Shown: positions 1 through 64,000 of the stretch, in pieces
Layout: each line of letters opens with the position of its first letter
Position numbering within the stretch: position 1 is the stretch's first letter
Origin: Bacteroidota bacterium
GTDB taxonomy: Bacteria; Bacteroidota; Bacteroidia; Bacteroidales; JAGONC01
Direction of reading: 5' to 3'
Assembly (NCBI GenBank): GCA_022711405.1
Contig: JAKLFC010000005.1
Span: forward strand, 1-64,000
DNA: 64,000 nt
Notes under the pieces: generated by a model
Told to the model about the DNA's origin: nothing
The model's database searches: none
What the model saw: only the letters and a program-made list of their open reading frames with translations
Made by a program: the position numbers and the translations under genes

Positions 1-2
1 CC

Positions 3-860
3 AACGGATTCAACGGATTGCTGTCCCAACTGGCGCCACCGCCGTTCCAGGCAGGGCCCTTTGCAGGGTACGTGTGGGCACGCTTTACGGTCACTGAAGT
101 GCCAGTGGCTACCCCATGGGATGGATCAGGTTCGTTTGAGGACGGGGAAACGGAAGATTACCTGTTACGGATCCTGGAGCCTGAACCCGAGACGTACGAT
201 TTCGGGGACGCGCCGGATCCATCGTATCCTACGCTGATGGCCAGTAATGGAGCCAGACATCTGAACGATGGGATCACATTCCTCGGCGCTTTGATTGATG
301 CGGAAGCAGATGGTCAGCCTGGTAATACCGCCCTTGGCGACGACCTTGCCGGTCTTGACGATGAAGATGGAGTGACCCTCCTGGGCTCAATGTATCCAGG
401 TTCAAACACCTCGGTTCAGGTCGTTTCCAACAATAACTGCCTGCTGAACTCCTGGTTTGATTTCAACGCCAACGGATCCTGGGCCGACGGAGGCGAACAG
501 GTCTTTACCAACCAGCCCCTGGTTCCCGGAATAAACAATCTGACGGTCAATGTCCACAATGCGGCTGCCATCGGTGATGTTTATGCACGGTTCCGGGTAA
601 ACCAGAACGGAGGTATCAGTTACTCCGGATATGGCTATGAAGGTGAGGTGGAGGACTACACGTTTGTCATCATAAACCTGGTTCCCGGGGATGCCAACTG
701 CGACGGAAGTGTCAACGTACTGGATGTCATCGTAATGATCGGCTACATCATGGGCCAGAATCCTGATCCCTTCTGCTTTGCCAATGCAGATGTCAATGGT
801 GACGGCACCATCAACGTACTGGATGTTGTGATCACCATTAACATCATCCTCGGGGGGTGA
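3..860 (+). CDS. Secreted GEVED-domain protein with C-terminal dockerin-like repeats (5' end outside window)
   Basis: The reading frame is open to the left edge, so this is only the C-terminal part of a larger protein; the apparent TTG at 18 is not a credible start. Two copies of an acidic GEVED-type module are visible, each ending in a G-E-x-E-D-Y motif (ETEDYLL and GEVEDYTF). The linker has the family's DFGDAPDPSYPT start and a GDD/DDEDGV acidic run. The last 65 residues hold two dockerin type I-like calcium loops (DANCDGSVNVLDV and DVNGDGTINVLDV) and end directly in ILGG. Such proteins are exported and usually surface-bound. No type IX sorting domain follows the dockerin. The ligand and any cohesin partner are unknown. 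Confidence 0.8.
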   Translation, partial: NGFNGLLSQLAPPPFQAGPFAGYVWARFTVTEVPVATPWDGSGSFEDGETEDYLLRILEPEPETYDFGDAPDPSYPTLMASNGARHLNDGITFLGALIDAEADGQPGNTALGDDLAGLDDEDGVTLLGSMYPGSNTSVQVVSNNNCLLNSWFDFNANGSWADGGEQVFTNQPLVPGINNLTVNVHNAAAIGDVYARFRVNQNGGISYSGYGYEGEVEDYTFVIINLVPGDANCDGSVNVLDVIVMIGYIMGQNPDPFCFANADVNGDGTINVLDVVITINIILGG

Positions 861-898
861 AAAGCCAGTTTCTTATACGGATGATATCCTGTCAGAAC

Positions 899-1327
899 CT
901 AATTCTCATTGCCGGTCCGCTCCACGGCGACAATGAAGTACTTGGTTTTGCCTCTCCATGGGAAGGCCACATAACGTTTATAATAGCGCAGGTTCACTCT
1001 TTCACCCGTAAGCGATGAGTTTTCTAGCTCTTTGACGATGTGATCGTTTTTTCGCTCAACGGAGAACTCGAAGGTTTCAACGAACGGACTGGAACCTTTC
1101 ACGGCACCAAAGGTCTGGAGATTAAGCTGACCTTCGTATGTTTTAAAGACTACACCTTTTTTGCTGACGCGAACGACAGTACCCGCCCTGGTGCCCTCAT
1201 CGTATTTTCCAAAATAAAGGAAGCAGAACAAAGCAGCCAATATGACGATGGTTAACAGGAGTGATCTTTTAAAAAGCCGCCGGCATCCATGGCTTTTTGA
1301 TGATGATTTTGGTTTCTGGGTTTCCAT
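899..1327 (-). CDS. Small single-pass membrane protein of a Bacteroidota family
   Basis: This 142-residue protein has a basic, serine-rich N-terminus (about residues 1-22), one hydrophobic helix (about 23-41, LLLTIVILAALFCFLYFG) and a soluble remainder of about 100 residues that should lie outside the cytoplasm. The segment GTRAGTVVRVSKKGVVFKTY resembles a small conserved family that, as I recall, is often mislabelled 6-phosphogluconate dehydrogenase in databases. Nothing in the sequence supports that enzyme: it is far too short and has no Rossmann motif. It converges with the dockerin gene across 38 bases and diverges from trxB. Function unknown. Confidence 0.65.
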   Translation of the reverse strand: METQKPKSSSKSHGCRRLFKRSLLLTIVILAALFCFLYFGKYDEGTRAGTVVRVSKKGVVFKTYEGQLNLQTFGAVKGSSPFVETFEFSVERKNDHIVKELENSSLTGERVNLRYYKRYVAFPWRGKTKYFIVAVERTGNEN

Positions 1328-1386
1328 TGTTCCGGATTTTCAGGTAAAGCTACGAACTTTCTTTAAACCTTTGGTCCTTATCAAAG

Positions 1387-1415
1387 TTTGTAATCAAAGG
1401 AATTTTGTTATTTTG
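1387..1415 (+). promoter_or_regulatory. Candidate Bacteroidota promoter for trxB
   Basis: TTTG at 1387-1390 and TTATTTTG at 1408-1415 (one mismatch to TAnnTTTG) are separated by 17 bases. The expected transcription start lies just upstream of the trxB ATG at 1433. Confidence 0.4.
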
Positions 1416-1432
1416 CAAAAAAAACATATAGC

Positions 1433-2365
1433 ATGGAAAAGGTCAGATGCCTCATCATTGGCTCGGGTCCTGCTGGTTATACGGCAGCGATCTATGCGGC
1501 CAGGGCGGATATGTCCCCGGTCCTGTACACCGGCATACAGCCGGGTGGTCAGTTGACCACCACCAATGAAGTGGATAATTTCCCGGGTTATCCGGCTGGG
1601 ATCCCCGGGCCACAGCTAATGGAAGATCTTCAGCAGCAGGCCAGTCGGTTTAACACGGATATACGCATGGGCATCGTCACCCGTGTTGATCTGTCGGACC
1701 GTCCGTTTCATGTGGTGGCGGATGATGGTGCGGAGATCCTGGCCGAGACGCTGATCGTGGCCACAGGTGCGACAGCGCGGTACCTGGGTTTACCCTCTGA
1801 GCATCATTATAAAGGCCGCGGCGTGTCAGCATGCGCTACCTGTGATGGATTCTTCTACAGGGGACAGGATGTAGCTGTTGTCGGAGGCGGAGATACAGCC
1901 GCAGAAGAGGCTACTTACCTTGCCCGTATGTGCCGCAGGGTTTTTCTGATTCACCGGAGAAACGAATTAAGAGCCTCCAAGGCCATGCAGCACAGGGTGA
2001 TGAATACACCCAATCTTGAGGTAATCTGGGACCATGTGCCAGTGGAGGTACTGGGCGACACCCGGGGAGTCAACGGCGTGATGGTCGAAAATGTCAGGAC
2101 GGGTATGCGAAAGAAGCTTGATATACAGGGATTCTTTGTTGCGATCGGTCATGTGCCGAATACGGATCTTTTCAAAGACCAGCTCACCCTGGATCAGAAT
2201 GGTTACGTCATCACAGCTCCCGATTCAACGAGGACCAGCGTGGAAGGTGTATTTGCCTGCGGCGACGTACAGGACCATGTCTTCCGACAGGCAGTAACCG
2301 CTGCAGGCACCGGCTGCATGGCCGCCCTGGAAGCTGAGCGGTTTCTGGCTTCACTCGAATCCTGA
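1433..2365 (+). CDS. trxB: Thioredoxin-disulfide reductase
   Basis: Cytoplasmic flavoprotein that passes electrons from NADPH through FAD and a redox disulfide to thioredoxin. The 310-residue length is normal for the low-molecular-weight bacterial enzyme. Visible motifs are the FAD-binding GSGPAG at residues 10-15, the active-site CATC with cysteines at 134 and 137, the NADPH-binding GGGDTA and HRRNELRA segments, and the C-terminal FAD motif ACGDVQD. The ATG at 1433 places the dinucleotide fold right at the N-terminus. The CDF transporter starts 5 bases downstream, so the two are probably co-transcribed. No thioredoxin gene is in the window. Confidence 0.97.
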   Translation: MEKVRCLIIGSGPAGYTAAIYAARADMSPVLYTGIQPGGQLTTTNEVDNFPGYPAGIPGPQLMEDLQQQASRFNTDIRMGIVTRVDLSDRPFHVVADDGAEILAETLIVATGATARYLGLPSEHHYKGRGVSACATCDGFFYRGQDVAVVGGGDTAAEEATYLARMCRRVFLIHRRNELRASKAMQHRVMNTPNLEVIWDHVPVEVLGDTRGVNGVMVENVRTGMRKKLDIQGFFVAIGHVPNTDLFKDQLTLDQNGYVITAPDSTRTSVEGVFACGDVQDHVFRQAVTAAGTGCMAALEAERFLASLES

Positions 2366-2370
2366 ACAAC

Positions 2371-3306
2371 ATGAGGGACAGAACAACGCTCATCATCCGG
2401 ACCTCCTGGACCGGGATCATTGGTAATTCTATCTTATCCATCCTGAAGATAAGCCTTGGATTGATCTCAGGCAGTCTCGCCGTGGTAGGTGATGGCATCG
2501 ACTCAGCCGGCGACATCATAACCTCCTGGATCACTTTGTTCACTGCACGCATCATCTCCCGGCCTCCTGATACGCGATACGCGTTTGGCTATGCAAAAGC
2601 TGAAACAATCGCTACGACGGTGCTGGCCTTCATCATCTTTTTTGCCGGCGCCCAGCTGGCCATCTCCACTATTTCACAGCTTATCAAGGGGAATTTTACC
2701 GAAATACCTACCATACTGGCCATCTATGTCACTTCCATCTCAATTGCGGGGAAGCTGATCCTGAGTTATATACATTTTCGCATAGGGAGAAGGATCAACA
2801 GCTCCATGCTGATAGCCAACGGAAAAAACATGCAGAACGATGTGATCATCTCCGTGGGCGTACTGACAGGACTGTTTTTTACACAGATCCTGCAGCTCCC
2901 GGTGATCGACAAAGTTCTTGCCCTGCTGATCAGTGTCTGGATCATGCGAGTGGGACTTATGGTTTTCCTTCGTACGAACATTGAACTGATGGATGGCTTG
3001 AAGGATCCGGCTCTCTATGATCGAATCATCAAAGCGATCAGCAGGATACCCAGTGCGAGCAATCCTCACCGGATGCGGATCCACCAGATTGGAGCTTCCT
3101 ATATGATCTCCTGTGATATCGAAGTGGAAGGAACGATTACGGTAAATGAATCGCACGATATTGCGAAAAGAGTGGAAGAGAGCATTAAAGATGAAATTGG
3201 AAATGTTTATGACGTAGTGGTCCATATAGAGCCGGCAGGTAATATTGAAAGAGAAGTGTACGGTGTATCGGATCATGAGGTGAAAAAAAACAACCCCCCG
3301 ACGTGA
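2371..3306 (+). CDS. Cation diffusion facilitator transporter with altered metal site
   Basis: Inner-membrane divalent-cation/proton antiporter of the CDF family, 311 residues with about six hydrophobic helices in the first 210 and a soluble C-terminal domain ending in HIEPAGN. The TM2 pair D44-xxx-D48 aligns with D45/D49 of E. coli FieF. In TM5 the family HxxxD is NxxxD (N153, D157), and the second-site FGHGKAE is FGYAKAE, so two expected histidines are missing. The zinc/iron specificity usually inferred for the family therefore cannot be assumed. It follows trxB by 5 bases. Family assignment is firm; the substrate is open. Confidence 0.9.
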   Translation: MRDRTTLIIRTSWTGIIGNSILSILKISLGLISGSLAVVGDGIDSAGDIITSWITLFTARIISRPPDTRYAFGYAKAETIATTVLAFIIFFAGAQLAISTISQLIKGNFTEIPTILAIYVTSISIAGKLILSYIHFRIGRRINSSMLIANGKNMQNDVIISVGVLTGLFFTQILQLPVIDKVLALLISVWIMRVGLMVFLRTNIELMDGLKDPALYDRIIKAISRIPSASNPHRMRIHQIGASYMISCDIEVEGTITVNESHDIAKRVEESIKDEIGNVYDVVVHIEPAGNIEREVYGVSDHEVKKNNPPT

Positions 3307-3336
3307 TCCGCCGGAACGCCATTTTTTATCATTTCA

Positions 3337-3344
3337 TATATTTG
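3337..3344 (+). promoter_or_regulatory. Candidate -7 element for purL
   Basis: TATATTTG matches the Bacteroidota TAnnTTTG -7 consensus and lies 40 bases before the purL ATG. No clear TTTG is seen at the expected -33 distance. Confidence 0.42.
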
Positions 3345-3384
3345 CAGACTAAAAAAATCCATTTTGCCAATAAAAACGCCATAA

Positions 3385-6300
3385 ATGGTTATTTTTTTTA
3401 CCACAACCTCCTCTGTTTTTGCTGTCGAATTTGTCCAACATCCTGATAAACAGGATCTTTTTAAGTTAGAATGGTTATTCGGAGGTGCCTGTGCTGAAAC
3501 CCTGACCGAACTGCAGGGCACATTTACAGGTCCAAGGAAGGAAATGGTCACACCATGGAGCACGAATGCCGTTGAGATCACACAGAATATGGGGATCTCC
3601 GGGATCGTCAGGATCGAGGAGTTCACCCGTGATACGACCGGCACCAGTCCATTCGATCCCATGCTCCAGGCAAAGTATCATCATCTTGATCAGAGGCTGT
3701 TTACTGTTGATAAAAGGCCCGAGCCGTTGCAATTCATTCGTGATATCGCCGGGTATAACCGCCAGGAGGGCCTTGCACTGAACGATGAAGAAGTGGCTTA
3801 CCTGCAGCAGCTCAGTCATAAGCTGAACAGGCCGCTGACAGATACGGAAGTATTTGGGTTTTCCCAGGTCAATTCGGAGCACTGCCGCCATAAGATCTTC
3901 AATGGCGTTTTCATACTGAATGGTAAAACCAGGGATGAATCCCTTTTTGAAATGATCCGTAAGACCTCCCGGCTGCATCCCGGACGGCTGGTCTCTGCCT
4001 ATATAGATAACTGCGCCTTCATCAGCGGTCCTGCTGCGGAGCAGTTTGCACCGGTACGGCATGACAGGGCTGATTTTTTTGGCATCAGTGATATTGAGAC
4101 CATCCTTTCATTAAAAGCGGAGACCCATAATTTTCCTACGACGGTGGAGCCCTTCAACGGAGCTGCCACGGGAACGGGCGGTGAGATCAGGGACCGCATG
4201 GCAGGTGGAAAAGGAAGCATCCCCATGGCTGGCACTGCCGTTTACATGACTTCCTATCCCCGGCTGGAGTCAGATCGCGCATGGGAAAAGAATACCCTGC
4301 CGCGGAAATGGCTCTACCAGACTCCTGCGGATATTCTGATCAAAGCATCCAACGGCGCCAGCGACTTTGGCAATAAATTCGGGCAGCCTCTGATCTGTGG
4401 CAGTCTGCTGACATTCGAGCAATCGGTCGGTTCAAAGCAGTATGGGTACGACAAGGTAGTCATGCTGGCCGGCGGTGTCGGCTATGCCAATCATCACGAC
4501 AGCCATAAGGATATCCCGGCGAAGGGGGATGTCATCGTTGTGATGGGAGGCGACAACTATCGCATCGGCATGGGCGGAGGTGCCGTATCTTCGGTGGTCA
4601 CAGGCGAATATGGCAATGCGATCGAACTGAACGCTGTACAGCGTTCCAATCCCGAAATGCAGAAACGCGTGGCCAATGCGCTGCGTGCGCTGACGGAAAG
4701 CACCCGGAATCCCATCGTGGCCATCCATGACCATGGCGCTGGTGGGCATCTGAACGCCATCTCCGAACTTGTTGAAAAAACCGGTGGTACCATCCATATC
4801 CGTAAACTACCCATCGGCGACGCTACCCTCTCATCAAAAGAGATCATGGGAAATGAATCCCAGGAACGGATGGGCCTTATCCTCAAACCAACGGACGTGG
4901 ACCTGCTAAGGTCCATTGCTGAACGCGAACGGGCGCCCATGTACATCGTGGGAGAAGTGACCGGCGACCAGGTATTTAACGTGATGGATGAACAGGAGAA
5001 TAACAGCCCCATTCATCTCCATCTGAGCGATATGTTCGGGAAACCTCCCAAAACAGTGATCACGGATACCACCTCTGCACCGGTGATCGCGGGATTATCC
5101 TATTCCTCCGGGCAGGTGCACGATTACGTTGAACAGGTCCTTCAACTCGAGTCGGTGGCCTGCAAGGACTGGCTGACCAACAAGGTCGACCGTTCGGTCA
5201 CAGGGAAGGTGGCTCATCAGCAAACTACGGGCCCGCTCCAGCTACCGCTGAACAACCTGGGCGCCGTGGCACTGGATTACCGTGGTGGCAGGGGGATCGC
5301 CACTGCCATAGGGCATGCGCCCGTTTCCGGACTCATAAGCCCCGAAGCAGGATCTGTGCTCTCGGTGGCTGAAGCACTCACCAATCTGGTATGGGCGCCT
5401 CTTGCCGGTGGCATCTCCGGCGTATCGCTGAGTGCCAACTGGATGTGGCCGGCCAGGAACAAAGGGGAGGATGAACGCCTTTACCGCGCGGTAAAGGCCA
5501 TCAGCGATTTCGCTGTGGCCCTGGGTATCAATATCCCTACGGGTAAGGACTCTCTCTCCATGACTCAGAAGTATCCCGACGGTACGATGGTGTATGCACC
5601 CGGCACCGTCATCGTGTCAGCCATGAGCGAAGTGTCGGATGTGCGCAGGATCATCACCCCCGTTCCGGATCCTGATACGGATAAGAAACTGATTTACATC
5701 GATCTGTCAGGATGCAGGCTCTCCTTGGGTGGCAGCAGCTTTGCACAAATCCTTGATATGCTGGGGGATTCTGCACCCACTGTCAGCAACCCGGCCTATT
5801 TTCAAAAAGCCTTCCAGGTAATCCAGCGTTTGCTCAACGAGCAGAAGATCACTGCGGGACATGATATTTCAGCCGGAGGACTGATCGTGGCTTTACTGGA
5901 GATGGCCTTTACGTGCAATGATTTCGGGTGGGACGTGGACCTCACGGGACTGGATGAACCTGACCTGATCCGATGCCTGTTCAGCGAGAATCCGGGCGTT
6001 CTGATTCAAACAACTCTTGCCAGCGGCGCTGCTGAGATCTTGAAAGAGGCCGGTATCAGCTATCACATCCTTGGAAGCGCTACCAACGTGCCCGAACTGA
6101 AGATCCGTTTTTATGGGGAGGAATATGTCTTTGATATTGACACCCTGCGCGATCTCTGGTACAAATCATCCTATTTGCTCGACCGCTTGCAGACCCTTCC
6201 CAAACTGGCGCTGGAACGATACCGTAAGTACAGGCACCAGCCCCTTGCATTTCAGTTTCCTGCAAGTTTTCAGGGGACGTTCAGCAGTTATGCGATCCAT

Positions 6301-7080
6301 CCTGGGCGAAGATCCCCTTCGGGTATCCGGGGTGCCATCATCCGCGAAAAAGGAGTCAATGGCGACCGTGAAATGGCATGGTCAATGTACCTGGCAGGAT
6401 TTGACGTGAAGGACATTCATATGACCGATCTCATTGCAGGCAGAGAAACTCTTGAAGATGTTCAGTTCATTGTTTTCGTCGGAGGTTTCTCCAATTCAGA
6501 CGTATTGGGATCCGGAAAGGGCTGGGCGGGAGCCTTTTTATTCAACGAAATGGCAAAAAGATCACTGGATCAGTTTTACCGGAGAGAGAACACCCTGAGC
6601 CTGGGGATGTGCAACGGTTGCCAGGTGCTGGTGGAACTGGGCCTCATTTACCCCGGCCATGAGAACAGGCCGCGCATGCTTCACAATGAGTCCGGAAAAT
6701 TCGAATCCGGTTTTGTGAATGTGGATATCGTAGGCAATTCATCCATTATGCTTCACACGCTGGCTGGCAGCCGGCTGGGTATATGGGTTGCACACGGTGA
6801 AGGCAGATTTGATCTGCCTTATGCCGAAAACAGGTATCATATACCTGTAAAATATTCGTACAGTTCGTACCCGGGAAATCCTAACGGCTCTGACTATCAG
6901 GCAGCAGCCATCTGTTCGGAAGACGGTCGCCACCTGGCCATGATGCCCCATATCGAACGGGCTGTTGCTCCATGGCAGTGGCCTTACTACCCGAAGGACC
7001 GGTACAGTGATGAAGTTTCTCCCTGGATCGAAGCATTCGTTAACGCACGCAACTGGATTCAGTCAAAACGAAGGACATGA
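3385..7080 (+). CDS. purL: Phosphoribosylformylglycinamidine synthase, single-chain form
   Basis: Catalyses the fourth step of purine synthesis, making FGAM from FGAR, glutamine and ATP. At 1231 residues it is the large fused form: N-terminal domain ([15 protein letters not shown]), two AIRS-type synthetase halves ([42 protein letters not shown]) and a C-terminal class I glutaminase. The glutaminase nucleophile is C1076 in GMCNGCQ, and the conserved His/Glu lie in [14 protein letters not shown]. The start is supported by the usual Bacteroidota N-terminus (MVIFF...). The stop overlaps the deoD start as ATGA, implying translational coupling between purine synthesis and salvage. Confidence 0.97.
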
Positions 7081-7793
7081 GCATACATTTACAGGCTTCC
7101 CCCGGCCAGATAGCAGAAACCGTACTGCTACCTGGCGACCCGGTCAGGGCCCGGTTCATAGCAGAGACCTATCTTCACCATCCCGTGTGTTATAACCAGA
7201 TCCGCGGAATGCTTGGCTATACGGGTACCTACAAGGGAAAGAGGATCTCCGTTCAGGGTACCGGCATGGGTATCCCTTCGATTGCCATTTATGTTCACGA
7301 ACTCATCGCTGATTACAATGCAAAGAACCTGATCAGGGTGGGCTCCTGCGGAACCATCCAGGATTCAGTCGGGATCATGGATGTCATCCTGGCTGTGTCA
7401 GCATCCACTGACTCGAATTTCAACCAGCTACGCTTTGCACAGATGGATTTTGCCCCCACTGCCAGTTTCCGGCTTTTAAAAAAAGCATGGGAAACAGCAC
7501 AGGGTATGGGTATAAAAGTAGACGCAGGAAATGTACTGACCTCTGATATCTTTTACTATGAAGACGGCCAGGCAGATCCTTTCCAGATCTGGAAAGATTA
7601 TGGAGTGCTGGTGGTGGAAATGGAAACCTCGGCCCTCTATACCCTGGCTGCCAGGCATCGTGTGGATGCCCTGTCCATCCTCACGGTAAGCGACAGCATG
7701 TACCATGACCTGCATATAACTACTGAAGAAAGGGAACGGTCCTTCCGGCAAATGATCGAGATCGCTCTGGAAGTGGCAGTTCAGGTGGAATGA
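7077..7793 (+). CDS. deoD: Purine-nucleoside phosphorylase, DeoD type
   Basis: Cleaves purine (deoxy)ribonucleosides with phosphate to the base and (deoxy)ribose-1-phosphate. The 238 residues match the hexameric DeoD group. Visible are the phosphate-site [13 protein letters not shown] near the N-terminus, GTGMGIPSI, the RVGSCGTI segment and the nucleoside-binding [13 protein letters not shown] followed by LTVSDS. The start overlaps the purL stop by four bases (ATGA). Upstream sequence between the genes leaves no room for a separate promoter, so expression probably depends on purL. Confidence 0.95.
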
Positions 7794-7800
7794 ATGTGAT

Positions 7801-7880
7801 CCATAGTTATACATGGTTATTCGCGGATATTCATAGTTATTCAAGGTCAAACCATAAATCACCCTAAATCACCATAAATA
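7801..7880 (+). repeat. Tandem array of degenerate 10-base units
   Basis: Eight consecutive 10-base blocks fill most of the deoD to acyl-CoA synthetase gap. The first group follows a CATAGTTATT-like word; the last three read ACCATAAATC, ACCCTAAATC and ACCATAAATA. The units are degenerate, but the 10-base phase is kept throughout. Confidence 0.6.
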
Positions 7881-7919
7881 ATTTTCGTATCGTTACATCC
7901 TTAAAAAGCCAGTCTCATC

Positions 7920-9689
7920 ATGGAAATTACCCGTGTTTTTGATCTTTTGCCTTATTACAAGGAGACATTTGCCCCAAAAGAAGACGCACTGGTAGGTAAA
8001 GAAGATGGAAAGTGGGTCAAATACAGCATTGATGAATATATCGAAGCTTCCAATTCTGTAAGTTACGGTTTAATGGCACTTGGCATTGCCAAAGGCGACA
8101 GGATCGCCTCCATCAGCAACAACCGTCCGGAATGGAATTTCATTGATATGGGCGCCCTCCAGATAGGGGCTATCCACGTTCCCATTTATCCGAACATCAG
8201 CGAATCAGACTACAAATACATCCTGACGCATTCTGAAGCAAAGTATGTGATTGTCTCCGGTAAAGACCTTCTCCGTAAGATCGAACATATCCTTCCGGAA
8301 ATACCTACCCTCAAAGGCATCTACACCCTGACCCCTGTTCAGGGCTATCCTCATCTGAAGGAACTGATCCAGGCCGGCAAAAGATCAGCGGCACCGGAAA
8401 AGCTGAAGGCCATCAAAGAAAGCATCCTGCCGGATGATCCTGCCACGCTGATCTATACTTCCGGAACGACCGGCAACCCTAAAGGGGTAGTGCTGTGTCA
8501 CCGCAACATGGTCAGTAACTTTCGGGGTGTAAAACATATCTTTCCGGTGGACCAGACCTGCAGGTGTCTTAGTTTTCTGCCCCTGTGCCATGTGTATGAG
8601 CGGAATAATATTTACACGTATCATATCCTCGGCGTATCGATCTACTATGCGGAAAATATGGCAACCATAGCGGATAACCTCCGGGAGTTGAAGCCTGAAA
8701 TTTTCTGCACCGTACCCCGCCTGCTGGAAAAAGTGTATGACAGGATCATTGCAAAGGGCCTGAAGCTGAAGGGCTTTAAACGTGCTGTATTCTTCTGGGC
8801 TGTCCATCTTGGACTGCATTATGAGCTGGACAGGAGGAATGGCTGGTGGTATGAGCTGAAATTAAAACTGGCCAATAAGCTGGTATTCAGCAAATGGAGA
8901 GAAGGACTCGGGGGAAAGGTACGTGTCATCGTATCGGGAGGTGCTGCATTGCAACCCCGGCTTGCACGCATCTTCACCGCAGCCGGTATCCCCATACTCG
9001 AAGGCTACGGACTTACGGAAACATCCCCGGTGATCGCCGTCAACAACCTGGAGCCCAATGGCAGGAAATTCGGTACGGTGGGTCCTCCGTTAAAGGAGGT
9101 ACAGGTACGGATTGCGGAAGATGGGGAGATTCTGTGCAAGGGGCCCAATGTGATGATCGGATATTTCCATGATCCTGCGCTGACCGGCGAGGTCATTGAT
9201 CAGGATGGATGGTTCCATACCGGCGATATTGGCATTTTGGATGAGGGCAGGTTTTTGAAGATCACCGGCAGGAAAAAAGAAGTCTTCAAAACGTCCATGG
9301 GAAAATACATCAGCCCCCAGCCCATTGAGAATAAGTTCAAGGAATCTCCATTCATTGAGAGCATCATGGTCATCGGTGAGAATCAAAAGTTCGCTGCGGC
9401 CCTCATCGGACCCGATTTCGAACATCTTCGGTCGTGGTGCAAGGTCAAAGGGATCGAATATACCACCCATAAGGAAATGATCCATTTACCCCGGATCAAA
9501 CGCCGCTTCCAGAAAGAAGTGGATAAATATAACCACATCTTCGGGGCCACCGAGCAAATAAAGAAATTCGAATTGCTGGACGCTGAATGGACCATCGAAA
9601 CCGGTGAAATCACCGCTAACCTGAAAGTAAAACGTAACTACATCTGCGAAAAATACAAGGACAAGATAAATGCTATCTTCAATACCTGA
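7920..9689 (+). CDS. Long-chain acyl-CoA synthetase (AMP-forming), first of tandem pair
   Basis: Activates a fatty acid with ATP and CoA through an acyl-adenylate. The 589 residues carry the ATP/AMP-binding signature IYTSGTTGNPKGVVLCHRN near residue 180, the LCHVYER motif, EGYGLTETSPVIA, GWFHTGDIG and the C-terminal lysine loop FKTSMGKYISPQPIE. It is most like the Bacteroidota FadD15-type ligases. Compared with the next gene, the segment after CHVYER is divergent (NNIYTYHILG versus VLNYMYQHMG), which may alter the acyl pocket. The next gene follows after 29 bases, so the two are probably one operon. The exact acyl chain cannot be read from sequence. Confidence 0.9.
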   Translation: MEITRVFDLLPYYKETFAPKEDALVGKEDGKWVKYSIDEYIEASNSVSYGLMALGIAKGDRIASISNNRPEWNFIDMGALQIGAIHVPIYPNISESDYKYILTHSEAKYVIVSGKDLLRKIEHILPEIPTLKGIYTLTPVQGYPHLKELIQAGKRSAAPEKLKAIKESILPDDPATLIYTSGTTGNPKGVVLCHRNMVSNFRGVKHIFPVDQTCRCLSFLPLCHVYERNNIYTYHILGVSIYYAENMATIADNLRELKPEIFCTVPRLLEKVYDRIIAKGLKLKGFKRAVFFWAVHLGLHYELDRRNGWWYELKLKLANKLVFSKWREGLGGKVRVIVSGGAALQPRLARIFTAAGIPILEGYGLTETSPVIAVNNLEPNGRKFGTVGPPLKEVQVRIAEDGEILCKGPNVMIGYFHDPALTGEVIDQDGWFHTGDIGILDEGRFLKITGRKKEVFKTSMGKYISPQPIENKFKESPFIESIMVIGENQKFAAALIGPDFEHLRSWCKVKGIEYTTHKEMIHLPRIKRRFQKEVDKYNHIFGATEQIKKFELLDAEWTIETGEITANLKVKRNYICEKYKDKINAIFNT

Positions 9690-9718
9690 TCATCCTAACC
9701 CATCTAATTTCTGACATT

Positions 9719-11485
9719 ATGGCAACCATTACACGGATTTTCGACATTCTTGAAGAACTATCGGGAGAACATCAGCATATTCCTGATGTACTCGCCTGTA
9801 AAATGGATGGAAAATGGATCCAGTTCTCTGCCCGTGATTATGTGCTGAATGCCAACCGGGTCAGCAGAGCACTGATCGCACTGGGAATAAAAAAAGGCGA
9901 CAAGGTTGCCACTGTCATCTCCAACAGCCCTCAATGGAATTTCATGGATATGGGTCTCATGCAGATCGGTGCAGTTCATGTACCCATCTATTCAACGATC
10001 AGCAACGAGAATTTCAGGCATATCTTTACCGAAGCAGATGTCCAGGCAGTGTTCATATCTACCCCTGCAATGTATCATAAGATCAGAAGTGTGATCGGGC
10101 AGGTCAAATCCATTAAATCTGTCTTTGTTATCGAACCATCCGAAGAGGTAAAGAACTGGAACGAGTTTCTGGAAATGGGTGAAAATATTCCGCAAAGCCG
10201 TGTTGACGGGATTAAGCAGACCATCGGAACCAATGACCTTGCCTCCATCATCTACACATCAGGAACCACGGGCATCCCCAAAGGGGTCATGCTGTCGCAC
10301 AGTAATTTTATCAGCAATTTTATGGCGCTGAGCGACATCATTGTGGTGGATATGGTTCACCGGGTGATGAGCTTTTTGCCTTTGTGCCATGTGTACGAAC
10401 GGGTGCTGAACTATATGTACCAGCACATGGGCATTTCTGTTTATTACGCTGAAAGTATCGACAAACTATCTGATAACCTGCGGGAGGTTCATCCTGAGAT
10501 GTTTTGCGCTGTTCCCAGGGTCATCGAAAAATCGTTCGACAAGATCATGGCGAAGGGGCGGGAGCTCAAGGGTATCAAACGGATTCTTTTCTTCTGGGCT
10601 GTCAACCTGGGATACAGGTATGAATTCAACAAAGCCAATGGCCCCTGGTATGAAATCAAACGAAAAATAGCTGATAGGCTCATTTACAGTAAATGGAGAA
10701 ATGCACTTGGAGGTAAGCTCCGGATCATTGTTTCGGGTGGCGCCACCCTGCAACCGAGGCTCGCACGCGTTTTCTGGGCAGCCAGGATAAAGATAATGGA
10801 GGGCTACGGTCTCACCGAAACATCCCCTGTCATCGCTGTGGCCAATTTCAAACCGGATGGTGCATGCTTCGGAACCGTCGGAAAAGTACTGCCCGGGGTC
10901 ACGATGAGCTTTGCAGACGACGGGGAGATCCTTTGCAAGGGACCCAATGTGATGCTGGGTTACTATAAGCACCCTCAGCTGACAAGGGAAGTGATCGACG
11001 AGAACGGATGGTTCCATACGGGTGATATCGGAACGATGGTGGATGATGTCTACCTGAAGATCACTGACCGTAAGAAAGAAATGTTCAAAACATCCGGCGG
11101 AAAATACATTGCACCCCAGGTCATTGAAGTGCTTCTGAAAGCATCTCCCTTCATCGATGGCGTTATGGTCGTAGGGGAAAACAAAAACTACGCAGCAGCG
11201 ATCATCATCCCGGATTTCCAGCATCTTCGCTCATGGTGCAGGGTGAAAGCGCATCCCTATACGACTGATGAGGAAGCCATTAAAGATCAGCGCATTATCG
11301 ACCGTATGTGGCGCGAAATCGAGCAGGTCAATGCTTCTCTTGATAAAACTGAACAAATCAAAAAGGTGACATTCCTTCATACACCCTGGACGGTAGAGAA
11401 CGGCGACCTCAGCCAGACGCTCAAGCTCAGAAGAAAAAATCTCATGGAAAAACACCGGGATATCATTGAGGGACTGTATTCATGA
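9719..11485 (+). CDS. Long-chain acyl-CoA synthetase (AMP-forming), second of tandem pair
   Basis: A 588-residue paralogue of the preceding gene with the same domain order: IYTSGTTGIPKGVMLSHSN, CHVYERVLNYMYQH, EGYGLTETSPVIAV, GWFHTGDIG and the catalytic-lysine loop FKTSGGKYIAPQVIE. Both enzymes keep all core motifs, so both are probably active. Side-by-side copies of near-equal length point to tandem duplication followed by divergence. The stop at 11483-11485 is followed at once by a heptamer repeat that fills the gap to the convergent holA gene. Confidence 0.9.
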   Translation: MATITRIFDILEELSGEHQHIPDVLACKMDGKWIQFSARDYVLNANRVSRALIALGIKKGDKVATVISNSPQWNFMDMGLMQIGAVHVPIYSTISNENFRHIFTEADVQAVFISTPAMYHKIRSVIGQVKSIKSVFVIEPSEEVKNWNEFLEMGENIPQSRVDGIKQTIGTNDLASIIYTSGTTGIPKGVMLSHSNFISNFMALSDIIVVDMVHRVMSFLPLCHVYERVLNYMYQHMGISVYYAESIDKLSDNLREVHPEMFCAVPRVIEKSFDKIMAKGRELKGIKRILFFWAVNLGYRYEFNKANGPWYEIKRKIADRLIYSKWRNALGGKLRIIVSGGATLQPRLARVFWAARIKIMEGYGLTETSPVIAVANFKPDGACFGTVGKVLPGVTMSFADDGEILCKGPNVMLGYYKHPQLTREVIDENGWFHTGDIGTMVDDVYLKITDRKKEMFKTSGGKYIAPQVIEVLLKASPFIDGVMVVGENKNYAAAIIIPDFQHLRSWCRVKAHPYTTDEEAIKDQRIIDRMWREIEQVNASLDKTEQIKKVTFLHTPWTVENGDLSQTLKLRRKNLMEKHRDIIEGLYS

Positions 11486-11562
11486 AATCAAAGATCAAAG
11501 ATCAAAGATCAGAAATCAAAGATCAAAAATACTTTTGCTCTTTGAAATTTGCTCTTTGCTCT
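11486..11562. repeat. Eleven heptamers filling a convergent gap, with inverted second half
   Basis: The 77 bases between the fadD-like stop and the holA stop divide into exactly eleven 7-base units. The first six are variants of GATCAAA; the last four are variants of TTGCTCT, which is GAGCAAA read on the other strand. The two halves can pair imperfectly. Position between two convergent stops suggests a bidirectional terminator or hairpin. Confidence 0.75.
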
Positions 11563-11563
11563 T

Positions 11564-12562
11564 TCAATGAAGGATCTTGAACACCATCTCTTTCATCAGC
11601 TCCCCGTCATCTGCAGAAATGTTGTCTACACCCTTGGATTTCATATCATACTCCCTGAAACAGGAAATGATCCTCATCAGCTGATTCGGGGTAAAATTCT
11701 GTGAGGCAGTCACATAATCCTGTATAAAATAGGGATTGACCGATAAGGCGGCTGCGGCAGCGTTCCGGGATTTATCTTTCAACTGGTGATACATCAGCAC
11801 TTTCAGAAAGAACACATACAATATAGACGAAACCTTGGTCAGCGGATTCTCTTTGGGATTGCTGGCAAAATACGCAACGATCTGATTCGCCCGGAAGATC
11901 TCCCGGCCGCCCAGCGCCCGCTGCAGCTCGAAAACGTTGTAATCTTTGTGGACGCCCACGTACCTGGAAACCAGCATATCATCGATCACAGTGCCGGAAG
12001 GGATGTTGATGAGCAGTTTGCTGATCTCATTCGCAATGCGGGTAAGATCAGCCCCAAGGGATTCGGTGAGCATCATGGCAGCCTTCGGCTGAATGTCGTA
12101 TCCCCTCTCCTTTACCTGTCCCCGTATCCAGTCAGGTATCCGGTTCTCATAGATTTTCTGGGACTCAAACACAATCCCCTTCTTTTCGATGGCCCTGGCA
12201 AATAGCTTTCTTTTATCCAGTTTTTTGTACTTATAACACAGCACCAGCAGGGTCGTACCCTGGGGATTATCCACATAGCTCTGAAGCTCTTCTATGTTTT
12301 TCAGCTCCTGTGCTTCTTTCACAATGACCACCTGCCTTTCGGCCATGACAGGAAATTGCTTTGCAAAATCCATGATGGTGCCGGCATCGGCGTCTTTTCC
12401 ATAGATGATATGAAGGTTGAAGTCTTTTTGGTCATCCGGCACTATCTCTTTTTCAAAGTACCTGCACAGTTCGTCGATATAAAAAGGTTCGTCGCCCGTC
12501 AGAAGGTATACAGGGAAATATGTCCTGCTTTTAAGCGTACCGATGATCTGTTCAAAGGTCAT
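11564..12562 (-). CDS. holA: DNA polymerase III subunit delta
   Basis: Clamp-loader subunit that opens the beta sliding clamp during replication. The 332 residues match the family. The N-terminal part reads YFPVYLLTGDEPFYIDEL, followed by the PVMAERQVVIVKEAQ segment typical of delta, a middle LGADLTRIANEISKL helix, and a C-terminal helical collar domain ending MVFKILH. It has lost the ATP-binding residues, as is usual for delta. The upstream neighbour on the same strand is AMP nucleosidase, 32 bases away, so a shared transcript is possible. Confidence 0.92.
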   Translation of the reverse strand: MTFEQIIGTLKSRTYFPVYLLTGDEPFYIDELCRYFEKEIVPDDQKDFNLHIIYGKDADAGTIMDFAKQFPVMAERQVVIVKEAQELKNIEELQSYVDNPQGTTLLVLCYKYKKLDKRKLFARAIEKKGIVFESQKIYENRIPDWIRGQVKERGYDIQPKAAMMLTESLGADLTRIANEISKLLINIPSGTVIDDMLVSRYVGVHKDYNVFELQRALGGREIFRANQIVAYFASNPKENPLTKVSSILYVFFLKVLMYHQLKDKSRNAAAAALSVNPYFIQDYVTASQNFTPNQLMRIISCFREYDMKSKGVDNISADDGELMKEMVFKILH

Positions 12563-12594
12563 AGGATGTACATTCGGTGAAATGACCGGCCAGG

Positions 12595-13371
12595 TCAGAA
12601 CCTCAGGTGCTTAACTGTAAGCCCTTCATTGATAAGCTGTTTCAGCGATTCGATGCCGATCCTGACATGCTGTTCGACAAATTCAGCGGAAACTTTCTGG
12701 TCGCTCTCTTCTGTTTTGATCCCGGATGAGATCATCGGCTGATCAGTAACCAGCAGCAGGGCCCCGGTAGGAATTTTATTGGCAAATCCTACAATGAAAA
12801 TAGTGGCTGTTTCCAGGTCGATCCCCATACTGCGGGTTCTTCGCAGATATTTCTTAAAGCGTTCATCGTATTCCCACACCCTTCGGTTGGTCGTATATAC
12901 CGTGCCGGTCCAGTAGTCGCGTTCGAAATCGCGGATGGTGGTTGAAACGGCTTTCTGGAGGCTAAATGCGGGGAGAGCCGGTATTTCCGGCGGCAGGTAG
13001 TCGTTCGATGTACCCTCACCCCTGATGGCCGCTATGGGCAGGATCAGGTCCCCGACGTTGTTTTTCTTTTTGAGCCCGCCGCATTTCCCCAGGAAAAGGC
13101 ATGCCTTTGGGCCCACAGCGCTCAGCAGGTCCATGATCGTGGCCGCATTGGCGCTCCCCATGCCAAACTTGATCATGGTTATCTGACCCGAAGTGGCACT
13201 GGGCATCGGCCGTCCGGCACCCCTGATCTCTACACCCGTCAGCTTTGCAAATAAGTCAAGATACTGTCCGAAATTGACCAGCAGGATGTATTTTCCGAAC
13301 TCCTCCAGGTTCATTCCGGTATACCTTGGAAGCCAGTTGGTTACAATATCATTTTTGGTTGTAAGCTGCAT
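12595..13371 (-). CDS. amn: AMP nucleosidase, Bacteroidota type
   Basis: Hydrolyses AMP to adenine and ribose-5-phosphate, controlling the AMP pool. The chosen ATG at 13371 gives 258 residues beginning MQLTTKNDIVTNWLPRYTG, which matches the short Bacteroidota enzyme. The open frame extends to 13497, but that extension crosses the candidate -7 element and looks non-coding. The nucleoside phosphorylase fold shows in FGMGSANAATIMDLL, LFLGKCGGLK, GEGTSNDYLPPE and MGIDLETATIF. It diverges from the C39 ABC exporter. Confidence 0.9.
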   Translation of the reverse strand: MQLTTKNDIVTNWLPRYTGMNLEEFGKYILLVNFGQYLDLFAKLTGVEIRGAGRPMPSATSGQITMIKFGMGSANAATIMDLLSAVGPKACLFLGKCGGLKKKNNVGDLILPIAAIRGEGTSNDYLPPEIPALPAFSLQKAVSTTIRDFERDYWTGTVYTTNRRVWEYDERFKKYLRRTRSMGIDLETATIFIVGFANKIPTGALLLVTDQPMISSGIKTEESDQKVSAEFVEQHVRIGIESLKQLINEGLTVKHLRF

Positions 13372-13388
13372 GAAATCCAAATTATTCA

Positions 13389-13396
13389 CAAAAGTA
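13389..13396 (-). promoter_or_regulatory. Candidate -7 element for AMP nucleosidase
   Basis: On the minus strand these bases read TACTTTTG, a full match to TAnnTTTG, ending 18 bases before the chosen ATG. This supports the short start over the longer open frame. Confidence 0.45.
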
Positions 13397-13470
13397 GGAT
13401 TATTTCGGAAACAGCCTGACCCGAATTTCCGTAAAAGAAAAAATATGCAACGGACAGCGGACGTATAGTC

Positions 13471-15660
13471 ATGCGGAAATTTCCTTTTTATAAACAACTG
13501 GATGCGATGGATTGCGGCCCGTCGTGTTTGAGGATGGTGGCCAGGTTCTATGGCAAGAGCTATTCTCTTCAGACACTCAGGGACCGGAGCTATATCACCA
13601 GAGAGGGTGTGTCGCTGCTGGGCACCAGCGATGCCGCAGAAGCCATCGGATTCCGTACGATGGGAGTGCGGCTTGGATTTGATCAGCTACGGGAAGAGGC
13701 TCCTCTTCCGGCTATCATCCATTGGCGGCAGAAACATTTCATTGTGGTATATAAGATCAGAAACAACCGTGTCTATTGTGCGGATCCCGCCATAGGACTG
13801 ATACAGTACACCACTGAGGAGTTCCAGCAGGGTTGGATCAGCACCAGAAAGGAAGGGGAACGGCAGGGAATAGCCCTGCTGCTGGAACCAACCCCGGATT
13901 TTTACACCATGGAAGATGAACCGGTTCAGAAAAAACACTTCCGTTACCTGCTCTCTTACCTGAAACCGCACCGCAAATATCTCATCCAGCTCATGCTGGG
14001 GATCTTCATCGGCAGCCTCCTGCAACTGATCTTCCCATTTCTGACCCAGTCCATCGTTGATATCGGGATCAATAACCACGATCTGGGCTTCATCACCCTG
14101 ATCCTGATCGCACAACTGGTATTGTTCATCAGCCAGACCGCCGTTGAGTTCATCCGCGGATGGATCATGCTTCATGTCAATACCCGGGTAAATGTAGCCC
14201 TGATCTCTGATTTCCTGGCCAAACTCATGAGGCTCCCCATCTCGTTCTTTGACACAAAATTGATGGGAGACCTGATGCAACGTATAGGTGACCAGCGACG
14301 CATTGAAGCCTTTCTCACGGGTTCGTCCCTCAACATACTCTTCTCTGCATTCACATTCCTGATCTTTTCCATCGTACTGGCTGTTTACAGCCTAAACATT
14401 CTGGCTGTCTTTCTTGCGGGAAGCATCCTGTACGTCCTTTGGATCTACCTGTTCCTCAGGAAACGGAAAGAGCTCGATTATAAACGTTTCAGCCAGCTGG
14501 CAGAAAATCAGAGCAATCTGATACAGCTGATCTCAGGAATGCAGGAGATCAAACTGAACAACTGTGAGAAACAAAAACGATGGGATTGGGAGCGAATTCA
14601 GGCCCGGATCTTCAGGATCAATCTGAAAGGACTCTCACTGAACCAGTACCAGCAGGCCGGGGCAGTATTTTTCAACCAGCTCAAGAACATTCTGATCACG
14701 TTCATGGCGGCCAAAGCAGTGGTGGATGGGAATATGACCCTCGGTATGATGGTGGCGGTGCAGTACATCATCGGACAGCTCAATTCACCTGTCGAACAGC
14801 TCATTTTCTTCATGCGGGCGGCCCAGGACGCCCAGATAAGTCTGGAAAGACTGGGTGAAATCTACCAGAAGGAAGATGAGGAGTCGCCGGACATGGTCAG
14901 GGTCATGACCCTGCCGGCCAACCGTACCATCTCCCTGTCGGATGTCACTTTCCAGTACGAAGGACCGCATTCTCCCTTTGTTCTGAAGGACATTTCGATG
15001 ACCATTCCGGCCAACAGGGTGACTGCCATTGTTGGACCGAGCGGAAGCGGTAAGACGACACTGGTCAAACTTCTGCTTGGGTTTTACAGGACGACGCGGG
15101 GGGAGATCCATGTGGGAGATGTCAGCCTTGATCATCTGTCGGGCCACCTGTGGCGTGAGACATGCGGGGCGGTCATGCAGGATGGCTTCATTTTCTCGGA
15201 TAGCATTGCCATGAACATCGCCATCGGGGATGAAACGATCGATCAGAAAAAATTATTGCATGCTGTCAGGATGGCTAATATTCAAGAGTTTATAGAATCA
15301 CTTCCGCTGTCTTACAACACCCGGATCGGTAATGAAGGCATCGGACTCAGCCAGGGACAGAAACAGCGTATCCTGATCGCGCGGGCAATCTATAAAGATC
15401 CCCAGTATCTTTTTTTCGACGAAGCCACCAACGCACTGGATGCGAACAATGAAAGAGTGATCATGCAAAACCTCCAGGAACTGTTCCGTGGCAAGACAGT
15501 GATCATTGTGGCACACCGCCTGAGCACCGTCAGAAACGCCGACCAGATCATCGTGCTGGAGAACGGGATGATCACTGAAAATGGAACGCACCAGGAACTT
15601 ACAGAAAAAAAAGGCTCCTATTACCATCTGGTTAAAAATCAGCTGGAACTGGGGATGTAA
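13471..15660 (+). CDS. Peptidase-containing ABC exporter (C39 peptidase, membrane domain, ATPase)
   Basis: An exporter that cuts a leader peptide from its substrate and moves it across the inner membrane. The 729 residues show, in order: an N-terminal C39 cysteine peptidase with nucleophile C15 in MDCGPSCL, H89 in RQKHFIVVY and D105 in CADPAIG; a six-helix ABC membrane domain (about 170-450); and an ATPase with Walker A GPSGSGKTT at about 522, signature LSQGQKQR, Walker B YLFFDEATNALD and switch VAHRLSTV. All catalytic residues are present, so it should be active. The next gene is its HlyD partner. No small double-glycine precursor is visible nearby, so the substrate is unknown. Confidence 0.93.
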   Translation: MRKFPFYKQLDAMDCGPSCLRMVARFYGKSYSLQTLRDRSYITREGVSLLGTSDAAEAIGFRTMGVRLGFDQLREEAPLPAIIHWRQKHFIVVYKIRNNRVYCADPAIGLIQYTTEEFQQGWISTRKEGERQGIALLLEPTPDFYTMEDEPVQKKHFRYLLSYLKPHRKYLIQLMLGIFIGSLLQLIFPFLTQSIVDIGINNHDLGFITLILIAQLVLFISQTAVEFIRGWIMLHVNTRVNVALISDFLAKLMRLPISFFDTKLMGDLMQRIGDQRRIEAFLTGSSLNILFSAFTFLIFSIVLAVYSLNILAVFLAGSILYVLWIYLFLRKRKELDYKRFSQLAENQSNLIQLISGMQEIKLNNCEKQKRWDWERIQARIFRINLKGLSLNQYQQAGAVFFNQLKNILITFMAAKAVVDGNMTLGMMVAVQYIIGQLNSPVEQLIFFMRAAQDAQISLERLGEIYQKEDEESPDMVRVMTLPANRTISLSDVTFQYEGPHSPFVLKDISMTIPANRVTAIVGPSGSGKTTLVKLLLGFYRTTRGEIHVGDVSLDHLSGHLWRETCGAVMQDGFIFSDSIAMNIAIGDETIDQKKLLHAVRMANIQEFIESLPLSYNTRIGNEGIGLSQGQKQRILIARAIYKDPQYLFFDEATNALDANNERVIMQNLQELFRGKTVIIVAHRLSTVRNADQIIVLENGMITENGTHQELTEKKGSYYHLVKNQLELGM

Positions 15661-15680
15661 TTGCATTACGAAACAAAACC

Positions 15681-17027
15681 ATGCCGGAACAGGAAGAAAG
15701 CCATAACGTAGAACTCCACAGTAACGAGATCGAGGATGTGCTGGGACGTCCTCCGGCCGGAATTATCCGTTGGGGCATCAGCATTATTTTCATCATTCTG
15801 ACGATCCTGGTTCTGGGAAGCTTTTTTTTCAGATATCCGGAAATCATAACAGCGGCGATCGAGGTGACTTCAGAGAATCCGCCTGCCTATATTGAATCAA
15901 GGGTAAACGGAAAACTTGACAAGCTTCCCGTAGGGGATAAACAGGCAGTGGATAGCGGTGCAATCGTAGCCATCATAGAGAATCCAGCCAGTTATCCGGA
16001 TGTTTTTGCGCTGAAGGAATCCCTCAGTCGCCTTGCGCCTTCCATATACCGCCATGATGTACAGGTGATGGACTCCGTAAGAGGAATGCAGAACCTCAGG
16101 CTTGGAGAAATACAGCCCTCTTATACCGATTTTCTGGTCAGCCTCGAGGATTATCTTCACTTCATGAACCTGAACTATTTTGCCCGAAAGGTCGCTTCCT
16201 GCCGCGAGGAGCTTCTGATTTACGATGAACTCGTCCACCGGCTGGAAGAACAGGAGAAAATACTGGAACAGGACCTTGCACTGAAGAAAAAGGACCTGGA
16301 TCGCTATCAACAGCTCTTCGAGAACAACGTCATTACGGAATCAGACATGGAAAGGGCCAAGAGCGAGTATCTGCAGAAAGAGCTTTCCTTTGAGGAATCC
16401 CGGGAGGAGCTTGCCAGCGCCAGGATCCAGATCTCCAGGCTCGAACAGAACATCCTTGATCTGGGATTGCAGGATGTTCAGCAGCTGAAAAAGCTCCAGG
16501 TGAGGATCAATGAGACGTATGAGAACCTTCTGGCACAGATCGATATCTGGGAAAAGCAATATACGCTGAAAGCGCCCTTCGATGGGCTGGTGACCTACAC
16601 CCAGTACTGGAACGAGAACCAGAACGTGAACCAGGGTGATAAGGTCATGGCAATTGTTCCTCAGAAGGAGAGTCAGATGATCGGCCAGCTCAAGCTTCGG
16701 CCGAGGGGTGCCGGAAAAGTGAAAGTGGGACAGGATGTCAATGTAAAATTTCTGAATTATCCGTACATGGAGTTTGGCATGGTCAGGGGCAGGGTAAACA
16801 AGATCTCACCTGTTCCCTCCGGGGATGAGTATTACCTGGTCGAAGTCACCTTTCCTGAAGGCCTGCGTACCAACTATGGATTCAGTCTGGAAGTCATTCA
16901 GCAAATGACGGGGCAGGCAGAAATCATCACAGAGGAGATCCCCTTGCTGGTGCGAATCATCATGCCCGTACGCTCCCTAATCAAGAACCGCTCGTTCCGG
17001 TCATTACCTGAAAATCCCGGTAACTGA
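15681..17027 (+). CDS. HlyD-family membrane fusion protein
   Basis: Periplasmic adaptor that links the ABC exporter to an outer-membrane channel. The 448 residues have one N-terminal transmembrane helix (about 30-52, GISIIFIILTILVLGSFFF), a lipoyl-like half (VNGKLDKLPVGDKQAVDSGA), a long coiled-coil region rich in E, K, L and Q (about 170-290) and the second lipoyl half (KAPFDGLVTYTQYW) before a beta-barrel region. It starts 20 bases after the exporter and its stop shares a base with the next gene (TGATG). A TolC-type outer-membrane partner is not in the window. Confidence 0.92.
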   Translation: MPEQEESHNVELHSNEIEDVLGRPPAGIIRWGISIIFIILTILVLGSFFFRYPEIITAAIEVTSENPPAYIESRVNGKLDKLPVGDKQAVDSGAIVAIIENPASYPDVFALKESLSRLAPSIYRHDVQVMDSVRGMQNLRLGEIQPSYTDFLVSLEDYLHFMNLNYFARKVASCREELLIYDELVHRLEEQEKILEQDLALKKKDLDRYQQLFENNVITESDMERAKSEYLQKELSFEESREELASARIQISRLEQNILDLGLQDVQQLKKLQVRINETYENLLAQIDIWEKQYTLKAPFDGLVTYTQYWNENQNVNQGDKVMAIVPQKESQMIGQLKLRPRGAGKVKVGQDVNVKFLNYPYMEFGMVRGRVNKISPVPSGDEYYLVEVTFPEGLRTNYGFSLEVIQQMTGQAEIITEEIPLLVRIIMPVRSLIKNRSFRSLPENPGN

Positions 17028-17488
17028 TGGCAGACCTACCCCTCCTGAATTTCCCGCCCTATGCGTTTCAGATCCGAGAAAAGGATGGTCAGTGGATCAT
17101 CTTCGACAGGATCCGCCGGAGATTTGTCCGTCTCACACCGGAGGAGTGGGTAAGACAGCATATGGTGCAATACCTCATTGAGGAAAAAAAGGTTCCTGCA
17201 ACCCTTATCGCAGTGGAAAAATCCCTTCGCGTCTTTCAAATGAAAAAGAGGGTGGACATAGCCGTTCACACTTCAACCGGAACGCCGGTCCTGCTGGTTG
17301 AATGCAAATCGCCTGCTGTGATGCTTTCACAGGAAACATTCGATCAGCTGGCAAGGTACAACCTGGGTTTTCCTGTACGGTTCTGGGTGGTGACCAACGG
17401 CATGGTCCATTATTGCTGCCGCATGGATGATGCCAGCCGTTCCCTGCATTTCCTGAATGAGATACCTGATTACTTGCAGATGCAATGA
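17027..17488 (+). CDS. Stand-alone type I restriction R N-terminal-like (PD-(D/E)XK) protein
   Basis: A 153-residue protein with the HSDR_N_2-type fold seen at the N-terminus of type I restriction R subunits. The nuclease-like core is visible as RVDIAVHT followed by LLVECKSPAV, giving the D...ExK pattern, and QLARYN follows. There is no helicase domain and no hsdM or hsdS nearby, so this is not a restriction system. Similar stand-alone genes are common in Bacteroidota. Translation is probably coupled to hlyD through the TGATG overlap, although a functional link to export is not obvious. The biological role is unknown. Confidence 0.8.
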   Translation: MADLPLLNFPPYAFQIREKDGQWIIFDRIRRRFVRLTPEEWVRQHMVQYLIEEKKVPATLIAVEKSLRVFQMKKRVDIAVHTSTGTPVLLVECKSPAVMLSQETFDQLARYNLGFPVRFWVVTNGMVHYCCRMDDASRSLHFLNEIPDYLQMQ

Positions 17489-17493
17489 CTGCT

Positions 17494-17790
17494 TCAGATG
17501 TCTTCCACCAGCTTCAGGAATTTTTTATAGGGGATGGCAGGCAGGCTCACTGCCTGAATGGCTCCATTGGCCTGACTGATCATCGACACCTTGGCTGCCG
17601 TCTCTTCATCCGGGGCTTCATAGATGTCCAGAAAATCATACTGACCCAGAATGGCATAATGGGCTACAAACCTTACCTCGGGGCATTTCTCCTTTACCTG
17701 TTCCAGCCAGCTGCGCCCAAGCTTAGCCCTGTCCTTCATCTGCCTCAGCACATCAGGAGCAAGTTTCGTCATCAGAATGTACGTGTTCAT
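17494..17790 (-). CDS. GYD-domain protein
   Basis: The chosen ATG at 17790 gives 98 residues beginning MNTYILMTKLAP, the usual start of GYD-domain proteins; it is preceded on the minus strand by a GGAAAGGAG purine-rich stretch. The longer open frame to 17871 adds an unrelated N-terminus and is rejected. A ferredoxin-like alpha/beta fold is expected, with the family motif showing as AILGQYDFLDIYEAPDEETA. The biochemical role of GYD proteins is not established. It converges with the PD-(D/E)XK gene with only 5 bases between the stops. Confidence 0.8.
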   Translation of the reverse strand: MNTYILMTKLAPDVLRQMKDRAKLGRSWLEQVKEKCPEVRFVAHYAILGQYDFLDIYEAPDEETAAKVSMISQANGAIQAVSLPAIPYKKFLKLVEDI

Positions 17791-17919
17791 AGGGGACTCC
17801 TTTCCCGATAAATTTTTGTGAAATGATGTATAAGCCGACAGCAAGATACAAACAATCGGTGAATAAATCAAGATAAGTTATTGTCCGGGCGAAGCTTTAT
17901 TATTTAGCCTGATAAAATG

Positions 17920-17948
17920 TTGGATATTTGATTAAAATAGTACATTTG
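17920..17948 (+). promoter_or_regulatory. Candidate Bacteroidota promoter
   Basis: TTG at 17920-17922 and TACATTTG at 17941-17948 (full match to TAnnTTTG) are separated by 18 bases, near the expected spacing. The predicted start falls about 15 bases before the ATG at 17969. Confidence 0.5.
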
Positions 17949-17968
17949 CATAGGCAAAATAAACCATT

Positions 17969-18568
17969 ATGAAAAAGACGATACTTCAGATAGCATTACT
18001 GATCATTGCCGTTTTTCTGGCATATTTGATCTATGAAAGCGTTATGAGGCCTGTTCGTTTCAATAAGGAACGAAACCTGAGAACCGAATTGGTCATCCAG
18101 GGCCTGAAGGATATCCGTAGTGCACAGATCGCTTACCGGTCGATCCACCAGCGATATACGAAAAGCTTCGACACGTTGATCGCCTTTGTCAGGACAGGTG
18201 AGATCCCTGTGGTAAAAATGGTCCCCGATCCTACCGATACGACATTCACCCGCTCCATTCGCGACACTATCGGATATATCCCGGTAAAAGATTCATTGTT
18301 TGCAAACAGGCCCGGATACAACCTGGATAATCTTCGCTATATTCCCAGTTCCAGCAAAGAAGTATATAAAATGGATGCCGGCCAGATCGAGCGCAGCAAA
18401 GTCATGGTCAATGTATTTGAAGCTTACGCGCTCAACCAGCAATTTCTAAAAGGATTGGATCCCCAGCTGGTGAACAATTATAACGATCTTCTGGAGTCCA
18501 CCCAGCGCTTCCCCGGCATCAGGGTAGGCTCTATGGAGGAAGCCACTCTTGACGGGAACTGGGAGTAA
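17969..18568 (+). CDS. Membrane-anchored protein of unknown function
   Basis: The 199-residue protein has one N-terminal hydrophobic helix (about 5-24, ILQIALLIIAVFLAYLIYES) and a soluble domain that should face the periplasm. The segment ELVIQGLKDIRSAQIAYRS following the anchor resembles the start of pseudopilin-like proteins, but no prepilin cleavage motif is present, so I do not call it one. Similar proteins are conserved in Bacteroidota. It is followed after 14 bases by the DUF3822 gene and then rsmD, probably as one transcript from the promoter at 17920-17948. Function unknown. Confidence 0.7.
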   Translation: MKKTILQIALLIIAVFLAYLIYESVMRPVRFNKERNLRTELVIQGLKDIRSAQIAYRSIHQRYTKSFDTLIAFVRTGEIPVVKMVPDPTDTTFTRSIRDTIGYIPVKDSLFANRPGYNLDNLRYIPSSSKEVYKMDAGQIERSKVMVNVFEAYALNQQFLKGLDPQLVNNYNDLLESTQRFPGIRVGSMEEATLDGNWE

Positions 18569-18582
18569 GCCTTATCCTGGCA

Positions 18583-19452
18583 ATGATCCCTTCTGTCGCA
18601 CCCGATCTTGATCTTCTTGATGAATTTCTTACTGAAAACAGGGCACCGGACTGTGCACTGACCGTTCAGATCTCAAATGAACACCTCGCCTTTGCGGTGA
18701 TGGATCTGCAGGATACCAGGTACCTTGCCGCGCAGGTTTACCGCTATCCCTACCATTTCAGCCCTGATGATTTCAGTATCTGGCTTCAGGAAACGACCTC
18801 AACCGGTATGGCATCATGGCACTACTCAACCGTAAGGGTAATGGCCGCAAACCTGGATTATACGCTGGTCCCGGGTCCACTGTTCAATCCCCTGCGAAAG
18901 GAAGAATATCTGAGATTCAATCTCAGCAGCCAGGGTGACATGCTAACGCTCACTGACCGGCTGACAGGATTGGATGCCTGCACCGTTTATACGCTTCCCC
19001 TGTGGCTGCACGTAAAACTGACGGAAATATTTCCCGGGGCTCCGCTTCATCATACTATTTCATGTTATCTTGAATCGGTGCTGAACCATTACAAGTTCCG
19101 CACGCGTCATCACTCTTCGTTCATCAATCTCCAGCCTGGTTTTTTTGATCTTATCATCCTGAACGAACAAAAGATTACCTTTTGCAACTCCTTTTCCTAT
19201 AAGAGCCCTGATGATGTTCTTTACTACATCATGTTCATCCTGGAACAAACACAGCTTCTGCCCGATGACCTTGAACTCCTTATTACGGGTGAGATGGGAA
19301 GGCATGCCCAGGTAGTTGAAAAGCTCACCTCGTACCTGACATATGTGGATTTTCTGGGGCGCAACGAATCCTTTCGTTATTCGCCTGTGTTTGACAAAAT
19401 CCCGGGTCATTACCTGTATACCCTCTTAAGTGCAGCAGAGTGCGAGTTATAG
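18583..19452 (+). CDS. DUF3822-family protein
   Basis: A 289-residue protein matching the DUF3822 family of Bacteroidota in length and layout. Two repeated alpha/beta halves are apparent, and the C-terminal half contains LLITGEMGRHAQVVEKL, reminiscent of an ASKHA (actin-like ATPase) fold. I infer that fold rather than see a complete ATP site. Its 3' end overlaps rsmD by 13 bases, and the DUF3822-rsmD pairing is common in the phylum, which suggests coupling to ribosome or RNA metabolism. No enzymatic residues can be named with confidence. Confidence 0.75.
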   Translation: MIPSVAPDLDLLDEFLTENRAPDCALTVQISNEHLAFAVMDLQDTRYLAAQVYRYPYHFSPDDFSIWLQETTSTGMASWHYSTVRVMAANLDYTLVPGPLFNPLRKEEYLRFNLSSQGDMLTLTDRLTGLDACTVYTLPLWLHVKLTEIFPGAPLHHTISCYLESVLNHYKFRTRHHSSFINLQPGFFDLIILNEQKITFCNSFSYKSPDDVLYYIMFILEQTQLLPDDLELLITGEMGRHAQVVEKLTSYLTYVDFLGRNESFRYSPVFDKIPGHYLYTLLSAAECEL

Positions 19453-19970
19453 GAGGATACCTGAAAGGCAGGAAGATCGCACCGCCGCGCAACCTGCCAG
19501 TGCGTCCCACTACCGATCTGGCCAGGGAAAGTCTGTTCAACATACTTTCCAATGTCTTTGATCTTTCATCGGTCAGGGTGCTGGACCTGTTTTCAGGAAC
19601 AGGGATCGTTTCTCTGGAATTTGCTTCCAGGGGCTGCGCAGACATTGTATCTGTCGACCTCCACCCCGGATGCACGGCGTTCCTGAAAGAATCAACCCAA
19701 AAACTTCAGATCGGATGCATCCGTGTCCACCGTGCAGACGCATTCCGGTTCATTCAAAAACCTCAGGCAGGTTTTGACATCATTTTTGCTGATCCTCCCT
19801 ACGATCACCCGGGTGTGAAGTCATTGCCTGACATTGTCTTTGCGGGCCAAATTCTGAACAAGGAGGGCTGGCTCATCGTCGAACATTCATCCCGCCTGCT
19901 GTTTGGCGATCATCCTCACTTTTTCCAGCACCGCTCCTATGGCGATGTGAATTTTTCGATCATGAAATGA
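19440..19970 (+). CDS. rsmD: 16S rRNA (guanine(966)-N(2))-methyltransferase
   Basis: Methylates G966 of 16S rRNA using S-adenosylmethionine. The 176 residues carry the family N-terminus MRVIGGYLKGRKI with RPTTDLARESLFNIL, the SAM-binding motif VLDLFSGTGIVSLEFASRG and the catalytic motif FADPPYDHPG. The start is a GTG at 19440 inside the end of the DUF3822 gene. It is slightly short at the C-terminus but has all core motifs. The coaD stop lies only 5 bases beyond on the other strand. Confidence 0.92.
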   Translation: MRVIGGYLKGRKIAPPRNLPVRPTTDLARESLFNILSNVFDLSSVRVLDLFSGTGIVSLEFASRGCADIVSVDLHPGCTAFLKESTQKLQIGCIRVHRADAFRFIQKPQAGFDIIFADPPYDHPGVKSLPDIVFAGQILNKEGWLIVEHSSRLLFGDHPHFFQHRSYGDVNFSIMK

Positions 19971-19974
19971 TGGA

Positions 19975-20442
19975 TCACATGAAATCCTTGTGAATGGTCT
20001 CCGGGATAAAGGGTTTGGGATCACCGTTATTCCGTATGATATCCCGTACAATACTGGAATTTAATGCGGATAATTCCGGGGTGGCCAGTAAAAAGATCGT
20101 CTCCAGACCTGGGTGGATCTTTCTGTTGATCTGGCCGATGCTTCGTTCAAATTCAAAATCCGCTGAGGTACGCAATCCGCGGACAATGTACTGTGCTTCT
20201 CTCTGCCTGCAGAAATCCACCGTAAGCCCCTGATAGCTCTCCACACGGATGGCAGGGAATCCCCTGAACACTTCTGAGATCCATGCCATGCGCTTTTCCA
20301 GGGTAAAGTAATAGTTCTTTTCTGCATTCTGCCCGACAGCAACGATGACCTCATCAAAAAGAGGTAATGCCCTGATCACAATGGATTCGTGACCCCTGGT
20401 GATAGGGTCGAAGGAACCCGGGAAAACAGCAATCTTTTTCAT
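19975..20442 (-). CDS. coaD: Pantetheine-phosphate adenylyltransferase
   Basis: Transfers AMP from ATP to 4'-phosphopantetheine, the penultimate step of coenzyme A synthesis. The 155 residues begin MKKIAVFPGSFDPITRGHES, containing the nucleotidyltransferase (T/H)xGH motif as TRGH, and include the substrate-binding YIVRGLRTSADFEFE and the ELSALNSSIVRDI segment near the C-terminus. Length and motifs are those of the hexameric bacterial enzyme. It diverges from pyrE and has its own -7 element. Confidence 0.95.
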   Translation of the reverse strand: MKKIAVFPGSFDPITRGHESIVIRALPLFDEVIVAVGQNAEKNYYFTLEKRMAWISEVFRGFPAIRVESYQGLTVDFCRQREAQYIVRGLRTSADFEFERSIGQINRKIHPGLETIFLLATPELSALNSSIVRDIIRNNGDPKPFIPETIHKDFM

Positions 20443-20458
20443 CAGAAGGTATTTTTAA

Positions 20459-20466
20459 CAAAGATA
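20459..20466 (-). promoter_or_regulatory. Candidate -7 element for coaD
   Basis: Reads TATCTTTG on the minus strand, a full TAnnTTTG match, 16 bases before the coaD ATG. The identical octamer lies on the plus strand for pyrE 17 bases away. Confidence 0.45.
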
Positions 20467-20483
20467 GCAAAAAGCAAATTGTA

Positions 20484-20491
20484 TATCTTTG
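20484..20491 (+). promoter_or_regulatory. Candidate -7 element for pyrE
   Basis: TATCTTTG matches TAnnTTTG and lies 26 bases before the pyrE ATG. It is the same octamer as the coaD element on the other strand, giving a compact divergent promoter pair. Confidence 0.48.
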
Positions 20492-20517
20492 CCGGCAGAT
20501 AACCATTTACATACTTC

Positions 20518-21159
20518 ATGGACGCGAGAAATGAAATTGCCGACAAGATCAGTGAATTCCTTCTCCTGATCAAAGCAGTCAAACTCAATGTTGCTGAACC
20601 GTTTACATGGTCCTCCGGGATAAAATCTCCCATTTATTGTGATAACCGGGTCACCCTGTCCTACCCGAGTATCCGTACGTTCATCCGCCAGGCCTTTGCC
20701 AAGGTGATCCAGGAAGAATTCGGAACCGTCGACATCATCGCCGGAGTGGCTACAGGCGCCATCGCCATTGGGGCCCTTGTGGCAGAGGAAATGGGACTGC
20801 CCTTTGTTTATGTGCGGACATCCAAAAAGGATCATGGATTGGAAAATGTCATCGAAGGCAGGATCACTCCGGGCCATTCGGTGGTCGTGATCGAAGACCT
20901 GGTCTCCACGGGAAGCAGCAGCCTGAGCGCCGTGAAAGCCCTACGCCAGCAGGATTGCAAGGTCAAAGGAATGGTGGCTATCTTTTCCTATAACCTGGAT
21001 AAAGCGATGCATAATTTCGAAAGGGAAAATTGCCTCCTGTACACCCTTACCACTTATGATACACTGATCAAAAAGGCACTGGAAGAAGATTATATCCGGG
21101 AAGGGGATCTGGAAGTCCTGCGCAAATGGAGGGAAAATCCCGAGGTCTGGGGAAACTAA
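20518..21159 (+). CDS. pyrE: Orotate phosphoribosyltransferase
   Basis: Converts orotate and PRPP to orotidine monophosphate in pyrimidine synthesis. The 213 residues match the family. Visible are the orotate-site segment FTWSSGIKSPIYCDNR, the flexible-loop lysines in VRTSKKDHG and the PRPP-binding motif VVVIEDLVSTGSSSLSA. The SRPBCC gene begins 10 bases after the stop. Other pyrimidine genes are not nearby. Confidence 0.95.
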   Translation: MDARNEIADKISEFLLLIKAVKLNVAEPFTWSSGIKSPIYCDNRVTLSYPSIRTFIRQAFAKVIQEEFGTVDIIAGVATGAIAIGALVAEEMGLPFVYVRTSKKDHGLENVIEGRITPGHSVVVIEDLVSTGSSSLSAVKALRQQDCKVKGMVAIFSYNLDKAMHNFERENCLLYTLTTYDTLIKKALEEDYIREGDLEVLRKWRENPEVWGN

Positions 21160-21169
21160 TCCCGATAGT

Positions 21170-21580
21170 ATGAAAATCATTGAGAGTGAAAAAATAACGA
21201 TCCATAAACCTGCCGAGCAGATTTTTTCCTTTCTGAGTGACTTTAACCATTTCAAGGAGTTGATGCCTCCACAGGTCATCAACTGGCAATCCACAGAAAG
21301 CACCTGCGCCTTCACGATCCAGGGGATGACCGATCTGTCGTTGAAGATGGCAGAACGAGAGCCTTTCACGCGTATCCACATCCTTCCCGACGGCAAGGCA
21401 CCCTTTCCGTTCGAACTGAACTGTCACCTGACCGGAAAAGGAGAGGATACTGAGACACAAATCGTGTTTCATGCCGATTTGAATCCGTTTCTCAGCATGG
21501 TGGCACTGAATCCCCTCAGAAATCTTGTAAATATCCTGAATAATAAGCTTAGGGAACTGGCCGAAAAGGATTTCTTTTAG
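21170..21580 (+). CDS. SRPBCC (START-like) ligand-binding protein
   Basis: A 136-residue protein starting MKIIESEKITIHKPAEQIFS, with the FSFLSDFNHFKELMPPQV segment and alternating strands typical of the SRPBCC/polyketide-cyclase-like fold, which encloses a hydrophobic pocket. It is downstream of pyrE by 10 bases and probably shares its transcript, an arrangement I recall from other Bacteroidota. The ligand is unknown, and no catalytic residues can be assigned. Confidence 0.8.
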   Translation: MKIIESEKITIHKPAEQIFSFLSDFNHFKELMPPQVINWQSTESTCAFTIQGMTDLSLKMAEREPFTRIHILPDGKAPFPFELNCHLTGKGEDTETQIVFHADLNPFLSMVALNPLRNLVNILNNKLRELAEKDFF

Positions 21581-21604
21581 AAGATCTCGATATAGAGCCC
21601 GGGA

Positions 21605-22366
21605 TCAGCCCCCGGTAAGGTATACGATCTCTTTCTGGTCACAAAGAATGGTCTCCCCCTCCACTGTCATCAATACGAGCCGTCCATATTCATCCACTGT
21701 ATCAATCCCTGCCAGGATGCGTCTACCCTGAAATGCAAAGGGGTAAAGGCCGCTCCGCCTGTATTGCCGCTGCAGATAATCCTGATCCAATCGCCGGAAC
21801 AATCCCCTTCGAAGCTCTTCATAGCGTCTGTCAAGGTGCTCGCAGAGTTCCGTCAGGCAGCGGTCGAGGCTGATCTCCTTCCCGGTCAGGTTCCTGAGGG
21901 AGACCGGATTGGGAGCATCGCTGCTGAACACATCCTGGTTGATGTTGAGCCCAATGCCCACAATGGATCTGATAAGGGTGTCGCCCTGTATGATGTTGTT
22001 GATCAGGATACCTGCCAGCTTTTTGTCGTCAAGATACAGATCGTTCGGCCACTTGATCGAGATGGCGGCCGGTAATGGCAGGTCACTGACAAAATCATGG
22101 AGAGCGAGGCTTACCATCTTGTTGAGCATGAACTGCTTCTCCACAGGCAGAAAGTCGGGAAATAGAACCATGCTGAATGTCAGGTTCTTTCCAGGTGCAC
22201 TTTCCCAGGTATTGATTCCCGTACCCCTGCCGGCAAACTGATGGCGTGCAACGAAAAGGCTTCCTTCCGGATAACTGTGCTCCTCCAGGAGCTTCATCGC
22301 GATGGCATTGGTGGAACTGACCCGGTCCAGGTAAATAATCCGGCTGCCAATGATTTGCTGTGGCAT
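21605..22366 (-). CDS. birA: Biotin--[acetyl-CoA-carboxylase] ligase
   Basis: Attaches biotin to a lysine of carboxylase carrier proteins through biotinyl-AMP. The chosen ATG at 22366 gives 253 residues starting MPQQIIGSRIIYLDRVSSTN. The open frame continues to 22402, but those 12 codons contain a full -7 match (22390-22397), so the short start is preferred. The catalytic loop appears as HQFAGRGTG (family consensus GRGRxG, here GRGTGI), with SIKWPNDLYLDDKKLAGIL and VGIGLNIN. It lacks an N-terminal DNA-binding domain, so it is the monofunctional ligase, not a repressor. Confidence 0.92.
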   Translation of the reverse strand: MPQQIIGSRIIYLDRVSSTNAIAMKLLEEHSYPEGSLFVARHQFAGRGTGINTWESAPGKNLTFSMVLFPDFLPVEKQFMLNKMVSLALHDFVSDLPLPAAISIKWPNDLYLDDKKLAGILINNIIQGDTLIRSIVGIGLNINQDVFSSDAPNPVSLRNLTGKEISLDRCLTELCEHLDRRYEELRRGLFRRLDQDYLQRQYRRSGLYPFAFQGRRILAGIDTVDEYGRLVLMTVEGETILCDQKEIVYLTGG

Positions 22367-22389
22367 GACCAGTGAATGATTCGTTGTAC

Positions 22390-22397
22390 AAAGATAC
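22390..22397 (-). promoter_or_regulatory. Candidate -7 element for birA
   Basis: Reads TATCTTTG on the minus strand, a full TAnnTTTG match, 23 bases upstream of the chosen birA ATG and inside the longer open frame. It decides the start choice. Confidence 0.5.
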
Positions 22398-22403
22398 GTC
22401 ATG

Positions 22404-22435
22404 TTTAAAATAGGTTAATAAATTGCGTAATTTTG
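22404..22435 (+). promoter_or_regulatory. Candidate promoter for the rsfS-ftsH operon
   Basis: TTTA at 22404-22407 and TAATTTTG at 22428-22435 (full TAnnTTTG match) are separated by 20 bases. The rsfS ATG follows at 22464. It would drive the run through psd. Confidence 0.5.
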
Positions 22436-22463
22436 CAGTCGAATAAATTTCAACGGTTCTCCG

Positions 22464-22844
22464 ATGGCCCGGTCTCGAAAAAAACAGGATAACAGCCTTG
22501 AATTAAACAACCTGATTGTGGAAGGTATCCGGCAACGCAAGGGGAAAAATATCGTTTGCCTTGACTTTACCGGCATTCAAAATGCTTTTTGCAAATTCTT
22601 CATCATCTGCCACGGAACATCCCGTACGCAGGTTGAAGCCATTGCAGATTCAGTGGATGAATCCGTAAAACGGGCGTTGGGACTGGATCCCTGGCATAGT
22701 GAAGGCTACGAGAACGCGGAATGGATCCTGCTGGATTATATTGATGTGGTCGTACACGTCTTTCAGGAGAAAACCAGGAAGTTTTACCGTTTGGAGGAAT
22801 TGTGGGCCGATGCACGGATACAGCAATTCATTTCAGAAGATTGA
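22464..22844 (+). CDS. rsfS: Ribosome silencing factor
   Basis: Binds ribosomal protein uL14 and blocks joining of the ribosomal subunits when nutrients are short. The 126 residues include the DUF143-type core: CLDFTGIQNAFCKFFIICHG, TSRTQVEAIADSVDESV, the HSEGYENAEWILLDYIDVVV segment and HVFQEKTRKFYRLEELW. It lies 15 bases before ftsH, a gene order typical of Bacteroidota, and heads a run of six same-strand genes. Confidence 0.93.
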   Translation: MARSRKKQDNSLELNNLIVEGIRQRKGKNIVCLDFTGIQNAFCKFFIICHGTSRTQVEAIADSVDESVKRALGLDPWHSEGYENAEWILLDYIDVVVHVFQEKTRKFYRLEELWADARIQQFISED

Positions 22845-22859
22845 CATCAAATCATTAGA

Positions 22860-24860
22860 ATGACAGAAGAAACTAAAGATAACAATCCCGTCCGTACTCC
22901 CAAGGCGAAGTCCGGTAAACCAAAATTCAATTTTTACTGGATCTACGCCTTCCTCGCTATCATCTTTTTTGGCACGTACTTCCTCAATTCCAATGTGGAA
23001 GTTAAGGAGATCGACTGGGGAGAACTCAAACAAATGCTGCAGCAGGGTGATGTGGAGAGGATCCTGCTGATCAATAAAGAATATGCGGAGATCTACATCA
23101 AAGCCGACAGTCTTTCCAGGGAGATGTATAAGGATATCAAGACCTCCAATTTCAGGAGAAGCACTTTCCAGTATAAATATACCATCGGATCGGTCGAAAC
23201 CTTTGAAAGCAACGTGGCGGATGTCCAGCAGGGGATGGAGAAGCCCGTATATGTTCAGAACAAGAACCGGCGGAACTGGGGTGGCGATATTCTGAACTGG
23301 ATCCTGCTGATCGGCTTTATCGCGATTGGATGGATCATATTGATGAGGATGATGAGCCGGGGCGCCGGGGGAGGAGGACAGATCTTCAACATCGGCAAAT
23401 CCAAGGCCAAGTTATTTGACCGTGATACCACCGTGACGGTTACCTTCAAGGATGTGGCGGGGCTTGACGAGGCAAAGGTGGAGGTGATCGAGATCGTGGA
23501 TTTTCTGAAGAATCCCAAAAAATATACGGAGCTGGGCGGAAAGATCCCCAAGGGAGCGTTGCTGGTAGGCCCCCCGGGCACTGGCAAGACCCTTCTTGCC
23601 AAGGCCGTGGCAGGGGAGGCGCAGGTGCCCTTCTTCTCCATCTCCGGATCTGATTTTGTGGAAATGTTCGTGGGAGTGGGTGCTTCGCGGGTACGTGACC
23701 TGTTCAAGCAGGCCAAGGAAAAAGCCCCATGCATTATTTTCATTGATGAAATTGATGCCATTGGCCGTGCCAGGGGGCGCAATCCCCTGACCGGTGCCAA
23801 CGATGAGCGGGAAAACACCCTCAATCAGCTCCTGACGGAAATGGACGGATTTGATACCAATACGGGTGTCATCATCCTGGCCGCCACTAACCGTGCCGAT
23901 ATCCTTGACCGTGCCCTGCTGCGGGCCGGACGTTTCGACCGCCAGATCATGGTTGAACTCCCTGACCTGAAAGAACGGGAAGAGATCTTCAAGGTGCACA
24001 TGAAGCCACTAAAAGTGGATGACAGCGCCAATGTCGATTTCCTTGCCAAACAGACTCCCGGATTTTCGGGCGCCGATATTGCCAATGTGTGCAATGAGTC
24101 AGCCCTGATCGCAGCCCGCAAGGGAAACAAGGTGATCACACGGCAGGATTTCATTGATGCGATCGACCGAATCGTGGGCGGGCTCGAAAAACGCAACAAG
24201 ATCATCTCTCCGGAAGAGAAAAAGGTCATTGCATTTCACGAAGCCGGTCACGCCGCCGTGAGCTGGATGCTCGAGCATGCACATCCCCTGGTGAAAGTGA
24301 CCATCGTCCCCCGCGGAAAATCCCTGGGCGCTGCCTGGTACCTTCCCGATGAACGACAGATAACCACCACAGAACAAATGTTCGACGAAATGACAGCCAC
24401 CCTCGGAGGAAGAGCATCCGAATATGTCAACTTCGGCAAAGTGTCCACCGGTGCCCTCAACGACCTGGAACGAATTACCAAACAGGCCTATAACATGATC
24501 GTTTTCTTTGGTCTTAACGATAAGATCGGAAATATATCCTATTACGACTCCACAGGACAACAGGAATATTCATTTCATAAGCCTTACAGTGAGAAGACTG
24601 CTGAGGTGATCGACCAGGAAGTGAAGAAACTGGTTGAAAAAGCCTACCAGAGAGCTGTGAATATCATCGAAAAGAACAAGATCAGGGTGGAACAGCTTGC
24701 CAGTCTCCTTCTGGAAAAGGAAGTGATCTTTTCGGAGGACCTGGAAAAGATTTTCGGCAAACGCCTCTGGCCCACACACGCTGAGAGCTTCCAGCCAATA
24801 CCGGTACCTTCCACGGATCCTGCCACGCCATCCGGTGAATCACCTTCTGAAAGCCAATAG
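22860..24860 (+). CDS. ftsH: ATP-dependent zinc metalloprotease FtsH
   Basis: Membrane-bound AAA+ protease that extracts and degrades damaged or regulated membrane and cytoplasmic proteins. The 666 residues have a transmembrane helix near 25-42, a periplasmic domain, a second helix near 145-163, the AAA module with Walker A GPPGTGKT at about 237-244, Walker [13 protein letters not shown] and the second region of homology ([17 protein letters not shown]), and the zinc protease motif HEAGH at 460-464. The aromatic pore loop is visible as [14 protein letters not shown]. The C-terminal tail is proline/serine rich. The LUD-domain gene starts 10 bases downstream. Confidence 0.97.
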
Positions 24861-24869
24861 TCAGCGACG

Positions 24870-25517
24870 ATGGAAGAAAGCACTGCCCGGGAAAAGGTCC
24901 TGAAAAGGATTCGCAATGCCTTGATATCAAGAACAGAGATGCCATTTCCCGAGGTGGATACGGATGTGCCTGTCTATCATTTTCCCCAAGAATCGCTGGA
25001 TGTCATCTTCGCACAGGAATTCACCCGGGTAGGAGGAATGTATGTCTTCTGCGAGAATGAAAAAGAACTGGTTTCCAGTCTCTCGGTCATCCTGGAGGAC
25101 TTTCCGGAACAGGAACTGTTCTGTCAGGAGGAGACCATCGGCGAGTACCTGGTGAAGGCTGGGATCCCATTTTGCTCGGGCCAGGAGGACCTGACCGGCA
25201 GCAAGATCGGTATCACCGGATGTGACGCCATGGTGGCCCGCACGGGTAGCATCCTCCTTACCTCCGCGCAGACCGGGGGAAGACGAATCGGAATTTTTCC
25301 CGATGCTCATATCGTGATCGGATTCTCCTCGCAGCTTCTCGCTGATCTTCAGCACGCACTGCAGTACATCAAACGGAAATATGAGCCCGGATACCCCTCA
25401 ATGCTTTCCTTTATTACCGGCCCCAGCCGGACGGCCGATATCGAAAAAACACTGGTCATGGGAGCCCATGGCCCCAGAAACCTCTACCTGTTCTATGTGG
25501 ATCATTCGGGGTATTGA
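24870..25517 (+). CDS. LUD-domain protein (LutC-like)
   Basis: A 215-residue protein of the LUD/LutC family; LutC belongs to the iron-sulfur lactate-utilisation complex LutABC. The C-terminal half shows ITGCDAMVARTGSILLTS, the GGRRIGIFPDAHIVIG segment and FITGPSRTADIEKTLVMGAHGP, all typical of the fold. No lutA or lutB is nearby; instead it sits between ftsH and the phospholipid genes, an arrangement that I recall recurs in Bacteroidota. A role in lactate oxidation is therefore not supported by context. Confidence 0.85.
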   Translation: MEESTAREKVLKRIRNALISRTEMPFPEVDTDVPVYHFPQESLDVIFAQEFTRVGGMYVFCENEKELVSSLSVILEDFPEQELFCQEETIGEYLVKAGIPFCSGQEDLTGSKIGITGCDAMVARTGSILLTSAQTGGRRIGIFPDAHIVIGFSSQLLADLQHALQYIKRKYEPGYPSMLSFITGPSRTADIEKTLVMGAHGPRNLYLFYVDHSGY

Positions 25518-25592
25518 CCGGTATTGGATTTTATGATATCTTTACCGGCCAGCCGGACTTCTGACAGAATTTTAAAACCGGTACTCTCATCC

Positions 25593-25796
25593 ATGGAGAA
25601 CTGGACCTTGGTGTATCGTTCGAATCAGCTTTACCTGGCGGAACTGATGAAGCAGCTGCTGGCTCAAAATGACATACAGGCCATTATCGTGAATAAAAGG
25701 GACTCTGCTTATCTATTCGGCGATGTGGAGCTCTATGTGGGTGTTGAAGATGCTTTTCTGGCACACCAGATCATTAACAAACACGAAGGTGAATAA
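25593..25796 (+). CDS. DUF2007 small protein
   Basis: The chosen ATG at 25593 gives 67 residues beginning MENWTLVYRSNQLYLAELM, the usual DUF2007 start; the upstream codons of the open frame look non-coding. The family is a small ferredoxin-like domain, here with the conserved IIVNKRDSAYLFGDVELYV core. It is sometimes annotated as a putative signal-transducing protein, with no established function. Its last 8 bases overlap cdsA. Confidence 0.8.
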   Translation: MENWTLVYRSNQLYLAELMKQLLAQNDIQAIIVNKRDSAYLFGDVELYVGVEDAFLAHQIINKHEGE

Positions 25797-26616
25797 TTTT
25801 ACACAAAGAACCCTTACCGGAATCGGTTTCGTGGTCGTCATGGTGGCAGCCATTGTCATCCACCCGATGGCATTTGGTGTTTTATTCCTGGCAGTCACCG
25901 TCCTGGGCATGCTGGAGTTCTACCGGCTGGTCCTGCAGGCACATGATGCCAGCCCCGATCGGGTTGCAGGTCTGTTCGGAGGCATCTTTCTGTATGGACT
26001 GGTTTTTTCAGTGGCCGCAGGATTTCTGGGTGAAGAGTGGCTTATCATGAGCCTGGTCATTCTCCCCCTGGTTACCATCAAGGAATTATTTACCGGATCA
26101 TCACGGCCCTTTTCCAACATAGCGTTCACCCTGCTGGGCATCCTTTATATAGCAGTACCGCTTTCCCTGTTGAATTGTTTTTACACTCCCTGGCGATATC
26201 CACATGAGTCTGATTTTGCATTTATCCTGGGATTTTTCGTTATTTTATGGCTTAACGATACAGGGGCATATCTCATAGGAAAAGCTGCAGGAAGGCATTT
26301 GCTGTTTCCCCGTATTTCGCCGAAAAAGACCTGGGAAGGCATTGCAGGGGGATTACTGGCCGGATTACTGGCAGCCTGGGGACTGTCGCGGTTTTTCCCA
26401 CAGCTGACGCTGGCTGGCTGGATGATCATGGCAATCCTCATCATCTTCTTCAGTACCCTCGGCGATCTGGTGGAATCCATGATGAAACGGAGCGTACAGG
26501 TCAAGGATTCAGGCAACCTGCTGCCGGGACATGGAGGCATCCTCGACAGGTTTGACGGGGTGCTGCTTTCTTCCCCGGTTGTTTTTATTTACCTTTACAT
26601 GCTTCTTAACCCTTAA
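25789..26616 (+). CDS. cdsA: Phosphatidate cytidylyltransferase
   Basis: Makes CDP-diacylglycerol from phosphatidate and CTP, the branch point of phospholipid synthesis. The chosen start is the GTG at 25789, giving 276 residues starting VNNFTQRTLTGIGF (initiator read as Met), the usual N-terminus; the open frame upstream lies within DUF2007 in another frame. Seven or eight hydrophobic helices are visible, and the C-terminal CDP-alcohol signature is complete: DLVESMMKRSVQVKDSG followed by LPGHGGILDRFD. psd starts 4 bases after the stop, so both lipid genes are co-transcribed. Confidence 0.93.
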   Translation: MNNFTQRTLTGIGFVVVMVAAIVIHPMAFGVLFLAVTVLGMLEFYRLVLQAHDASPDRVAGLFGGIFLYGLVFSVAAGFLGEEWLIMSLVILPLVTIKELFTGSSRPFSNIAFTLLGILYIAVPLSLLNCFYTPWRYPHESDFAFILGFFVILWLNDTGAYLIGKAAGRHLLFPRISPKKTWEGIAGGLLAGLLAAWGLSRFFPQLTLAGWMIMAILIIFFSTLGDLVESMMKRSVQVKDSGNLLPGHGGILDRFDGVLLSSPVVFIYLYMLLNP

Positions 26617-26619
26617 GCA

Positions 26620-27312
26620 ATGAGAATTCACAGGGAAGGGATCCGTATCCTGATTCAACTGACGGCCGCTGTGCTTCTGATCGCCCTGCTGGTCAATGTT
26701 TTCTTTCATAAACAGACGGTCTTCCACCTGTTGATCTACATTGCCGGTGCCTTTTTCATTGCCTGGGTCTTTTATTTCTTCAGAAAAGCAAACCGGAAAG
26801 GCAGCGATGACCCCAGGGTTGTGCTGAGCGCTGCTGACGGTAAAGTGGTAAATATTGCGAGAGTATTTGAAGATGAATACTTCAAGGATGAGCGTCTGGT
26901 GATATCGGTATTCATGTCGCTGCTGGATGTGCATGTGAACCTTTTTCCCGTCAAAGGGACGGTATCCTATGTGCAGTATCATCCCGGAAAATTCTTTGTG
27001 GCATATCACCCCAAGTCCTCCAAGCTCAACGAGCATCATTCCATCGTGGTCCAGAGCCCTTCCGGCGTCCGGATACTGATCCGCCAGATCGCCGGGGGCG
27101 TCGCCCGAAGGATTGTTTCCCCGGTGAAACCCGGGCAGGAAGTCGAAAAGGGTCAGGAGATCGGAATCATTAAATTCGGTTCACGGCTGGATATGTTCCT
27201 TCCCCAGGATTGCACCGTGCATGTTCAGATTGGACAGCACGTCCGGTCGGGCGAAACGATCGTAGCTACCCTGCCCGGGGCGTTACAGGATTCCGCAGAG
27301 CCCGGTAAATGA
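26620..27312 (+). CDS. psd: Phosphatidylserine decarboxylase
   Basis: Pyruvoyl-dependent enzyme that makes phosphatidylethanolamine. The 230 residues match the short Bacteroidota/archaeal-type form. Two hydrophobic segments occupy about residues 11-53; the catalytic half has FMSLLDVHVNLFPVKG, IARRI-like GGVARRIVSPVK, and the self-cleavage motif KFGSRLD, in which S188 becomes the pyruvoyl group. It follows cdsA by 4 bases. Its last 30 bases overlap the end of the convergent YjjG-like gene on the other strand. Confidence 0.93.
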   Translation: MRIHREGIRILIQLTAAVLLIALLVNVFFHKQTVFHLLIYIAGAFFIAWVFYFFRKANRKGSDDPRVVLSAADGKVVNIARVFEDEYFKDERLVISVFMSLLDVHVNLFPVKGTVSYVQYHPGKFFVAYHPKSSKLNEHHSIVVQSPSGVRILIRQIAGGVARRIVSPVKPGQEVEKGQEIGIIKFGSRLDMFLPQDCTVHVQIGQHVRSGETIVATLPGALQDSAEPGK

Positions 27313-27978
27313 GTCCACTTCAAAGGTGACAGCTTCGCTGTGGTTGATCCTGCCATAATTCACAAAAACCTGATCAATGCCTGCTTCCCTTGCACCCTGG
27401 ATATCCACCGTCAGATCATCGCCGATCATCAGGCTCTCCTCTTCCCGTGCTCTTGTTCGCTGAAGCGCATAACGGAAGATCGCAGGATCGGGTTTCTTGC
27501 ATCCGGCTTCCTCAGAAGTGATCACATCATCAAAATATGGTCGTAGATTATTGATGTTCAGTTTTTTATGCTGTACTTCCTCAAATCCGTTGGTGATGAT
27601 GTATAGACTGTACTTCGTCTTAAGATAGGTGAGCGTTGTTTCTACACCCGGAAACAATGTATTTTTCAGCGGACTCTCGCTAACGTAATAGGAGGCGATC
27701 GCCGCCGCCATGTTCCAGTCATGGATGCCGAATTCTTTCAGGGCCAGGTCGAAGCGGCTGATGTTCAATAGTTCTTTCTGAATACCTCCGTTGCGGTACA
27801 ACTCCCAAAGCTTCAGATTGATATGGGTATATTTTCCGATCAGCAGGTCAAGGTCGGGAATCCCCCGTTGTGCCAGATGGAAATGTTCATGGATCTCTTC
27901 AAATGTCAGTCGCGAACTGGCATCAAAGTCATAGATCGTCTTGTCGAGATCAAAAAATAAATGGCGATAAGGGGGCAT
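27283..27978 (-). CDS. YjjG-family HAD nucleotidase
   Basis: A haloacid-dehalogenase phosphatase of the YjjG group, which in E. coli removes phosphate from (non-canonical) pyrimidine nucleotides. The chosen ATG at 27978 gives 231 residues starting MPPYRHLFFDLDKT; the upstream open frame is translated heptamer repeat and is rejected. HAD motifs are DLDKT (I), IITNG (II), the lysine in GCKKPDPAIF (III) and MIGDDLTVDIQGARE (IV). The 3' end runs 30 bases into psd on the opposite strand. Confidence 0.88.
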   Translation of the reverse strand: MPPYRHLFFDLDKTIYDFDASSRLTFEEIHEHFHLAQRGIPDLDLLIGKYTHINLKLWELYRNGGIQKELLNISRFDLALKEFGIHDWNMAAAIASYYVSESPLKNTLFPGVETTLTYLKTKYSLYIITNGFEEVQHKKLNINNLRPYFDDVITSEEAGCKKPDPAIFRYALQRTRAREEESLMIGDDLTVDIQGAREAGIDQVFVNYGRINHSEAVTFEVDSFTGLCGIL

Positions 27979-27981
27979 GAA

Positions 27982-28016
27982 ATCAAAAATCAAAAAGCAA
28001 AAATCAGAAATTAAAA
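27982..28016. repeat. Five heptamers of ATCAAAA type
   Basis: ATCAAAA, ATCAAAA, AGCAAAA, ATCAGAA and ATTAAAA follow one another without gaps, 3 bases from the start codon of the YjjG-like gene, in the divergent gap before the SPFH gene. The word is close to that of the array at 11486-11562. Confidence 0.65.
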
Positions 28017-28125
28017 CCAATCCCTTAAAAAAAATTCATACCCAATAGCATTTGTATTAAATAATATAGTATTATTGCAGTATTATTTTAATATCAAAAT
28101 AATATTAACTTTAATGATTACTGCA

Positions 28126-28980
28126 ATGGAAAAAGAAAGACTTTACTCGCCGATGTCGGGCTACGTCGGATTGCTACTGTCGCTGGTTCTGGTTGGCGTG
28201 CCTGTTGCCCTGCTGATCGTTTATCAGATGCTCTGGATGATTGCCGTGATGATCATTGGCCTGTTTTGTATGATCGGGCTGATGGTGGTCAATCCCAATG
28301 AATCTTCCGTATTGGTACTGTTCGGGAAGTACGTGGGAACCGTAAAGAAGAATGGCTTTTTCTGGGTGAATCCGTTCTTTGCCAGGAAAAAAATCTCCCT
28401 GAGGGCAAGGAACCTGAACAGTGAACCGATCAAGGTTAACGATAAGATCGGGAATCCGATCATGATCAGGATCGTGCTGGTCTGGAAGGTGGATAATACA
28501 TTCAAGGCCGCTTTTGGCGTGGATGATTATTCCCACTTTGTGGATGTGCAGAGCGAAGCAGCTATCCGTAAGCTGGCCGGTCATTATCCATACGACAATT
28601 TTGATGATGAACAGGCTGACATTACCCTGCGTTCGGGTGGTGAGGACGTAAACTCCGCATTGGAGAAAGAGCTGCAGGAACGGCTTGACCTGGCCGGAAT
28701 ACTTGTGCATGAGGCACGGATCAGCTACCTTGCTTACGCCTCCGAGATCGCTGGTGCCATGCTGAGGCGCCAGCAGGCGACTGCCATCGTGGCTGCACGG
28801 CAGAAGATCGTGGAAGGTGCTGTCAGTATGGTGGAAATGGCCCTCGCGCAGTTATCCAGAAAGCAGATCATCTCCCTTGACGAGGATCAGAAGGCCACGA
28901 TGGTCAGTAACCTGATGGTGGTGCTGTGTTCCGACAAAGATGCAACGCCTGTGCTTAATGCCGGTACACTCCATCAATAG
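28126..28980 (+). CDS. SPFH-domain (band 7/stomatin-like) membrane protein
   Basis: The chosen ATG at 28126 gives 284 residues starting [20 protein letters not shown]; the open frame from 28075 runs through very AT-rich promoter-like DNA and is rejected. Two hydrophobic helices (about 14-55) precede a full SPFH domain: [20 protein letters not shown], then [20 protein letters not shown] and the [20 protein letters not shown] helix. SPFH proteins form membrane-bound oligomeric cages around other proteins. It is paired with the ribbon-helix-helix gene 7 bases downstream. The partner proteins and role are unknown. Confidence 0.87.
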
Positions 28981-28987
28981 AAGATCC

Positions 28988-29185
28988 ATGGCTGAAAAGA
29001 AGTCGTTTGTGCTGAGGCTGCGGCCTGAGGTGCTGAAAGCAGTGGAGAAGTGGGCAACAGATGAATTCCGGAGCACCAATGGCCAGCTGGAATTCATTAT
29101 CAGCGAAGCACTTAAGAAGGCGAGACGGTATCCGCGGGGAGATAATGCCCAGAATGAATATCCAACATACGAACATACGAAGTAG
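28988..29185 (+). CDS. Arc-like ribbon-helix-helix protein
   Basis: The chosen ATG at 28988 gives 65 residues starting MAEKKSFVLRLRPEVLKAVE. KKSFVLRLRPEVLKAVEKWA gives a beta strand and first helix, and STNGQLEFIISEALKKAR gives the second helix of an Arc/MetJ-type fold. Such proteins bind DNA as dimers, often regulating their own operon. It follows the SPFH gene by 7 bases, a pairing I recall as recurrent in Bacteroidota. The last nine residues (EYPTYEHTK) are encoded by one arm of the inverted repeat at 29157-29311, so they look like a late addition. Confidence 0.82.
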   Translation: MAEKKSFVLRLRPEVLKAVEKWATDEFRSTNGQLEFIISEALKKARRYPRGDNAQNEYPTYEHTK

Positions 29186-29311
29186 AATTAGAACTGAAAA
29201 GCGAAGTAGATTTTCGATTTGAATGAAGAAGTCTGAAATGCCCCTTCTAATCACAAATCCCCTTCGACTTTAACTTCAACTTCTACTTCGTATGTTCGTA
29301 TGTTGGATATT
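29157..29311. repeat. Perfect 31-base inverted repeat around a 93-base loop
   Basis: The arm at 29157-29187 is the exact reverse complement of 29281-29311. Each arm contains the 8-base unit ACATACGA twice in tandem. Pairing continues imperfectly into the loop (GCGAAG near 29200 against CTTCGAC near 29262). It lies at the convergent stops of the ribbon-helix-helix and radical SAM genes and encodes the C-terminal tail of the former. Confidence 0.85.
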
Positions 29312-30270
29312 TAAAACCGTTTCCCCTGAAACGTATCTCTTTCCTCCAGCCTCCGTTCGATTCGCCGCAGCACCTCATCGTAGCGGATCCTGCCCCAGTT
29401 GGGCGCCACCAGGAAGCGGGGAGGGGCTTCGCTGGCAAAACGCTCGATCATGATCCCCGGTGACAACCGTTCGATGAAATCAATGACAAAATCAACGTAT
29501 TCCTCCAGACCAAACAGGCTAAAGCCGGCCTGACATTGCTCATATTCTCTTGCCATCGCTGTGTCGCGGAAGATCTGAAACTGGTGGAACTTGATCATCT
29601 GAAACGGCAGCTGCGAGATGATGGCTGCCTCACTGAGCATCTGTTCCCTCGTCTCACCCGGTAGCCCGAAGATAAGGTGCCCCCCTGCAGGGATTCCCAT
29701 GGATGCAGTTTTGCGGATGGCCTCTACGGTCTGCTCAAAGGAATGCTGCCGGTTGATCCGGTCCAGTGTTTCGTTGTAGCAGGATTCGATGCCATACTCC
29801 ATCAAGACATAGTGGTGTTGAGAGAACACTTTGAGAAGGGTCAGCTTTTCATCGTCAACGCAGTCGGGCCTGGTACCGATCACGAGTCCTACCACCCCGG
29901 GAAAGGCCAGCGCTTCGTTGTACAATTGCTCCAGCGTTTCAACGGATGCGTAGGTATTGGAGAAAGGCTGAAAATAGGCGAGGAAACGGCTGGCCCTTCG
30001 GTACCGGTTGGCGTGGAATTCTATGCCTTCGCTGATCTGCTGGCTGATGGACTTTTCAGGACGGCAGTAAGAGGGATTGAACGCCTCGTTATCGCAATAG
30101 GTGCAACCTCCCCGGGCAAGGGTGCCATCCCGGTTGGGGCAGGTGAAGCCGGCATCAATGCTCAGCTTCTGAATGCGCCCGCCGAATTTATTTTTTAAGT
30201 ATTCGGTGAAGGAGTTGAACCTTCGTGCGTTTCCCCAGGGAAAGATTGGTTCCCGGAGTGATGAGTGCAT
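29311..30270 (-). CDS. TIGR01212-family radical SAM protein (YhcC-like)
   Basis: A radical S-adenosylmethionine enzyme of the YhcC group. The 319 residues begin with the family N-terminus (PWGNARRFNSFTEYLKNKFG) and SIDAGFTCPNRDGT. The iron-sulfur cysteines are C44, C56 and C59, giving the wide CX11CX2C spacing of this family in CPNRDG...GGCTYC. GVVGLVIGTRPDCVD, YGIESCYNETLDRINRQHS and GGHLIFGLPGETREQM follow. The reaction is not established here. The POT transporter lies 21 bases upstream on the same strand. Confidence 0.88.
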   Translation of the reverse strand: MHSSLREPIFPWGNARRFNSFTEYLKNKFGGRIQKLSIDAGFTCPNRDGTLARGGCTYCDNEAFNPSYCRPEKSISQQISEGIEFHANRYRRASRFLAYFQPFSNTYASVETLEQLYNEALAFPGVVGLVIGTRPDCVDDEKLTLLKVFSQHHYVLMEYGIESCYNETLDRINRQHSFEQTVEAIRKTASMGIPAGGHLIFGLPGETREQMLSEAAIISQLPFQMIKFHQFQIFRDTAMAREYEQCQAGFSLFGLEEYVDFVIDFIERLSPGIMIERFASEAPPRFLVAPNWGRIRYDEVLRRIERRLEERDTFQGKRF

Positions 30271-30291
30271 GGAGCGTTTTTCGTTGTCGAT

Positions 30292-32106
30292 CTATTTTGT
30301 CGCTTTTTCGAGCCTTTTCATGATCGAGAAAATGAATACGGCCGACAGCAGGCAGCATACAATGAATATGGCCCAGAGTTGCCACAGGTCAAGCTTGCCC
30401 CAGAAGTTGCTTCCAATGAAAAGCAGTTTGTTTCCAACCGCCGTTGCAAGGAGCCAGCCTCCCTGCATCAATCCCTGGAATCGGGAGGGTGCCACTTTGG
30501 ACACAAACGACAATCCCATCGGACTGAGGAACAATTCAGCAACCGTCAGGATCAGGTAGCTGGAGATCAGCCAGTAAGGCACTACCCGGGAACTATCCGG
30601 TACGGGATTGTATTTGACATCCCCTGCCGCATTGGTGTATTGCAGTTCATGAGGAGAGATCAGGTGAAGCGATGCCACCAGGATCACCATAAATCCTATG
30701 GACGCGATGATCATCCCGATCCCGATCTTTTTGGGCGTGGATGGTTCACGGTCCTTCCTTCGCAGCCAGGCGAAGACAGCCATCACCGGAAACGTAAGCG
30801 ACACGATGAACAATGGATTGAAGGATTGGAACACCTCAGGAGCGATCGGATTCCTGGTCTCACCCTGCGAAATGAAGTACCAGGTCAGTACTCCCAATCC
30901 AAGGAACATGATTGCGCCTATGATCCGGTTGATCGATTTCTTGTTGAAGATCAATATCAGACCAGCCACTGCACCGATAAAGGCAAGGATCGACTCAAGA
31001 TTGAAAAATATATTGGTGAAAGGCCCTACTTCCTTGACCGTGTAATCCCTCGCAAAAAAGGTAAGGGTCAAGCCATTCTGGTGGAATGACATCCAGAAGA
31101 AGACAACCACCGCAAACACCATGATTAGCGAGAGGATGCGCGGGCGCTCTTCTTTGGTGGAAATTTGGACGATCAGTGCGACAAAGCCAAGGAACAGACC
31201 AATGGCAAGTCCGAGTGCGAGATGGTCCCAGAGGAAGTGAAAGAGGAGTGTTACGACTGCCATCAGTGTGGCGGCCACAACAATGGCAATAAGGTTACTG
31301 CGGAGCTGGACGCTTCCGTTTTCTGTCGTGACCACCTGAGCCTTTTCCTTTGCAGGTAAATATTTGTTGAAAATTATATATACCAAAAGGGAGATGATCA
31401 TAGCCCCTGCTGCGATCCCAAAGGCGTAGTTATATCCTTTGGAGAAAGCATCAAGATAATGTTGGGCAAACAAATTCAGATCGGTAACTGCCGTACCTGA
31501 CACTTTATCCGCCAGGTTCTGGAAGGTGACAGGATCCTCCAGTGTTCCTTTGAGGTGGGCATGACACAACGCCGGTAAGCTTCCGTCGTGAAGAAAGCCC
31601 TGAGTCTTCAGGAACCAGTTGCGGATGCCCGTAGCAACAAACGGTGCAAAGAAAGCCCCGATGTTGATTCCCATATAAAAGATCATGAAGGCTGAGTCAC
31701 GTACCTTCGAATATTTCGGATTATCGTACATCTGGCCTACCACCGCCTGGAGATTTCCCTTGAAAAGTCCGTTACCCAGGGCAATGGTGAACAGCCCGGT
31801 GATCGTCACCCCCAGGGGATTTCCGGGGAAAGACATAATGATATACCCTGCGAACATGATGAGGATCCCCATCAGGATCACAAACTTGTATTTCCGGGTG
31901 GCATCTGCAAGGATCCCACCAACCAGGGCAAGGGCATAGATCCCGAAATAGAACCAGCTATAATATTCGCCTGCCTGAGATTCAGATAGTCCATATTTAG
32001 CCTGGAGGAATAATACAAGGATCGCCATCATGGTGTAAAATCCAAATCGCTCTCCCATATTGGTGAAAAAGGCAACAATAAGCCCGCGGGGATGTTCTTT
32101 TAGCAT
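30292..32106 (-). CDS. POT-family proton-dependent peptide transporter
   Basis: A proton-coupled oligopeptide symporter of the major facilitator superfamily. The chosen ATG at 32106 gives 604 residues starting MLKEHPRGLIVAFFTNMGER; the longer open frame crosses two -7 elements. The family motif GGILADATRKYKFVILMGIL follows the second helix, and the ExxER signature appears as NMGERFGFY in helix 1. About 12-14 helices are visible, with an extra soluble insertion (about 165-215) between the two halves. The C-terminus includes PMGLSFVSKVAPSRFQG. It probably imports di- and tripeptides. Confidence 0.92.
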   Translation of the reverse strand: MLKEHPRGLIVAFFTNMGERFGFYTMMAILVLFLQAKYGLSESQAGEYYSWFYFGIYALALVGGILADATRKYKFVILMGILIMFAGYIIMSFPGNPLGVTITGLFTIALGNGLFKGNLQAVVGQMYDNPKYSKVRDSAFMIFYMGINIGAFFAPFVATGIRNWFLKTQGFLHDGSLPALCHAHLKGTLEDPVTFQNLADKVSGTAVTDLNLFAQHYLDAFSKGYNYAFGIAAGAMIISLLVYIIFNKYLPAKEKAQVVTTENGSVQLRSNLIAIVVAATLMAVVTLLFHFLWDHLALGLAIGLFLGFVALIVQISTKEERPRILSLIMVFAVVVFFWMSFHQNGLTLTFFARDYTVKEVGPFTNIFFNLESILAFIGAVAGLILIFNKKSINRIIGAIMFLGLGVLTWYFISQGETRNPIAPEVFQSFNPLFIVSLTFPVMAVFAWLRRKDREPSTPKKIGIGMIIASIGFMVILVASLHLISPHELQYTNAAGDVKYNPVPDSSRVVPYWLISSYLILTVAELFLSPMGLSFVSKVAPSRFQGLMQGGWLLATAVGNKLLFIGSNFWGKLDLWQLWAIFIVCCLLSAVFIFSIMKRLEKATK

Positions 32107-32153
32107 GACAGAAGATTTAGTTAATGTAAAATGATTTCGTATCTGAACCGTAG

Positions 32154-32182
32154 CAAAAATAACAAAAATAGCGGTTTGCAAA
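32154..32182 (-). promoter_or_regulatory. Candidate promoter for the POT transporter
   Basis: On the minus strand TTTG (32182-32179) is followed after 17 bases by TATTTTTG (32161-32154). A second TATTTTTG lies at 32170-32163, so two -7 elements stand in tandem. Both are full TAnnTTTG matches. Confidence 0.5.
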
Positions 32183-32233
32183 TTATTTATCACAGCCTGT
32201 AATATTTGCACCCGGAATCCGTCTTATTATCGT

Positions 32234-32749
32234 ATGACCCCACAACAATTCAAAGAGAACATTCTTCCCCTGAAAGACAAGATGTACCGTTTTGCCTGCA
32301 GGATCGTGGAAGATACAGAGGAAGCCCAGGACCTTGTGCAGGAAGTCTTGGTAAGGTTATGGGACAGAAAAGGGGACATTGTTCAGTATAAAAGCATCGA
32401 GGCGTATGCCCTGACCATGACACGGAATCTGTGCATCGACTGGCTGCGGACCAGCGGAAGGTTACTAAAGGAGGATCCGGCGGAGATGGACCTGGTCGAT
32501 CCGGTCACTCCCTACGATCTTACTGAATTCAGGGATACGGTATCGCGCATCAACAATCTCATCGGTCACCTGCCCGAACAGCAAAGGGAGATCCTTCACC
32601 TGCGAGACATTGAAGGCTATGATTTCGATGAAATAGCTTCCATCCTGGGTCTCAACCTGAACGTCATCAGGGTGAACCTGTCGAGGGCCCGGAAGAAAAT
32701 CAAGGAACAACTGGTTAAAGCACATCAATATGACCTGCAACGAAATTGA
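32234..32749 (+). CDS. ECF-type sigma-70 factor (first module)
   Basis: A 171-residue RNA polymerase sigma factor. Region 2 is visible near the N-terminus (KMYRFACRIVEDTEEAQDLV, QEVLVRLWDRKG) and region 4 near the C-terminus (PEQQREILHLRDIEGYDFDE, IASILGLNLNVIRVNLSRAR). It has no extra domains. It overlaps the next gene by 20 bases, an arrangement expected for a sigma factor and its membrane regulator. The divergent POT promoter leaves about 120 bases for its own control region. Confidence 0.92.
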   Translation: MTPQQFKENILPLKDKMYRFACRIVEDTEEAQDLVQEVLVRLWDRKGDIVQYKSIEAYALTMTRNLCIDWLRTSGRLLKEDPAEMDLVDPVTPYDLTEFRDTVSRINNLIGHLPEQQREILHLRDIEGYDFDEIASILGLNLNVIRVNLSRARKKIKEQLVKAHQYDLQRN

Positions 32750-33311
32750 TAAGCTGCTGAAAAGCTACCTGGAAGGCGAGACCTCCCTGGCAGAGGAAAA
32801 GATCCTCCGGGATTTTTTCTCACGCGGCGACCTGCCCGATAAATACAAACCCTATGCAGACATGTTCCGGGGATTCGGGGCTATGGCTTCCGTTCAACTG
32901 GAAGATCGCCATTTTGAGAAAAAATGGTCGAAAAAAGTTAAACTGCACACCCGCCATGGAAGGTCCCTTTCCTTTTTTTCCCAATGGTACACCATTACCG
33001 GTGTCGCTGCCACACTGCTCCTGGCCGTCGTGCTTTTTGTCCCCGTAAAAAAATTGCCCGTCATCAACCTGTTTTCCCACAAGATCGAAGACACGTTTGA
33101 TGATCCCAGGCAGGCCTATGCAGAAACCGTCAGGGCACTGCTGATAATATCCGACAAGATCAACGCAGGGACTAACCAGATGAAGGACCTTGAAAAACTT
33201 GACGAGGGCCTGGAGGATGCAGGCAAAATGCTCACCTTCAACAAGGGTCTGAAGGATGCCAATAAACTTTCAAAATTCAGTGAAAATCAAGTAGATCATA
33301 ATAATCTTTAA
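32730..33311 (+). CDS. Putative membrane regulator (anti-sigma-like) of the first ECF module
   Basis: A 193-residue protein with a cytoplasmic N-terminal part (MTCNEIDKLLKSYLEGETSL, which resembles the start of zinc-finger-like anti-sigma factors but keeps only one cysteine), a single transmembrane helix at about 90-108 (TGVAATLLLAVVLFVPV) and a periplasmic tail predicted to be helical. Its 20-base overlap with the sigma gene and its topology suggest it holds the sigma factor at the membrane. This is inferred from layout; no canonical anti-sigma HxxxCxxC motif is present. Confidence 0.7.
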   Translation: MTCNEIDKLLKSYLEGETSLAEEKILRDFFSRGDLPDKYKPYADMFRGFGAMASVQLEDRHFEKKWSKKVKLHTRHGRSLSFFSQWYTITGVAATLLLAVVLFVPVKKLPVINLFSHKIEDTFDDPRQAYAETVRALLIISDKINAGTNQMKDLEKLDEGLEDAGKMLTFNKGLKDANKLSKFSENQVDHNNL

Positions 33312-33322
33312 CTAATCAATCA

Positions 33323-33865
33323 ATGAAAACACAGGTATTTAAAACGTTACTGCTCGCCATGTGCTGCACTCCGCTGCTTCTGTCGGCCCAGAACAATCCC
33401 ATGGATAAGCTGTTCCAGAAATATGCAGGAAAAGATTGCTTTACTTCGGTGTCCATCTCCAGGGATATGTTCCAGCTGTTCGCAGGCATCAATACCGATG
33501 AGGCTGATAAGGACTTCAAGGAACTTCAGGAAATGATCACTCAGCTGGATGGATTGAAAATATTAACTTATTCTCAATCAGATAGTTGCAAGGGAATTGA
33601 TTTTTACAAAGAACTGACTGCAGTGTACCCGATGCAGAAATATACCGAGTTGATGGTGGTTCAGGAAAAGGATGAACTGGTGAATTTCTACATACTGAAG
33701 GAAGGCACACGGATTCCAGAACTGCTGATGATCGCAAGGGATCCGGGTGAAACCGTGGTCCTCAGCCTGACCGGCAACATCGACCTGAACTATATTTCCA
33801 AACTTGGGAAATCCATGAAGATTGATGGCCTGGATAATCTTGAGAAGATCGAGGAAGAGAAATGA
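33323..33865 (+). CDS. DUF4252-domain exported protein
   Basis: A 180-residue protein with a signal peptide (MKTQVFKTLLLAMCCTPLLL, cleavage near SAQ) and a DUF4252 domain: LFQKYAGKDCFTSVSISRDM and VVLSLTGNIDLNYISKLGKS are the family start and end. DUF4252 genes commonly follow an ECF sigma factor and a membrane protein in Bacteroidota, as here. The family has no established function; location and size suggest a periplasmic or lipid-anchored target or sensor of the sigma module. It converges with the next gene with 6 bases between stops. Confidence 0.85.
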   Translation: MKTQVFKTLLLAMCCTPLLLSAQNNPMDKLFQKYAGKDCFTSVSISRDMFQLFAGINTDEADKDFKELQEMITQLDGLKILTYSQSDSCKGIDFYKELTAVYPMQKYTELMVVQEKDELVNFYILKEGTRIPELLMIARDPGETVVLSLTGNIDLNYISKLGKSMKIDGLDNLEKIEEEK

Positions 33866-33871
33866 CCATCC

Positions 33872-35932
33872 TTAAAAACGGTACCTGACCTGGATCTTTA
33901 CATCACTTTTATGCGAGGACACGATCTCATCAGGACCGGTTCCGATTGTGGACTGATCCGGGTACCGGCTTCGGGAGTAGCGGATCCAGAGATCGAACCA
34001 CTTTCCCAATCCGTACCTTATCATGACATAGAACCTGATGCCACGGGCATGATATGCCGGAGCAGAAAAAGCGTACAGCACATCCCTCTCGTACGCATAG
34101 ATCCTGTCGGAACTGTTTCGGATGTCAAACAGCGCATAGCGCATGATCAGTTCCAATGAACTTCTGGCCGGCTTGAACTGCACGTCGGAGGAAAATAAAT
34201 ATCCTGGTTTTCCATACCCGTTTCGGACCCTGGAAACAGTGAAATAGAGCTGATTTTTAAAGGTCAGGGTAGAACTTGCCATGCAGTTTATCTGAAGGCT
34301 TGTGAGAAAAGTGGATGTTTCTGTTGAGGCCCTGATCACATCCCCGGTACCCGGGTCGTTTTGCATGCCGTTTTTCAGAAGGAATCTTAAGATGCACTGG
34401 GTATGAACATCAGGCCTGTAAACGGATAAGAGATAGAATTCCGAACCACAGGCGGGTTTATCCATCCGGTACGAAATCCAGGGAAACCAGTATATATCAG
34501 CGCTACCCGTACAGGTAAGCTTTTTCGAGAGCATGGCCTCAAATGACCACAGGAAACCCTTTTCATTATTGCTGGGCTGGTGCCTGCCGGGTGCACAGGA
34601 AAAAGGATGGTACAACCCGGAGGGATAGTAACGGAAAACAAGGGTATGCCTGAACCGTGCACTGGCATACCATAACATACCGGCCATCACGGCTATTTGT
34701 TGATCTACCCGGTAGCTGGTCTCGCCAAACATCACCACATGGGGAAGCAGGATACGGATATCTGAGCCCAGAACGGTCATTTCCCTGCCAGGATCCATAA
34801 AACGTTTGTATAACCTGTCCTTCACAATGGCATCAGGCTGGAAACTACTTTGGAATGCCGTGATCCCGACCTGTAAAAAATGGTTCCTGAAGGATGCATG
34901 GCCGCCATAAAGAAGGCACCGGACCCTGTTTCTGCCGTTTATTTCATCCAGTGTCCGATGGTATCCTGAGGTGATCCATCCCAGTACCTGCCCCTGGTCA
35001 TCAGGATCCATGCGCGCATCCATCTTTCGTTGTGAAAAGAAAAGAGTACAACCTATTTTACCGGCCCTGATATCTGCTGCCGCTCCCTGTAATCCTCCTG
35101 ATTCACTGGAGGATGTGTTGGGCCTGGCAGGATCCGTGAACTTATAAGGCTGGTAGAGCCCCCTGGAGGATGTCATCATAGCGGAGGTATTGATGGTCAG
35201 ACCCTGTCCGAATGCAAGCTGGTAATGACCTATGATCAGCGATCTTACGATTTTTCTGAAGTTGATGGCCAGGAATCCTTTATAATGATCAAAACCCTGC
35301 TTCTGCGTGCCTTTGAACAGTTGTTCGCCGGCATCTTTTTCTGCGAGTACTCCCAGGCTGATCCTTCCGGAGACCTTTGCCTGGAACCGGACCAGTATTT
35401 TGGACGGATCGCCGAGATAGCGGGCCTGCAGGGTTGTATCAGAGGACTCCGGTATGTAACCATGCTGTGATTCAAGCGTCCGGCTGAATCGTATCAGCAG
35501 TGTTCCATGTGTCTGCCTTAATAAGGCAGCCGGTTGGAACGACATCTTGTTTTCCTTTGGCTGCAGGATGATCGCCGGAACGATTCTGCGGATGGTCGCA
35601 CTGTCGAAGCCTGGGATCGCCTTCAGTTCGTAGATGGTCAGCAGCGGACCATAATCACGGAGGTATTTGGCCAGGTTCTCCGTCTGGGCTGGGCTCAGCC
35701 GTAACTCTTCAGCCAGCAGCAACGGTTCCGTATTGTTCAGGTCGATCCGCCGGAAGGATGTCAGACTGCTTTCCGAAGCAATATCGGCCGCATCGATGCC
35801 CTCATCGTATATCCCTGAAAGCTCTTCCACCAGATATTCTCCCTCGGGAGGCAGTTCTCCTGTCAACGAATCCGTTATCTGGGAACCGGCAGCCAGTGGC
35901 GCCAGCAAAAGCCATATACAAAGTCGTTTCAT
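33872..35932 (-). CDS. Helix-hairpin-helix plus outer-membrane beta-barrel protein
   Basis: The chosen ATG at 35932 gives 686 residues starting with a signal peptide (MKRLCIWLLLAPLAAGSQ); the longer open frame runs through the next gene and is rejected. Residues about 55-130 hold a ComEA-like helix-hairpin-helix pair (RRIDLNNTEPLLLAEELRL and LLTIYELKAIPGFDSATIRR). The remaining 550 residues show alternating aromatic/polar strands ending VKIQVRYRF, consistent with an outer-membrane barrel with a terminal phenylalanine. Such fusions occur in Bacteroidota but the role is unknown. The PorV-like gene is 31 bases upstream. Confidence 0.75.
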   Translation of the reverse strand: MKRLCIWLLLAPLAAGSQITDSLTGELPPEGEYLVEELSGIYDEGIDAADIASESSLTSFRRIDLNNTEPLLLAEELRLSPAQTENLAKYLRDYGPLLTIYELKAIPGFDSATIRRIVPAIILQPKENKMSFQPAALLRQTHGTLLIRFSRTLESQHGYIPESSDTTLQARYLGDPSKILVRFQAKVSGRISLGVLAEKDAGEQLFKGTQKQGFDHYKGFLAINFRKIVRSLIIGHYQLAFGQGLTINTSAMMTSSRGLYQPYKFTDPARPNTSSSESGGLQGAAADIRAGKIGCTLFFSQRKMDARMDPDDQGQVLGWITSGYHRTLDEINGRNRVRCLLYGGHASFRNHFLQVGITAFQSSFQPDAIVKDRLYKRFMDPGREMTVLGSDIRILLPHVVMFGETSYRVDQQIAVMAGMLWYASARFRHTLVFRYYPSGLYHPFSCAPGRHQPSNNEKGFLWSFEAMLSKKLTCTGSADIYWFPWISYRMDKPACGSEFYLLSVYRPDVHTQCILRFLLKNGMQNDPGTGDVIRASTETSTFLTSLQINCMASSTLTFKNQLYFTVSRVRNGYGKPGYLFSSDVQFKPARSSLELIMRYALFDIRNSSDRIYAYERDVLYAFSAPAYHARGIRFYVMIRYGLGKWFDLWIRYSRSRYPDQSTIGTGPDEIVSSHKSDVKIQVRYRF

Positions 35933-35963
35933 GATCCACATTGCGACGGGATGTCCGTTATCT

Positions 35964-36794
35964 TTAATTATAGAGAATGGAAACCTGGGGGAACCATCCC
36001 AGGTGCTGGTGCATGGTGGCGGAGACATCGAAATGCAACCGGTGCCACTGGATGCCTGAACCGAACGTAAGCTGTACAGGGTGTGACATGACACCTGAGC
36101 GAAAGCAGACAAGCGGCGACAGCTCGTATTCAAAGCCCGCCATGAACCGGGGATCGCTGATGAGGTTTTTTTCAGCCTGGAATACCAGGAGGATCCTGTC
36201 GGATATTTCAAGACTGGCGCCCATCTGCAGCAATCCATCCCGCGACGTAAATCCATTCCCTTCGCCAGTTACGAAGGTCAGAGGATCAATGATGTGCAGG
36301 GCCAGCAGCAGATCATGGCCAACAGACGCGATCACGCCCGCTTCAAAGCTCACCCGTTGCTGACCGTATCCTTTTTCCCTGAAATGGCTGAACTCATAAA
36401 CCAGTTGGATACCTGAATGCACATGTTCACCAAAACTTCTGGCGAAGGTCAGCCCGGTTCTGTTCAAACTGCAGGCCGAATACCCGAACCTGGTGAAGGA
36501 GATCCCTGTCACGCCCCTGTGATTCAGCGGCACGATCACAAATCCTGCCTGGCAACTCAGTTCCTTCATCAGAAATCGGTTTTCACCGTAAAAACCGATG
36601 GCCAGGTTCGTACACTTTGCGATCCCTGCCTGGTTGTTGATGATTCCCCACGGGTCGAACAGAGCTGCTGACGCATGTGCCAAAGCTGCCGGACGGCCTC
36701 CTGCAGGCTGAAAGCCGGTGGCTGCCGATCGCTGGACGGCCAGCAGCATGATCACGGCTACGATTACCCATCCTTCCTTCCCTTTCATTTTCAT
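35964..36794 (-). CDS. PorV/PorQ-like outer-membrane barrel protein
   Basis: The ATG at 36794 gives 276 residues with a signal peptide (GWVIVAVIMLLAVQRSAA); the open frame to 36806 would need a GTG. The mature start TGFQPAGGRPAALAHASAAL FDPWGIINNQAGIA has the G-R-x-x-x-x-x-A pattern and N-x-A-G segment of PorV/UPF0164-type barrels, and strands of alternating hydrophobics run to the end (GWFPQVSILYN). PorV proteins take part in type IX secretion, but a specific secretion role for this one is only an inference. It shares a strand and likely a transcript with the helix-hairpin-helix barrel gene. Confidence 0.65.
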   Translation of the reverse strand: MKMKGKEGWVIVAVIMLLAVQRSAATGFQPAGGRPAALAHASAALFDPWGIINNQAGIAKCTNLAIGFYGENRFLMKELSCQAGFVIVPLNHRGVTGISFTRFGYSACSLNRTGLTFARSFGEHVHSGIQLVYEFSHFREKGYGQQRVSFEAGVIASVGHDLLLALHIIDPLTFVTGEGNGFTSRDGLLQMGASLEISDRILLVFQAEKNLISDPRFMAGFEYELSPLVCFRSGVMSHPVQLTFGSGIQWHRLHFDVSATMHQHLGWFPQVSILYN

Positions 36795-36892
36795 ACTGAT
36801 GTACACCAGTTAATACGGTTGGATGAAATTTGTGACCCTGCCTGGCGAAAAAACTTTTCTTTCCTATCTTTATACCATTAAATCAGGATACA

Positions 36893-37558
36893 ATGGACAC
36901 TGAAAAAATTCTGGGCTTTCTCGGCGAGCTCAGGCAGAATAATACCAGGGAATGGTTCCATGCGAATAAATCCCGTTATGAGCTGCTCCGCAGGGAATTT
37001 GAGTCGTTCATCAACCGCTTGATCCCGGAAGTCTTCAAGTTCGATCCGGGCATCGGACTGGTGACGGCTCAGGACTGCATGTTCCGGATATATAAGGATA
37101 TCCGGTTTTCCAAGGATAAGACCCCCTACAAGACCAATTTTGGAGCATTTATCGCTGAAAATGGAAGGAAGAGTATGAAATCAGGATACTATCTGCATCT
37201 GGATCCGGAGGAGTCGTTCCTTGGCGGTGGTCTGTACATGCCCGAAGCCGGGATTTTAAAACAGGTAAGGCAGGAGATCTATTTCAATTCAGAAATATTG
37301 AAAAAGATCATGGCAGAAAGGAACTTCAGGGAGGTTTACGGCGGTTTGCATGATATGGAGGATAAGCTAAAGAAGCCACCCAGGGATTATCCGCCGGATT
37401 TTAAGGATATTGAATTACTGAAGCACAAAAGCTATACGGTTTGGCATACCCTGTCACCAGATGCGTTGAAGAGGGAAACCCTCCTGGAGGATATCGTGAC
37501 GAAATTCAGGGCAATGGCTCCGTTCAATGCGTTCCTGAACCGTATCTTTGACCGGTAG
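36893..37558 (+). CDS. DUF2461-family protein
   Basis: A 221-residue protein of the DUF2461 (TIGR02453) family. The family start LGFLGELRQNNTREWFHANK, the CMFRIYKDIRFSKDKTPYKT core, the YYLHLDPEESFLGGGLYMPE strand pair and LKHKSYTVWHTLS are all present, so it is full length. The highly conserved R-I-Y-x-D-x-R-F-S-x-D-K-x-P-Y-K block suggests a binding or catalytic site, but no reaction is established. It converges with gyrB with 6 bases between the stops. Confidence 0.88.
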   Translation: MDTEKILGFLGELRQNNTREWFHANKSRYELLRREFESFINRLIPEVFKFDPGIGLVTAQDCMFRIYKDIRFSKDKTPYKTNFGAFIAENGRKSMKSGYYLHLDPEESFLGGGLYMPEAGILKQVRQEIYFNSEILKKIMAERNFREVYGGLHDMEDKLKKPPRDYPPDFKDIELLKHKSYTVWHTLSPDALKRETLLEDIVTKFRAMAPFNAFLNRIFDR

Positions 37559-37564
37559 ACCGGA

Positions 37565-39535
<1,971 letters not shown>

Positions 39536-39562
39536 TTACTTAAACATTCATAAGATTATATG

Positions 39563-39570
39563 CAAAGGTA
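39563..39570 (-). promoter_or_regulatory. Candidate -7 element for gyrB
   Basis: Reads TACCTTTG on the minus strand, a full TAnnTTTG match, 33 bases before the gyrB ATG. The 126-base gap to the barrel gene upstream gives room for an independent promoter; no -33 TTTG is evident. Confidence 0.48.
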
Positions 39571-39661
39571 ACACTATTTTCTGAATCCGCCACCCTGCTG
39601 ACTCCTCAAATTAAGGGTTTTTATCAACAATTCCGGGTGTAAAAATAGTCAGCTAAAATGT

Positions 39662-41359
39662 TCAGAATGCGTAGGTTACGCCAATCATGGCGTTCAACCG
39701 CTGACTGGCATAGCCATTCCATCGATAATAGGTCTGATTGGTCAGATTATTCACCTGCGCGAAAGCAGATAGGTTTTTATTGTAACGGTATTCCAAACCC
39801 AGATTCAAATCCACGAATCCATCCAGTTTTTTAATGGAAACTAAATTGGTTTCCCAGGTTTTTGCAAAGGATTTACCACGATAGATGATATTTGTGGTAA
39901 AAACAAATTTCTCCTGAAGGTTATATTTTCCCTGAAAATCCAGATCGAACGCTGGTTTATGCCATGCTTCGGATTCATGATCAAGGGTGTACTGATAGTA
40001 GTTGGCTGAGAGGAGGAAGGTTAGTTTCCGGGTCTTCTGGAAAGCGATCTCGGTTTTGCCATGAATGAGTTTACCATGATCATAAATGACGGCAAACTGG
40101 TTGTTCAGGTCATCGTTTCGTTGTGTGGAGGTATCGTTGACGAAGAACGCAAGGTTATCAAAGCCGGAACCTTCCACCAGCACCATCCAGTCAACGAATT
40201 TCCCTATCCTTGACCGGACCCCGCCATAGAGGTTATACCGTTCGCTGGTGAATTTCATATCAGGAGTGCTGATCAGATAGGGATTTTCATCGCTGAGAAT
40301 CCTGAAACTGTTCCTTTTCAATCCTCCTTTCAGGCCAATATAGGCTTTAAGGGTACCGGGTATGATCGTAACCGCTGCCTCAACAACCGGATAAAAATGA
40401 AGTGTTGAAGTGGAATCTATACCCAGCGATGCATTGAAGCCTGCCAGGAAACTGTATTCGTCCAAGGTCACCCTGAGAACGGGCTCAAGACCGGTCACTG
40501 CACTGGTAAGGACATGGGCCGTATCCCTGTTTCCATAGATGTCACCGTAAATCCTTACGGATAGGCTTTCTTCGTCCGATGCACCGATAAAGTGGAGGTC
40601 CTTCCCAAGATTCACTGCCAGTTCACCATGATGTTCCTTTGAGTCATCGCGGTTAAAGAGATAGGAATAACCGAAACCTGCGCCGGCATTCCATTTATCC
40701 TTTGTATACCGGCCTTCCAGGTTGGCGGTCATCCCAACCAGATTGTAGATCTGTTTCAGCTTGTCTTTGGAAACATCCCAATGCTCTGACAGGGAGTCAT
40801 TGTACCCGTAATAATGAACCATCTTCCTGTCGTACAAAAGGTTTCCCGACAGGGTGTGCTTTTTCAGGAACTTCTTTCCCCAGAGGTCTATGGTATTGTC
40901 GCCCTGACTGCTGGAGGGATGGTCTTTCATTTCGCCGGATGACAGATGACGAAGGTGTGCACCGAAGGCAAACTTTTTTGATCTGAGGCTGCCTGCAAAG
41001 AATTCAAGATAGGGAGTACGGTAATTTCCGAACCCTCCCCTGATGAAGTTGCGGTATAGTTTGTCGATGGGTTCCCCGGCAATGGAGGCCGGTTTGATCC
41101 TTTGAGGTTCAAAGGTGGTCTGGATTAGATGATCCTGAATGGAATAGGTCAGCTCCGGCTTCTGCAGGTCCTGAGGTTCTATGCGGGGATTCATGCTGAT
41201 CTTGGATGATTCGGCAATCGTGGGTTTATAGGGTGATATGACCGTGATTTCTTCGGTATAGGGAAGCTCCTGCTGAGCATTCACCGTGAGGGTAAGGTAG
41301 AGCGGTACAATGATCAGTGGGAGGATCCGGGGGATCGCCGGCCGTCGTCTCATATGCAT
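39662..41359 (-). CDS. Outer-membrane beta-barrel protein, TonB-receptor-like
   Basis: The ATG at 41359 is chosen because AAAGGAG, a strong ribosome-binding sequence, lies about 8 bases upstream; an ATG at 41377 is also possible. The 565 residues start with a signal peptide (ILPLIIVPLYLTLTVNAQ) and a short proline-rich segment (EITVISPYKPTIAESSKI), then about 450 residues of barrel strands ending in GVTYAF, with a terminal phenylalanine. A TonB plug domain is not visible, so it may be a plug-less barrel. It follows the large TPR gene on the same strand and probably shares its transcript. Confidence 0.75.
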   Translation of the reverse strand: MHMRRRPAIPRILPLIIVPLYLTLTVNAQQELPYTEEITVISPYKPTIAESSKISMNPRIEPQDLQKPELTYSIQDHLIQTTFEPQRIKPASIAGEPIDKLYRNFIRGGFGNYRTPYLEFFAGSLRSKKFAFGAHLRHLSSGEMKDHPSSSQGDNTIDLWGKKFLKKHTLSGNLLYDRKMVHYYGYNDSLSEHWDVSKDKLKQIYNLVGMTANLEGRYTKDKWNAGAGFGYSYLFNRDDSKEHHGELAVNLGKDLHFIGASDEESLSVRIYGDIYGNRDTAHVLTSAVTGLEPVLRVTLDEYSFLAGFNASLGIDSTSTLHFYPVVEAAVTIIPGTLKAYIGLKGGLKRNSFRILSDENPYLISTPDMKFTSERYNLYGGVRSRIGKFVDWMVLVEGSGFDNLAFFVNDTSTQRNDDLNNQFAVIYDHGKLIHGKTEIAFQKTRKLTFLLSANYYQYTLDHESEAWHKPAFDLDFQGKYNLQEKFVFTTNIIYRGKSFAKTWETNLVSIKKLDGFVDLNLGLEYRYNKNLSAFAQVNNLTNQTYYRWNGYASQRLNAMIGVTYAF

Positions 41360-41393
41360 GTATTCAGCTCCTTTCATGATCTCTGCTGGTTGA

Positions 41394-44300
41394 TTAAAAG
41401 CCATCTTCCTCATCGGATTCTTCCTGCGATGGCTGGTTTTGTGAGGCTTTTTCCGCAGCCAGGATGGCATTCAGTTTTTGTGTTGCCTCTTTCCTGAGGT
41501 CTTCGCCCGGGTAATTGTCAATGATGGACTGCAGGGTCTGTTTAGCCTGGAACGTATTGCCCGTTCCTGCATAAATATCGGAAAGAAGGACAAATCCCCG
41601 GGCAACCCAGTAATCATAGGCGGCATACCTGTTGATCAGCTCAAAAGCCTGCTTTTCTGCATCCGGGTAGGCCTTCCTTTCAGTGTAGATCCACGCTATG
41701 TGATATTGCGACTCAGCAGCACGTTCATCCTGCACAAGCTCACAGGTTCGCTGAAAGGCTTTCATGGCCATATCCTGGTTCCCTGTGGCCAGGGAAGACC
41801 GGGCGAGAATGAAGCTGGCTTCAGCTTCTTTTTCCGGTTCTGTGAGTTCCATGGTGAGTACTTTTTCAGCCAGGACAGATGCCCTGTCATAGTTCTTCAG
41901 CAGAAAATGACAGCGCATCTGACCGGTCAGCGCGATCAGGAAGGAAGATTTCGTACTGGCGGCTTCTTCCAGCCTTTGATACAGTTCCAGTGCTCCGGGG
42001 AGATCACCCCTTTCAAATGTCAGGACAGACATCCTTTCCAGGGCATTTTCCGTAAACTGGGAGGGGGGCTGTTCCAGAACATACGTGTATCCCCGGATGG
42101 CTGATTCCTTGTCCTTGTTCCTGAGCTCGCATTCTGACTGATAAAAGTGTGCCTGCACCAGAAAAGCTCCCTGTGAAAAGCGTTCTGTATACTCTTTGAA
42201 TCCCCGGATCGCCTCCTTGCAATCGCCTTTCATGTACCTGTCCTCGGCCGTGAAGTAGCTCAGCGAATCCTGAGCCGACAGGGAAATGTCGGCAAAAGGA
42301 AGCGTCTGGGCATAGGTCAGGTATTCATTCACCCTGTTCAGATCCACATAGATATTGCGGATGATCTCCAGTGCTTCCCTTGATTCTTCCGATCCCGGGT
42401 AGTCTGAGATGACCTTCTTCAGGACTGAGATAGCCTGTTCGTTGCTGTTGTCATTATAGTAGATCAGGCCAGTTTTCAGAAGTGACTTTTTGATATACTT
42501 TCCGGAAGGGAAGTCCTGTGGGATCCTCCTGAAATAATCCAGCGCTTCCTGGTCCCTGTTCAGCAGGATACAGGTCGTTCCCAGTTCGTAGAGGGCCTCT
42601 TCGGTGTAGGTGGACCGTGGGAATACGGTAAGGTATTCCCTGAGCAATCCCGCCTTGCCTGCAAAATCTCCTTTCCCTCCTGTAGCCATCGCTTTTTGCA
42701 GCAGGGCATAATCACTGTCGCCTCCGGATAATGGTATGGCCTTATTGTAATAATCCACCGCCTCGTCATAATTTTTATTTACCAGGTACGAATCGCCCAG
42801 TCTAATGTAGGCGTCTTTCAGGTACTGTGTCTCTGAAGAGCCGGAGGAAGTGAACTTTTTGAAATATCCGATCGCCTGCTCATATCTCTTCAGATTGAAA
42901 TAGCAATAACCCAGGTTGTAGGAGGTCATGGAATACAGGGGAGTATGACTTGCATCCGCCAGTGTAAGGAATTTCTTATAATGTTCTGAGGCAAAATCAT
43001 AGGAACCCAGCCGGTAAAACGATTCCCCCAGCCAGTAATAGTTGGATGCATGAATGGTCTTGTCCAGCGGGAAATCCAGTGATTTTTTGAACATTCCGGC
43101 TGCCTCCGCGTAATCCTTGCTATTGAAAAGTTCGATCCCCCTGTAATGAGCTGCTTTCTGATAGGCAGCCCTGGTGGGGTCATCCTTGATGCGTATCTTT
43201 TCGATGGTCTCTATGGCCTCCTTATAATTGCTGGTCGACAGGAAAAGATTGACAAGATAACGGTTGGCCTCATCGATGCGTTTTGACTGAGGATAATCCC
43301 TGATATATTGTTTCAGGGCATTGATGGCTTCGCTGTAGGGATCAAAGGAGAGGTCGTATGCAAGCTTGGCATAATTGAAGAGGGCATCCTCCTTTATTGC
43401 GGGATCGAAATTCATTTTATAGGCAGACTGAAATGCGTTCAGCGCGAATTGCTTCTGGCCGGTGTTTACGTAACAGTCGCCAAGGTGATAAAATGCATTT
43501 TGTGCGACTGAATCCTGTGCACTCACCGATTTCTGGAATGCCTGAATGGCCTGGTCATACTTCCCGGCTCTGTAGCAGGCATATCCCAGCTGATACCAGT
43601 CCGGCACGTTCATCCTTGCCCCGGAAGACCTGCTGTATTTTTCCAGGAGCGGAATGGACTCGCTGTATCGACCTGTCTTGAAATAGGCATCTCCGACCAT
43701 TCTGAAGATGTCGGAAGCCTTTTTGTCTTCAGTCGAGCCTGTCAGCTGGTTGCCCAGGTTGATCACCTCCTGGTACTGCTGCTGCCTGTATTTGATTTGA
43801 ATAATGTAATAGGGAACGATATCTTTGAATGTTTGATCTTCTGTCAGTCTTTCAAATCCTTCGAGGGCTTCGTCGTCATCGCCCTTCAGGTAGGCGATGT
43901 GGGCATAATAATAATTGGCCGGACCCTGGTATACTGAGGGTGAATCCAGTACCTTCTGAAATGACTCCTCTGCCAGGGCCAGGTTATCTCCTTTGAGATA
44001 GCAGTATCCTGTCTTGAAATAATATTCATTTTTTTCATCACTGGTCAGCTGGCGCAGATCGGTCTTCTTGAATGCATCGAGGGCCGGTCGGTATTCCTTG
44101 TTGCGGTAGTGCAGCCTGGCGAGCTGGAATTGTGCCAGGTGAGCCATTGTGCTTTCCGGGTAGGTCTGGATGAAATCCGTGTACAGCTGGGTGGCGTCGT
44201 AGTGGTTAAGCTCGTAAGCGCAAAGGGCATTATAATAGGCAGCCTGGATCTGCATCACGGAATGGGGATCGGATATCTCCTGAACGATTTTCCGGAACAC

Positions 44301-44462
44301 TTCCTGTGCCGCACTGTACTTTTGCTTGCTGAACAGGTCCATGGCCATGCGGTAAGCGGCCGGCGGATCATCATAACTGACGGTTCGCTGGGCCATTGAG
44401 ATCAGTGGAGCCGCCGATATCACGTACGACGTGATCAGGATGCTAAGGAAAGCTTTCTTCAT
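41394..44462 (-). CDS. Large exported tetratricopeptide-repeat protein
   Basis: The ATG at 44462 gives 1022 residues with a signal peptide (MKKAFLSILITSYVISAAPL, cleavage near SMAQ). Almost the whole mature chain is TPR helices, recognisable from repeated A-x-x-x-F-x-x-a-l and Y-x-x-A motifs such as KQKYSAAQEVFRKI, KTGRYSESIPLLEKY and DQEALDYFRRIPQDFPSGKY. TPR arrays act as protein-binding scaffolds; in the periplasm of Bacteroidota similar proteins accompany outer-membrane barrels, as here (35 bases to the next gene). The C-terminal tail is acidic (QEESDEEDGF). The partner is unknown. Confidence 0.88.
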   Translation of the reverse strand: MKKAFLSILITSYVISAAPLISMAQRTVSYDDPPAAYRMAMDLFSKQKYSAAQEVFRKIVQEISDPHSVMQIQAAYYNALCAYELNHYDATQLYTDFIQTYPESTMAHLAQFQLARLHYRNKEYRPALDAFKKTDLRQLTSDEKNEYYFKTGYCYLKGDNLALAEESFQKVLDSPSVYQGPANYYYAHIAYLKGDDDEALEGFERLTEDQTFKDIVPYYIIQIKYRQQQYQEVINLGNQLTGSTEDKKASDIFRMVGDAYFKTGRYSESIPLLEKYSRSSGARMNVPDWYQLGYACYRAGKYDQAIQAFQKSVSAQDSVAQNAFYHLGDCYVNTGQKQFALNAFQSAYKMNFDPAIKEDALFNYAKLAYDLSFDPYSEAINALKQYIRDYPQSKRIDEANRYLVNLFLSTSNYKEAIETIEKIRIKDDPTRAAYQKAAHYRGIELFNSKDYAEAAGMFKKSLDFPLDKTIHASNYYWLGESFYRLGSYDFASEHYKKFLTLADASHTPLYSMTSYNLGYCYFNLKRYEQAIGYFKKFTSSGSSETQYLKDAYIRLGDSYLVNKNYDEAVDYYNKAIPLSGGDSDYALLQKAMATGGKGDFAGKAGLLREYLTVFPRSTYTEEALYELGTTCILLNRDQEALDYFRRIPQDFPSGKYIKKSLLKTGLIYYNDNSNEQAISVLKKVISDYPGSEESREALEIIRNIYVDLNRVNEYLTYAQTLPFADISLSAQDSLSYFTAEDRYMKGDCKEAIRGFKEYTERFSQGAFLVQAHFYQSECELRNKDKESAIRGYTYVLEQPPSQFTENALERMSVLTFERGDLPGALELYQRLEEAASTKSSFLIALTGQMRCHFLLKNYDRASVLAEKVLTMELTEPEKEAEASFILARSSLATGNQDMAMKAFQRTCELVQDERAAESQYHIAWIYTERKAYPDAEKQAFELINRYAAYDYWVARGFVLLSDIYAGTGNTFQAKQTLQSIIDNYPGEDLRKEATQKLNAILAAEKASQNQPSQEESDEEDGF

Positions 44463-44610
44463 CAACGTGACCAGGGATATTTACCTGTTAAAATTAGTGT
44501 TAAACCCAACGGGGAAAATGTGTAAGGATGTCTACTTATGAACATGGGGCTTTTAACAAGTAATACAAACGCCAGCCGGGGATGCTTAGTATATGAAGGC
44601 TCGTTACAGA

Positions 44611-44617
44611 AAAAAAA
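44611..44617 (-). terminator. U-tract after RNase P RNA
   Basis: Seven A on the plus strand give seven U directly after the 3' strand of helix P1 in the RNase P transcript. Helix plus U-run fits an intrinsic terminator, or the processed 3' end. Confidence 0.5.
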
Positions 44618-44886
44618 GACAGCCGTCCGATAAGCCGGATTCTGTTCGTCCCCGTGTCAACAGGGATCTCTCTATCATTGATCTGGGATGGAAATCGCTA
44701 TCCACCTCAAGCAGCCTACCCATCCCGGTCAACCGGTATATACCGGTATCCAGGGCGAGCAACCCTGGGGTCTGGCCCGAGCCAGTGTCACTCCGGGACC
44801 TATTTGGCTTTGCAACCCATAAGGTTTACCCCTCCCGCATGTTGCCATGCGGGATCGTGAGCTCTTACCTCGCGTTTTCACCCTTA

Positions 44887-44905
44887 CCCTGAAACAAGTT
44901 CAGGG
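44887..44905. repeat. Palindrome copy 1, at the expected P12 of RNase P RNA
   Basis: CCCTGAAACAAGTTCAGGG forms a 7-base-pair hairpin inside rnpB, between the ACAGAAA and AAGGGTGAAA core segments. It matches the copy at 45004-45022 in 16 of 19 positions. Confidence 0.75.
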
Positions 44906-45003
44906 CGGTAATTTTCTGTGGCACTTTCTGTAGAAAACCGGTCTTCACCGGTTTCCTCCTACCCGTTAGGTAGTATGGCGCTCTGTGTTGTCCGGACTTT
45001 CCT

Positions 45004-45022
45004 CCCTGAAACGGGTTCAGAG
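45004..45022. repeat. Palindrome copy 2, at the expected P3 of RNase P RNA
   Basis: CCCTGAAACGGGTTCAGAG pairs as a 7-base-pair hairpin (with one G-U) next to the P4 strand. It differs from the copy at 44887-44905 at three positions. Confidence 0.7.
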
Positions 45023-45059
45023 CGATAGAGCGAACGGCTGTCAATGTACGCGTACGAAA

Positions 45060-45067
45060 TATTTTTG
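45060..45067 (+). promoter_or_regulatory. Candidate -7 element for the queuosine-precursor transporter
   Basis: TATTTTTG is a full TAnnTTTG match on the plus strand. It abuts the minus-strand element of rnpB at 45068-45075 with no base between. Confidence 0.45.
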
Positions 45068-45075
45068 CAAAGGTA
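45068..45075 (-). promoter_or_regulatory. Candidate -7 element for rnpB
   Basis: Reads TACCTTTG on the minus strand, a full TAnnTTTG match, about 26 bases before the mature RNase P 5' end. The same octamer precedes gyrB. Confidence 0.5.
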
Positions 45076-45130
45076 AGCATAATTCTTGCTAATATTGCTC
45101 CATTAACCTTTTCATTCACTTCGGACCCTT

Positions 45131-45841
45131 ATGCTGACCAGCCGGAAAAACATCCTTTTTATCGTACTGGCAGGTTTTTTCGTGACCAATGCCGTGGTCG
45201 GAGAGCTCATTGGCGGTAAACTCATCCAGCTGGGACCCTTCACCATGAGCATCGGGATCATCCCCTGGCCGGTGGTGTTCCTGAGCACTGATTTGATCAA
45301 TGAATATTATGGAAAGAAGGGTGTCAGGAAACTGACCCTGCTCACCGTGATCCTGATCCTGTATACGTTCATCATTCTTTTTGGGGGGATGAGCATCCCT
45401 GCCTCGGGGATCTCGCCAGTCGGCGATGAGCAATTCAGGGCGGTCTTTGGGCAGTCGATGTGGATCATAGCCGGGAGCATTACAGCTTTTCTGGCTTCCC
45501 AGCTTACCGACGTGCTCGTATTCTGGTTCATTCGCAACCGTACCGGTAAAAAAATGATATGGCTCCGTGCCACCGGCTCGACGGTCATTTCACAGCTGAT
45601 CGATACCTTTATCGTGACCGGCATTGCCTTCTGGCTGACCGGAAAGCTGACCTTTGGCGAATACGTCAACACTGCCGTAACAGGCTACCTGGTCAAACTC
45701 ATCATTGCCATTCTGATCACCCCCCTGATTTACCTGGGACATTATCTGATCCATCGATACCTGGGAGAGGAGCAGAGCGAACAAATCATTGCGGAAACCG
45801 CAATCAGCAGTCAGCAGTCAGCAGTCAGCAGTCAACAGTAA
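45131..45841 (+). CDS. Queuosine precursor transporter (YhhQ family)
   Basis: Integral membrane protein that imports a 7-deazaguanine precursor for queuosine tRNA modification. The 236 residues have about six helices, with the family segments VVGELIGGKLIQLGPFTMS, PWPVVFLSTDLINEYYGKKG near the N-terminus and ATGSTVISQLIDTFIVTGIA in the second half. The last twelve residues (ISSQQSAVSSQQ) are encoded by the heptamer array at 45804-45838 and are absent from the expected family end. It diverges from rnpB and converges with the Smr gene. Confidence 0.9.
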   Translation: MLTSRKNILFIVLAGFFVTNAVVGELIGGKLIQLGPFTMSIGIIPWPVVFLSTDLINEYYGKKGVRKLTLLTVILILYTFIILFGGMSIPASGISPVGDEQFRAVFGQSMWIIAGSITAFLASQLTDVLVFWFIRNRTGKKMIWLRATGSTVISQLIDTFIVTGIAFWLTGKLTFGEYVNTAVTGYLVKLIIAILITPLIYLGHYLIHRYLGEEQSEQIIAETAISSQQSAVSSQQ

Positions 45842-45867
45842 ATTACTGGCTACTGCTGACTGTTGAC
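45804..45867. repeat. Heptamer array with facing inverted copy
   Basis: TCAGCAG is repeated four times, then TCAACAG, from 45804 to 45838. After a short AT spacer, CTGCTGACTGTTGA (45854-45867) is the reverse complement of the last two units. The array encodes the end of the queuosine-precursor transporter and sits at a convergent stop pair. Confidence 0.78.
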
Positions 45868-46938
45868 TTATTTATTTTCCGGAATATTCACCTCGATGGC
45901 TCCGGCGCCGTACTGCGCAAAGGGAGCGTCATGGAAATCCAGTCCGCCGTAATCATTCAACATCTCCAGTAATGCATTTTTCAAGGTGCCATTGCCGATG
46001 CCATGAATGAAGTAAACGCGGTAATAATGGTGCTCAAGAGCGCTCTCCAGACAGGATGAGAAATAACGGGTCTGGATGGGAAGGATCTCATGGTTCTTCA
46101 AACGGGAGTAATCTTCCACCAGTGAGGAGATGTGAAGATCCACCTCAGCGATGCGGGGAGCGATACGGTGGCGGTCGATCAGTGCATTCGACGGGGCCGC
46201 TTCTGCCATTTTCTCCTCTGGCTGGGGTGCGTCGTATTTTTCCTGCAATCCGGCAGGGGGAACGCCGGGAGAACCTTTCAGCTCATGGATGCGGTAGATG
46301 AAAGCTTTTTCCTGCAACAGGCTGGAGGTCTGGTACTGGACATCTTTATAGAATTTCATGGGTTTGATCCTGAAGGTGCAGCTGACCGGCATCAACACCC
46401 TGGAATCCTGGTCACGGTGAAACAGGAGCTGTACGATGCCGTGGCACCATTGTTCGATCTCTTCCCGCTGAATGGTACCCACCTGCATCCGCGAGCCAGC
46501 AGGAATGACATCATAGTCGATCCCGGAATAGCCATACTCATTCTTCAGGAAAAAGCTGGTGAGGACTTCATAATCCGTTGAATTGATGATCTCCACGTTG
46601 ATAGGACCTGTCATCAGCCACTTTTGATCCTCAGGAATGAAGGCCAGGTAAACACCGGGGGGATACTGGTTTTTGGAGGCAAAACGGACCAGGGGAATGA
46701 CCTTGTTCTCGAACGGTGGCAACGGTTCCTGAACAGGATTTGAAGGGGAATCAGCGGATTTTGACCGGTTGATGTAATCAGCGGTGCCATCCACTCCGAT
46801 CAGTTCACTGATCCGTGTGGGGATCTCAAAGCCATCCTCAATGGCGACATTTACCATGGAGCTGCTCAGGATCCTGCTGATGACACCGCCTCCTTTTTCA
46901 TTGAGAAATCGTACCCGGTCACCGACGTTGAATTTCAT
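45868..46938 (-). CDS. DUF2027/Smr-domain protein
   Basis: A 356-residue Bacteroidota MutS2-like protein without the ATPase. The N-terminal 60 residues (MKFNVGDRVRFLNEKGGGVI) form a small beta-barrel-like domain, the middle is the DUF2027 region, and the C-terminal 80 residues are an Smr domain with EVDLHISSL (DLH motif) and VYFIHGIGNGTLKNAL (HGxGxG motif). Smr domains nick or bind nucleic acids. The stop is directly against the inverted repeat at 45804-45867. Its substrate is unknown. Confidence 0.88.
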   Translation of the reverse strand: MKFNVGDRVRFLNEKGGGVISRILSSSMVNVAIEDGFEIPTRISELIGVDGTADYINRSKSADSPSNPVQEPLPPFENKVIPLVRFASKNQYPPGVYLAFIPEDQKWLMTGPINVEIINSTDYEVLTSFFLKNEYGYSGIDYDVIPAGSRMQVGTIQREEIEQWCHGIVQLLFHRDQDSRVLMPVSCTFRIKPMKFYKDVQYQTSSLLQEKAFIYRIHELKGSPGVPPAGLQEKYDAPQPEEKMAEAAPSNALIDRHRIAPRIAEVDLHISSLVEDYSRLKNHEILPIQTRYFSSCLESALEHHYYRVYFIHGIGNGTLKNALLEMLNDYGGLDFHDAPFAQYGAGAIEVNIPENK

Positions 46939-46965
46939 AGGTGGTAATAACTGTAATCCGTGATA

Positions 46966-49089
46966 TTAATCCATCTTTGGTTCAATGCCAAGGTTATAGA
47001 AAACAAAGGAAGTGACATCGGCTGCTTCCTCAATGATCTTTGCCGTTGGCTTTCCGCCTCCGTGGCCCGCCCGGGTCTCGATCCGGATGAGCACCGGATG
47101 ATCCCCGCGATGATTTTCCTGGAGCGTAGCGGCAAACTTGAACGAGTGTGCAGGCACCACCCGGTCGTCATGATCTGCCGTGGTGATCAGTGTTGCCGGA
47201 TATTCCACTCCGGCCTTCAAATGATGCAGGGGTGAATATCCCAGCAGATAGGCAAACATGGTGGAATCGTCGTCGCTGGTGCCATAATCCACTGCCCAGA
47301 AATGCCCGATCGTAAATTTATGATACCTCAGCATATCCATGACCCCTACGGCGGGAAGAGCCACCCTGAACAGGTCAGGCCGCTGGGTCATGCAGGCCCC
47401 CACCAGCAATCCGCCATTGGATCCACCCGATATGACCAGCTTATCGGAACTGGTGTACCCTTTGGCAATCAGGTACTCCGCGGCTGCAATGAAATCATCG
47501 AAGACGTTTTGTTTGTTCAGTAAAGTGCCTGCCTTATGCCATTCTTCCCCATATTCGCCGCCTCCCCGCAGGGCGGGAACTGCGTAAACGAAACCGTTTT
47601 CCAGGTACATGAGCCTGGTGATGCTGAACGTTGGGGTCATGGATATGCTAAAGCCACCATACCCGTACAGTAACGCAGGATTTTTACCATCCATCCTCAT
47701 GTCCTTCCTGTGGACAATGAACATCGGTATCTTTGTGCCATCCTTGCTCTGATAAAATTCCTGCTTTACGATGTAATCTTCGGGATTGAAATCAATATCG
47801 GATGACTTGTACACCGTTGAGACATTCTGTCCGACATCATATTTATAGATGGTAGTGGGGAAGGTGAAAGAGGTGAACAGGTAGAAGGCCGTATTGTCGT
47901 CGCGCGTCCCGGAAAAACCTCCCAGGGTCCCGATACCGGGAAGTGACAGTTCGCCAAGTTCACTCCCGCTGTAATCATACATATATACCCTGCTGGAAGC
48001 ATTCTTCATGTACTGTGCAAAGATTTTTCCCCCGATAACGGACGCGCCTTCCAGCACTTCTTCCTTCTCGGGGATCAGGTCTGTCCATGTCACGTCACCG
48101 CCGCTGCTGAGCGCTACCCTGGCAAGCTTCTTTTTGGGAGCCTGGGCGTCGGTAACGATAAAAAATACCTGATCAAGATTATCCACTACGTAATATTCAT
48201 GATCGAATCCCTCCACCAGGGGGATAAAGGGAGCGTCACTGCTGCTCAGGTCCTTATAGCTAAGCTCGTTGCCATAGGTAGATTCAGATCCGTAAAGAAG
48301 CAGGTACCGTTCATCTTCGGTGGTACCACAGCTGTAGTTCCTCAGCGGAAAGGCGGGATTTTCATAGATCAGCTGATCCTGCGACTGTTCGGTCCCCACC
48401 TTATGATAATATACTTTATGATTCCTGTTTTGTGCCGATAATTCAGTGCCTTCTGCAGGCTTTTCGAAACGGCTGTAATAAAATCCGTCATCCTTCCAGG
48501 CGATCCCTGAGAATTTGACCCACAGGAGTTCATCCGGAAGTTTTTGCCCGCTGAGCAGGTCCAGCACATAAATCTTATTCCAGTCGGAACCGGCTTCCGC
48601 TGTTGAATAGCCCGCATACCGGGCATCCTTCGAAACGGCAAAGCCTGCCAGGGCGATCGTACCGTCGGGAGAAAGTGTATTGGGATCCAGCAACACTTTT
48701 GGCTCTCCGTCAATACCTTCCTGGATGTAGAGAACCGCCTGGTTCTGAAGCCCGTCATTCTTGGAAAAGAAATAATAATTCCCCTTCCTGAAGGGTACCC
48801 CGTATTTCGGGTAGTTCCAGAGCCTGGTGATCCGGTTCCTGATGGAATCCCTGAACGGGATCTGGCTCAGGTAACCGAATGTCACCTCGTTCTGGGCTGT
48901 GACCCATGCCTCTGTCTCCAGCGAAGTGTCATTCTCAAGCCAGTGATAGGGGTCGGCAACCTGTACGCCGAAATATTCATCCACAACATCCGTTTTTACC
49001 GTGACCGGATACTGGATGCTTTGTTTCTGTGAGCAACTGAGTAGCATTGTTGTTAAAATAACAACTGAAATGAAGAATAGTTTTTTCAT
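46966..49089 (-). CDS. Prolyl oligopeptidase family serine peptidase (lipoprotein)
   Basis: Cleaves short peptides after proline; family S9A. The 707 residues begin with a lipoprotein signal (MKKLFFISVVILTTMLLSCS, lipid on C19), so it is attached to a membrane facing the periplasm or surface. The beta-propeller domain starts near YPVTVKTDVVDEYFGVQVAD and PYHWLENDTS. The alpha/beta-hydrolase domain has the nucleophile in ISGGSNGGLLVGA, the aspartate in TADHDDRVVPAHSFK and the histidine in RAGHGGGKP. All three catalytic residues are present. It may work with the peptide importer elsewhere in the window, which is only an inference. Confidence 0.93.
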   Translation of the reverse strand: MKKLFFISVVILTTMLLSCSQKQSIQYPVTVKTDVVDEYFGVQVADPYHWLENDTSLETEAWVTAQNEVTFGYLSQIPFRDSIRNRITRLWNYPKYGVPFRKGNYYFFSKNDGLQNQAVLYIQEGIDGEPKVLLDPNTLSPDGTIALAGFAVSKDARYAGYSTAEAGSDWNKIYVLDLLSGQKLPDELLWVKFSGIAWKDDGFYYSRFEKPAEGTELSAQNRNHKVYYHKVGTEQSQDQLIYENPAFPLRNYSCGTTEDERYLLLYGSESTYGNELSYKDLSSSDAPFIPLVEGFDHEYYVVDNLDQVFFIVTDAQAPKKKLARVALSSGGDVTWTDLIPEKEEVLEGASVIGGKIFAQYMKNASSRVYMYDYSGSELGELSLPGIGTLGGFSGTRDDNTAFYLFTSFTFPTTIYKYDVGQNVSTVYKSSDIDFNPEDYIVKQEFYQSKDGTKIPMFIVHRKDMRMDGKNPALLYGYGGFSISMTPTFSITRLMYLENGFVYAVPALRGGGEYGEEWHKAGTLLNKQNVFDDFIAAAEYLIAKGYTSSDKLVISGGSNGGLLVGACMTQRPDLFRVALPAVGVMDMLRYHKFTIGHFWAVDYGTSDDDSTMFAYLLGYSPLHHLKAGVEYPATLITTADHDDRVVPAHSFKFAATLQENHRGDHPVLIRIETRAGHGGGKPTAKIIEEAADVTSFVFYNLGIEPKMD

Positions 49090-49114
49090 GTGAAAGAGGT
49101 ATTAAAATCCGCCG

Positions 49115-49122
49115 TAAATTTA
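49115..49122. promoter_or_regulatory. Self-complementary TAAATTTA as shared divergent -7 element
   Basis: TAAATTTA is its own reverse complement and matches TAnnTTTG at seven of eight positions on each strand. It lies 26 bases before the peptidase ATG and 40 bases before the ATG at 49162, supporting that later start. Confidence 0.3.
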
Positions 49123-49161
49123 GCCAATCAATTTCAATTCACCCTTAAATTTATTCATCCC

Positions 49162-50073
49162 ATGCCTGAATGGATCAAATCAGTGACCCTGATGATGCAC
49201 AATTACGGGATCGACGGCTTTCAAGCCGACGAATTGCACATCGAGACGTATCCCCATGCAAAGACTGTCTTCGACGCAAAAGGTAACGTACTGGAGGAAA
49301 TAAGCTATTCCAGGAACGGTGAAATTGAATCGAAGTATGAACACCGGTACGATGACCAGGGGCACTTGCTGGAGACACTCTATTTTTCAGGTGAAGAGCT
49401 GACCGACCGCCGGACGTTTGAATTAAGGGAGGACGGTAAGGCTGGCAGGGAGTTCAAGCATTATCTCGACGGTTCCTTCGATACCATAACCTATCAGTAC
49501 AATGACCTGGGTCAGCTCATCGGTAAAGTGACTGCTGATGAAGACGGTAATATAGAATCAAGCATGGTGCTAGACTATTCCGGTTCAACCCTGCTGGCGG
49601 AGAAGGAAAAGGATGGGGACGGCACCCTGCTATCGGAGAAATCGTTCAGGTACGATGAGCATGGACATCTCGTAGAGTTTTCGGAATGGAACAGGGAGAA
49701 TGAGAGCCGCATCCGGACAGTGGAGGAATATGATGAAAATGGCTTACGCATGAGTACGTCGAGGTACAGGGATGGAAAGCTGAGGGAGAGGATCTCATAC
49801 TCCAGCGATGACAAGGGGCAGGTTGCACGAATGACGGAGGAGAATGAAGGGGGAGTTTCCGCGTATCAGTTTGAGTATGATGAAACGGGGAATATACTCG
49901 TACAGGAAGAAACGGACAGGCAGGGAGAGGTGATCAGCAGAATGGAACGAACGTATGATGCCGGAGGCAGGGTGCTTGACAACAAAGTCTTCATTGACGG
50001 ACAGGGTAGGAGGATGAGCCAGTATTACAGGATCGAATATATCTACGAATGGGAAGGGGAGCATGAGCCATGA
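49162..50073 (+). CDS. YD-repeat-like protein of unknown function
   Basis: The ATG at 49162 gives 303 residues starting MPEWIKSVTLMMHNYGIDG; the GTG at 49090 lies upstream of the likely promoter. After about 30 residues the chain is a series of roughly 20-residue beta-hairpin units with a Y-D-E/D-x-G-x-L-x-x pattern: YDDQGHLLETL, YNDLGQLIGKV, YDEHGHLVEFS, YDENGLRMSTS, YDETGNILVQE, YDAGGRVLDNK. This resembles YD/RHS repeats, which wrap into beta-cages, but the chain is short, highly charged and has no signal peptide or toxin domain. Function unknown. Confidence 0.72.
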   Translation: MPEWIKSVTLMMHNYGIDGFQADELHIETYPHAKTVFDAKGNVLEEISYSRNGEIESKYEHRYDDQGHLLETLYFSGEELTDRRTFELREDGKAGREFKHYLDGSFDTITYQYNDLGQLIGKVTADEDGNIESSMVLDYSGSTLLAEKEKDGDGTLLSEKSFRYDEHGHLVEFSEWNRENESRIRTVEEYDENGLRMSTSRYRDGKLRERISYSSDDKGQVARMTEENEGGVSAYQFEYDETGNILVQEETDRQGEVISRMERTYDAGGRVLDNKVFIDGQGRRMSQYYRIEYIYEWEGEHEP

Positions 50074-50095
50074 GCCGTCATGGCATGCCTGTCCG

Positions 50096-51442
50096 TCAGT
50101 CCCCTGCAGGATATCTCACGATGGATTTTTTCTTCCATCTCCCGGTGAGGTAATAGCTGTACTGCATCACCACGCCAAGGAACCACGCGACGGGCATGCC
50201 CCACCAGATGCCGCTGATGCCAAAATGCTGGCTGAACCAGTAAGAGGCTGGCACCCTGACAAGCCACAGCGTGAACAGGGTGATGAACATGGGGATGAGG
50301 GTATCGCCTGATCCGCGCATGACTCCTCCGATTACGAACATGGAAGTGAAGAGGACATAAAAAGAGCTGACAATCAACAGATAACCTGCACCGATACGGA
50401 TCACATTCTCATCGTTGGTGAAAAGATGGACCAGGTCATTACGGAAGAGGATGGTGATGATGGTCATGCCGATGGAAATGAGAAAGGTCATGCGCAGGGT
50501 GCTGTGAAATCCGGCCCGGACCCTGTCGGGCTTATTGGCACCCAGGTTCTGTCCGACGAAAGTAGCCAGGGCCATGGCGAAGTTCATGGCCGGCATCGAC
50601 GCAAAGGAATCGATGCGCATCCCCACGCTGTAGGCGGCACTGGCATCTGTGCCGAAAGGATTCACGATCCAGTACATGGCCAGAAAGCTCAGGGCTACGA
50701 AGGCCTGTTGAAATCCGACAGGAAAACCAATGCGAAGGCCTTTGCGGAAGATATCCCAGTCGAAGTACATTTTCCGGTACGAAAGATTGATGAGTTCATG
50801 CCTTCGGTTCAGATAAATGACAGAGGCCAGAAATGCAACAGCCATCGAAATCACGGTTGCCCATGCCGCTCCGGCGATGCCCCACTTAAAGACCAGGATG
50901 AACAACAGGTCAAGGATGATGTTGATGATGGTTGAAAAGACCAGGAAGTACAGAGGGGTTTTGGAGTCACCCAAACCCCTCAGGATGGCAGTGGTCGTAT
51001 TGAATCCGAAGGAAAAAATGATTCCTGAAAAGTAGATGATCAGGTACAAACGGGCCAGGGGGATGACATCTTCCGGTAATTCAATGAGCCGGAAAATGGG
51101 TTCGCTCATCAGGATCCCGAGGACAGTAACAGCAATAGCGGCAAAAAAGAAAAAGATGTAGAATGTGTCGATGGCCTTTCTGACATTGCGGATGTCCTTT
51201 GCGCCGAAATACTGGGCAATGACGATGGTTCCGCCGGTGCCGATGCCAATGGTGAGGGAGATGAGGGTAAATATGATCGGAAAAGAGGAACCTACGGCAG
51301 CCAGGGCTTCCTTCCCAATATATTTACCCACGATGATGCTATCGGCCACATTGTACAGCTGCTGGAATACATTTCCAAGCAGCATGGGAATGGCAAAATT
51401 GAAGATTAGCCGGCCTTCTTTTCCGGTGGTGAGATCTTTCAT
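50096..51442 (-). CDS. MATE-family efflux transporter
   Basis: Sodium- or proton-driven multidrug/toxin exporter. The 448 residues form 12 hydrophobic helices in two related halves. The family start EGRLIFNFAIPMLLGNVFQQ, the LYNVADSIIVGKYIGKEALA segment and the second-half QNLGANKPDRVRAGF are visible. It is full length. Neighbouring genes give no hint of a substrate, and no regulator is adjacent. It converges with the YD-like gene (22 bases). Confidence 0.92.
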   Translation of the reverse strand: MKDLTTGKEGRLIFNFAIPMLLGNVFQQLYNVADSIIVGKYIGKEALAAVGSSFPIIFTLISLTIGIGTGGTIVIAQYFGAKDIRNVRKAIDTFYIFFFFAAIAVTVLGILMSEPIFRLIELPEDVIPLARLYLIIYFSGIIFSFGFNTTTAILRGLGDSKTPLYFLVFSTIINIILDLLFILVFKWGIAGAAWATVISMAVAFLASVIYLNRRHELINLSYRKMYFDWDIFRKGLRIGFPVGFQQAFVALSFLAMYWIVNPFGTDASAAYSVGMRIDSFASMPAMNFAMALATFVGQNLGANKPDRVRAGFHSTLRMTFLISIGMTIITILFRNDLVHLFTNDENVIRIGAGYLLIVSSFYVLFTSMFVIGGVMRGSGDTLIPMFITLFTLWLVRVPASYWFSQHFGISGIWWGMPVAWFLGVVMQYSYYLTGRWKKKSIVRYPAGD

Positions 51443-51483
51443 CAGGAAACTGCATTCGGGAGCGAAGGTAAATCAAATTTCAT

Positions 51484-53946
51484 CTAATATTCATATCCGC
51501 CTGTTTCAATCTCAATCTCGTCATTGTTCCCGTTGCGTTGTTTTTGCTTGTAATTATTGATCTTATAACTCAGGGTCAGGTTGAATACAGGAGCTTCCCT
51601 TGCAAATTTATCGTAGGAGTAGAATCCTTCTCCCTCGGAGGTCGATTCGCGTTTAGCTGTTTTCAGAAGATCCCTTCCCGAGAGGGTGGCAGACAGTTTA
51701 CGTTTCAGGAAATCTTTACGAACGGCCAGACTGGTCATGAAAAAACCTTCCTGGGTACCCTGGGCTGTGATGGTAGGTCCGCGGTAACTGGCAGTCAACT
51801 GCAGGCGAATATCAGCGGGCAGTTTGAACGTTGTATTCAGACGTGTATCCCAGCTGATGGTTTCTTCATCCTTATCTTCTTCCTCGACGCTTCCCTGGAG
51901 CCGGTAGTAAAATGCGTTGAGGCTGGCATTGATCAGGAGCCAGGGAGTCAATTCCAGGTTGGCCATCAGTTCAGTGCCTGCAGCGTGATCCCTGTCCATG
52001 TTGACAGAAGTATGCTGAATGATCCCGTTGTCGAGCAGGGTTTTGATCCTGCTGATCTTGTTCTTTGTGATGCGGTAGTATCCTTCCAGGGAGATGAAGG
52101 ATTTTTTGAAGCGGTACTGGTAGCTCAGGTCGTACGAGTCGATGAACTCGGGTTCCAGGGCAGGATTTCCAACTCTTATATTGTACGGGTCCATATAGGT
52201 GACCGTTGGTTCAAGATCCCATCCGTGGGGCCGGTCCACCCGGCGGCTGTAACTGGCCATGACCTGATGGCTCTCGCTGAGTTTCTTCGACAGATGTACG
52301 GTGGGGAAAAGGTCGAACCTGTCGATCAGAAACGTACTGTCACTCCCTGAAGAGTAAATATCCCGGTAATCATATTCTCCCCTGAGACCGAGCTGAAATC
52401 CGAAGGTTTTCAATTCTCCCGACCAGGTACCATAAACGGAATGGATCTGCTCGATGAAATCCATGTCTGTACTGAAACGATCGTCTCTGATCCACTGGTT
52501 CAGGTCATAATCATATTCGCTGTAGATGTAATCTTCCGGCTCGGATTCGATTCGCAGCTGGTATCCAGTTTCCAGTGAAGTATTGTTCTTAAATGGTTTT
52601 GTATAATCAAGCCTGAGTCGTACATTATGTGAACGGCCTGTCTCCGTGGTCCTTATCCCACTGGGGAACAGGTCATCAATGATATAGCTGGAGTCGCTGT
52701 CATATTCAAACTGCTCTTCCCAGTCATCACCATTCCGTGAGGAATACATGGCCATTGCCTCCAGCTTGTGACCTTCACCCTTGAAAAGCTGGTAGAGGTT
52801 AAGGGACGCTTCGTAAAAATCTCCTTCGCGGCGGCTGTCGTTGATGGAGACGCTGTACAGATCTTTCAGGAAGGGGTCTGTGTAAATATGCTGGTGGGTT
52901 TGTCCACCGCGTCCAAAGCCATAGTTGCCGAACCTGCCCGAGAGGGTCAGTGTTGTTTTGTCGCCGATGAAATAATCCAATCCTCCTTTGATACCCCATC
53001 CATCCCTCTGCATTTTGTCTTCCGCCTCCGAAGTCCGTATGCTCAGGGTATCTCCCCCGACAGTTTCGTTGCGCATGACGCCCTCGCCCTTATGCTGGTT
53101 ATTGTTGTAATTTCCGCCCGCGAACAGGTTGACCTTACCTGTTCGGTAATTGAGCAGGATATCGGCGGTGTATTTATGTCCTGTGCCGGCTGAGGCGTTG
53201 ATGATCCCGTTGTATCCGGCCTTCTGCTGTTTTTTCATGACGACGTTGATGATCCCTGCCAGCCCGTCAGGGTCGTACCTGGCCGATGGATTGGTGATGA
53301 TCTCGAGCCGTTCGACCGCGCTGGCGGGGATTTGCTGAAGAGCTTCCGTTCCCTGCAGCACGCTGGGTCTGCCGTCTATCAGGACGGTAAAGCTTCCGCT
53401 ACCGCGAAGGGTCACATTGCCTTCAATGTCCACCTGTACGGAGGGTACGTTTTCAAGTGCCGTGACCACCGAGGACCCGTCAGCCATGATGTCCTGGCTG
53501 ACATTCACCACTTTTTTGTCGATGCGGTATTCCACCCGTTGTTTATCGGCAACCACCTCTACCCCTTCAATCGTTGTAACGGCAGCTTTGAGGGAGATAT
53601 TCCCCAGATCCAGGACATTTTCCTGGGGAGTGATCAGGATACCCGGTACCGTCTTTTTATCATACCCGATAAAATTGACCACCAGGTAAAATTTCCCGAA
53701 AGGGACTTCCGTCAGCCGGAATCTTCCTTCAAGATCCGTCACGGTTCCTGTGACCATGGATGAATCTTTCTCCCTGAAAAGCACCAGGTTGACAAATTCC
53801 ATCGGAACCTTTTCCACCTCCTCTGTCACCATGCCGGTGACTATTCCTGTAAAGGACATTGGTGCCCCATTACCCATCCGGTTCTCCTGTGCTTCCAATC
53901 CCATCCAGCCCGCCAGCACCCACAGGAGCACGATCAATTTCTTCAT
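51484..53946 (-). CDS. TonB-receptor-like outer-membrane protein with carboxypeptidase-regulatory-like domain
   Basis: The ATG at 53946 gives 820 residues with a signal peptide (MKKLIVLLWVLAGWMGLEAQ). Residues about 35-115 form a carboxypeptidase-D regulatory-like beta domain (VPMEFVNLVLFREKDSS, GRFRLTEVPFGKFYLVVNFI). A TonB plug domain follows (IMADGSSVVTALENVPSVQV, GSGSFTVLIDGRP, ASAVERLEIITNPSARYDPD), then a barrel ending in EIETGGYEY. This is the OMP_b-brl_3 type common in Bacteroidota. It has no partner SusD. The ligand is unknown. Confidence 0.87.
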   Translation of the reverse strand: MKKLIVLLWVLAGWMGLEAQENRMGNGAPMSFTGIVTGMVTEEVEKVPMEFVNLVLFREKDSSMVTGTVTDLEGRFRLTEVPFGKFYLVVNFIGYDKKTVPGILITPQENVLDLGNISLKAAVTTIEGVEVVADKQRVEYRIDKKVVNVSQDIMADGSSVVTALENVPSVQVDIEGNVTLRGSGSFTVLIDGRPSVLQGTEALQQIPASAVERLEIITNPSARYDPDGLAGIINVVMKKQQKAGYNGIINASAGTGHKYTADILLNYRTGKVNLFAGGNYNNNQHKGEGVMRNETVGGDTLSIRTSEAEDKMQRDGWGIKGGLDYFIGDKTTLTLSGRFGNYGFGRGGQTHQHIYTDPFLKDLYSVSINDSRREGDFYEASLNLYQLFKGEGHKLEAMAMYSSRNGDDWEEQFEYDSDSSYIIDDLFPSGIRTTETGRSHNVRLRLDYTKPFKNNTSLETGYQLRIESEPEDYIYSEYDYDLNQWIRDDRFSTDMDFIEQIHSVYGTWSGELKTFGFQLGLRGEYDYRDIYSSGSDSTFLIDRFDLFPTVHLSKKLSESHQVMASYSRRVDRPHGWDLEPTVTYMDPYNIRVGNPALEPEFIDSYDLSYQYRFKKSFISLEGYYRITKNKISRIKTLLDNGIIQHTSVNMDRDHAAGTELMANLELTPWLLINASLNAFYYRLQGSVEEEDKDEETISWDTRLNTTFKLPADIRLQLTASYRGPTITAQGTQEGFFMTSLAVRKDFLKRKLSATLSGRDLLKTAKRESTSEGEGFYSYDKFAREAPVFNLTLSYKINNYKQKQRNGNNDEIEIETGGYEY

Positions 53947-54057
53947 AATGCCTTGATTATAGCGATTTCCCAGTTTTACGTGATATAATTCCATTAGACA
54001 GTAAAACCCCCAGTAAGTTTAACGTCCCACAATAAAAATCCCTGACATCCTCAATCA

Positions 54058-55212
54058 TCAATTATCCTCTCTCCTCTCCTCTCTCTCCTCTCTCATTTCA
54101 TACACCACCCCTCTCTCCCTGAGTCCTTCAAGGATATATTCGACGCACAGCGGATTCCTGCCGACATACTCCGGCGGTGAGATGCCTTTTTCTCTGTAGA
54201 GCCTGTGAGCGATCATCCTCACGGCCATCGTGGCCGTATAACCTGTCGTTCGCGCCATGGAGTGCACTCCTGACGCAGGATCGTACTCGTCGTAAAGGTC
54301 CCAGGCATAGCGTACCGGTGTTGAATCTTTGGATCCCTCAACCATGACCCGCATGACCGTCAGATCCTCCTCCCCCTCTTTTAGTTTCCATTTGGGGAAT
54401 AGCAACCGGGTGGTGAGATCGATGGGTCTTATCGCTGTTCCGTTTATTTCGACAGGTTCCTGGCTGAACAGACCCGTGTCCCGCAAAAGCTTGATTTTGT
54501 CAATATGCCCGGGGTAACGGAGCGTTTTTTCGATCATTTCCGGGGCGTGCAGGGTACTCATCAGCGTACGGAGTCCATCGCTATTGAATGCCTCTAATGT
54601 TCCAATCTTTCGAAAATCAATAAGTTCTGGATCTGATAACGCCTGTTTGATCACCATCTGCCCATGTTCAATGAACCTGGCCGGACGGGTATATTCCTCG
54701 ATCACATCCACCGGCGAAAAGACTGCCCTGTATTCCCAGGGCCATTGCCTGACCTTGGGAAGCCCTCCCACATGAATGGTTATCCGTGAGGTCTCATCCA
54801 GCATGGAATCCCCATATCCTGCCAGCAGGTTGCTCATACCGGGTGCGACTCCCATATCGACTATGGCAATAACGCCCCTGTTCTTTGCCCTTTCGTCCAG
54901 GTCGAATACATCCTCCGGTGAGAACGCAATATCCACCACATTTTTCCCTGACTCGATGACCGCTTTCAGGGTTTCAAAACCAAGGAAACCCGGCACCGCA
55001 CTCAATACAATATCCTGGTCCCTGATCAGTTTCTCAAGGGTTCCCCTGTCCGACAAATCAGCATTGACCCGTGTACCCGGAAAATCTTTCCCAAGCCGGT
55101 CAAGATTCAGCGTCTGGTAATCGGCGACTGTCACCTTGAATTCCGGATCGCCGGCCAGGTCTCTCGCCATGGGATTTCCTACTAAGCCAGCACCTAATAC
55201 TATGATTTTCAT
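54058..55212 (-). CDS. Saccharopine dehydrogenase-family oxidoreductase
   Basis: A 384-residue NAD(P)-dependent enzyme with an N-terminal Rossmann fold (MKIIVLGAGLVGNPMARDLA) and the DIVLSAVPGFLGFETLKAVI, DMGVAPGMSNLLAG and RTTGYTATMAVRMIA segments of the LYS9-like family. It probably reduces or oxidises an amino-acid-derived substrate; saccharopine itself is not proven, since family members also act on other carboxylated amines. The C-terminal tail MREEREERREDN is encoded by the TCCTCTC repeat (54065-54094). It stands alone between the barrel gene and the DMT transporter. Confidence 0.85.
   Translation of the reverse strand: MKIIVLGAGLVGNPMARDLAGDPEFKVTVADYQTLNLDRLGKDFPGTRVNADLSDRGTLEKLIRDQDIVLSAVPGFLGFETLKAVIESGKNVVDIAFSPEDVFDLDERAKNRGVIAIVDMGVAPGMSNLLAGYGDSMLDETSRITIHVGGLPKVRQWPWEYRAVFSPVDVIEEYTRPARFIEHGQMVIKQALSDPELIDFRKIGTLEAFNSDGLRTLMSTLHAPEMIEKTLRYPGHIDKIKLLRDTGLFSQEPVEINGTAIRPIDLTTRLLFPKWKLKEGEEDLTVMRVMVEGSKDSTPVRYAWDLYDEYDPASGVHSMARTTGYTATMAVRMIAHRLYREKGISPPEYVGRNPLCVEYILEGLRERGVVYEMREEREERREDN
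54065..54094. repeat. Four heptamers of TCCTCTC type inside a coding end
   Basis: TCCTCTC, TCCTCTC, CTCTCTC and TCCTCTC, followed by TC, cover the last codons of the saccharopine-dehydrogenase-like gene and encode its charged EEREERRE tail. Confidence 0.7.
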
Positions 55213-55293
55213 GTTGTTAGTTCTCGATTAAGGTTCTTTGAGCTTGCAAAGATCGTAAAATTTTCGACAGAACTGGTGGTTTTGCAAAAGCTG

Positions 55294-55322
55294 CAAGCAA
55301 CAAGTTGCAAGCTACAAGTTGC
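55294..55322. repeat. Four heptamers of CAAGTTG type
   Basis: CAAGCAA, CAAGTTG, CAAGCTA, CAAGTTG and a final C, in the 160-base gap between the DMT transporter stop and the dehydrogenase start. TTG and CAA halves make it partly self-complementary. Confidence 0.68.
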
Positions 55323-55372
55323 ATAAAAAGAGATTATGGCTTCCGGAATTTCAGGCAGGAGTGGATAGTATC

Positions 55373-56275
55373 CTAGATGGAGGTCTTTCTTTTCCAGTGC
55401 TGAATCTGGGTAAGGGCAACACCTGAAACGACAATGAGTATCCCTGCTATCTTTTGAAGACTGAAGTTTTCCGAGAGAATGAAAAACGAAAAGACCGCTG
55501 TGAAGATAGGGATAAGGTTGGTGAATACATTGGTCCGGCTTACGCCGATCTTTTTTACACCAATGGTGAAGAGTACATAGGCGAATGTGGAAGCAAAGAG
55601 TGCCAGTTGAATGAGCGCAGCGATCGCTTTCCAGTCGGGCCGGATGGCAATGAATTCACTCACGTCGAGGATCAGGAACAGAGGCAGGAAATAGAGCATG
55701 CCAATCAGGTTCTGCCATGCGATGATGGAAAAAGGACCGTACCGCATGGTCAGTTTCTTCAGGAAGGATGAATAGATCACAGCAGAAATCACAGCAAAGA
55801 AAAGGAATCCTACCCCCTTCGGTGATGCACTGAAGGTCATGTCCCTGCTGATCAGCATGACCAGGATGCCCAAAAAGGAAATGATGATCCCCGCGATATT
55901 CAGCCAGGAGATTCTCTCCCTGATGATAAGATAAGCTGCAACCGGTGTGAAAAGCGGAATGGTGGCGATCACCACTGCGCTGATGGATGGGCTGGTGTAT
56001 TTCAATCCGAAGTTCTCTCCTATGAAATAAAGGAAAGGATTGAAAAAAGCAGACAGAAAGAACAGGCCGACATCCTTTTTCTTTATCCTTTCTATCTTTC
56101 CGAACAGAAGCAGTCCCCCCATCAGGATGACAGAAGACAGAATCAACCGCAGAAAGATCGTTGTGATGGGAGGATAGCAGGTGAACACGATGGAGGTCCA
56201 AATGAAACTCATTCCCCAGAAGATCATGGAAAGAAGGATCCAGAGGTAGGTGACTGCGGTGGTTTTGGTGTTCAT
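55373..56275 (-). CDS. DMT-superfamily (EamA) transporter
   Basis: The ATG at 56275 gives 300 residues starting MNTKTTAVTYLWILLSMIFW; the longer open frame crosses its -7 element. Ten hydrophobic helices form two EamA repeats of about 145 residues: ITTIFLRLILSSVILMGGLL in the first and FANLIP-like FTNLIPIFTAVFSFFILSEN in the second. Such proteins export amino acids or other metabolites. The stop is followed by the 55294 heptamer array. The substrate cannot be predicted. Confidence 0.88.
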   Translation of the reverse strand: MNTKTTAVTYLWILLSMIFWGMSFIWTSIVFTCYPPITTIFLRLILSSVILMGGLLLFGKIERIKKKDVGLFFLSAFFNPFLYFIGENFGLKYTSPSISAVVIATIPLFTPVAAYLIIRERISWLNIAGIIISFLGILVMLISRDMTFSASPKGVGFLFFAVISAVIYSSFLKKLTMRYGPFSIIAWQNLIGMLYFLPLFLILDVSEFIAIRPDWKAIAALIQLALFASTFAYVLFTIGVKKIGVSRTNVFTNLIPIFTAVFSFFILSENFSLQKIAGILIVVSGVALTQIQHWKRKTSI

Positions 56276-56300
56276 GGACCGGCCGGTATCATTGAAAAGG

Positions 56301-56308
56301 CAAACATA
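56301..56308 (-). promoter_or_regulatory. Candidate -7 element for the DMT transporter
   Basis: Reads TATGTTTG on the minus strand, a full TAnnTTTG match, 25 bases before the chosen ATG and within the longer open frame, supporting the short start. Confidence 0.45.
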
Positions 56309-56384
56309 ACGATATTTATTCGTGATTTTTTGTATTTTTCTGTAACATTTTGACATTGCTTCAGTCTTTATCAAAAATTCACTC

Positions 56385-56945
56385 TTGGAAGTCGTTTATA
56401 AAAATACTCACCAGGAACTCATTGAGCAGTGCAGGCAAGGTAATCAGCGGGCACAGGCTGAACTTTACAAGATGTATTATAAGGCAATGTATAACACCAG
56501 TTTAAGGATCCTGAACCGGACGGCGGATGCGGAGGACATCATGCAGGATTCATTTCTGGATGCCTTCAGACACCTGCATGAGTACCGCGGCACTGCCAAT
56601 TTCGGGGCGTGGCTGAAACGAATTGTGATCAACAATTCGCTCGACACCCTGAAAAAGAATTCCGGGCTGACCTTTGTGGAGGAATATGATCATGAGATCC
56701 CCCTGGACGATACCGAACAGGAGGATATCTCTCCCAGGGTCGAGGAGATCCGTCTTGCCATCGGTGAGTTACCCTCCGACCTTAGAGTTGTATTATCGCT
56801 GTACCTGCTGGAGGGCTATGATCACGAGGAAATTGCCGAAATACTAAATATTTCGAACAGTACCTCCCGTATCCGGTACTTCAGGGCAAAGAATAAATTA
56901 CTGGAAATCATTAAAGAATCCAGGATCAGACAATTCATCATCTGA
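56385..56945 (+). CDS. ECF-type sigma-70 factor (second module)
   Basis: A 186-residue sigma factor read from a TTG at 56385, since no ATG precedes the conserved HQELIEQCRQGNQRAQAELY start. Region 2 (YYKAMYNTSLRILNRTADAE, DIMQDSFLDAFRHL) and region 4 (LPSDLRVVLSLYLLEGYDHE, EIAEILNISNSTSRIRYFRA) are complete. It heads a five-gene same-strand run to 60252 with a membrane protein and three exported repetitive proteins, which are likely its targets or regulators. The rare start codon may limit its translation. Confidence 0.88.
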   Translation: MEVVYKNTHQELIEQCRQGNQRAQAELYKMYYKAMYNTSLRILNRTADAEDIMQDSFLDAFRHLHEYRGTANFGAWLKRIVINNSLDTLKKNSGLTFVEEYDHEIPLDDTEQEDISPRVEEIRLAIGELPSDLRVVLSLYLLEGYDHEEIAEILNISNSTSRIRYFRAKNKLLEIIKESRIRQFII

Positions 56946-56965
56946 TCCGGTATTTTCACAGAAAT

Positions 56966-57535
56966 ATGGAAAAACTCGAAAATCTGATCCGTAACAAGCG
57001 ACAGGAATTTGATCAGGCTGAGCCTTCAGAGGGCCATTTTGAACGATTCCTGATGAAACTTCCGGATTTCAATCATCCCCGAAAGACAGTCTTCCGGATG
57101 AAAACCCTTCTCAGGGTTGCTGCAGTCATACTGATCATTGTAGCTGTTTCCTTTTCCGTCAATTATTTCAATTTAATGCCTGATGCGCTGGTAAAGGGAA
57201 GCACAGCGGGTGAATTGCCCCCTGAATTGAAGGATGTGGAGGTGTACTATACCTCACTTACCGGTGAGAAACTTCAGCAGATTGATGAGCTCGCCACTTC
57301 CAGGGAAGAGGCTGACAGGATACGTAAGCAGGCGATGCAGGAAGTAAGTGAACTTAAAAACTCCAACACGGAGCTTCAGCAGGAGTATGTCGCAAGCGGC
57401 AAAAATGAGCGCGTTCTGGATGCCATTGTCAACAACTACAGGATCATCAGCAATCTGCTGGATCATATCATCAATGAATTATCATCGGAAAACACCACGG
57501 AACAACCGGTTAGCCAATCATCATTAAACAGTTAA
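56966..57535 (+). CDS. Putative membrane regulator (anti-sigma-like) of the second ECF module
   Basis: A 189-residue protein with an N-terminal cytoplasmic segment (MEKLENLIRNKRQEFDQAEP), one transmembrane helix at about 50-67 (LRVAAVILIIVAVSFSVNYF) and a helical periplasmic tail with coiled-coil character (EEADRIRKQAMQEVSELKNS). It starts 20 bases after the sigma gene. Layout and topology suggest it sequesters the sigma factor, although the classic zinc anti-sigma motif is missing. It resembles the first module's regulator in design but not clearly in sequence. Confidence 0.7.
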   Translation: MEKLENLIRNKRQEFDQAEPSEGHFERFLMKLPDFNHPRKTVFRMKTLLRVAAVILIIVAVSFSVNYFNLMPDALVKGSTAGELPPELKDVEVYYTSLTGEKLQQIDELATSREEADRIRKQAMQEVSELKNSNTELQQEYVASGKNERVLDAIVNNYRIISNLLDHIINELSSENTTEQPVSQSSLNS

Positions 57536-57541
57536 CATATT

Positions 57542-58612
57542 ATGAAGCCAACGAACCTATTTCATTTACCCATCCTGCTGACCACCCTTTTCGTCCTCAT
57601 GCTGTTGAATGCGGGAGCCAGTGAGGATAAGTTCACTCGAACGGTCAAAAAAGAATTTTCCGTTCATAAGGATGCCAGCCTCTCGGTTGACAACAAATAC
57701 GGAAAGATCCACTGTGCCAGTTGGGACAAAGATATGATAGCCTTTGAGGTCACCATTTCTGTTGACGCCTACAATGAACAGAAAGCTGCCCGTATCTTTG
57801 ATATGATCAGCGTGGAGATGTACGGAACGGAATCCGGGGTGCAGGCGGAAACTGAGATCAGCGACGCTTTTAAGGGTAATAACGATGACGTATCGATCCG
57901 GATCGACTATATGATCCATCTGCCGGAAACGGTATCCCTGTCGCTTGAAAATAAATTCGGGGATATCTATATCGAAAAGGTCAAAGGACCTGCGAGCGTC
58001 GACCTGAGCTACGGTAGTCTGGAGGCCGGACGACTGGGCAGCCAGGACAACAACCTGGACATTAAGTTCAGCAAAGCTACCATTGATACGATCACAAATT
58101 GCACGGTTGATCTGAAGTATTCTGAACTAACCGTCAGCAGCAGTAAAATGATGAACGCAGAATCCAAGTTCTCCACGATACGGATCGAAAAGGTTGCTTC
58201 AGCTGAAATTGATTCTCAATATGATACCTATAACATTGGGGATGTTCAGGTAGCGGAGATCCAGTCAGAGTTTTCCACCCTGAAAATTACAAAGCTGCTT
58301 AAACGCATTCATGTTGATTCGAAGTATGGCAGCGTTCAGCTGAAATACGTAGCACCGGAATTTGACAAGGTTGAACTGATCAATGAATTTGGAGACCTTG
58401 AACTTGGGATTGATGAAGAGGCCAGTTATCAGCTGGATGCCACGATCAACCTGGGATCGCTGAGCTATCCGAAAGAGAAGGCTTCCCTTGTCAAGGAATC
58501 GGAAGATTATACCACTACGACCTATCGTGGCGTCATTGGCACCAATAAGAGTACCGCATCACGGATCTTCATTGACAGTTCGAAGGCAGGGGTGACGATC
58601 AAGGCGTGGTAG
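57542..58612 (+). CDS. Exported repetitive protein (DUF4097-like adhesin fold)
   Basis: A 356-residue protein with a signal peptide (LFHLPILLTTLFVLMLLNAG). The mature chain is built from about ten short beta units with a recurring [D/E]-[S/N]-K/Q/E-[Y/F]-G/S pattern spaced by about 20 residues: DNKYGKIHC, ENKFGDIYI, DLSYGSLEA, ESKFSTIRI, DSQYDTYNI, QSEFSTLKI, DSKYGSVQL, NEFGDLELG. This is a solenoid-like layout as in DUF4097 proteins. It follows the membrane regulator by 6 bases, so it belongs to the second ECF operon. Function unknown. Confidence 0.75.
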   Translation: MKPTNLFHLPILLTTLFVLMLLNAGASEDKFTRTVKKEFSVHKDASLSVDNKYGKIHCASWDKDMIAFEVTISVDAYNEQKAARIFDMISVEMYGTESGVQAETEISDAFKGNNDDVSIRIDYMIHLPETVSLSLENKFGDIYIEKVKGPASVDLSYGSLEAGRLGSQDNNLDIKFSKATIDTITNCTVDLKYSELTVSSSKMMNAESKFSTIRIEKVASAEIDSQYDTYNIGDVQVAEIQSEFSTLKITKLLKRIHVDSKYGSVQLKYVAPEFDKVELINEFGDLELGIDEEASYQLDATINLGSLSYPKEKASLVKESEDYTTTTYRGVIGTNKSTASRIFIDSSKAGVTIKAW

Positions 58613-58613
58613 T

Positions 58614-58641
58614 GGGTAAGGCAAAAGGCAAAAGGCATAAG
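58614..58641. repeat. Four heptamers of GCAAAAG type
   Basis: GGGTAAG, GCAAAAG, GCAAAAG and GCATAAG lie directly after the stop of the DUF4097-like gene, in the only sizeable gap of the second ECF operon. Confidence 0.65.
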
Positions 58642-58666
58642 GGAACGTATTTTAAAATAATTGATT

Positions 58667-59497
58667 ATGAAAAGGTTACTATTTAATCAGGGAGTGATGA
58701 CAAGAATATTAGCAGCAGTAGTTGTAGTCTTGTCATGGTCGGATGTACTTATTGCACAGGTATCTCAGGAAAGGGAAACAGGACCATTCAAGGCCATCGA
58801 GAACCGGAGTTCCGTTGATCTCTTCATTTACCAGGGAGCATCTCCGCGGGTGGTTGTGGAGGCGGATGAATCTGCAGTCGGCAAGGTGCAAACCTGGGTG
58901 GAGGGAGATGTTCTCATTGTTGACCTGGACCGGTGTCCCATGTCGGTCAGGACCCTCAAGGCCCACATTACGGTAACGGATCTGGAGAGGCTTATCGTCA
59001 ACGGGTCAGGAAATGTAACGACAGAGATGCCGTTGAATAGCCCGCACCTTGATGTAAAGGTGAACGGTTCCGGAGATGTCAGCCTGAAGATCGCTGTGGG
59101 TGAATTATCACTGCGCCTCAACGGATCGGGCGATGCAGATGTGCAAGGTACCTCGCGTACCTCCTTCATAGCCGTCAACGGGTCGGGCGACCTGGATTTC
59201 GAGGGAGGCACGATGGAAGCGTGCACCGTGAAACTGGCAGGATCCGGCGACATTGAAGTGTCGGGATCTACAGGCACTTTGGAGATCAAACACATCAGCT
59301 CCGGAGATCTGGATGCCGGTAAATTGCTTGCAGGTTCATGTTCCATTGAGAAGTCAGGGTCCGGCGACACCAGCGTGTGGGTCGATGGTGATCTTTCCAT
59401 TGATGCCAGCGGATCCGGCGATGTATATTACCGGGGAAAGGCCCACATCATGTCACTTAACGTCACCGGTTCCGGTGAGGTCAGTCAGATTCATTGA
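58667..59497 (+). CDS. GIN-domain exported protein, GSGD-repeat type
   Basis: The ATG at 58667 gives 276 residues with a signal peptide (GVMTRILAAVVVVLSWSDVL). A GIN (DUF2807) domain forms a right-handed beta-solenoid: after FKAIENRSSVDLFIYQG, the motif GSGD/GSGN recurs about every 20 residues (NGSGNVTTE, NGSGDVSLK, NGSGDADVQ, NGSGDLDFE, AGSGDIEVS, SGSGDTSVW, SGSGDVYYR, TGSGEVSQI). Such proteins are thought to be surface or periplasmic. It is the first of two adjacent GIN genes and overlaps the next only in untranslated codons. Confidence 0.9.
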   Translation: MKRLLFNQGVMTRILAAVVVVLSWSDVLIAQVSQERETGPFKAIENRSSVDLFIYQGASPRVVVEADESAVGKVQTWVEGDVLIVDLDRCPMSVRTLKAHITVTDLERLIVNGSGNVTTEMPLNSPHLDVKVNGSGDVSLKIAVGELSLRLNGSGDADVQGTSRTSFIAVNGSGDLDFEGGTMEACTVKLAGSGDIEVSGSTGTLEIKHISSGDLDAGKLLAGSCSIEKSGSGDTSVWVDGDLSIDASGSGDVYYRGKAHIMSLNVTGSGEVSQIH

Positions 59498-59520
59498 GTT
59501 ACATTCTAAATCGAGCATTC

Positions 59521-60252
59521 ATGAAAAGAGCGATCTACTTTATTGCAGCAGCGGTGTTGACTGTATTCATTTCAGCTTCCGATTCCTCATGCATGTACAT
59601 GATGGAATCAGAGGACGGCAATGGCCATGTCGTCAAGCAGGAAAGGGATGTTTCTCCTTTCCGGGCCATCCGCATCGGAGGTTCCTTTGAAGTTTCACTG
59701 ATCCAGGATGACAGGGAATCTCTGGTTGTAGAAGCGGATGAAAATCTTATGGAATTCATTACTGCAGAAGTCAGCGGTCATACACTCATAGTCTCATCAG
59801 AAAAGAACCTGAAGAACTATGATCGTTTGAGGCTATTCATCACCTTCCGGGAGCTTGATCTGATCGATGTGAGCGGAGCGGTCAACCTTTACGGGGATGA
59901 AAAGCTGACGTTGGATGACCTCGCCCTTGAGGCCAGTGGGGCTTCTGAGGTGAACCTGGATCTGGAGGCTTCATCCCTTTCGGTCGAATCCAGCGGGGCA
60001 AGCCATATCAGCCTGGCAGGACGCTGCAGGGAAGCAAGCCTTGAGTCTTCCGGCGCCAGTGGGTTGAAGGCGGCAGACCTTGAAACGGAGAAATTCACGC
60101 TGAGTATCTCAGGTGCAGGGGAAGCTTCGGTCTTTGTCACCAACACCCTGGATGTGAATGTTTCAGGAGCCTCGCATATAAAATATAAGGGAAATCCTCC
60201 GAACATCAAACAGACAACCTCGGGTGCATCGAGTCTGTCAAAAATGGATTAA
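59521..60252 (+). CDS. GIN-domain exported protein, SGAS-repeat type
   Basis: The ATG at 59521 gives 243 residues with a signal peptide that has a cysteine near the end (FIAAAVLTVFISASDSSC), so it may be lipid-anchored. FRAIRIGGSFEVSLIQDD starts a GIN domain whose turns carry SGA[S/G/V] (VSGAVNLYG, ASGASEVNL, SSGASHISL, SSGASGLKA, ISGAGEASV, VSGASHIKY, TSGASSLSK), in contrast to the GSGD turns of its neighbour. It is the last gene of the second ECF operon and converges with ligA with 7 bases between stops. Confidence 0.9.
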   Translation: MKRAIYFIAAAVLTVFISASDSSCMYMMESEDGNGHVVKQERDVSPFRAIRIGGSFEVSLIQDDRESLVVEADENLMEFITAEVSGHTLIVSSEKNLKNYDRLRLFITFRELDLIDVSGAVNLYGDEKLTLDDLALEASGASEVNLDLEASSLSVESSGASHISLAGRCREASLESSGASGLKAADLETEKFTLSISGAGEASVFVTNTLDVNVSGASHIKYKGNPPNIKQTTSGASSLSKMD

Positions 60253-60259
60253 CGGACGG

Positions 60260-62372
<2,113 letters not shown>

Positions 62373-62392
62373 GCTGATAAAGGGTGACATGT

Positions 62393-63925
62393 TTAGGGGG
62401 TGATCTTATCAGGAAAGAAGTCCTTATTACGGTAAATGATGATGGTCTGATTGGCATTGACAGGATTGAGCCAGTACAGGATACGATCCACCAGTCCCGG
62501 ATCAATGCGTGTTTCGTATTCGATGTTCGGCAGTAGTGCTTTGATCTTCTCTACCCTCTCGTTGATCTCCTTATCCTGGAATAAAAGCACAAAACGTGGA
62601 TATTTGGCTTTTCCGTATTCCTCAAGCTGGATCTGCAGGGAGTCACAGGGATGAGTGCCACTGATGGAATACACATTGAGTTTCTCACCGTAATAATAGG
62701 AGGGAGGGATCAGGATCTCATGCCGGAAGGTATCATCGAACAAAACGAAGTCAATACCCGGGTAACGCGAGAGGTAGGTCATCGATTCCACGCGTGCCTT
62801 CTTCGAATACATGGTGGTGACCACCGGAAGAAGGGCCAGGTTGATGATCCAGAAGAATATCCAGCAGGCACGGACCAGCTGCCGGTGCTTCTGCAGAAAA
62901 CCTGATGTTCCGGTCAGGGCATGCCATCCTGTCACCCCCGCTATCAGCAGGAATGGCACCAGGGGAAGGATAAACCGTTCCTGCTTATTTGGAAAAACCG
63001 AATGGAAGATCAGGAATAGGAGCACAGGGAGTACTAGGATCATCTGCTTCTTCCAGTTCCTGAAGAAACCTGTGAATATAAAGATGCTGACGGGGGGTAT
63101 CAGGAATACCAGGAGAAAAACCAGGTAATTATACCAGGGACCTACGATGTACTCATAGCGGTGATGGATATTGTAAAGGACATACTGTTTGAGTTCAGCA
63201 AATGGTGTTTTCCAGATCAGCAGATCGATCAGCCCCTGGGTCAAAGCAATGGATAGGATCAGGCCGAGAGCAAACTGGAGATTTTCTTTCCACTTTTTTT
63301 CCAGTAAGAGCACCAGCCATACGCCTCCGATATAGACCATCAACTGGTACCTGACGGCGAATGCCAGCCCGAACATGAATCCCGCCGCCAGTGCCCTCCA
63401 TTTCCAGCCCGGTGAGCCGCTGACAAGGAACCAGGTTCCCAGTACCATGAACGGGATGCATACCACTTCGACGAGATTACGTACACTCAGCCATGGCATG
63501 AACCAGTATGCCGCCAGCAGGAGCCCGGTTAGGCGCGCAGCTTTCAGATCAGACAGCTTCAGCGCAATGCGGTAACCCAGGTATACGGTGATCAGGGAGA
63601 ATGCACCGTGAATCAGGCGTACAATGAGCATCTGGATTTGCGGGGAGTGGATGGAAAGTTGTTCCAGAAGATGGAATACCAGGTACATGAAACCGATATA
63701 GAAAAAACTGTGACCTGACGGCCCTTTATTTTCTGCACTCCAGGGAAGCCAGTTGTCGTAATCCTGTCCAATGGCCCATGAATGTGCCGGTTCAACGATG
63801 ATGAAATGATCGTCATGCATGCCGAATCCTCTGGCAAATACAGTGGCGGCAAGCCTCAGCAGGATCGCTGCCAGCATGATGACCGCCAGGGGTTTTTCCT
63901 TCCAGTATTTAGAAAGCAGTTGCAT
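62393..63925 (-). CDS. Membrane glycosyltransferase, GT22/PIG-B-ALG9-like
   Basis: A 510-residue multi-pass membrane protein, with about ten hydrophobic helices, of the GT-C fold. The first loop has acidic residues (FGMHDDHFIIVEPAHSWAIG) where GT-C enzymes bind the lipid-phosphate donor, and the family lower motif appears as SVFPNKQERFILPLVPFLLI, matching HKExRF in ALG9/PIG-B enzymes. It probably transfers a mannose-like sugar from a lipid-linked donor outside the inner membrane. The acceptor is unknown. No other glycan genes are nearby. The remaining 75 bases to the window end show nothing recognisable. Confidence 0.85.
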   Translation of the reverse strand: MQLLSKYWKEKPLAVIMLAAILLRLAATVFARGFGMHDDHFIIVEPAHSWAIGQDYDNWLPWSAENKGPSGHSFFYIGFMYLVFHLLEQLSIHSPQIQMLIVRLIHGAFSLITVYLGYRIALKLSDLKAARLTGLLLAAYWFMPWLSVRNLVEVVCIPFMVLGTWFLVSGSPGWKWRALAAGFMFGLAFAVRYQLMVYIGGVWLVLLLEKKWKENLQFALGLILSIALTQGLIDLLIWKTPFAELKQYVLYNIHHRYEYIVGPWYNYLVFLLVFLIPPVSIFIFTGFFRNWKKQMILVLPVLLFLIFHSVFPNKQERFILPLVPFLLIAGVTGWHALTGTSGFLQKHRQLVRACWIFFWIINLALLPVVTTMYSKKARVESMTYLSRYPGIDFVLFDDTFRHEILIPPSYYYGEKLNVYSISGTHPCDSLQIQLEEYGKAKYPRFVLLFQDKEINERVEKIKALLPNIEYETRIDPGLVDRILYWLNPVNANQTIIIYRNKDFFPDKITP

Positions 63926-64000
63926 GATCTCTCACGGAATCCCTGGAAACTGGTGTTTTGTGTTCTTTTGTCCGGCTCCTGACACGGGAAATCCTTCACA

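Follow-up and report, generated by a model that had tools for sequence, protein, structure and literature searches.

How the stems of structured RNAs change and yet stay paired is a standing question. Such change is usually explained by compensatory substitutions made step by step, and of late also by inverted template switching. The question arises in a particular form in the RNase P RNA gene (rnpB) of a Bacteroidota bacterium (genome G000), in which two separate hairpins of the same molecule have nearly the same sequence. How did two peripheral stems of one essential RNA come to be alike?

A predicted class A RNase P RNA and its two matching hairpins

The window, by which we mean the whole stretch of 64,000 nucleotides that was analyzed, contains a single class A RNase P RNA at 45041-44615 on the minus strand (cmscan, Rfam RF00010), with a score of 256.8 bits against a gathering cut-off of 100 and an E value of 1.6e-82. 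This covariance match is full length, spanning model positions 1-367 of 367 with all core blocks, and it is the one match that an RF00010 search of the whole genome returned. The locus is predicted to be an ordinary class A RNase P RNA, which resembles the bacterial class A RNAs of RF00010 in its full-length match, core blocks and single copy; its oddity, and its sole difference from them, is the sequence common to two peripheral hairpins. Divergent from rnpB in the ORF list is an open reading frame on the plus strand (45131..45841) encoding a hydrophobic protein, which we take to resemble the queuosine precursor transporter YhhQ; the 3' end of this ORF (window 45800-45841) is a short in-frame tandem repeat, ISSQQSAVSSQQ. 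Downstream of rnpB, the list places an ORF on the minus strand (41394..44465) for a large protein that appears by eye to be tetratricopeptide-repeat-like.

On the plus strand the two hairpins read CCCTGAAACAAGTTCAGGG (44887-44905) and CCCTGAAACGGGTTCAGAG (45004-45022), and both the positions and the 16/19 identity described in the first-pass annotation were borne out. That annotation had assigned the two to helices P12 and P3 by position, and in the covariance check that we ran the RF00010 structure line agrees with the assignment; P3 and P12 are the names that we take these helices to bear, the Rfam line itself consisting of brackets only. In the RNA, which is read from the minus strand, P3 (CUCUGAACCCGUUUCAGGG, 45004..45022) and P12 (CCCUGAACUUGUUUCAGGG, 44887..44905) each have a 7 bp stem and a 5 nt loop according to that structure line and lie 117 nt apart, with predicted fold energies of -5.6 and -8.6 kcal/mol, respectively. 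In single-sequence folding, the native P3 pairing has a probability of 0.03-0.04, compared with 0.79-0.99 for P12, because the folding program, which does not admit pseudoknots, pairs the 5' arm of P3 elsewhere; support for P3 therefore comes from the covariance model.

Judged from sequence, the recurrence of a single hairpin at two peripheral sites in the RNase P RNA is real and lineage-specific. Since P3 and P12 are peripheral and variable, RNase P RNA function is presumably unaffected and no altered function is indicated; we regard the repeat as a small evolutionary curiosity and not as a new function. Repeated DNA within an RNase P RNA gene, tolerated by the essential RNA, has a counterpart in heterocyst-forming cyanobacteria, in whose rnpB Vioque reportedly described STRR repeats in 1997. 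STRRs are short tandem units that occur at many genome places; in contrast, G000 has two hairpins separated by the distance given above, with no other copies and no tandem units. A literature search over titles and abstract openings, which reached few of the subscription papers and in which absence is weak evidence, returned nothing on sequence common to RNase P RNA helices.

Relatives and the direction of change

We compared the locus with family relatives from within the genus (G001 and G002) and from outside it (G003 and G004). Among the named genomes, the family-type rnpB pattern was found in G001, G002 and G003 only, in a search outside which the window's own genome possibly lay. The first-pass annotation had named unrelated stems in all relatives as the sign of a coincidental likeness; instead, G002 carries the same pair of hairpins, CTCTGAACCTGTTTCAGGG and CCCTGAACCCGTTTCAGGG, which are 17/19 alike. 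In the longest aligned block around rnpB, DNA identity is 79.9% between G000 and G002, compared with 73.8% between G000 and G001 and 73.4% between G001 and G002, and G000 and G002 are therefore taken as sisters. Because both sisters have the pair, the P12-like P3 appears to predate their split. Moreover, copies are about equally alike within and between the two species (18/19 for the P3 of G000 and the P12 of G002, and 17/19 for the other between-species comparison), which fits a duplication older than the split. In a parsimony assessment of the loop bases made by eye, the ancestral copies were not clearly more alike than the present-day ones.

G001 has a different P3 (CTGCCGGTCTGGTACCGGCAG) and a P12 (CCCTGAATTCGTTTGGGG) that is recognisably related to the P12 of G000 and G002. 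In neither G003 nor G004, both outside the genus, is the P3 that of the two carriers; the P12 of G003 (CCCTTGATTTTATCAGGGG) has CCCT...CAGGG in common with theirs, and that of G004 is unrelated. Across 393 Bacteroidales genomes, the P3 of the carriers together with the conserved block that follows it was found, with up to 3 mismatches, in two genomes, namely G000 and G002. On the species tree the recipient helix is derived and the donor helix older, as expected of intragenic copying: because this type of P3 is confined to G000 and G002 and the P12 is recognisable in G001, P3 is the helix that changed and P12 is likely the donor, with few species, three congeners in total, behind both the donor and the direction.

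The best explanation of this distribution, and a reasonably probable one, is that P3 was overwritten by a copy of P12 in the ancestor shared by G000 and G002. The proposal in the first-pass annotation that one helix had been copied to the other is thereby retained as the best remaining explanation, with P3 as the helix that changed in that ancestor, P12 as the older one, and chance as the main rival. We infer that the event was copying and that P12 was the donor: the P12 hairpin, 117 nt further along the RNA, would have been copied onto P3 in direct orientation, through a local template jump of short range or a non-reciprocal exchange, perhaps aided by the flanking CGC and GGG that the two stems have in common. 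Such a change would have been tolerated by selection, both helices being peripheral stems that need to pair but whose particular sequence is nearly irrelevant, and drift would since have altered one or two loop bases in the copies. If this is true, RNA stems would have an additional way to change, namely wholesale replacement by a copy of another stem within one molecule.

The orientation of the match bears on the mechanism. Direct matches exceed reverse-complement matches in both carriers (16 vs 14 of 19 positions in G000 and 17 vs 15 of 19 in G002), the difference being two positions, and since the loop of P3 is closer to that of P12 when both are read in the same direction, a direct local copy is slightly favored over an inverted template switch. 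In the template switching of RNA genes, a single replication error rewrites an entire stem with its pairing kept, and the mechanism yields reverse-complement copies (Monttinen and Loytynoja, 2022; PMC8794818). The change proposed for P3 would be similar to that account in that a whole stem was rewritten at once and is still paired, and would differ from it in that direct orientation fits better and two different hairpins are joined. The term RNase P is absent from the part of the text of PMC8794818 considered here.

Alternatively, a single factor might bind both stems, or both might require one particular sequence, in which case selection would have made, or would keep, their likeness. The likeness has outlived approximately 20% divergence of the surrounding DNA, as would be consistent with such selection, but the Bacteroidota rnpBs examined (54 and 159) show free variation of P3 and P12 in both sequence and length, the congener G001 has neither this P3 nor the exact P12, and strand exchange between P3 and P12 has a predicted probability of 0.000. 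We therefore consider functional convergence of the two stems extremely unlikely, and copying of P12 over P3 continues to be the preferred reading.

Chance likeness and a survey of Bacteroidota rnpB genes

An essential single-copy gene with variable helices and very many sequenced relatives, rnpB is well suited to counting such events. The loci surveyed comprise 56 from 57 genomes with a match (G056 was omitted) and 110 from 176 genomes with a match, the latter made up of the 30 best-scoring loci and 80 picked by hand for their spread over genera. All anchors were present in 160 of the 166 loci (L065, L166, L168, L170, L183, and L187 were dropped), and where two anchor candidates were obtained, as happened at 11 loci, the first was used. 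The resulting 160 rnpBs include some congeners and are not independent. For the comparison of P3 with P12 one more locus was lost on account of its window length, leaving 159.

The main rival to copying is chance, in which two short GC-closed hairpins would have drifted independently into likeness in an ancestor from which G000 and G002 then inherited them. Simulated pairs of hairpins with the same length and the same outer bases reached 16/19 in 68 of 1,000,000 cases, i.e., about 7 in 100,000 for the P3/P12 pair alone, and this per-pair probability of less than 1 in 10,000 argues against chance. The pair was, however, picked for looking striking, and the simulated figure rises to approximately 0.0007-0.003 when taken over 10-45 helix pairs, with 0.0014 (about 1 in 1,000) for 21 pairs. 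The effective information is likewise low: beyond the consensus bases of P3 and P12 the match amounts to a 5 bp stem and three loop bases, and about five freely varying pairs with a 5 nt loop hold little information, in favor of chance.

When the P3 of one genome was compared with the P12 of another, an ungapped score of at least 16 was reached in 3 of 25,122 comparisons; two of these are between G000 and G002, and with those set aside the count is 1 in 25,120 (L112 with L156). This last score is as good as that of G000 and was obtained between unrelated genomes; when many genomes are scanned, an occasional pair of this kind is to be expected. Within genomes, P3 and P12 score 16 in G000 and 17 in G002, which were counted as one event, and no other own pair among the 159 rnpBs exceeds 11; copying of P12 to P3 was therefore not seen again.

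Comparison of each whole RNA with itself, on the other hand, argues against chance. Direct ungapped self-matches of at least 14 occur in 11 of the 160 rnpBs, compared with 1 of 160 in a reversed-sequence control, and those of at least 16 in 8 compared with none, G000 and G002 being among both the 11 and the 8 and the others having been picked independently of the G000 pair; the latter excess makes copying plausible in general. The reversed-sequence control was used in place of a whole-RNA cross-genome null, which pointed the opposite way, with cross-genome matches more frequent than own matches, and was discarded because differences in length let homologous core segments match. For P3 and P12, the evidence against chance is strong for the single comparison and moderate once it is taken into account that striking pairs were looked for, and chance is a possible, though rather doubtful, source of the likeness.

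The same rnpB contains a second repeated hairpin motif, ACCGGTNNNNACCGGT, found by motif search on the minus strand in the arm after P9 (44937..44952, the P10/P11 region by position) and in the P16/P17 region by position (44732..44747). Its stem, ACCGGT, is its own reverse complement. With up to 1 mismatch the motif occurs in the window at these two sites only, where 0.06 are expected, and the whole G000 genome has three exact sites, two of them in rnpB. The pair scores 13. Among 12,000 cross-genome comparisons 18 score as high, and at the 130 of 160 loci with regions long enough to compare, G000 itself is the one whose own pair does so; the corresponding regions of the sister G002 score 6. 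Being statistically near chance, this pair was treated as a curiosity and was not used as support for copying.

Dispersed palindromes and repeated hairpins in other genomes

The first-pass annotation had also proposed that a small dispersed palindrome entered the RNA twice, i.e., that one palindromic element was inserted into both P3 and P12. Genome-wide motif counts largely refute this for G000: the CTGAAC-type motif CTGAACNNGTTTCAG has three exact sites in G000, the two rnpB stems and one coding site, and two in G002, both of them rnpB stems, and in genome-wide searches it has no site in G001 or G003 and one in G004, outside rnpB and between two ORFs. The coding site, on contig 26 of G000, is in frame (SPLKPVQI) within a 369 aa ORF that is ABC permease-like by eye, and it was taken as chance and not as a dispersed copy. 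A looser search of G000 with up to 2 mismatches gave 27 strand hits, compared with none for the reversed pattern; the further sites all differ by 2 mismatches, a good many lack symmetry, and they were rejected as copies of the stem.

An RPE/REP-like element would be expected in many, mostly intergenic copies, compared with the three exact sites of G000, and as an insertion that lengthens the stem. The family alignment contains no such lengthening, the P3 of the carriers being shorter than that of G001 and their P12 equal in length to that of G003 and 1 nt longer than that of G001. In favor of dispersal, the process does exist in the phylum, the rnpB of G016 being an example, and G000 has TCCCGA...TCGGGA palindromes of its own (12 places compared with 3 in the reversed control). 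We nonetheless reject a dispersed palindrome as the source of the two stems in G000, where we consider it very improbable, and retain copying of P12 over P3. Palindromes of the TCCCGACNTTCGTCGGGA type occur on contig 3 of G000 (102448-112064), with five inside 10 kb, as well as on other contigs.

The palindromic elements of Rickettsia are dispersed palindromes inserted into RNA genes. The hairpins of G000 are comparable to them as palindromes in tolerant stems of a structured RNA, and differ from them in having no dispersed copies in either G000 or its sister G002; the literature search returned no paper with both terms for palindromic elements inserted in RNA genes. G016, in contrast, is of the Rickettsia kind. 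Its rnpB (L023, contig 402:5048-5486) has TCCCGATWGCTATCGGGA in P12 and a copy one base shorter at the start in the P16/P17 region, with a third copy of the hairpin just past the end of the gene, and TCCCGATTGCTATCGGGA occurs within 1 mismatch at 13 places in the genome. On these counts the G016 hairpin really is a dispersed palindrome, the situation imagined in the first-pass annotation but in another genome, and a single gene thus lets a private duplicate (G000) be set cleanly against a true dispersed palindrome (G016). G016 was flagged by a region-by-region comparison that served for this alone, as it located the four regions in 22, 25, 21, and 21 of the 54 sequences and in some rows put P9-11 and P12 in the wrong place.

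Seven of the 11 rnpBs with self-matches of at least 14 have clean hairpin pairs (G000, G002, G016, G178, G090, G141, and G205), representing six lineages, in which helices other than P3 and P12 are named by position only. L120, L135, and L161 were rejected as cases of repeated hairpins because their matches are not of single hairpins, and G060 (L090), with the top score of 21, was set back because its flanks are native to its family, being shared by relatives. In G205 (L112), the final pair of hairpins in rnpB, P18 and P19 by position (contig 8:29642-29661 and 29681-29700), is 19/20 identical, TGCTGATGGCAACATCRGCA, and beyond these two rnpB sites the genome has none closer than 2 mismatches; this is the cleanest non-dispersed repeat, and it resembles the case of G000. 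In G178 (L165), P3 and the last hairpin are alike, with a related third hairpin between them; in G090 (L143), the last hairpin is identical (18/18) to an additional one that follows P14; and in G141 (L106), the hairpins of the P16/P17 region and P18 are alike.

Helix-to-helix copying may tentatively be read as a recurrent means by which peripheral RNase P RNA stems are renewed in Bacteroidota, either in direct orientation or from genomic palindromes, although we hold this less likely than not to be general. Direct copies would then include that of P12 to P3 in G000 and the two 3'-end hairpins of G205, and stems supplied by palindromes would include those of G016 and possibly those of G178, G090, and G141. 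If true, a stem would change in one step without unpaired intermediates. Hairpins of the TCCCGA...TCGGGA kind occur at 9 places in G178 compared with 1 in the reversed control, at 12 compared with 0 in G090, and at 13 compared with 0 in G141. Two or three rnpB hairpins of the TCCCGA...TCGGGA type, or near it, are present in each of L165, L143, L106, and L097 (G235).
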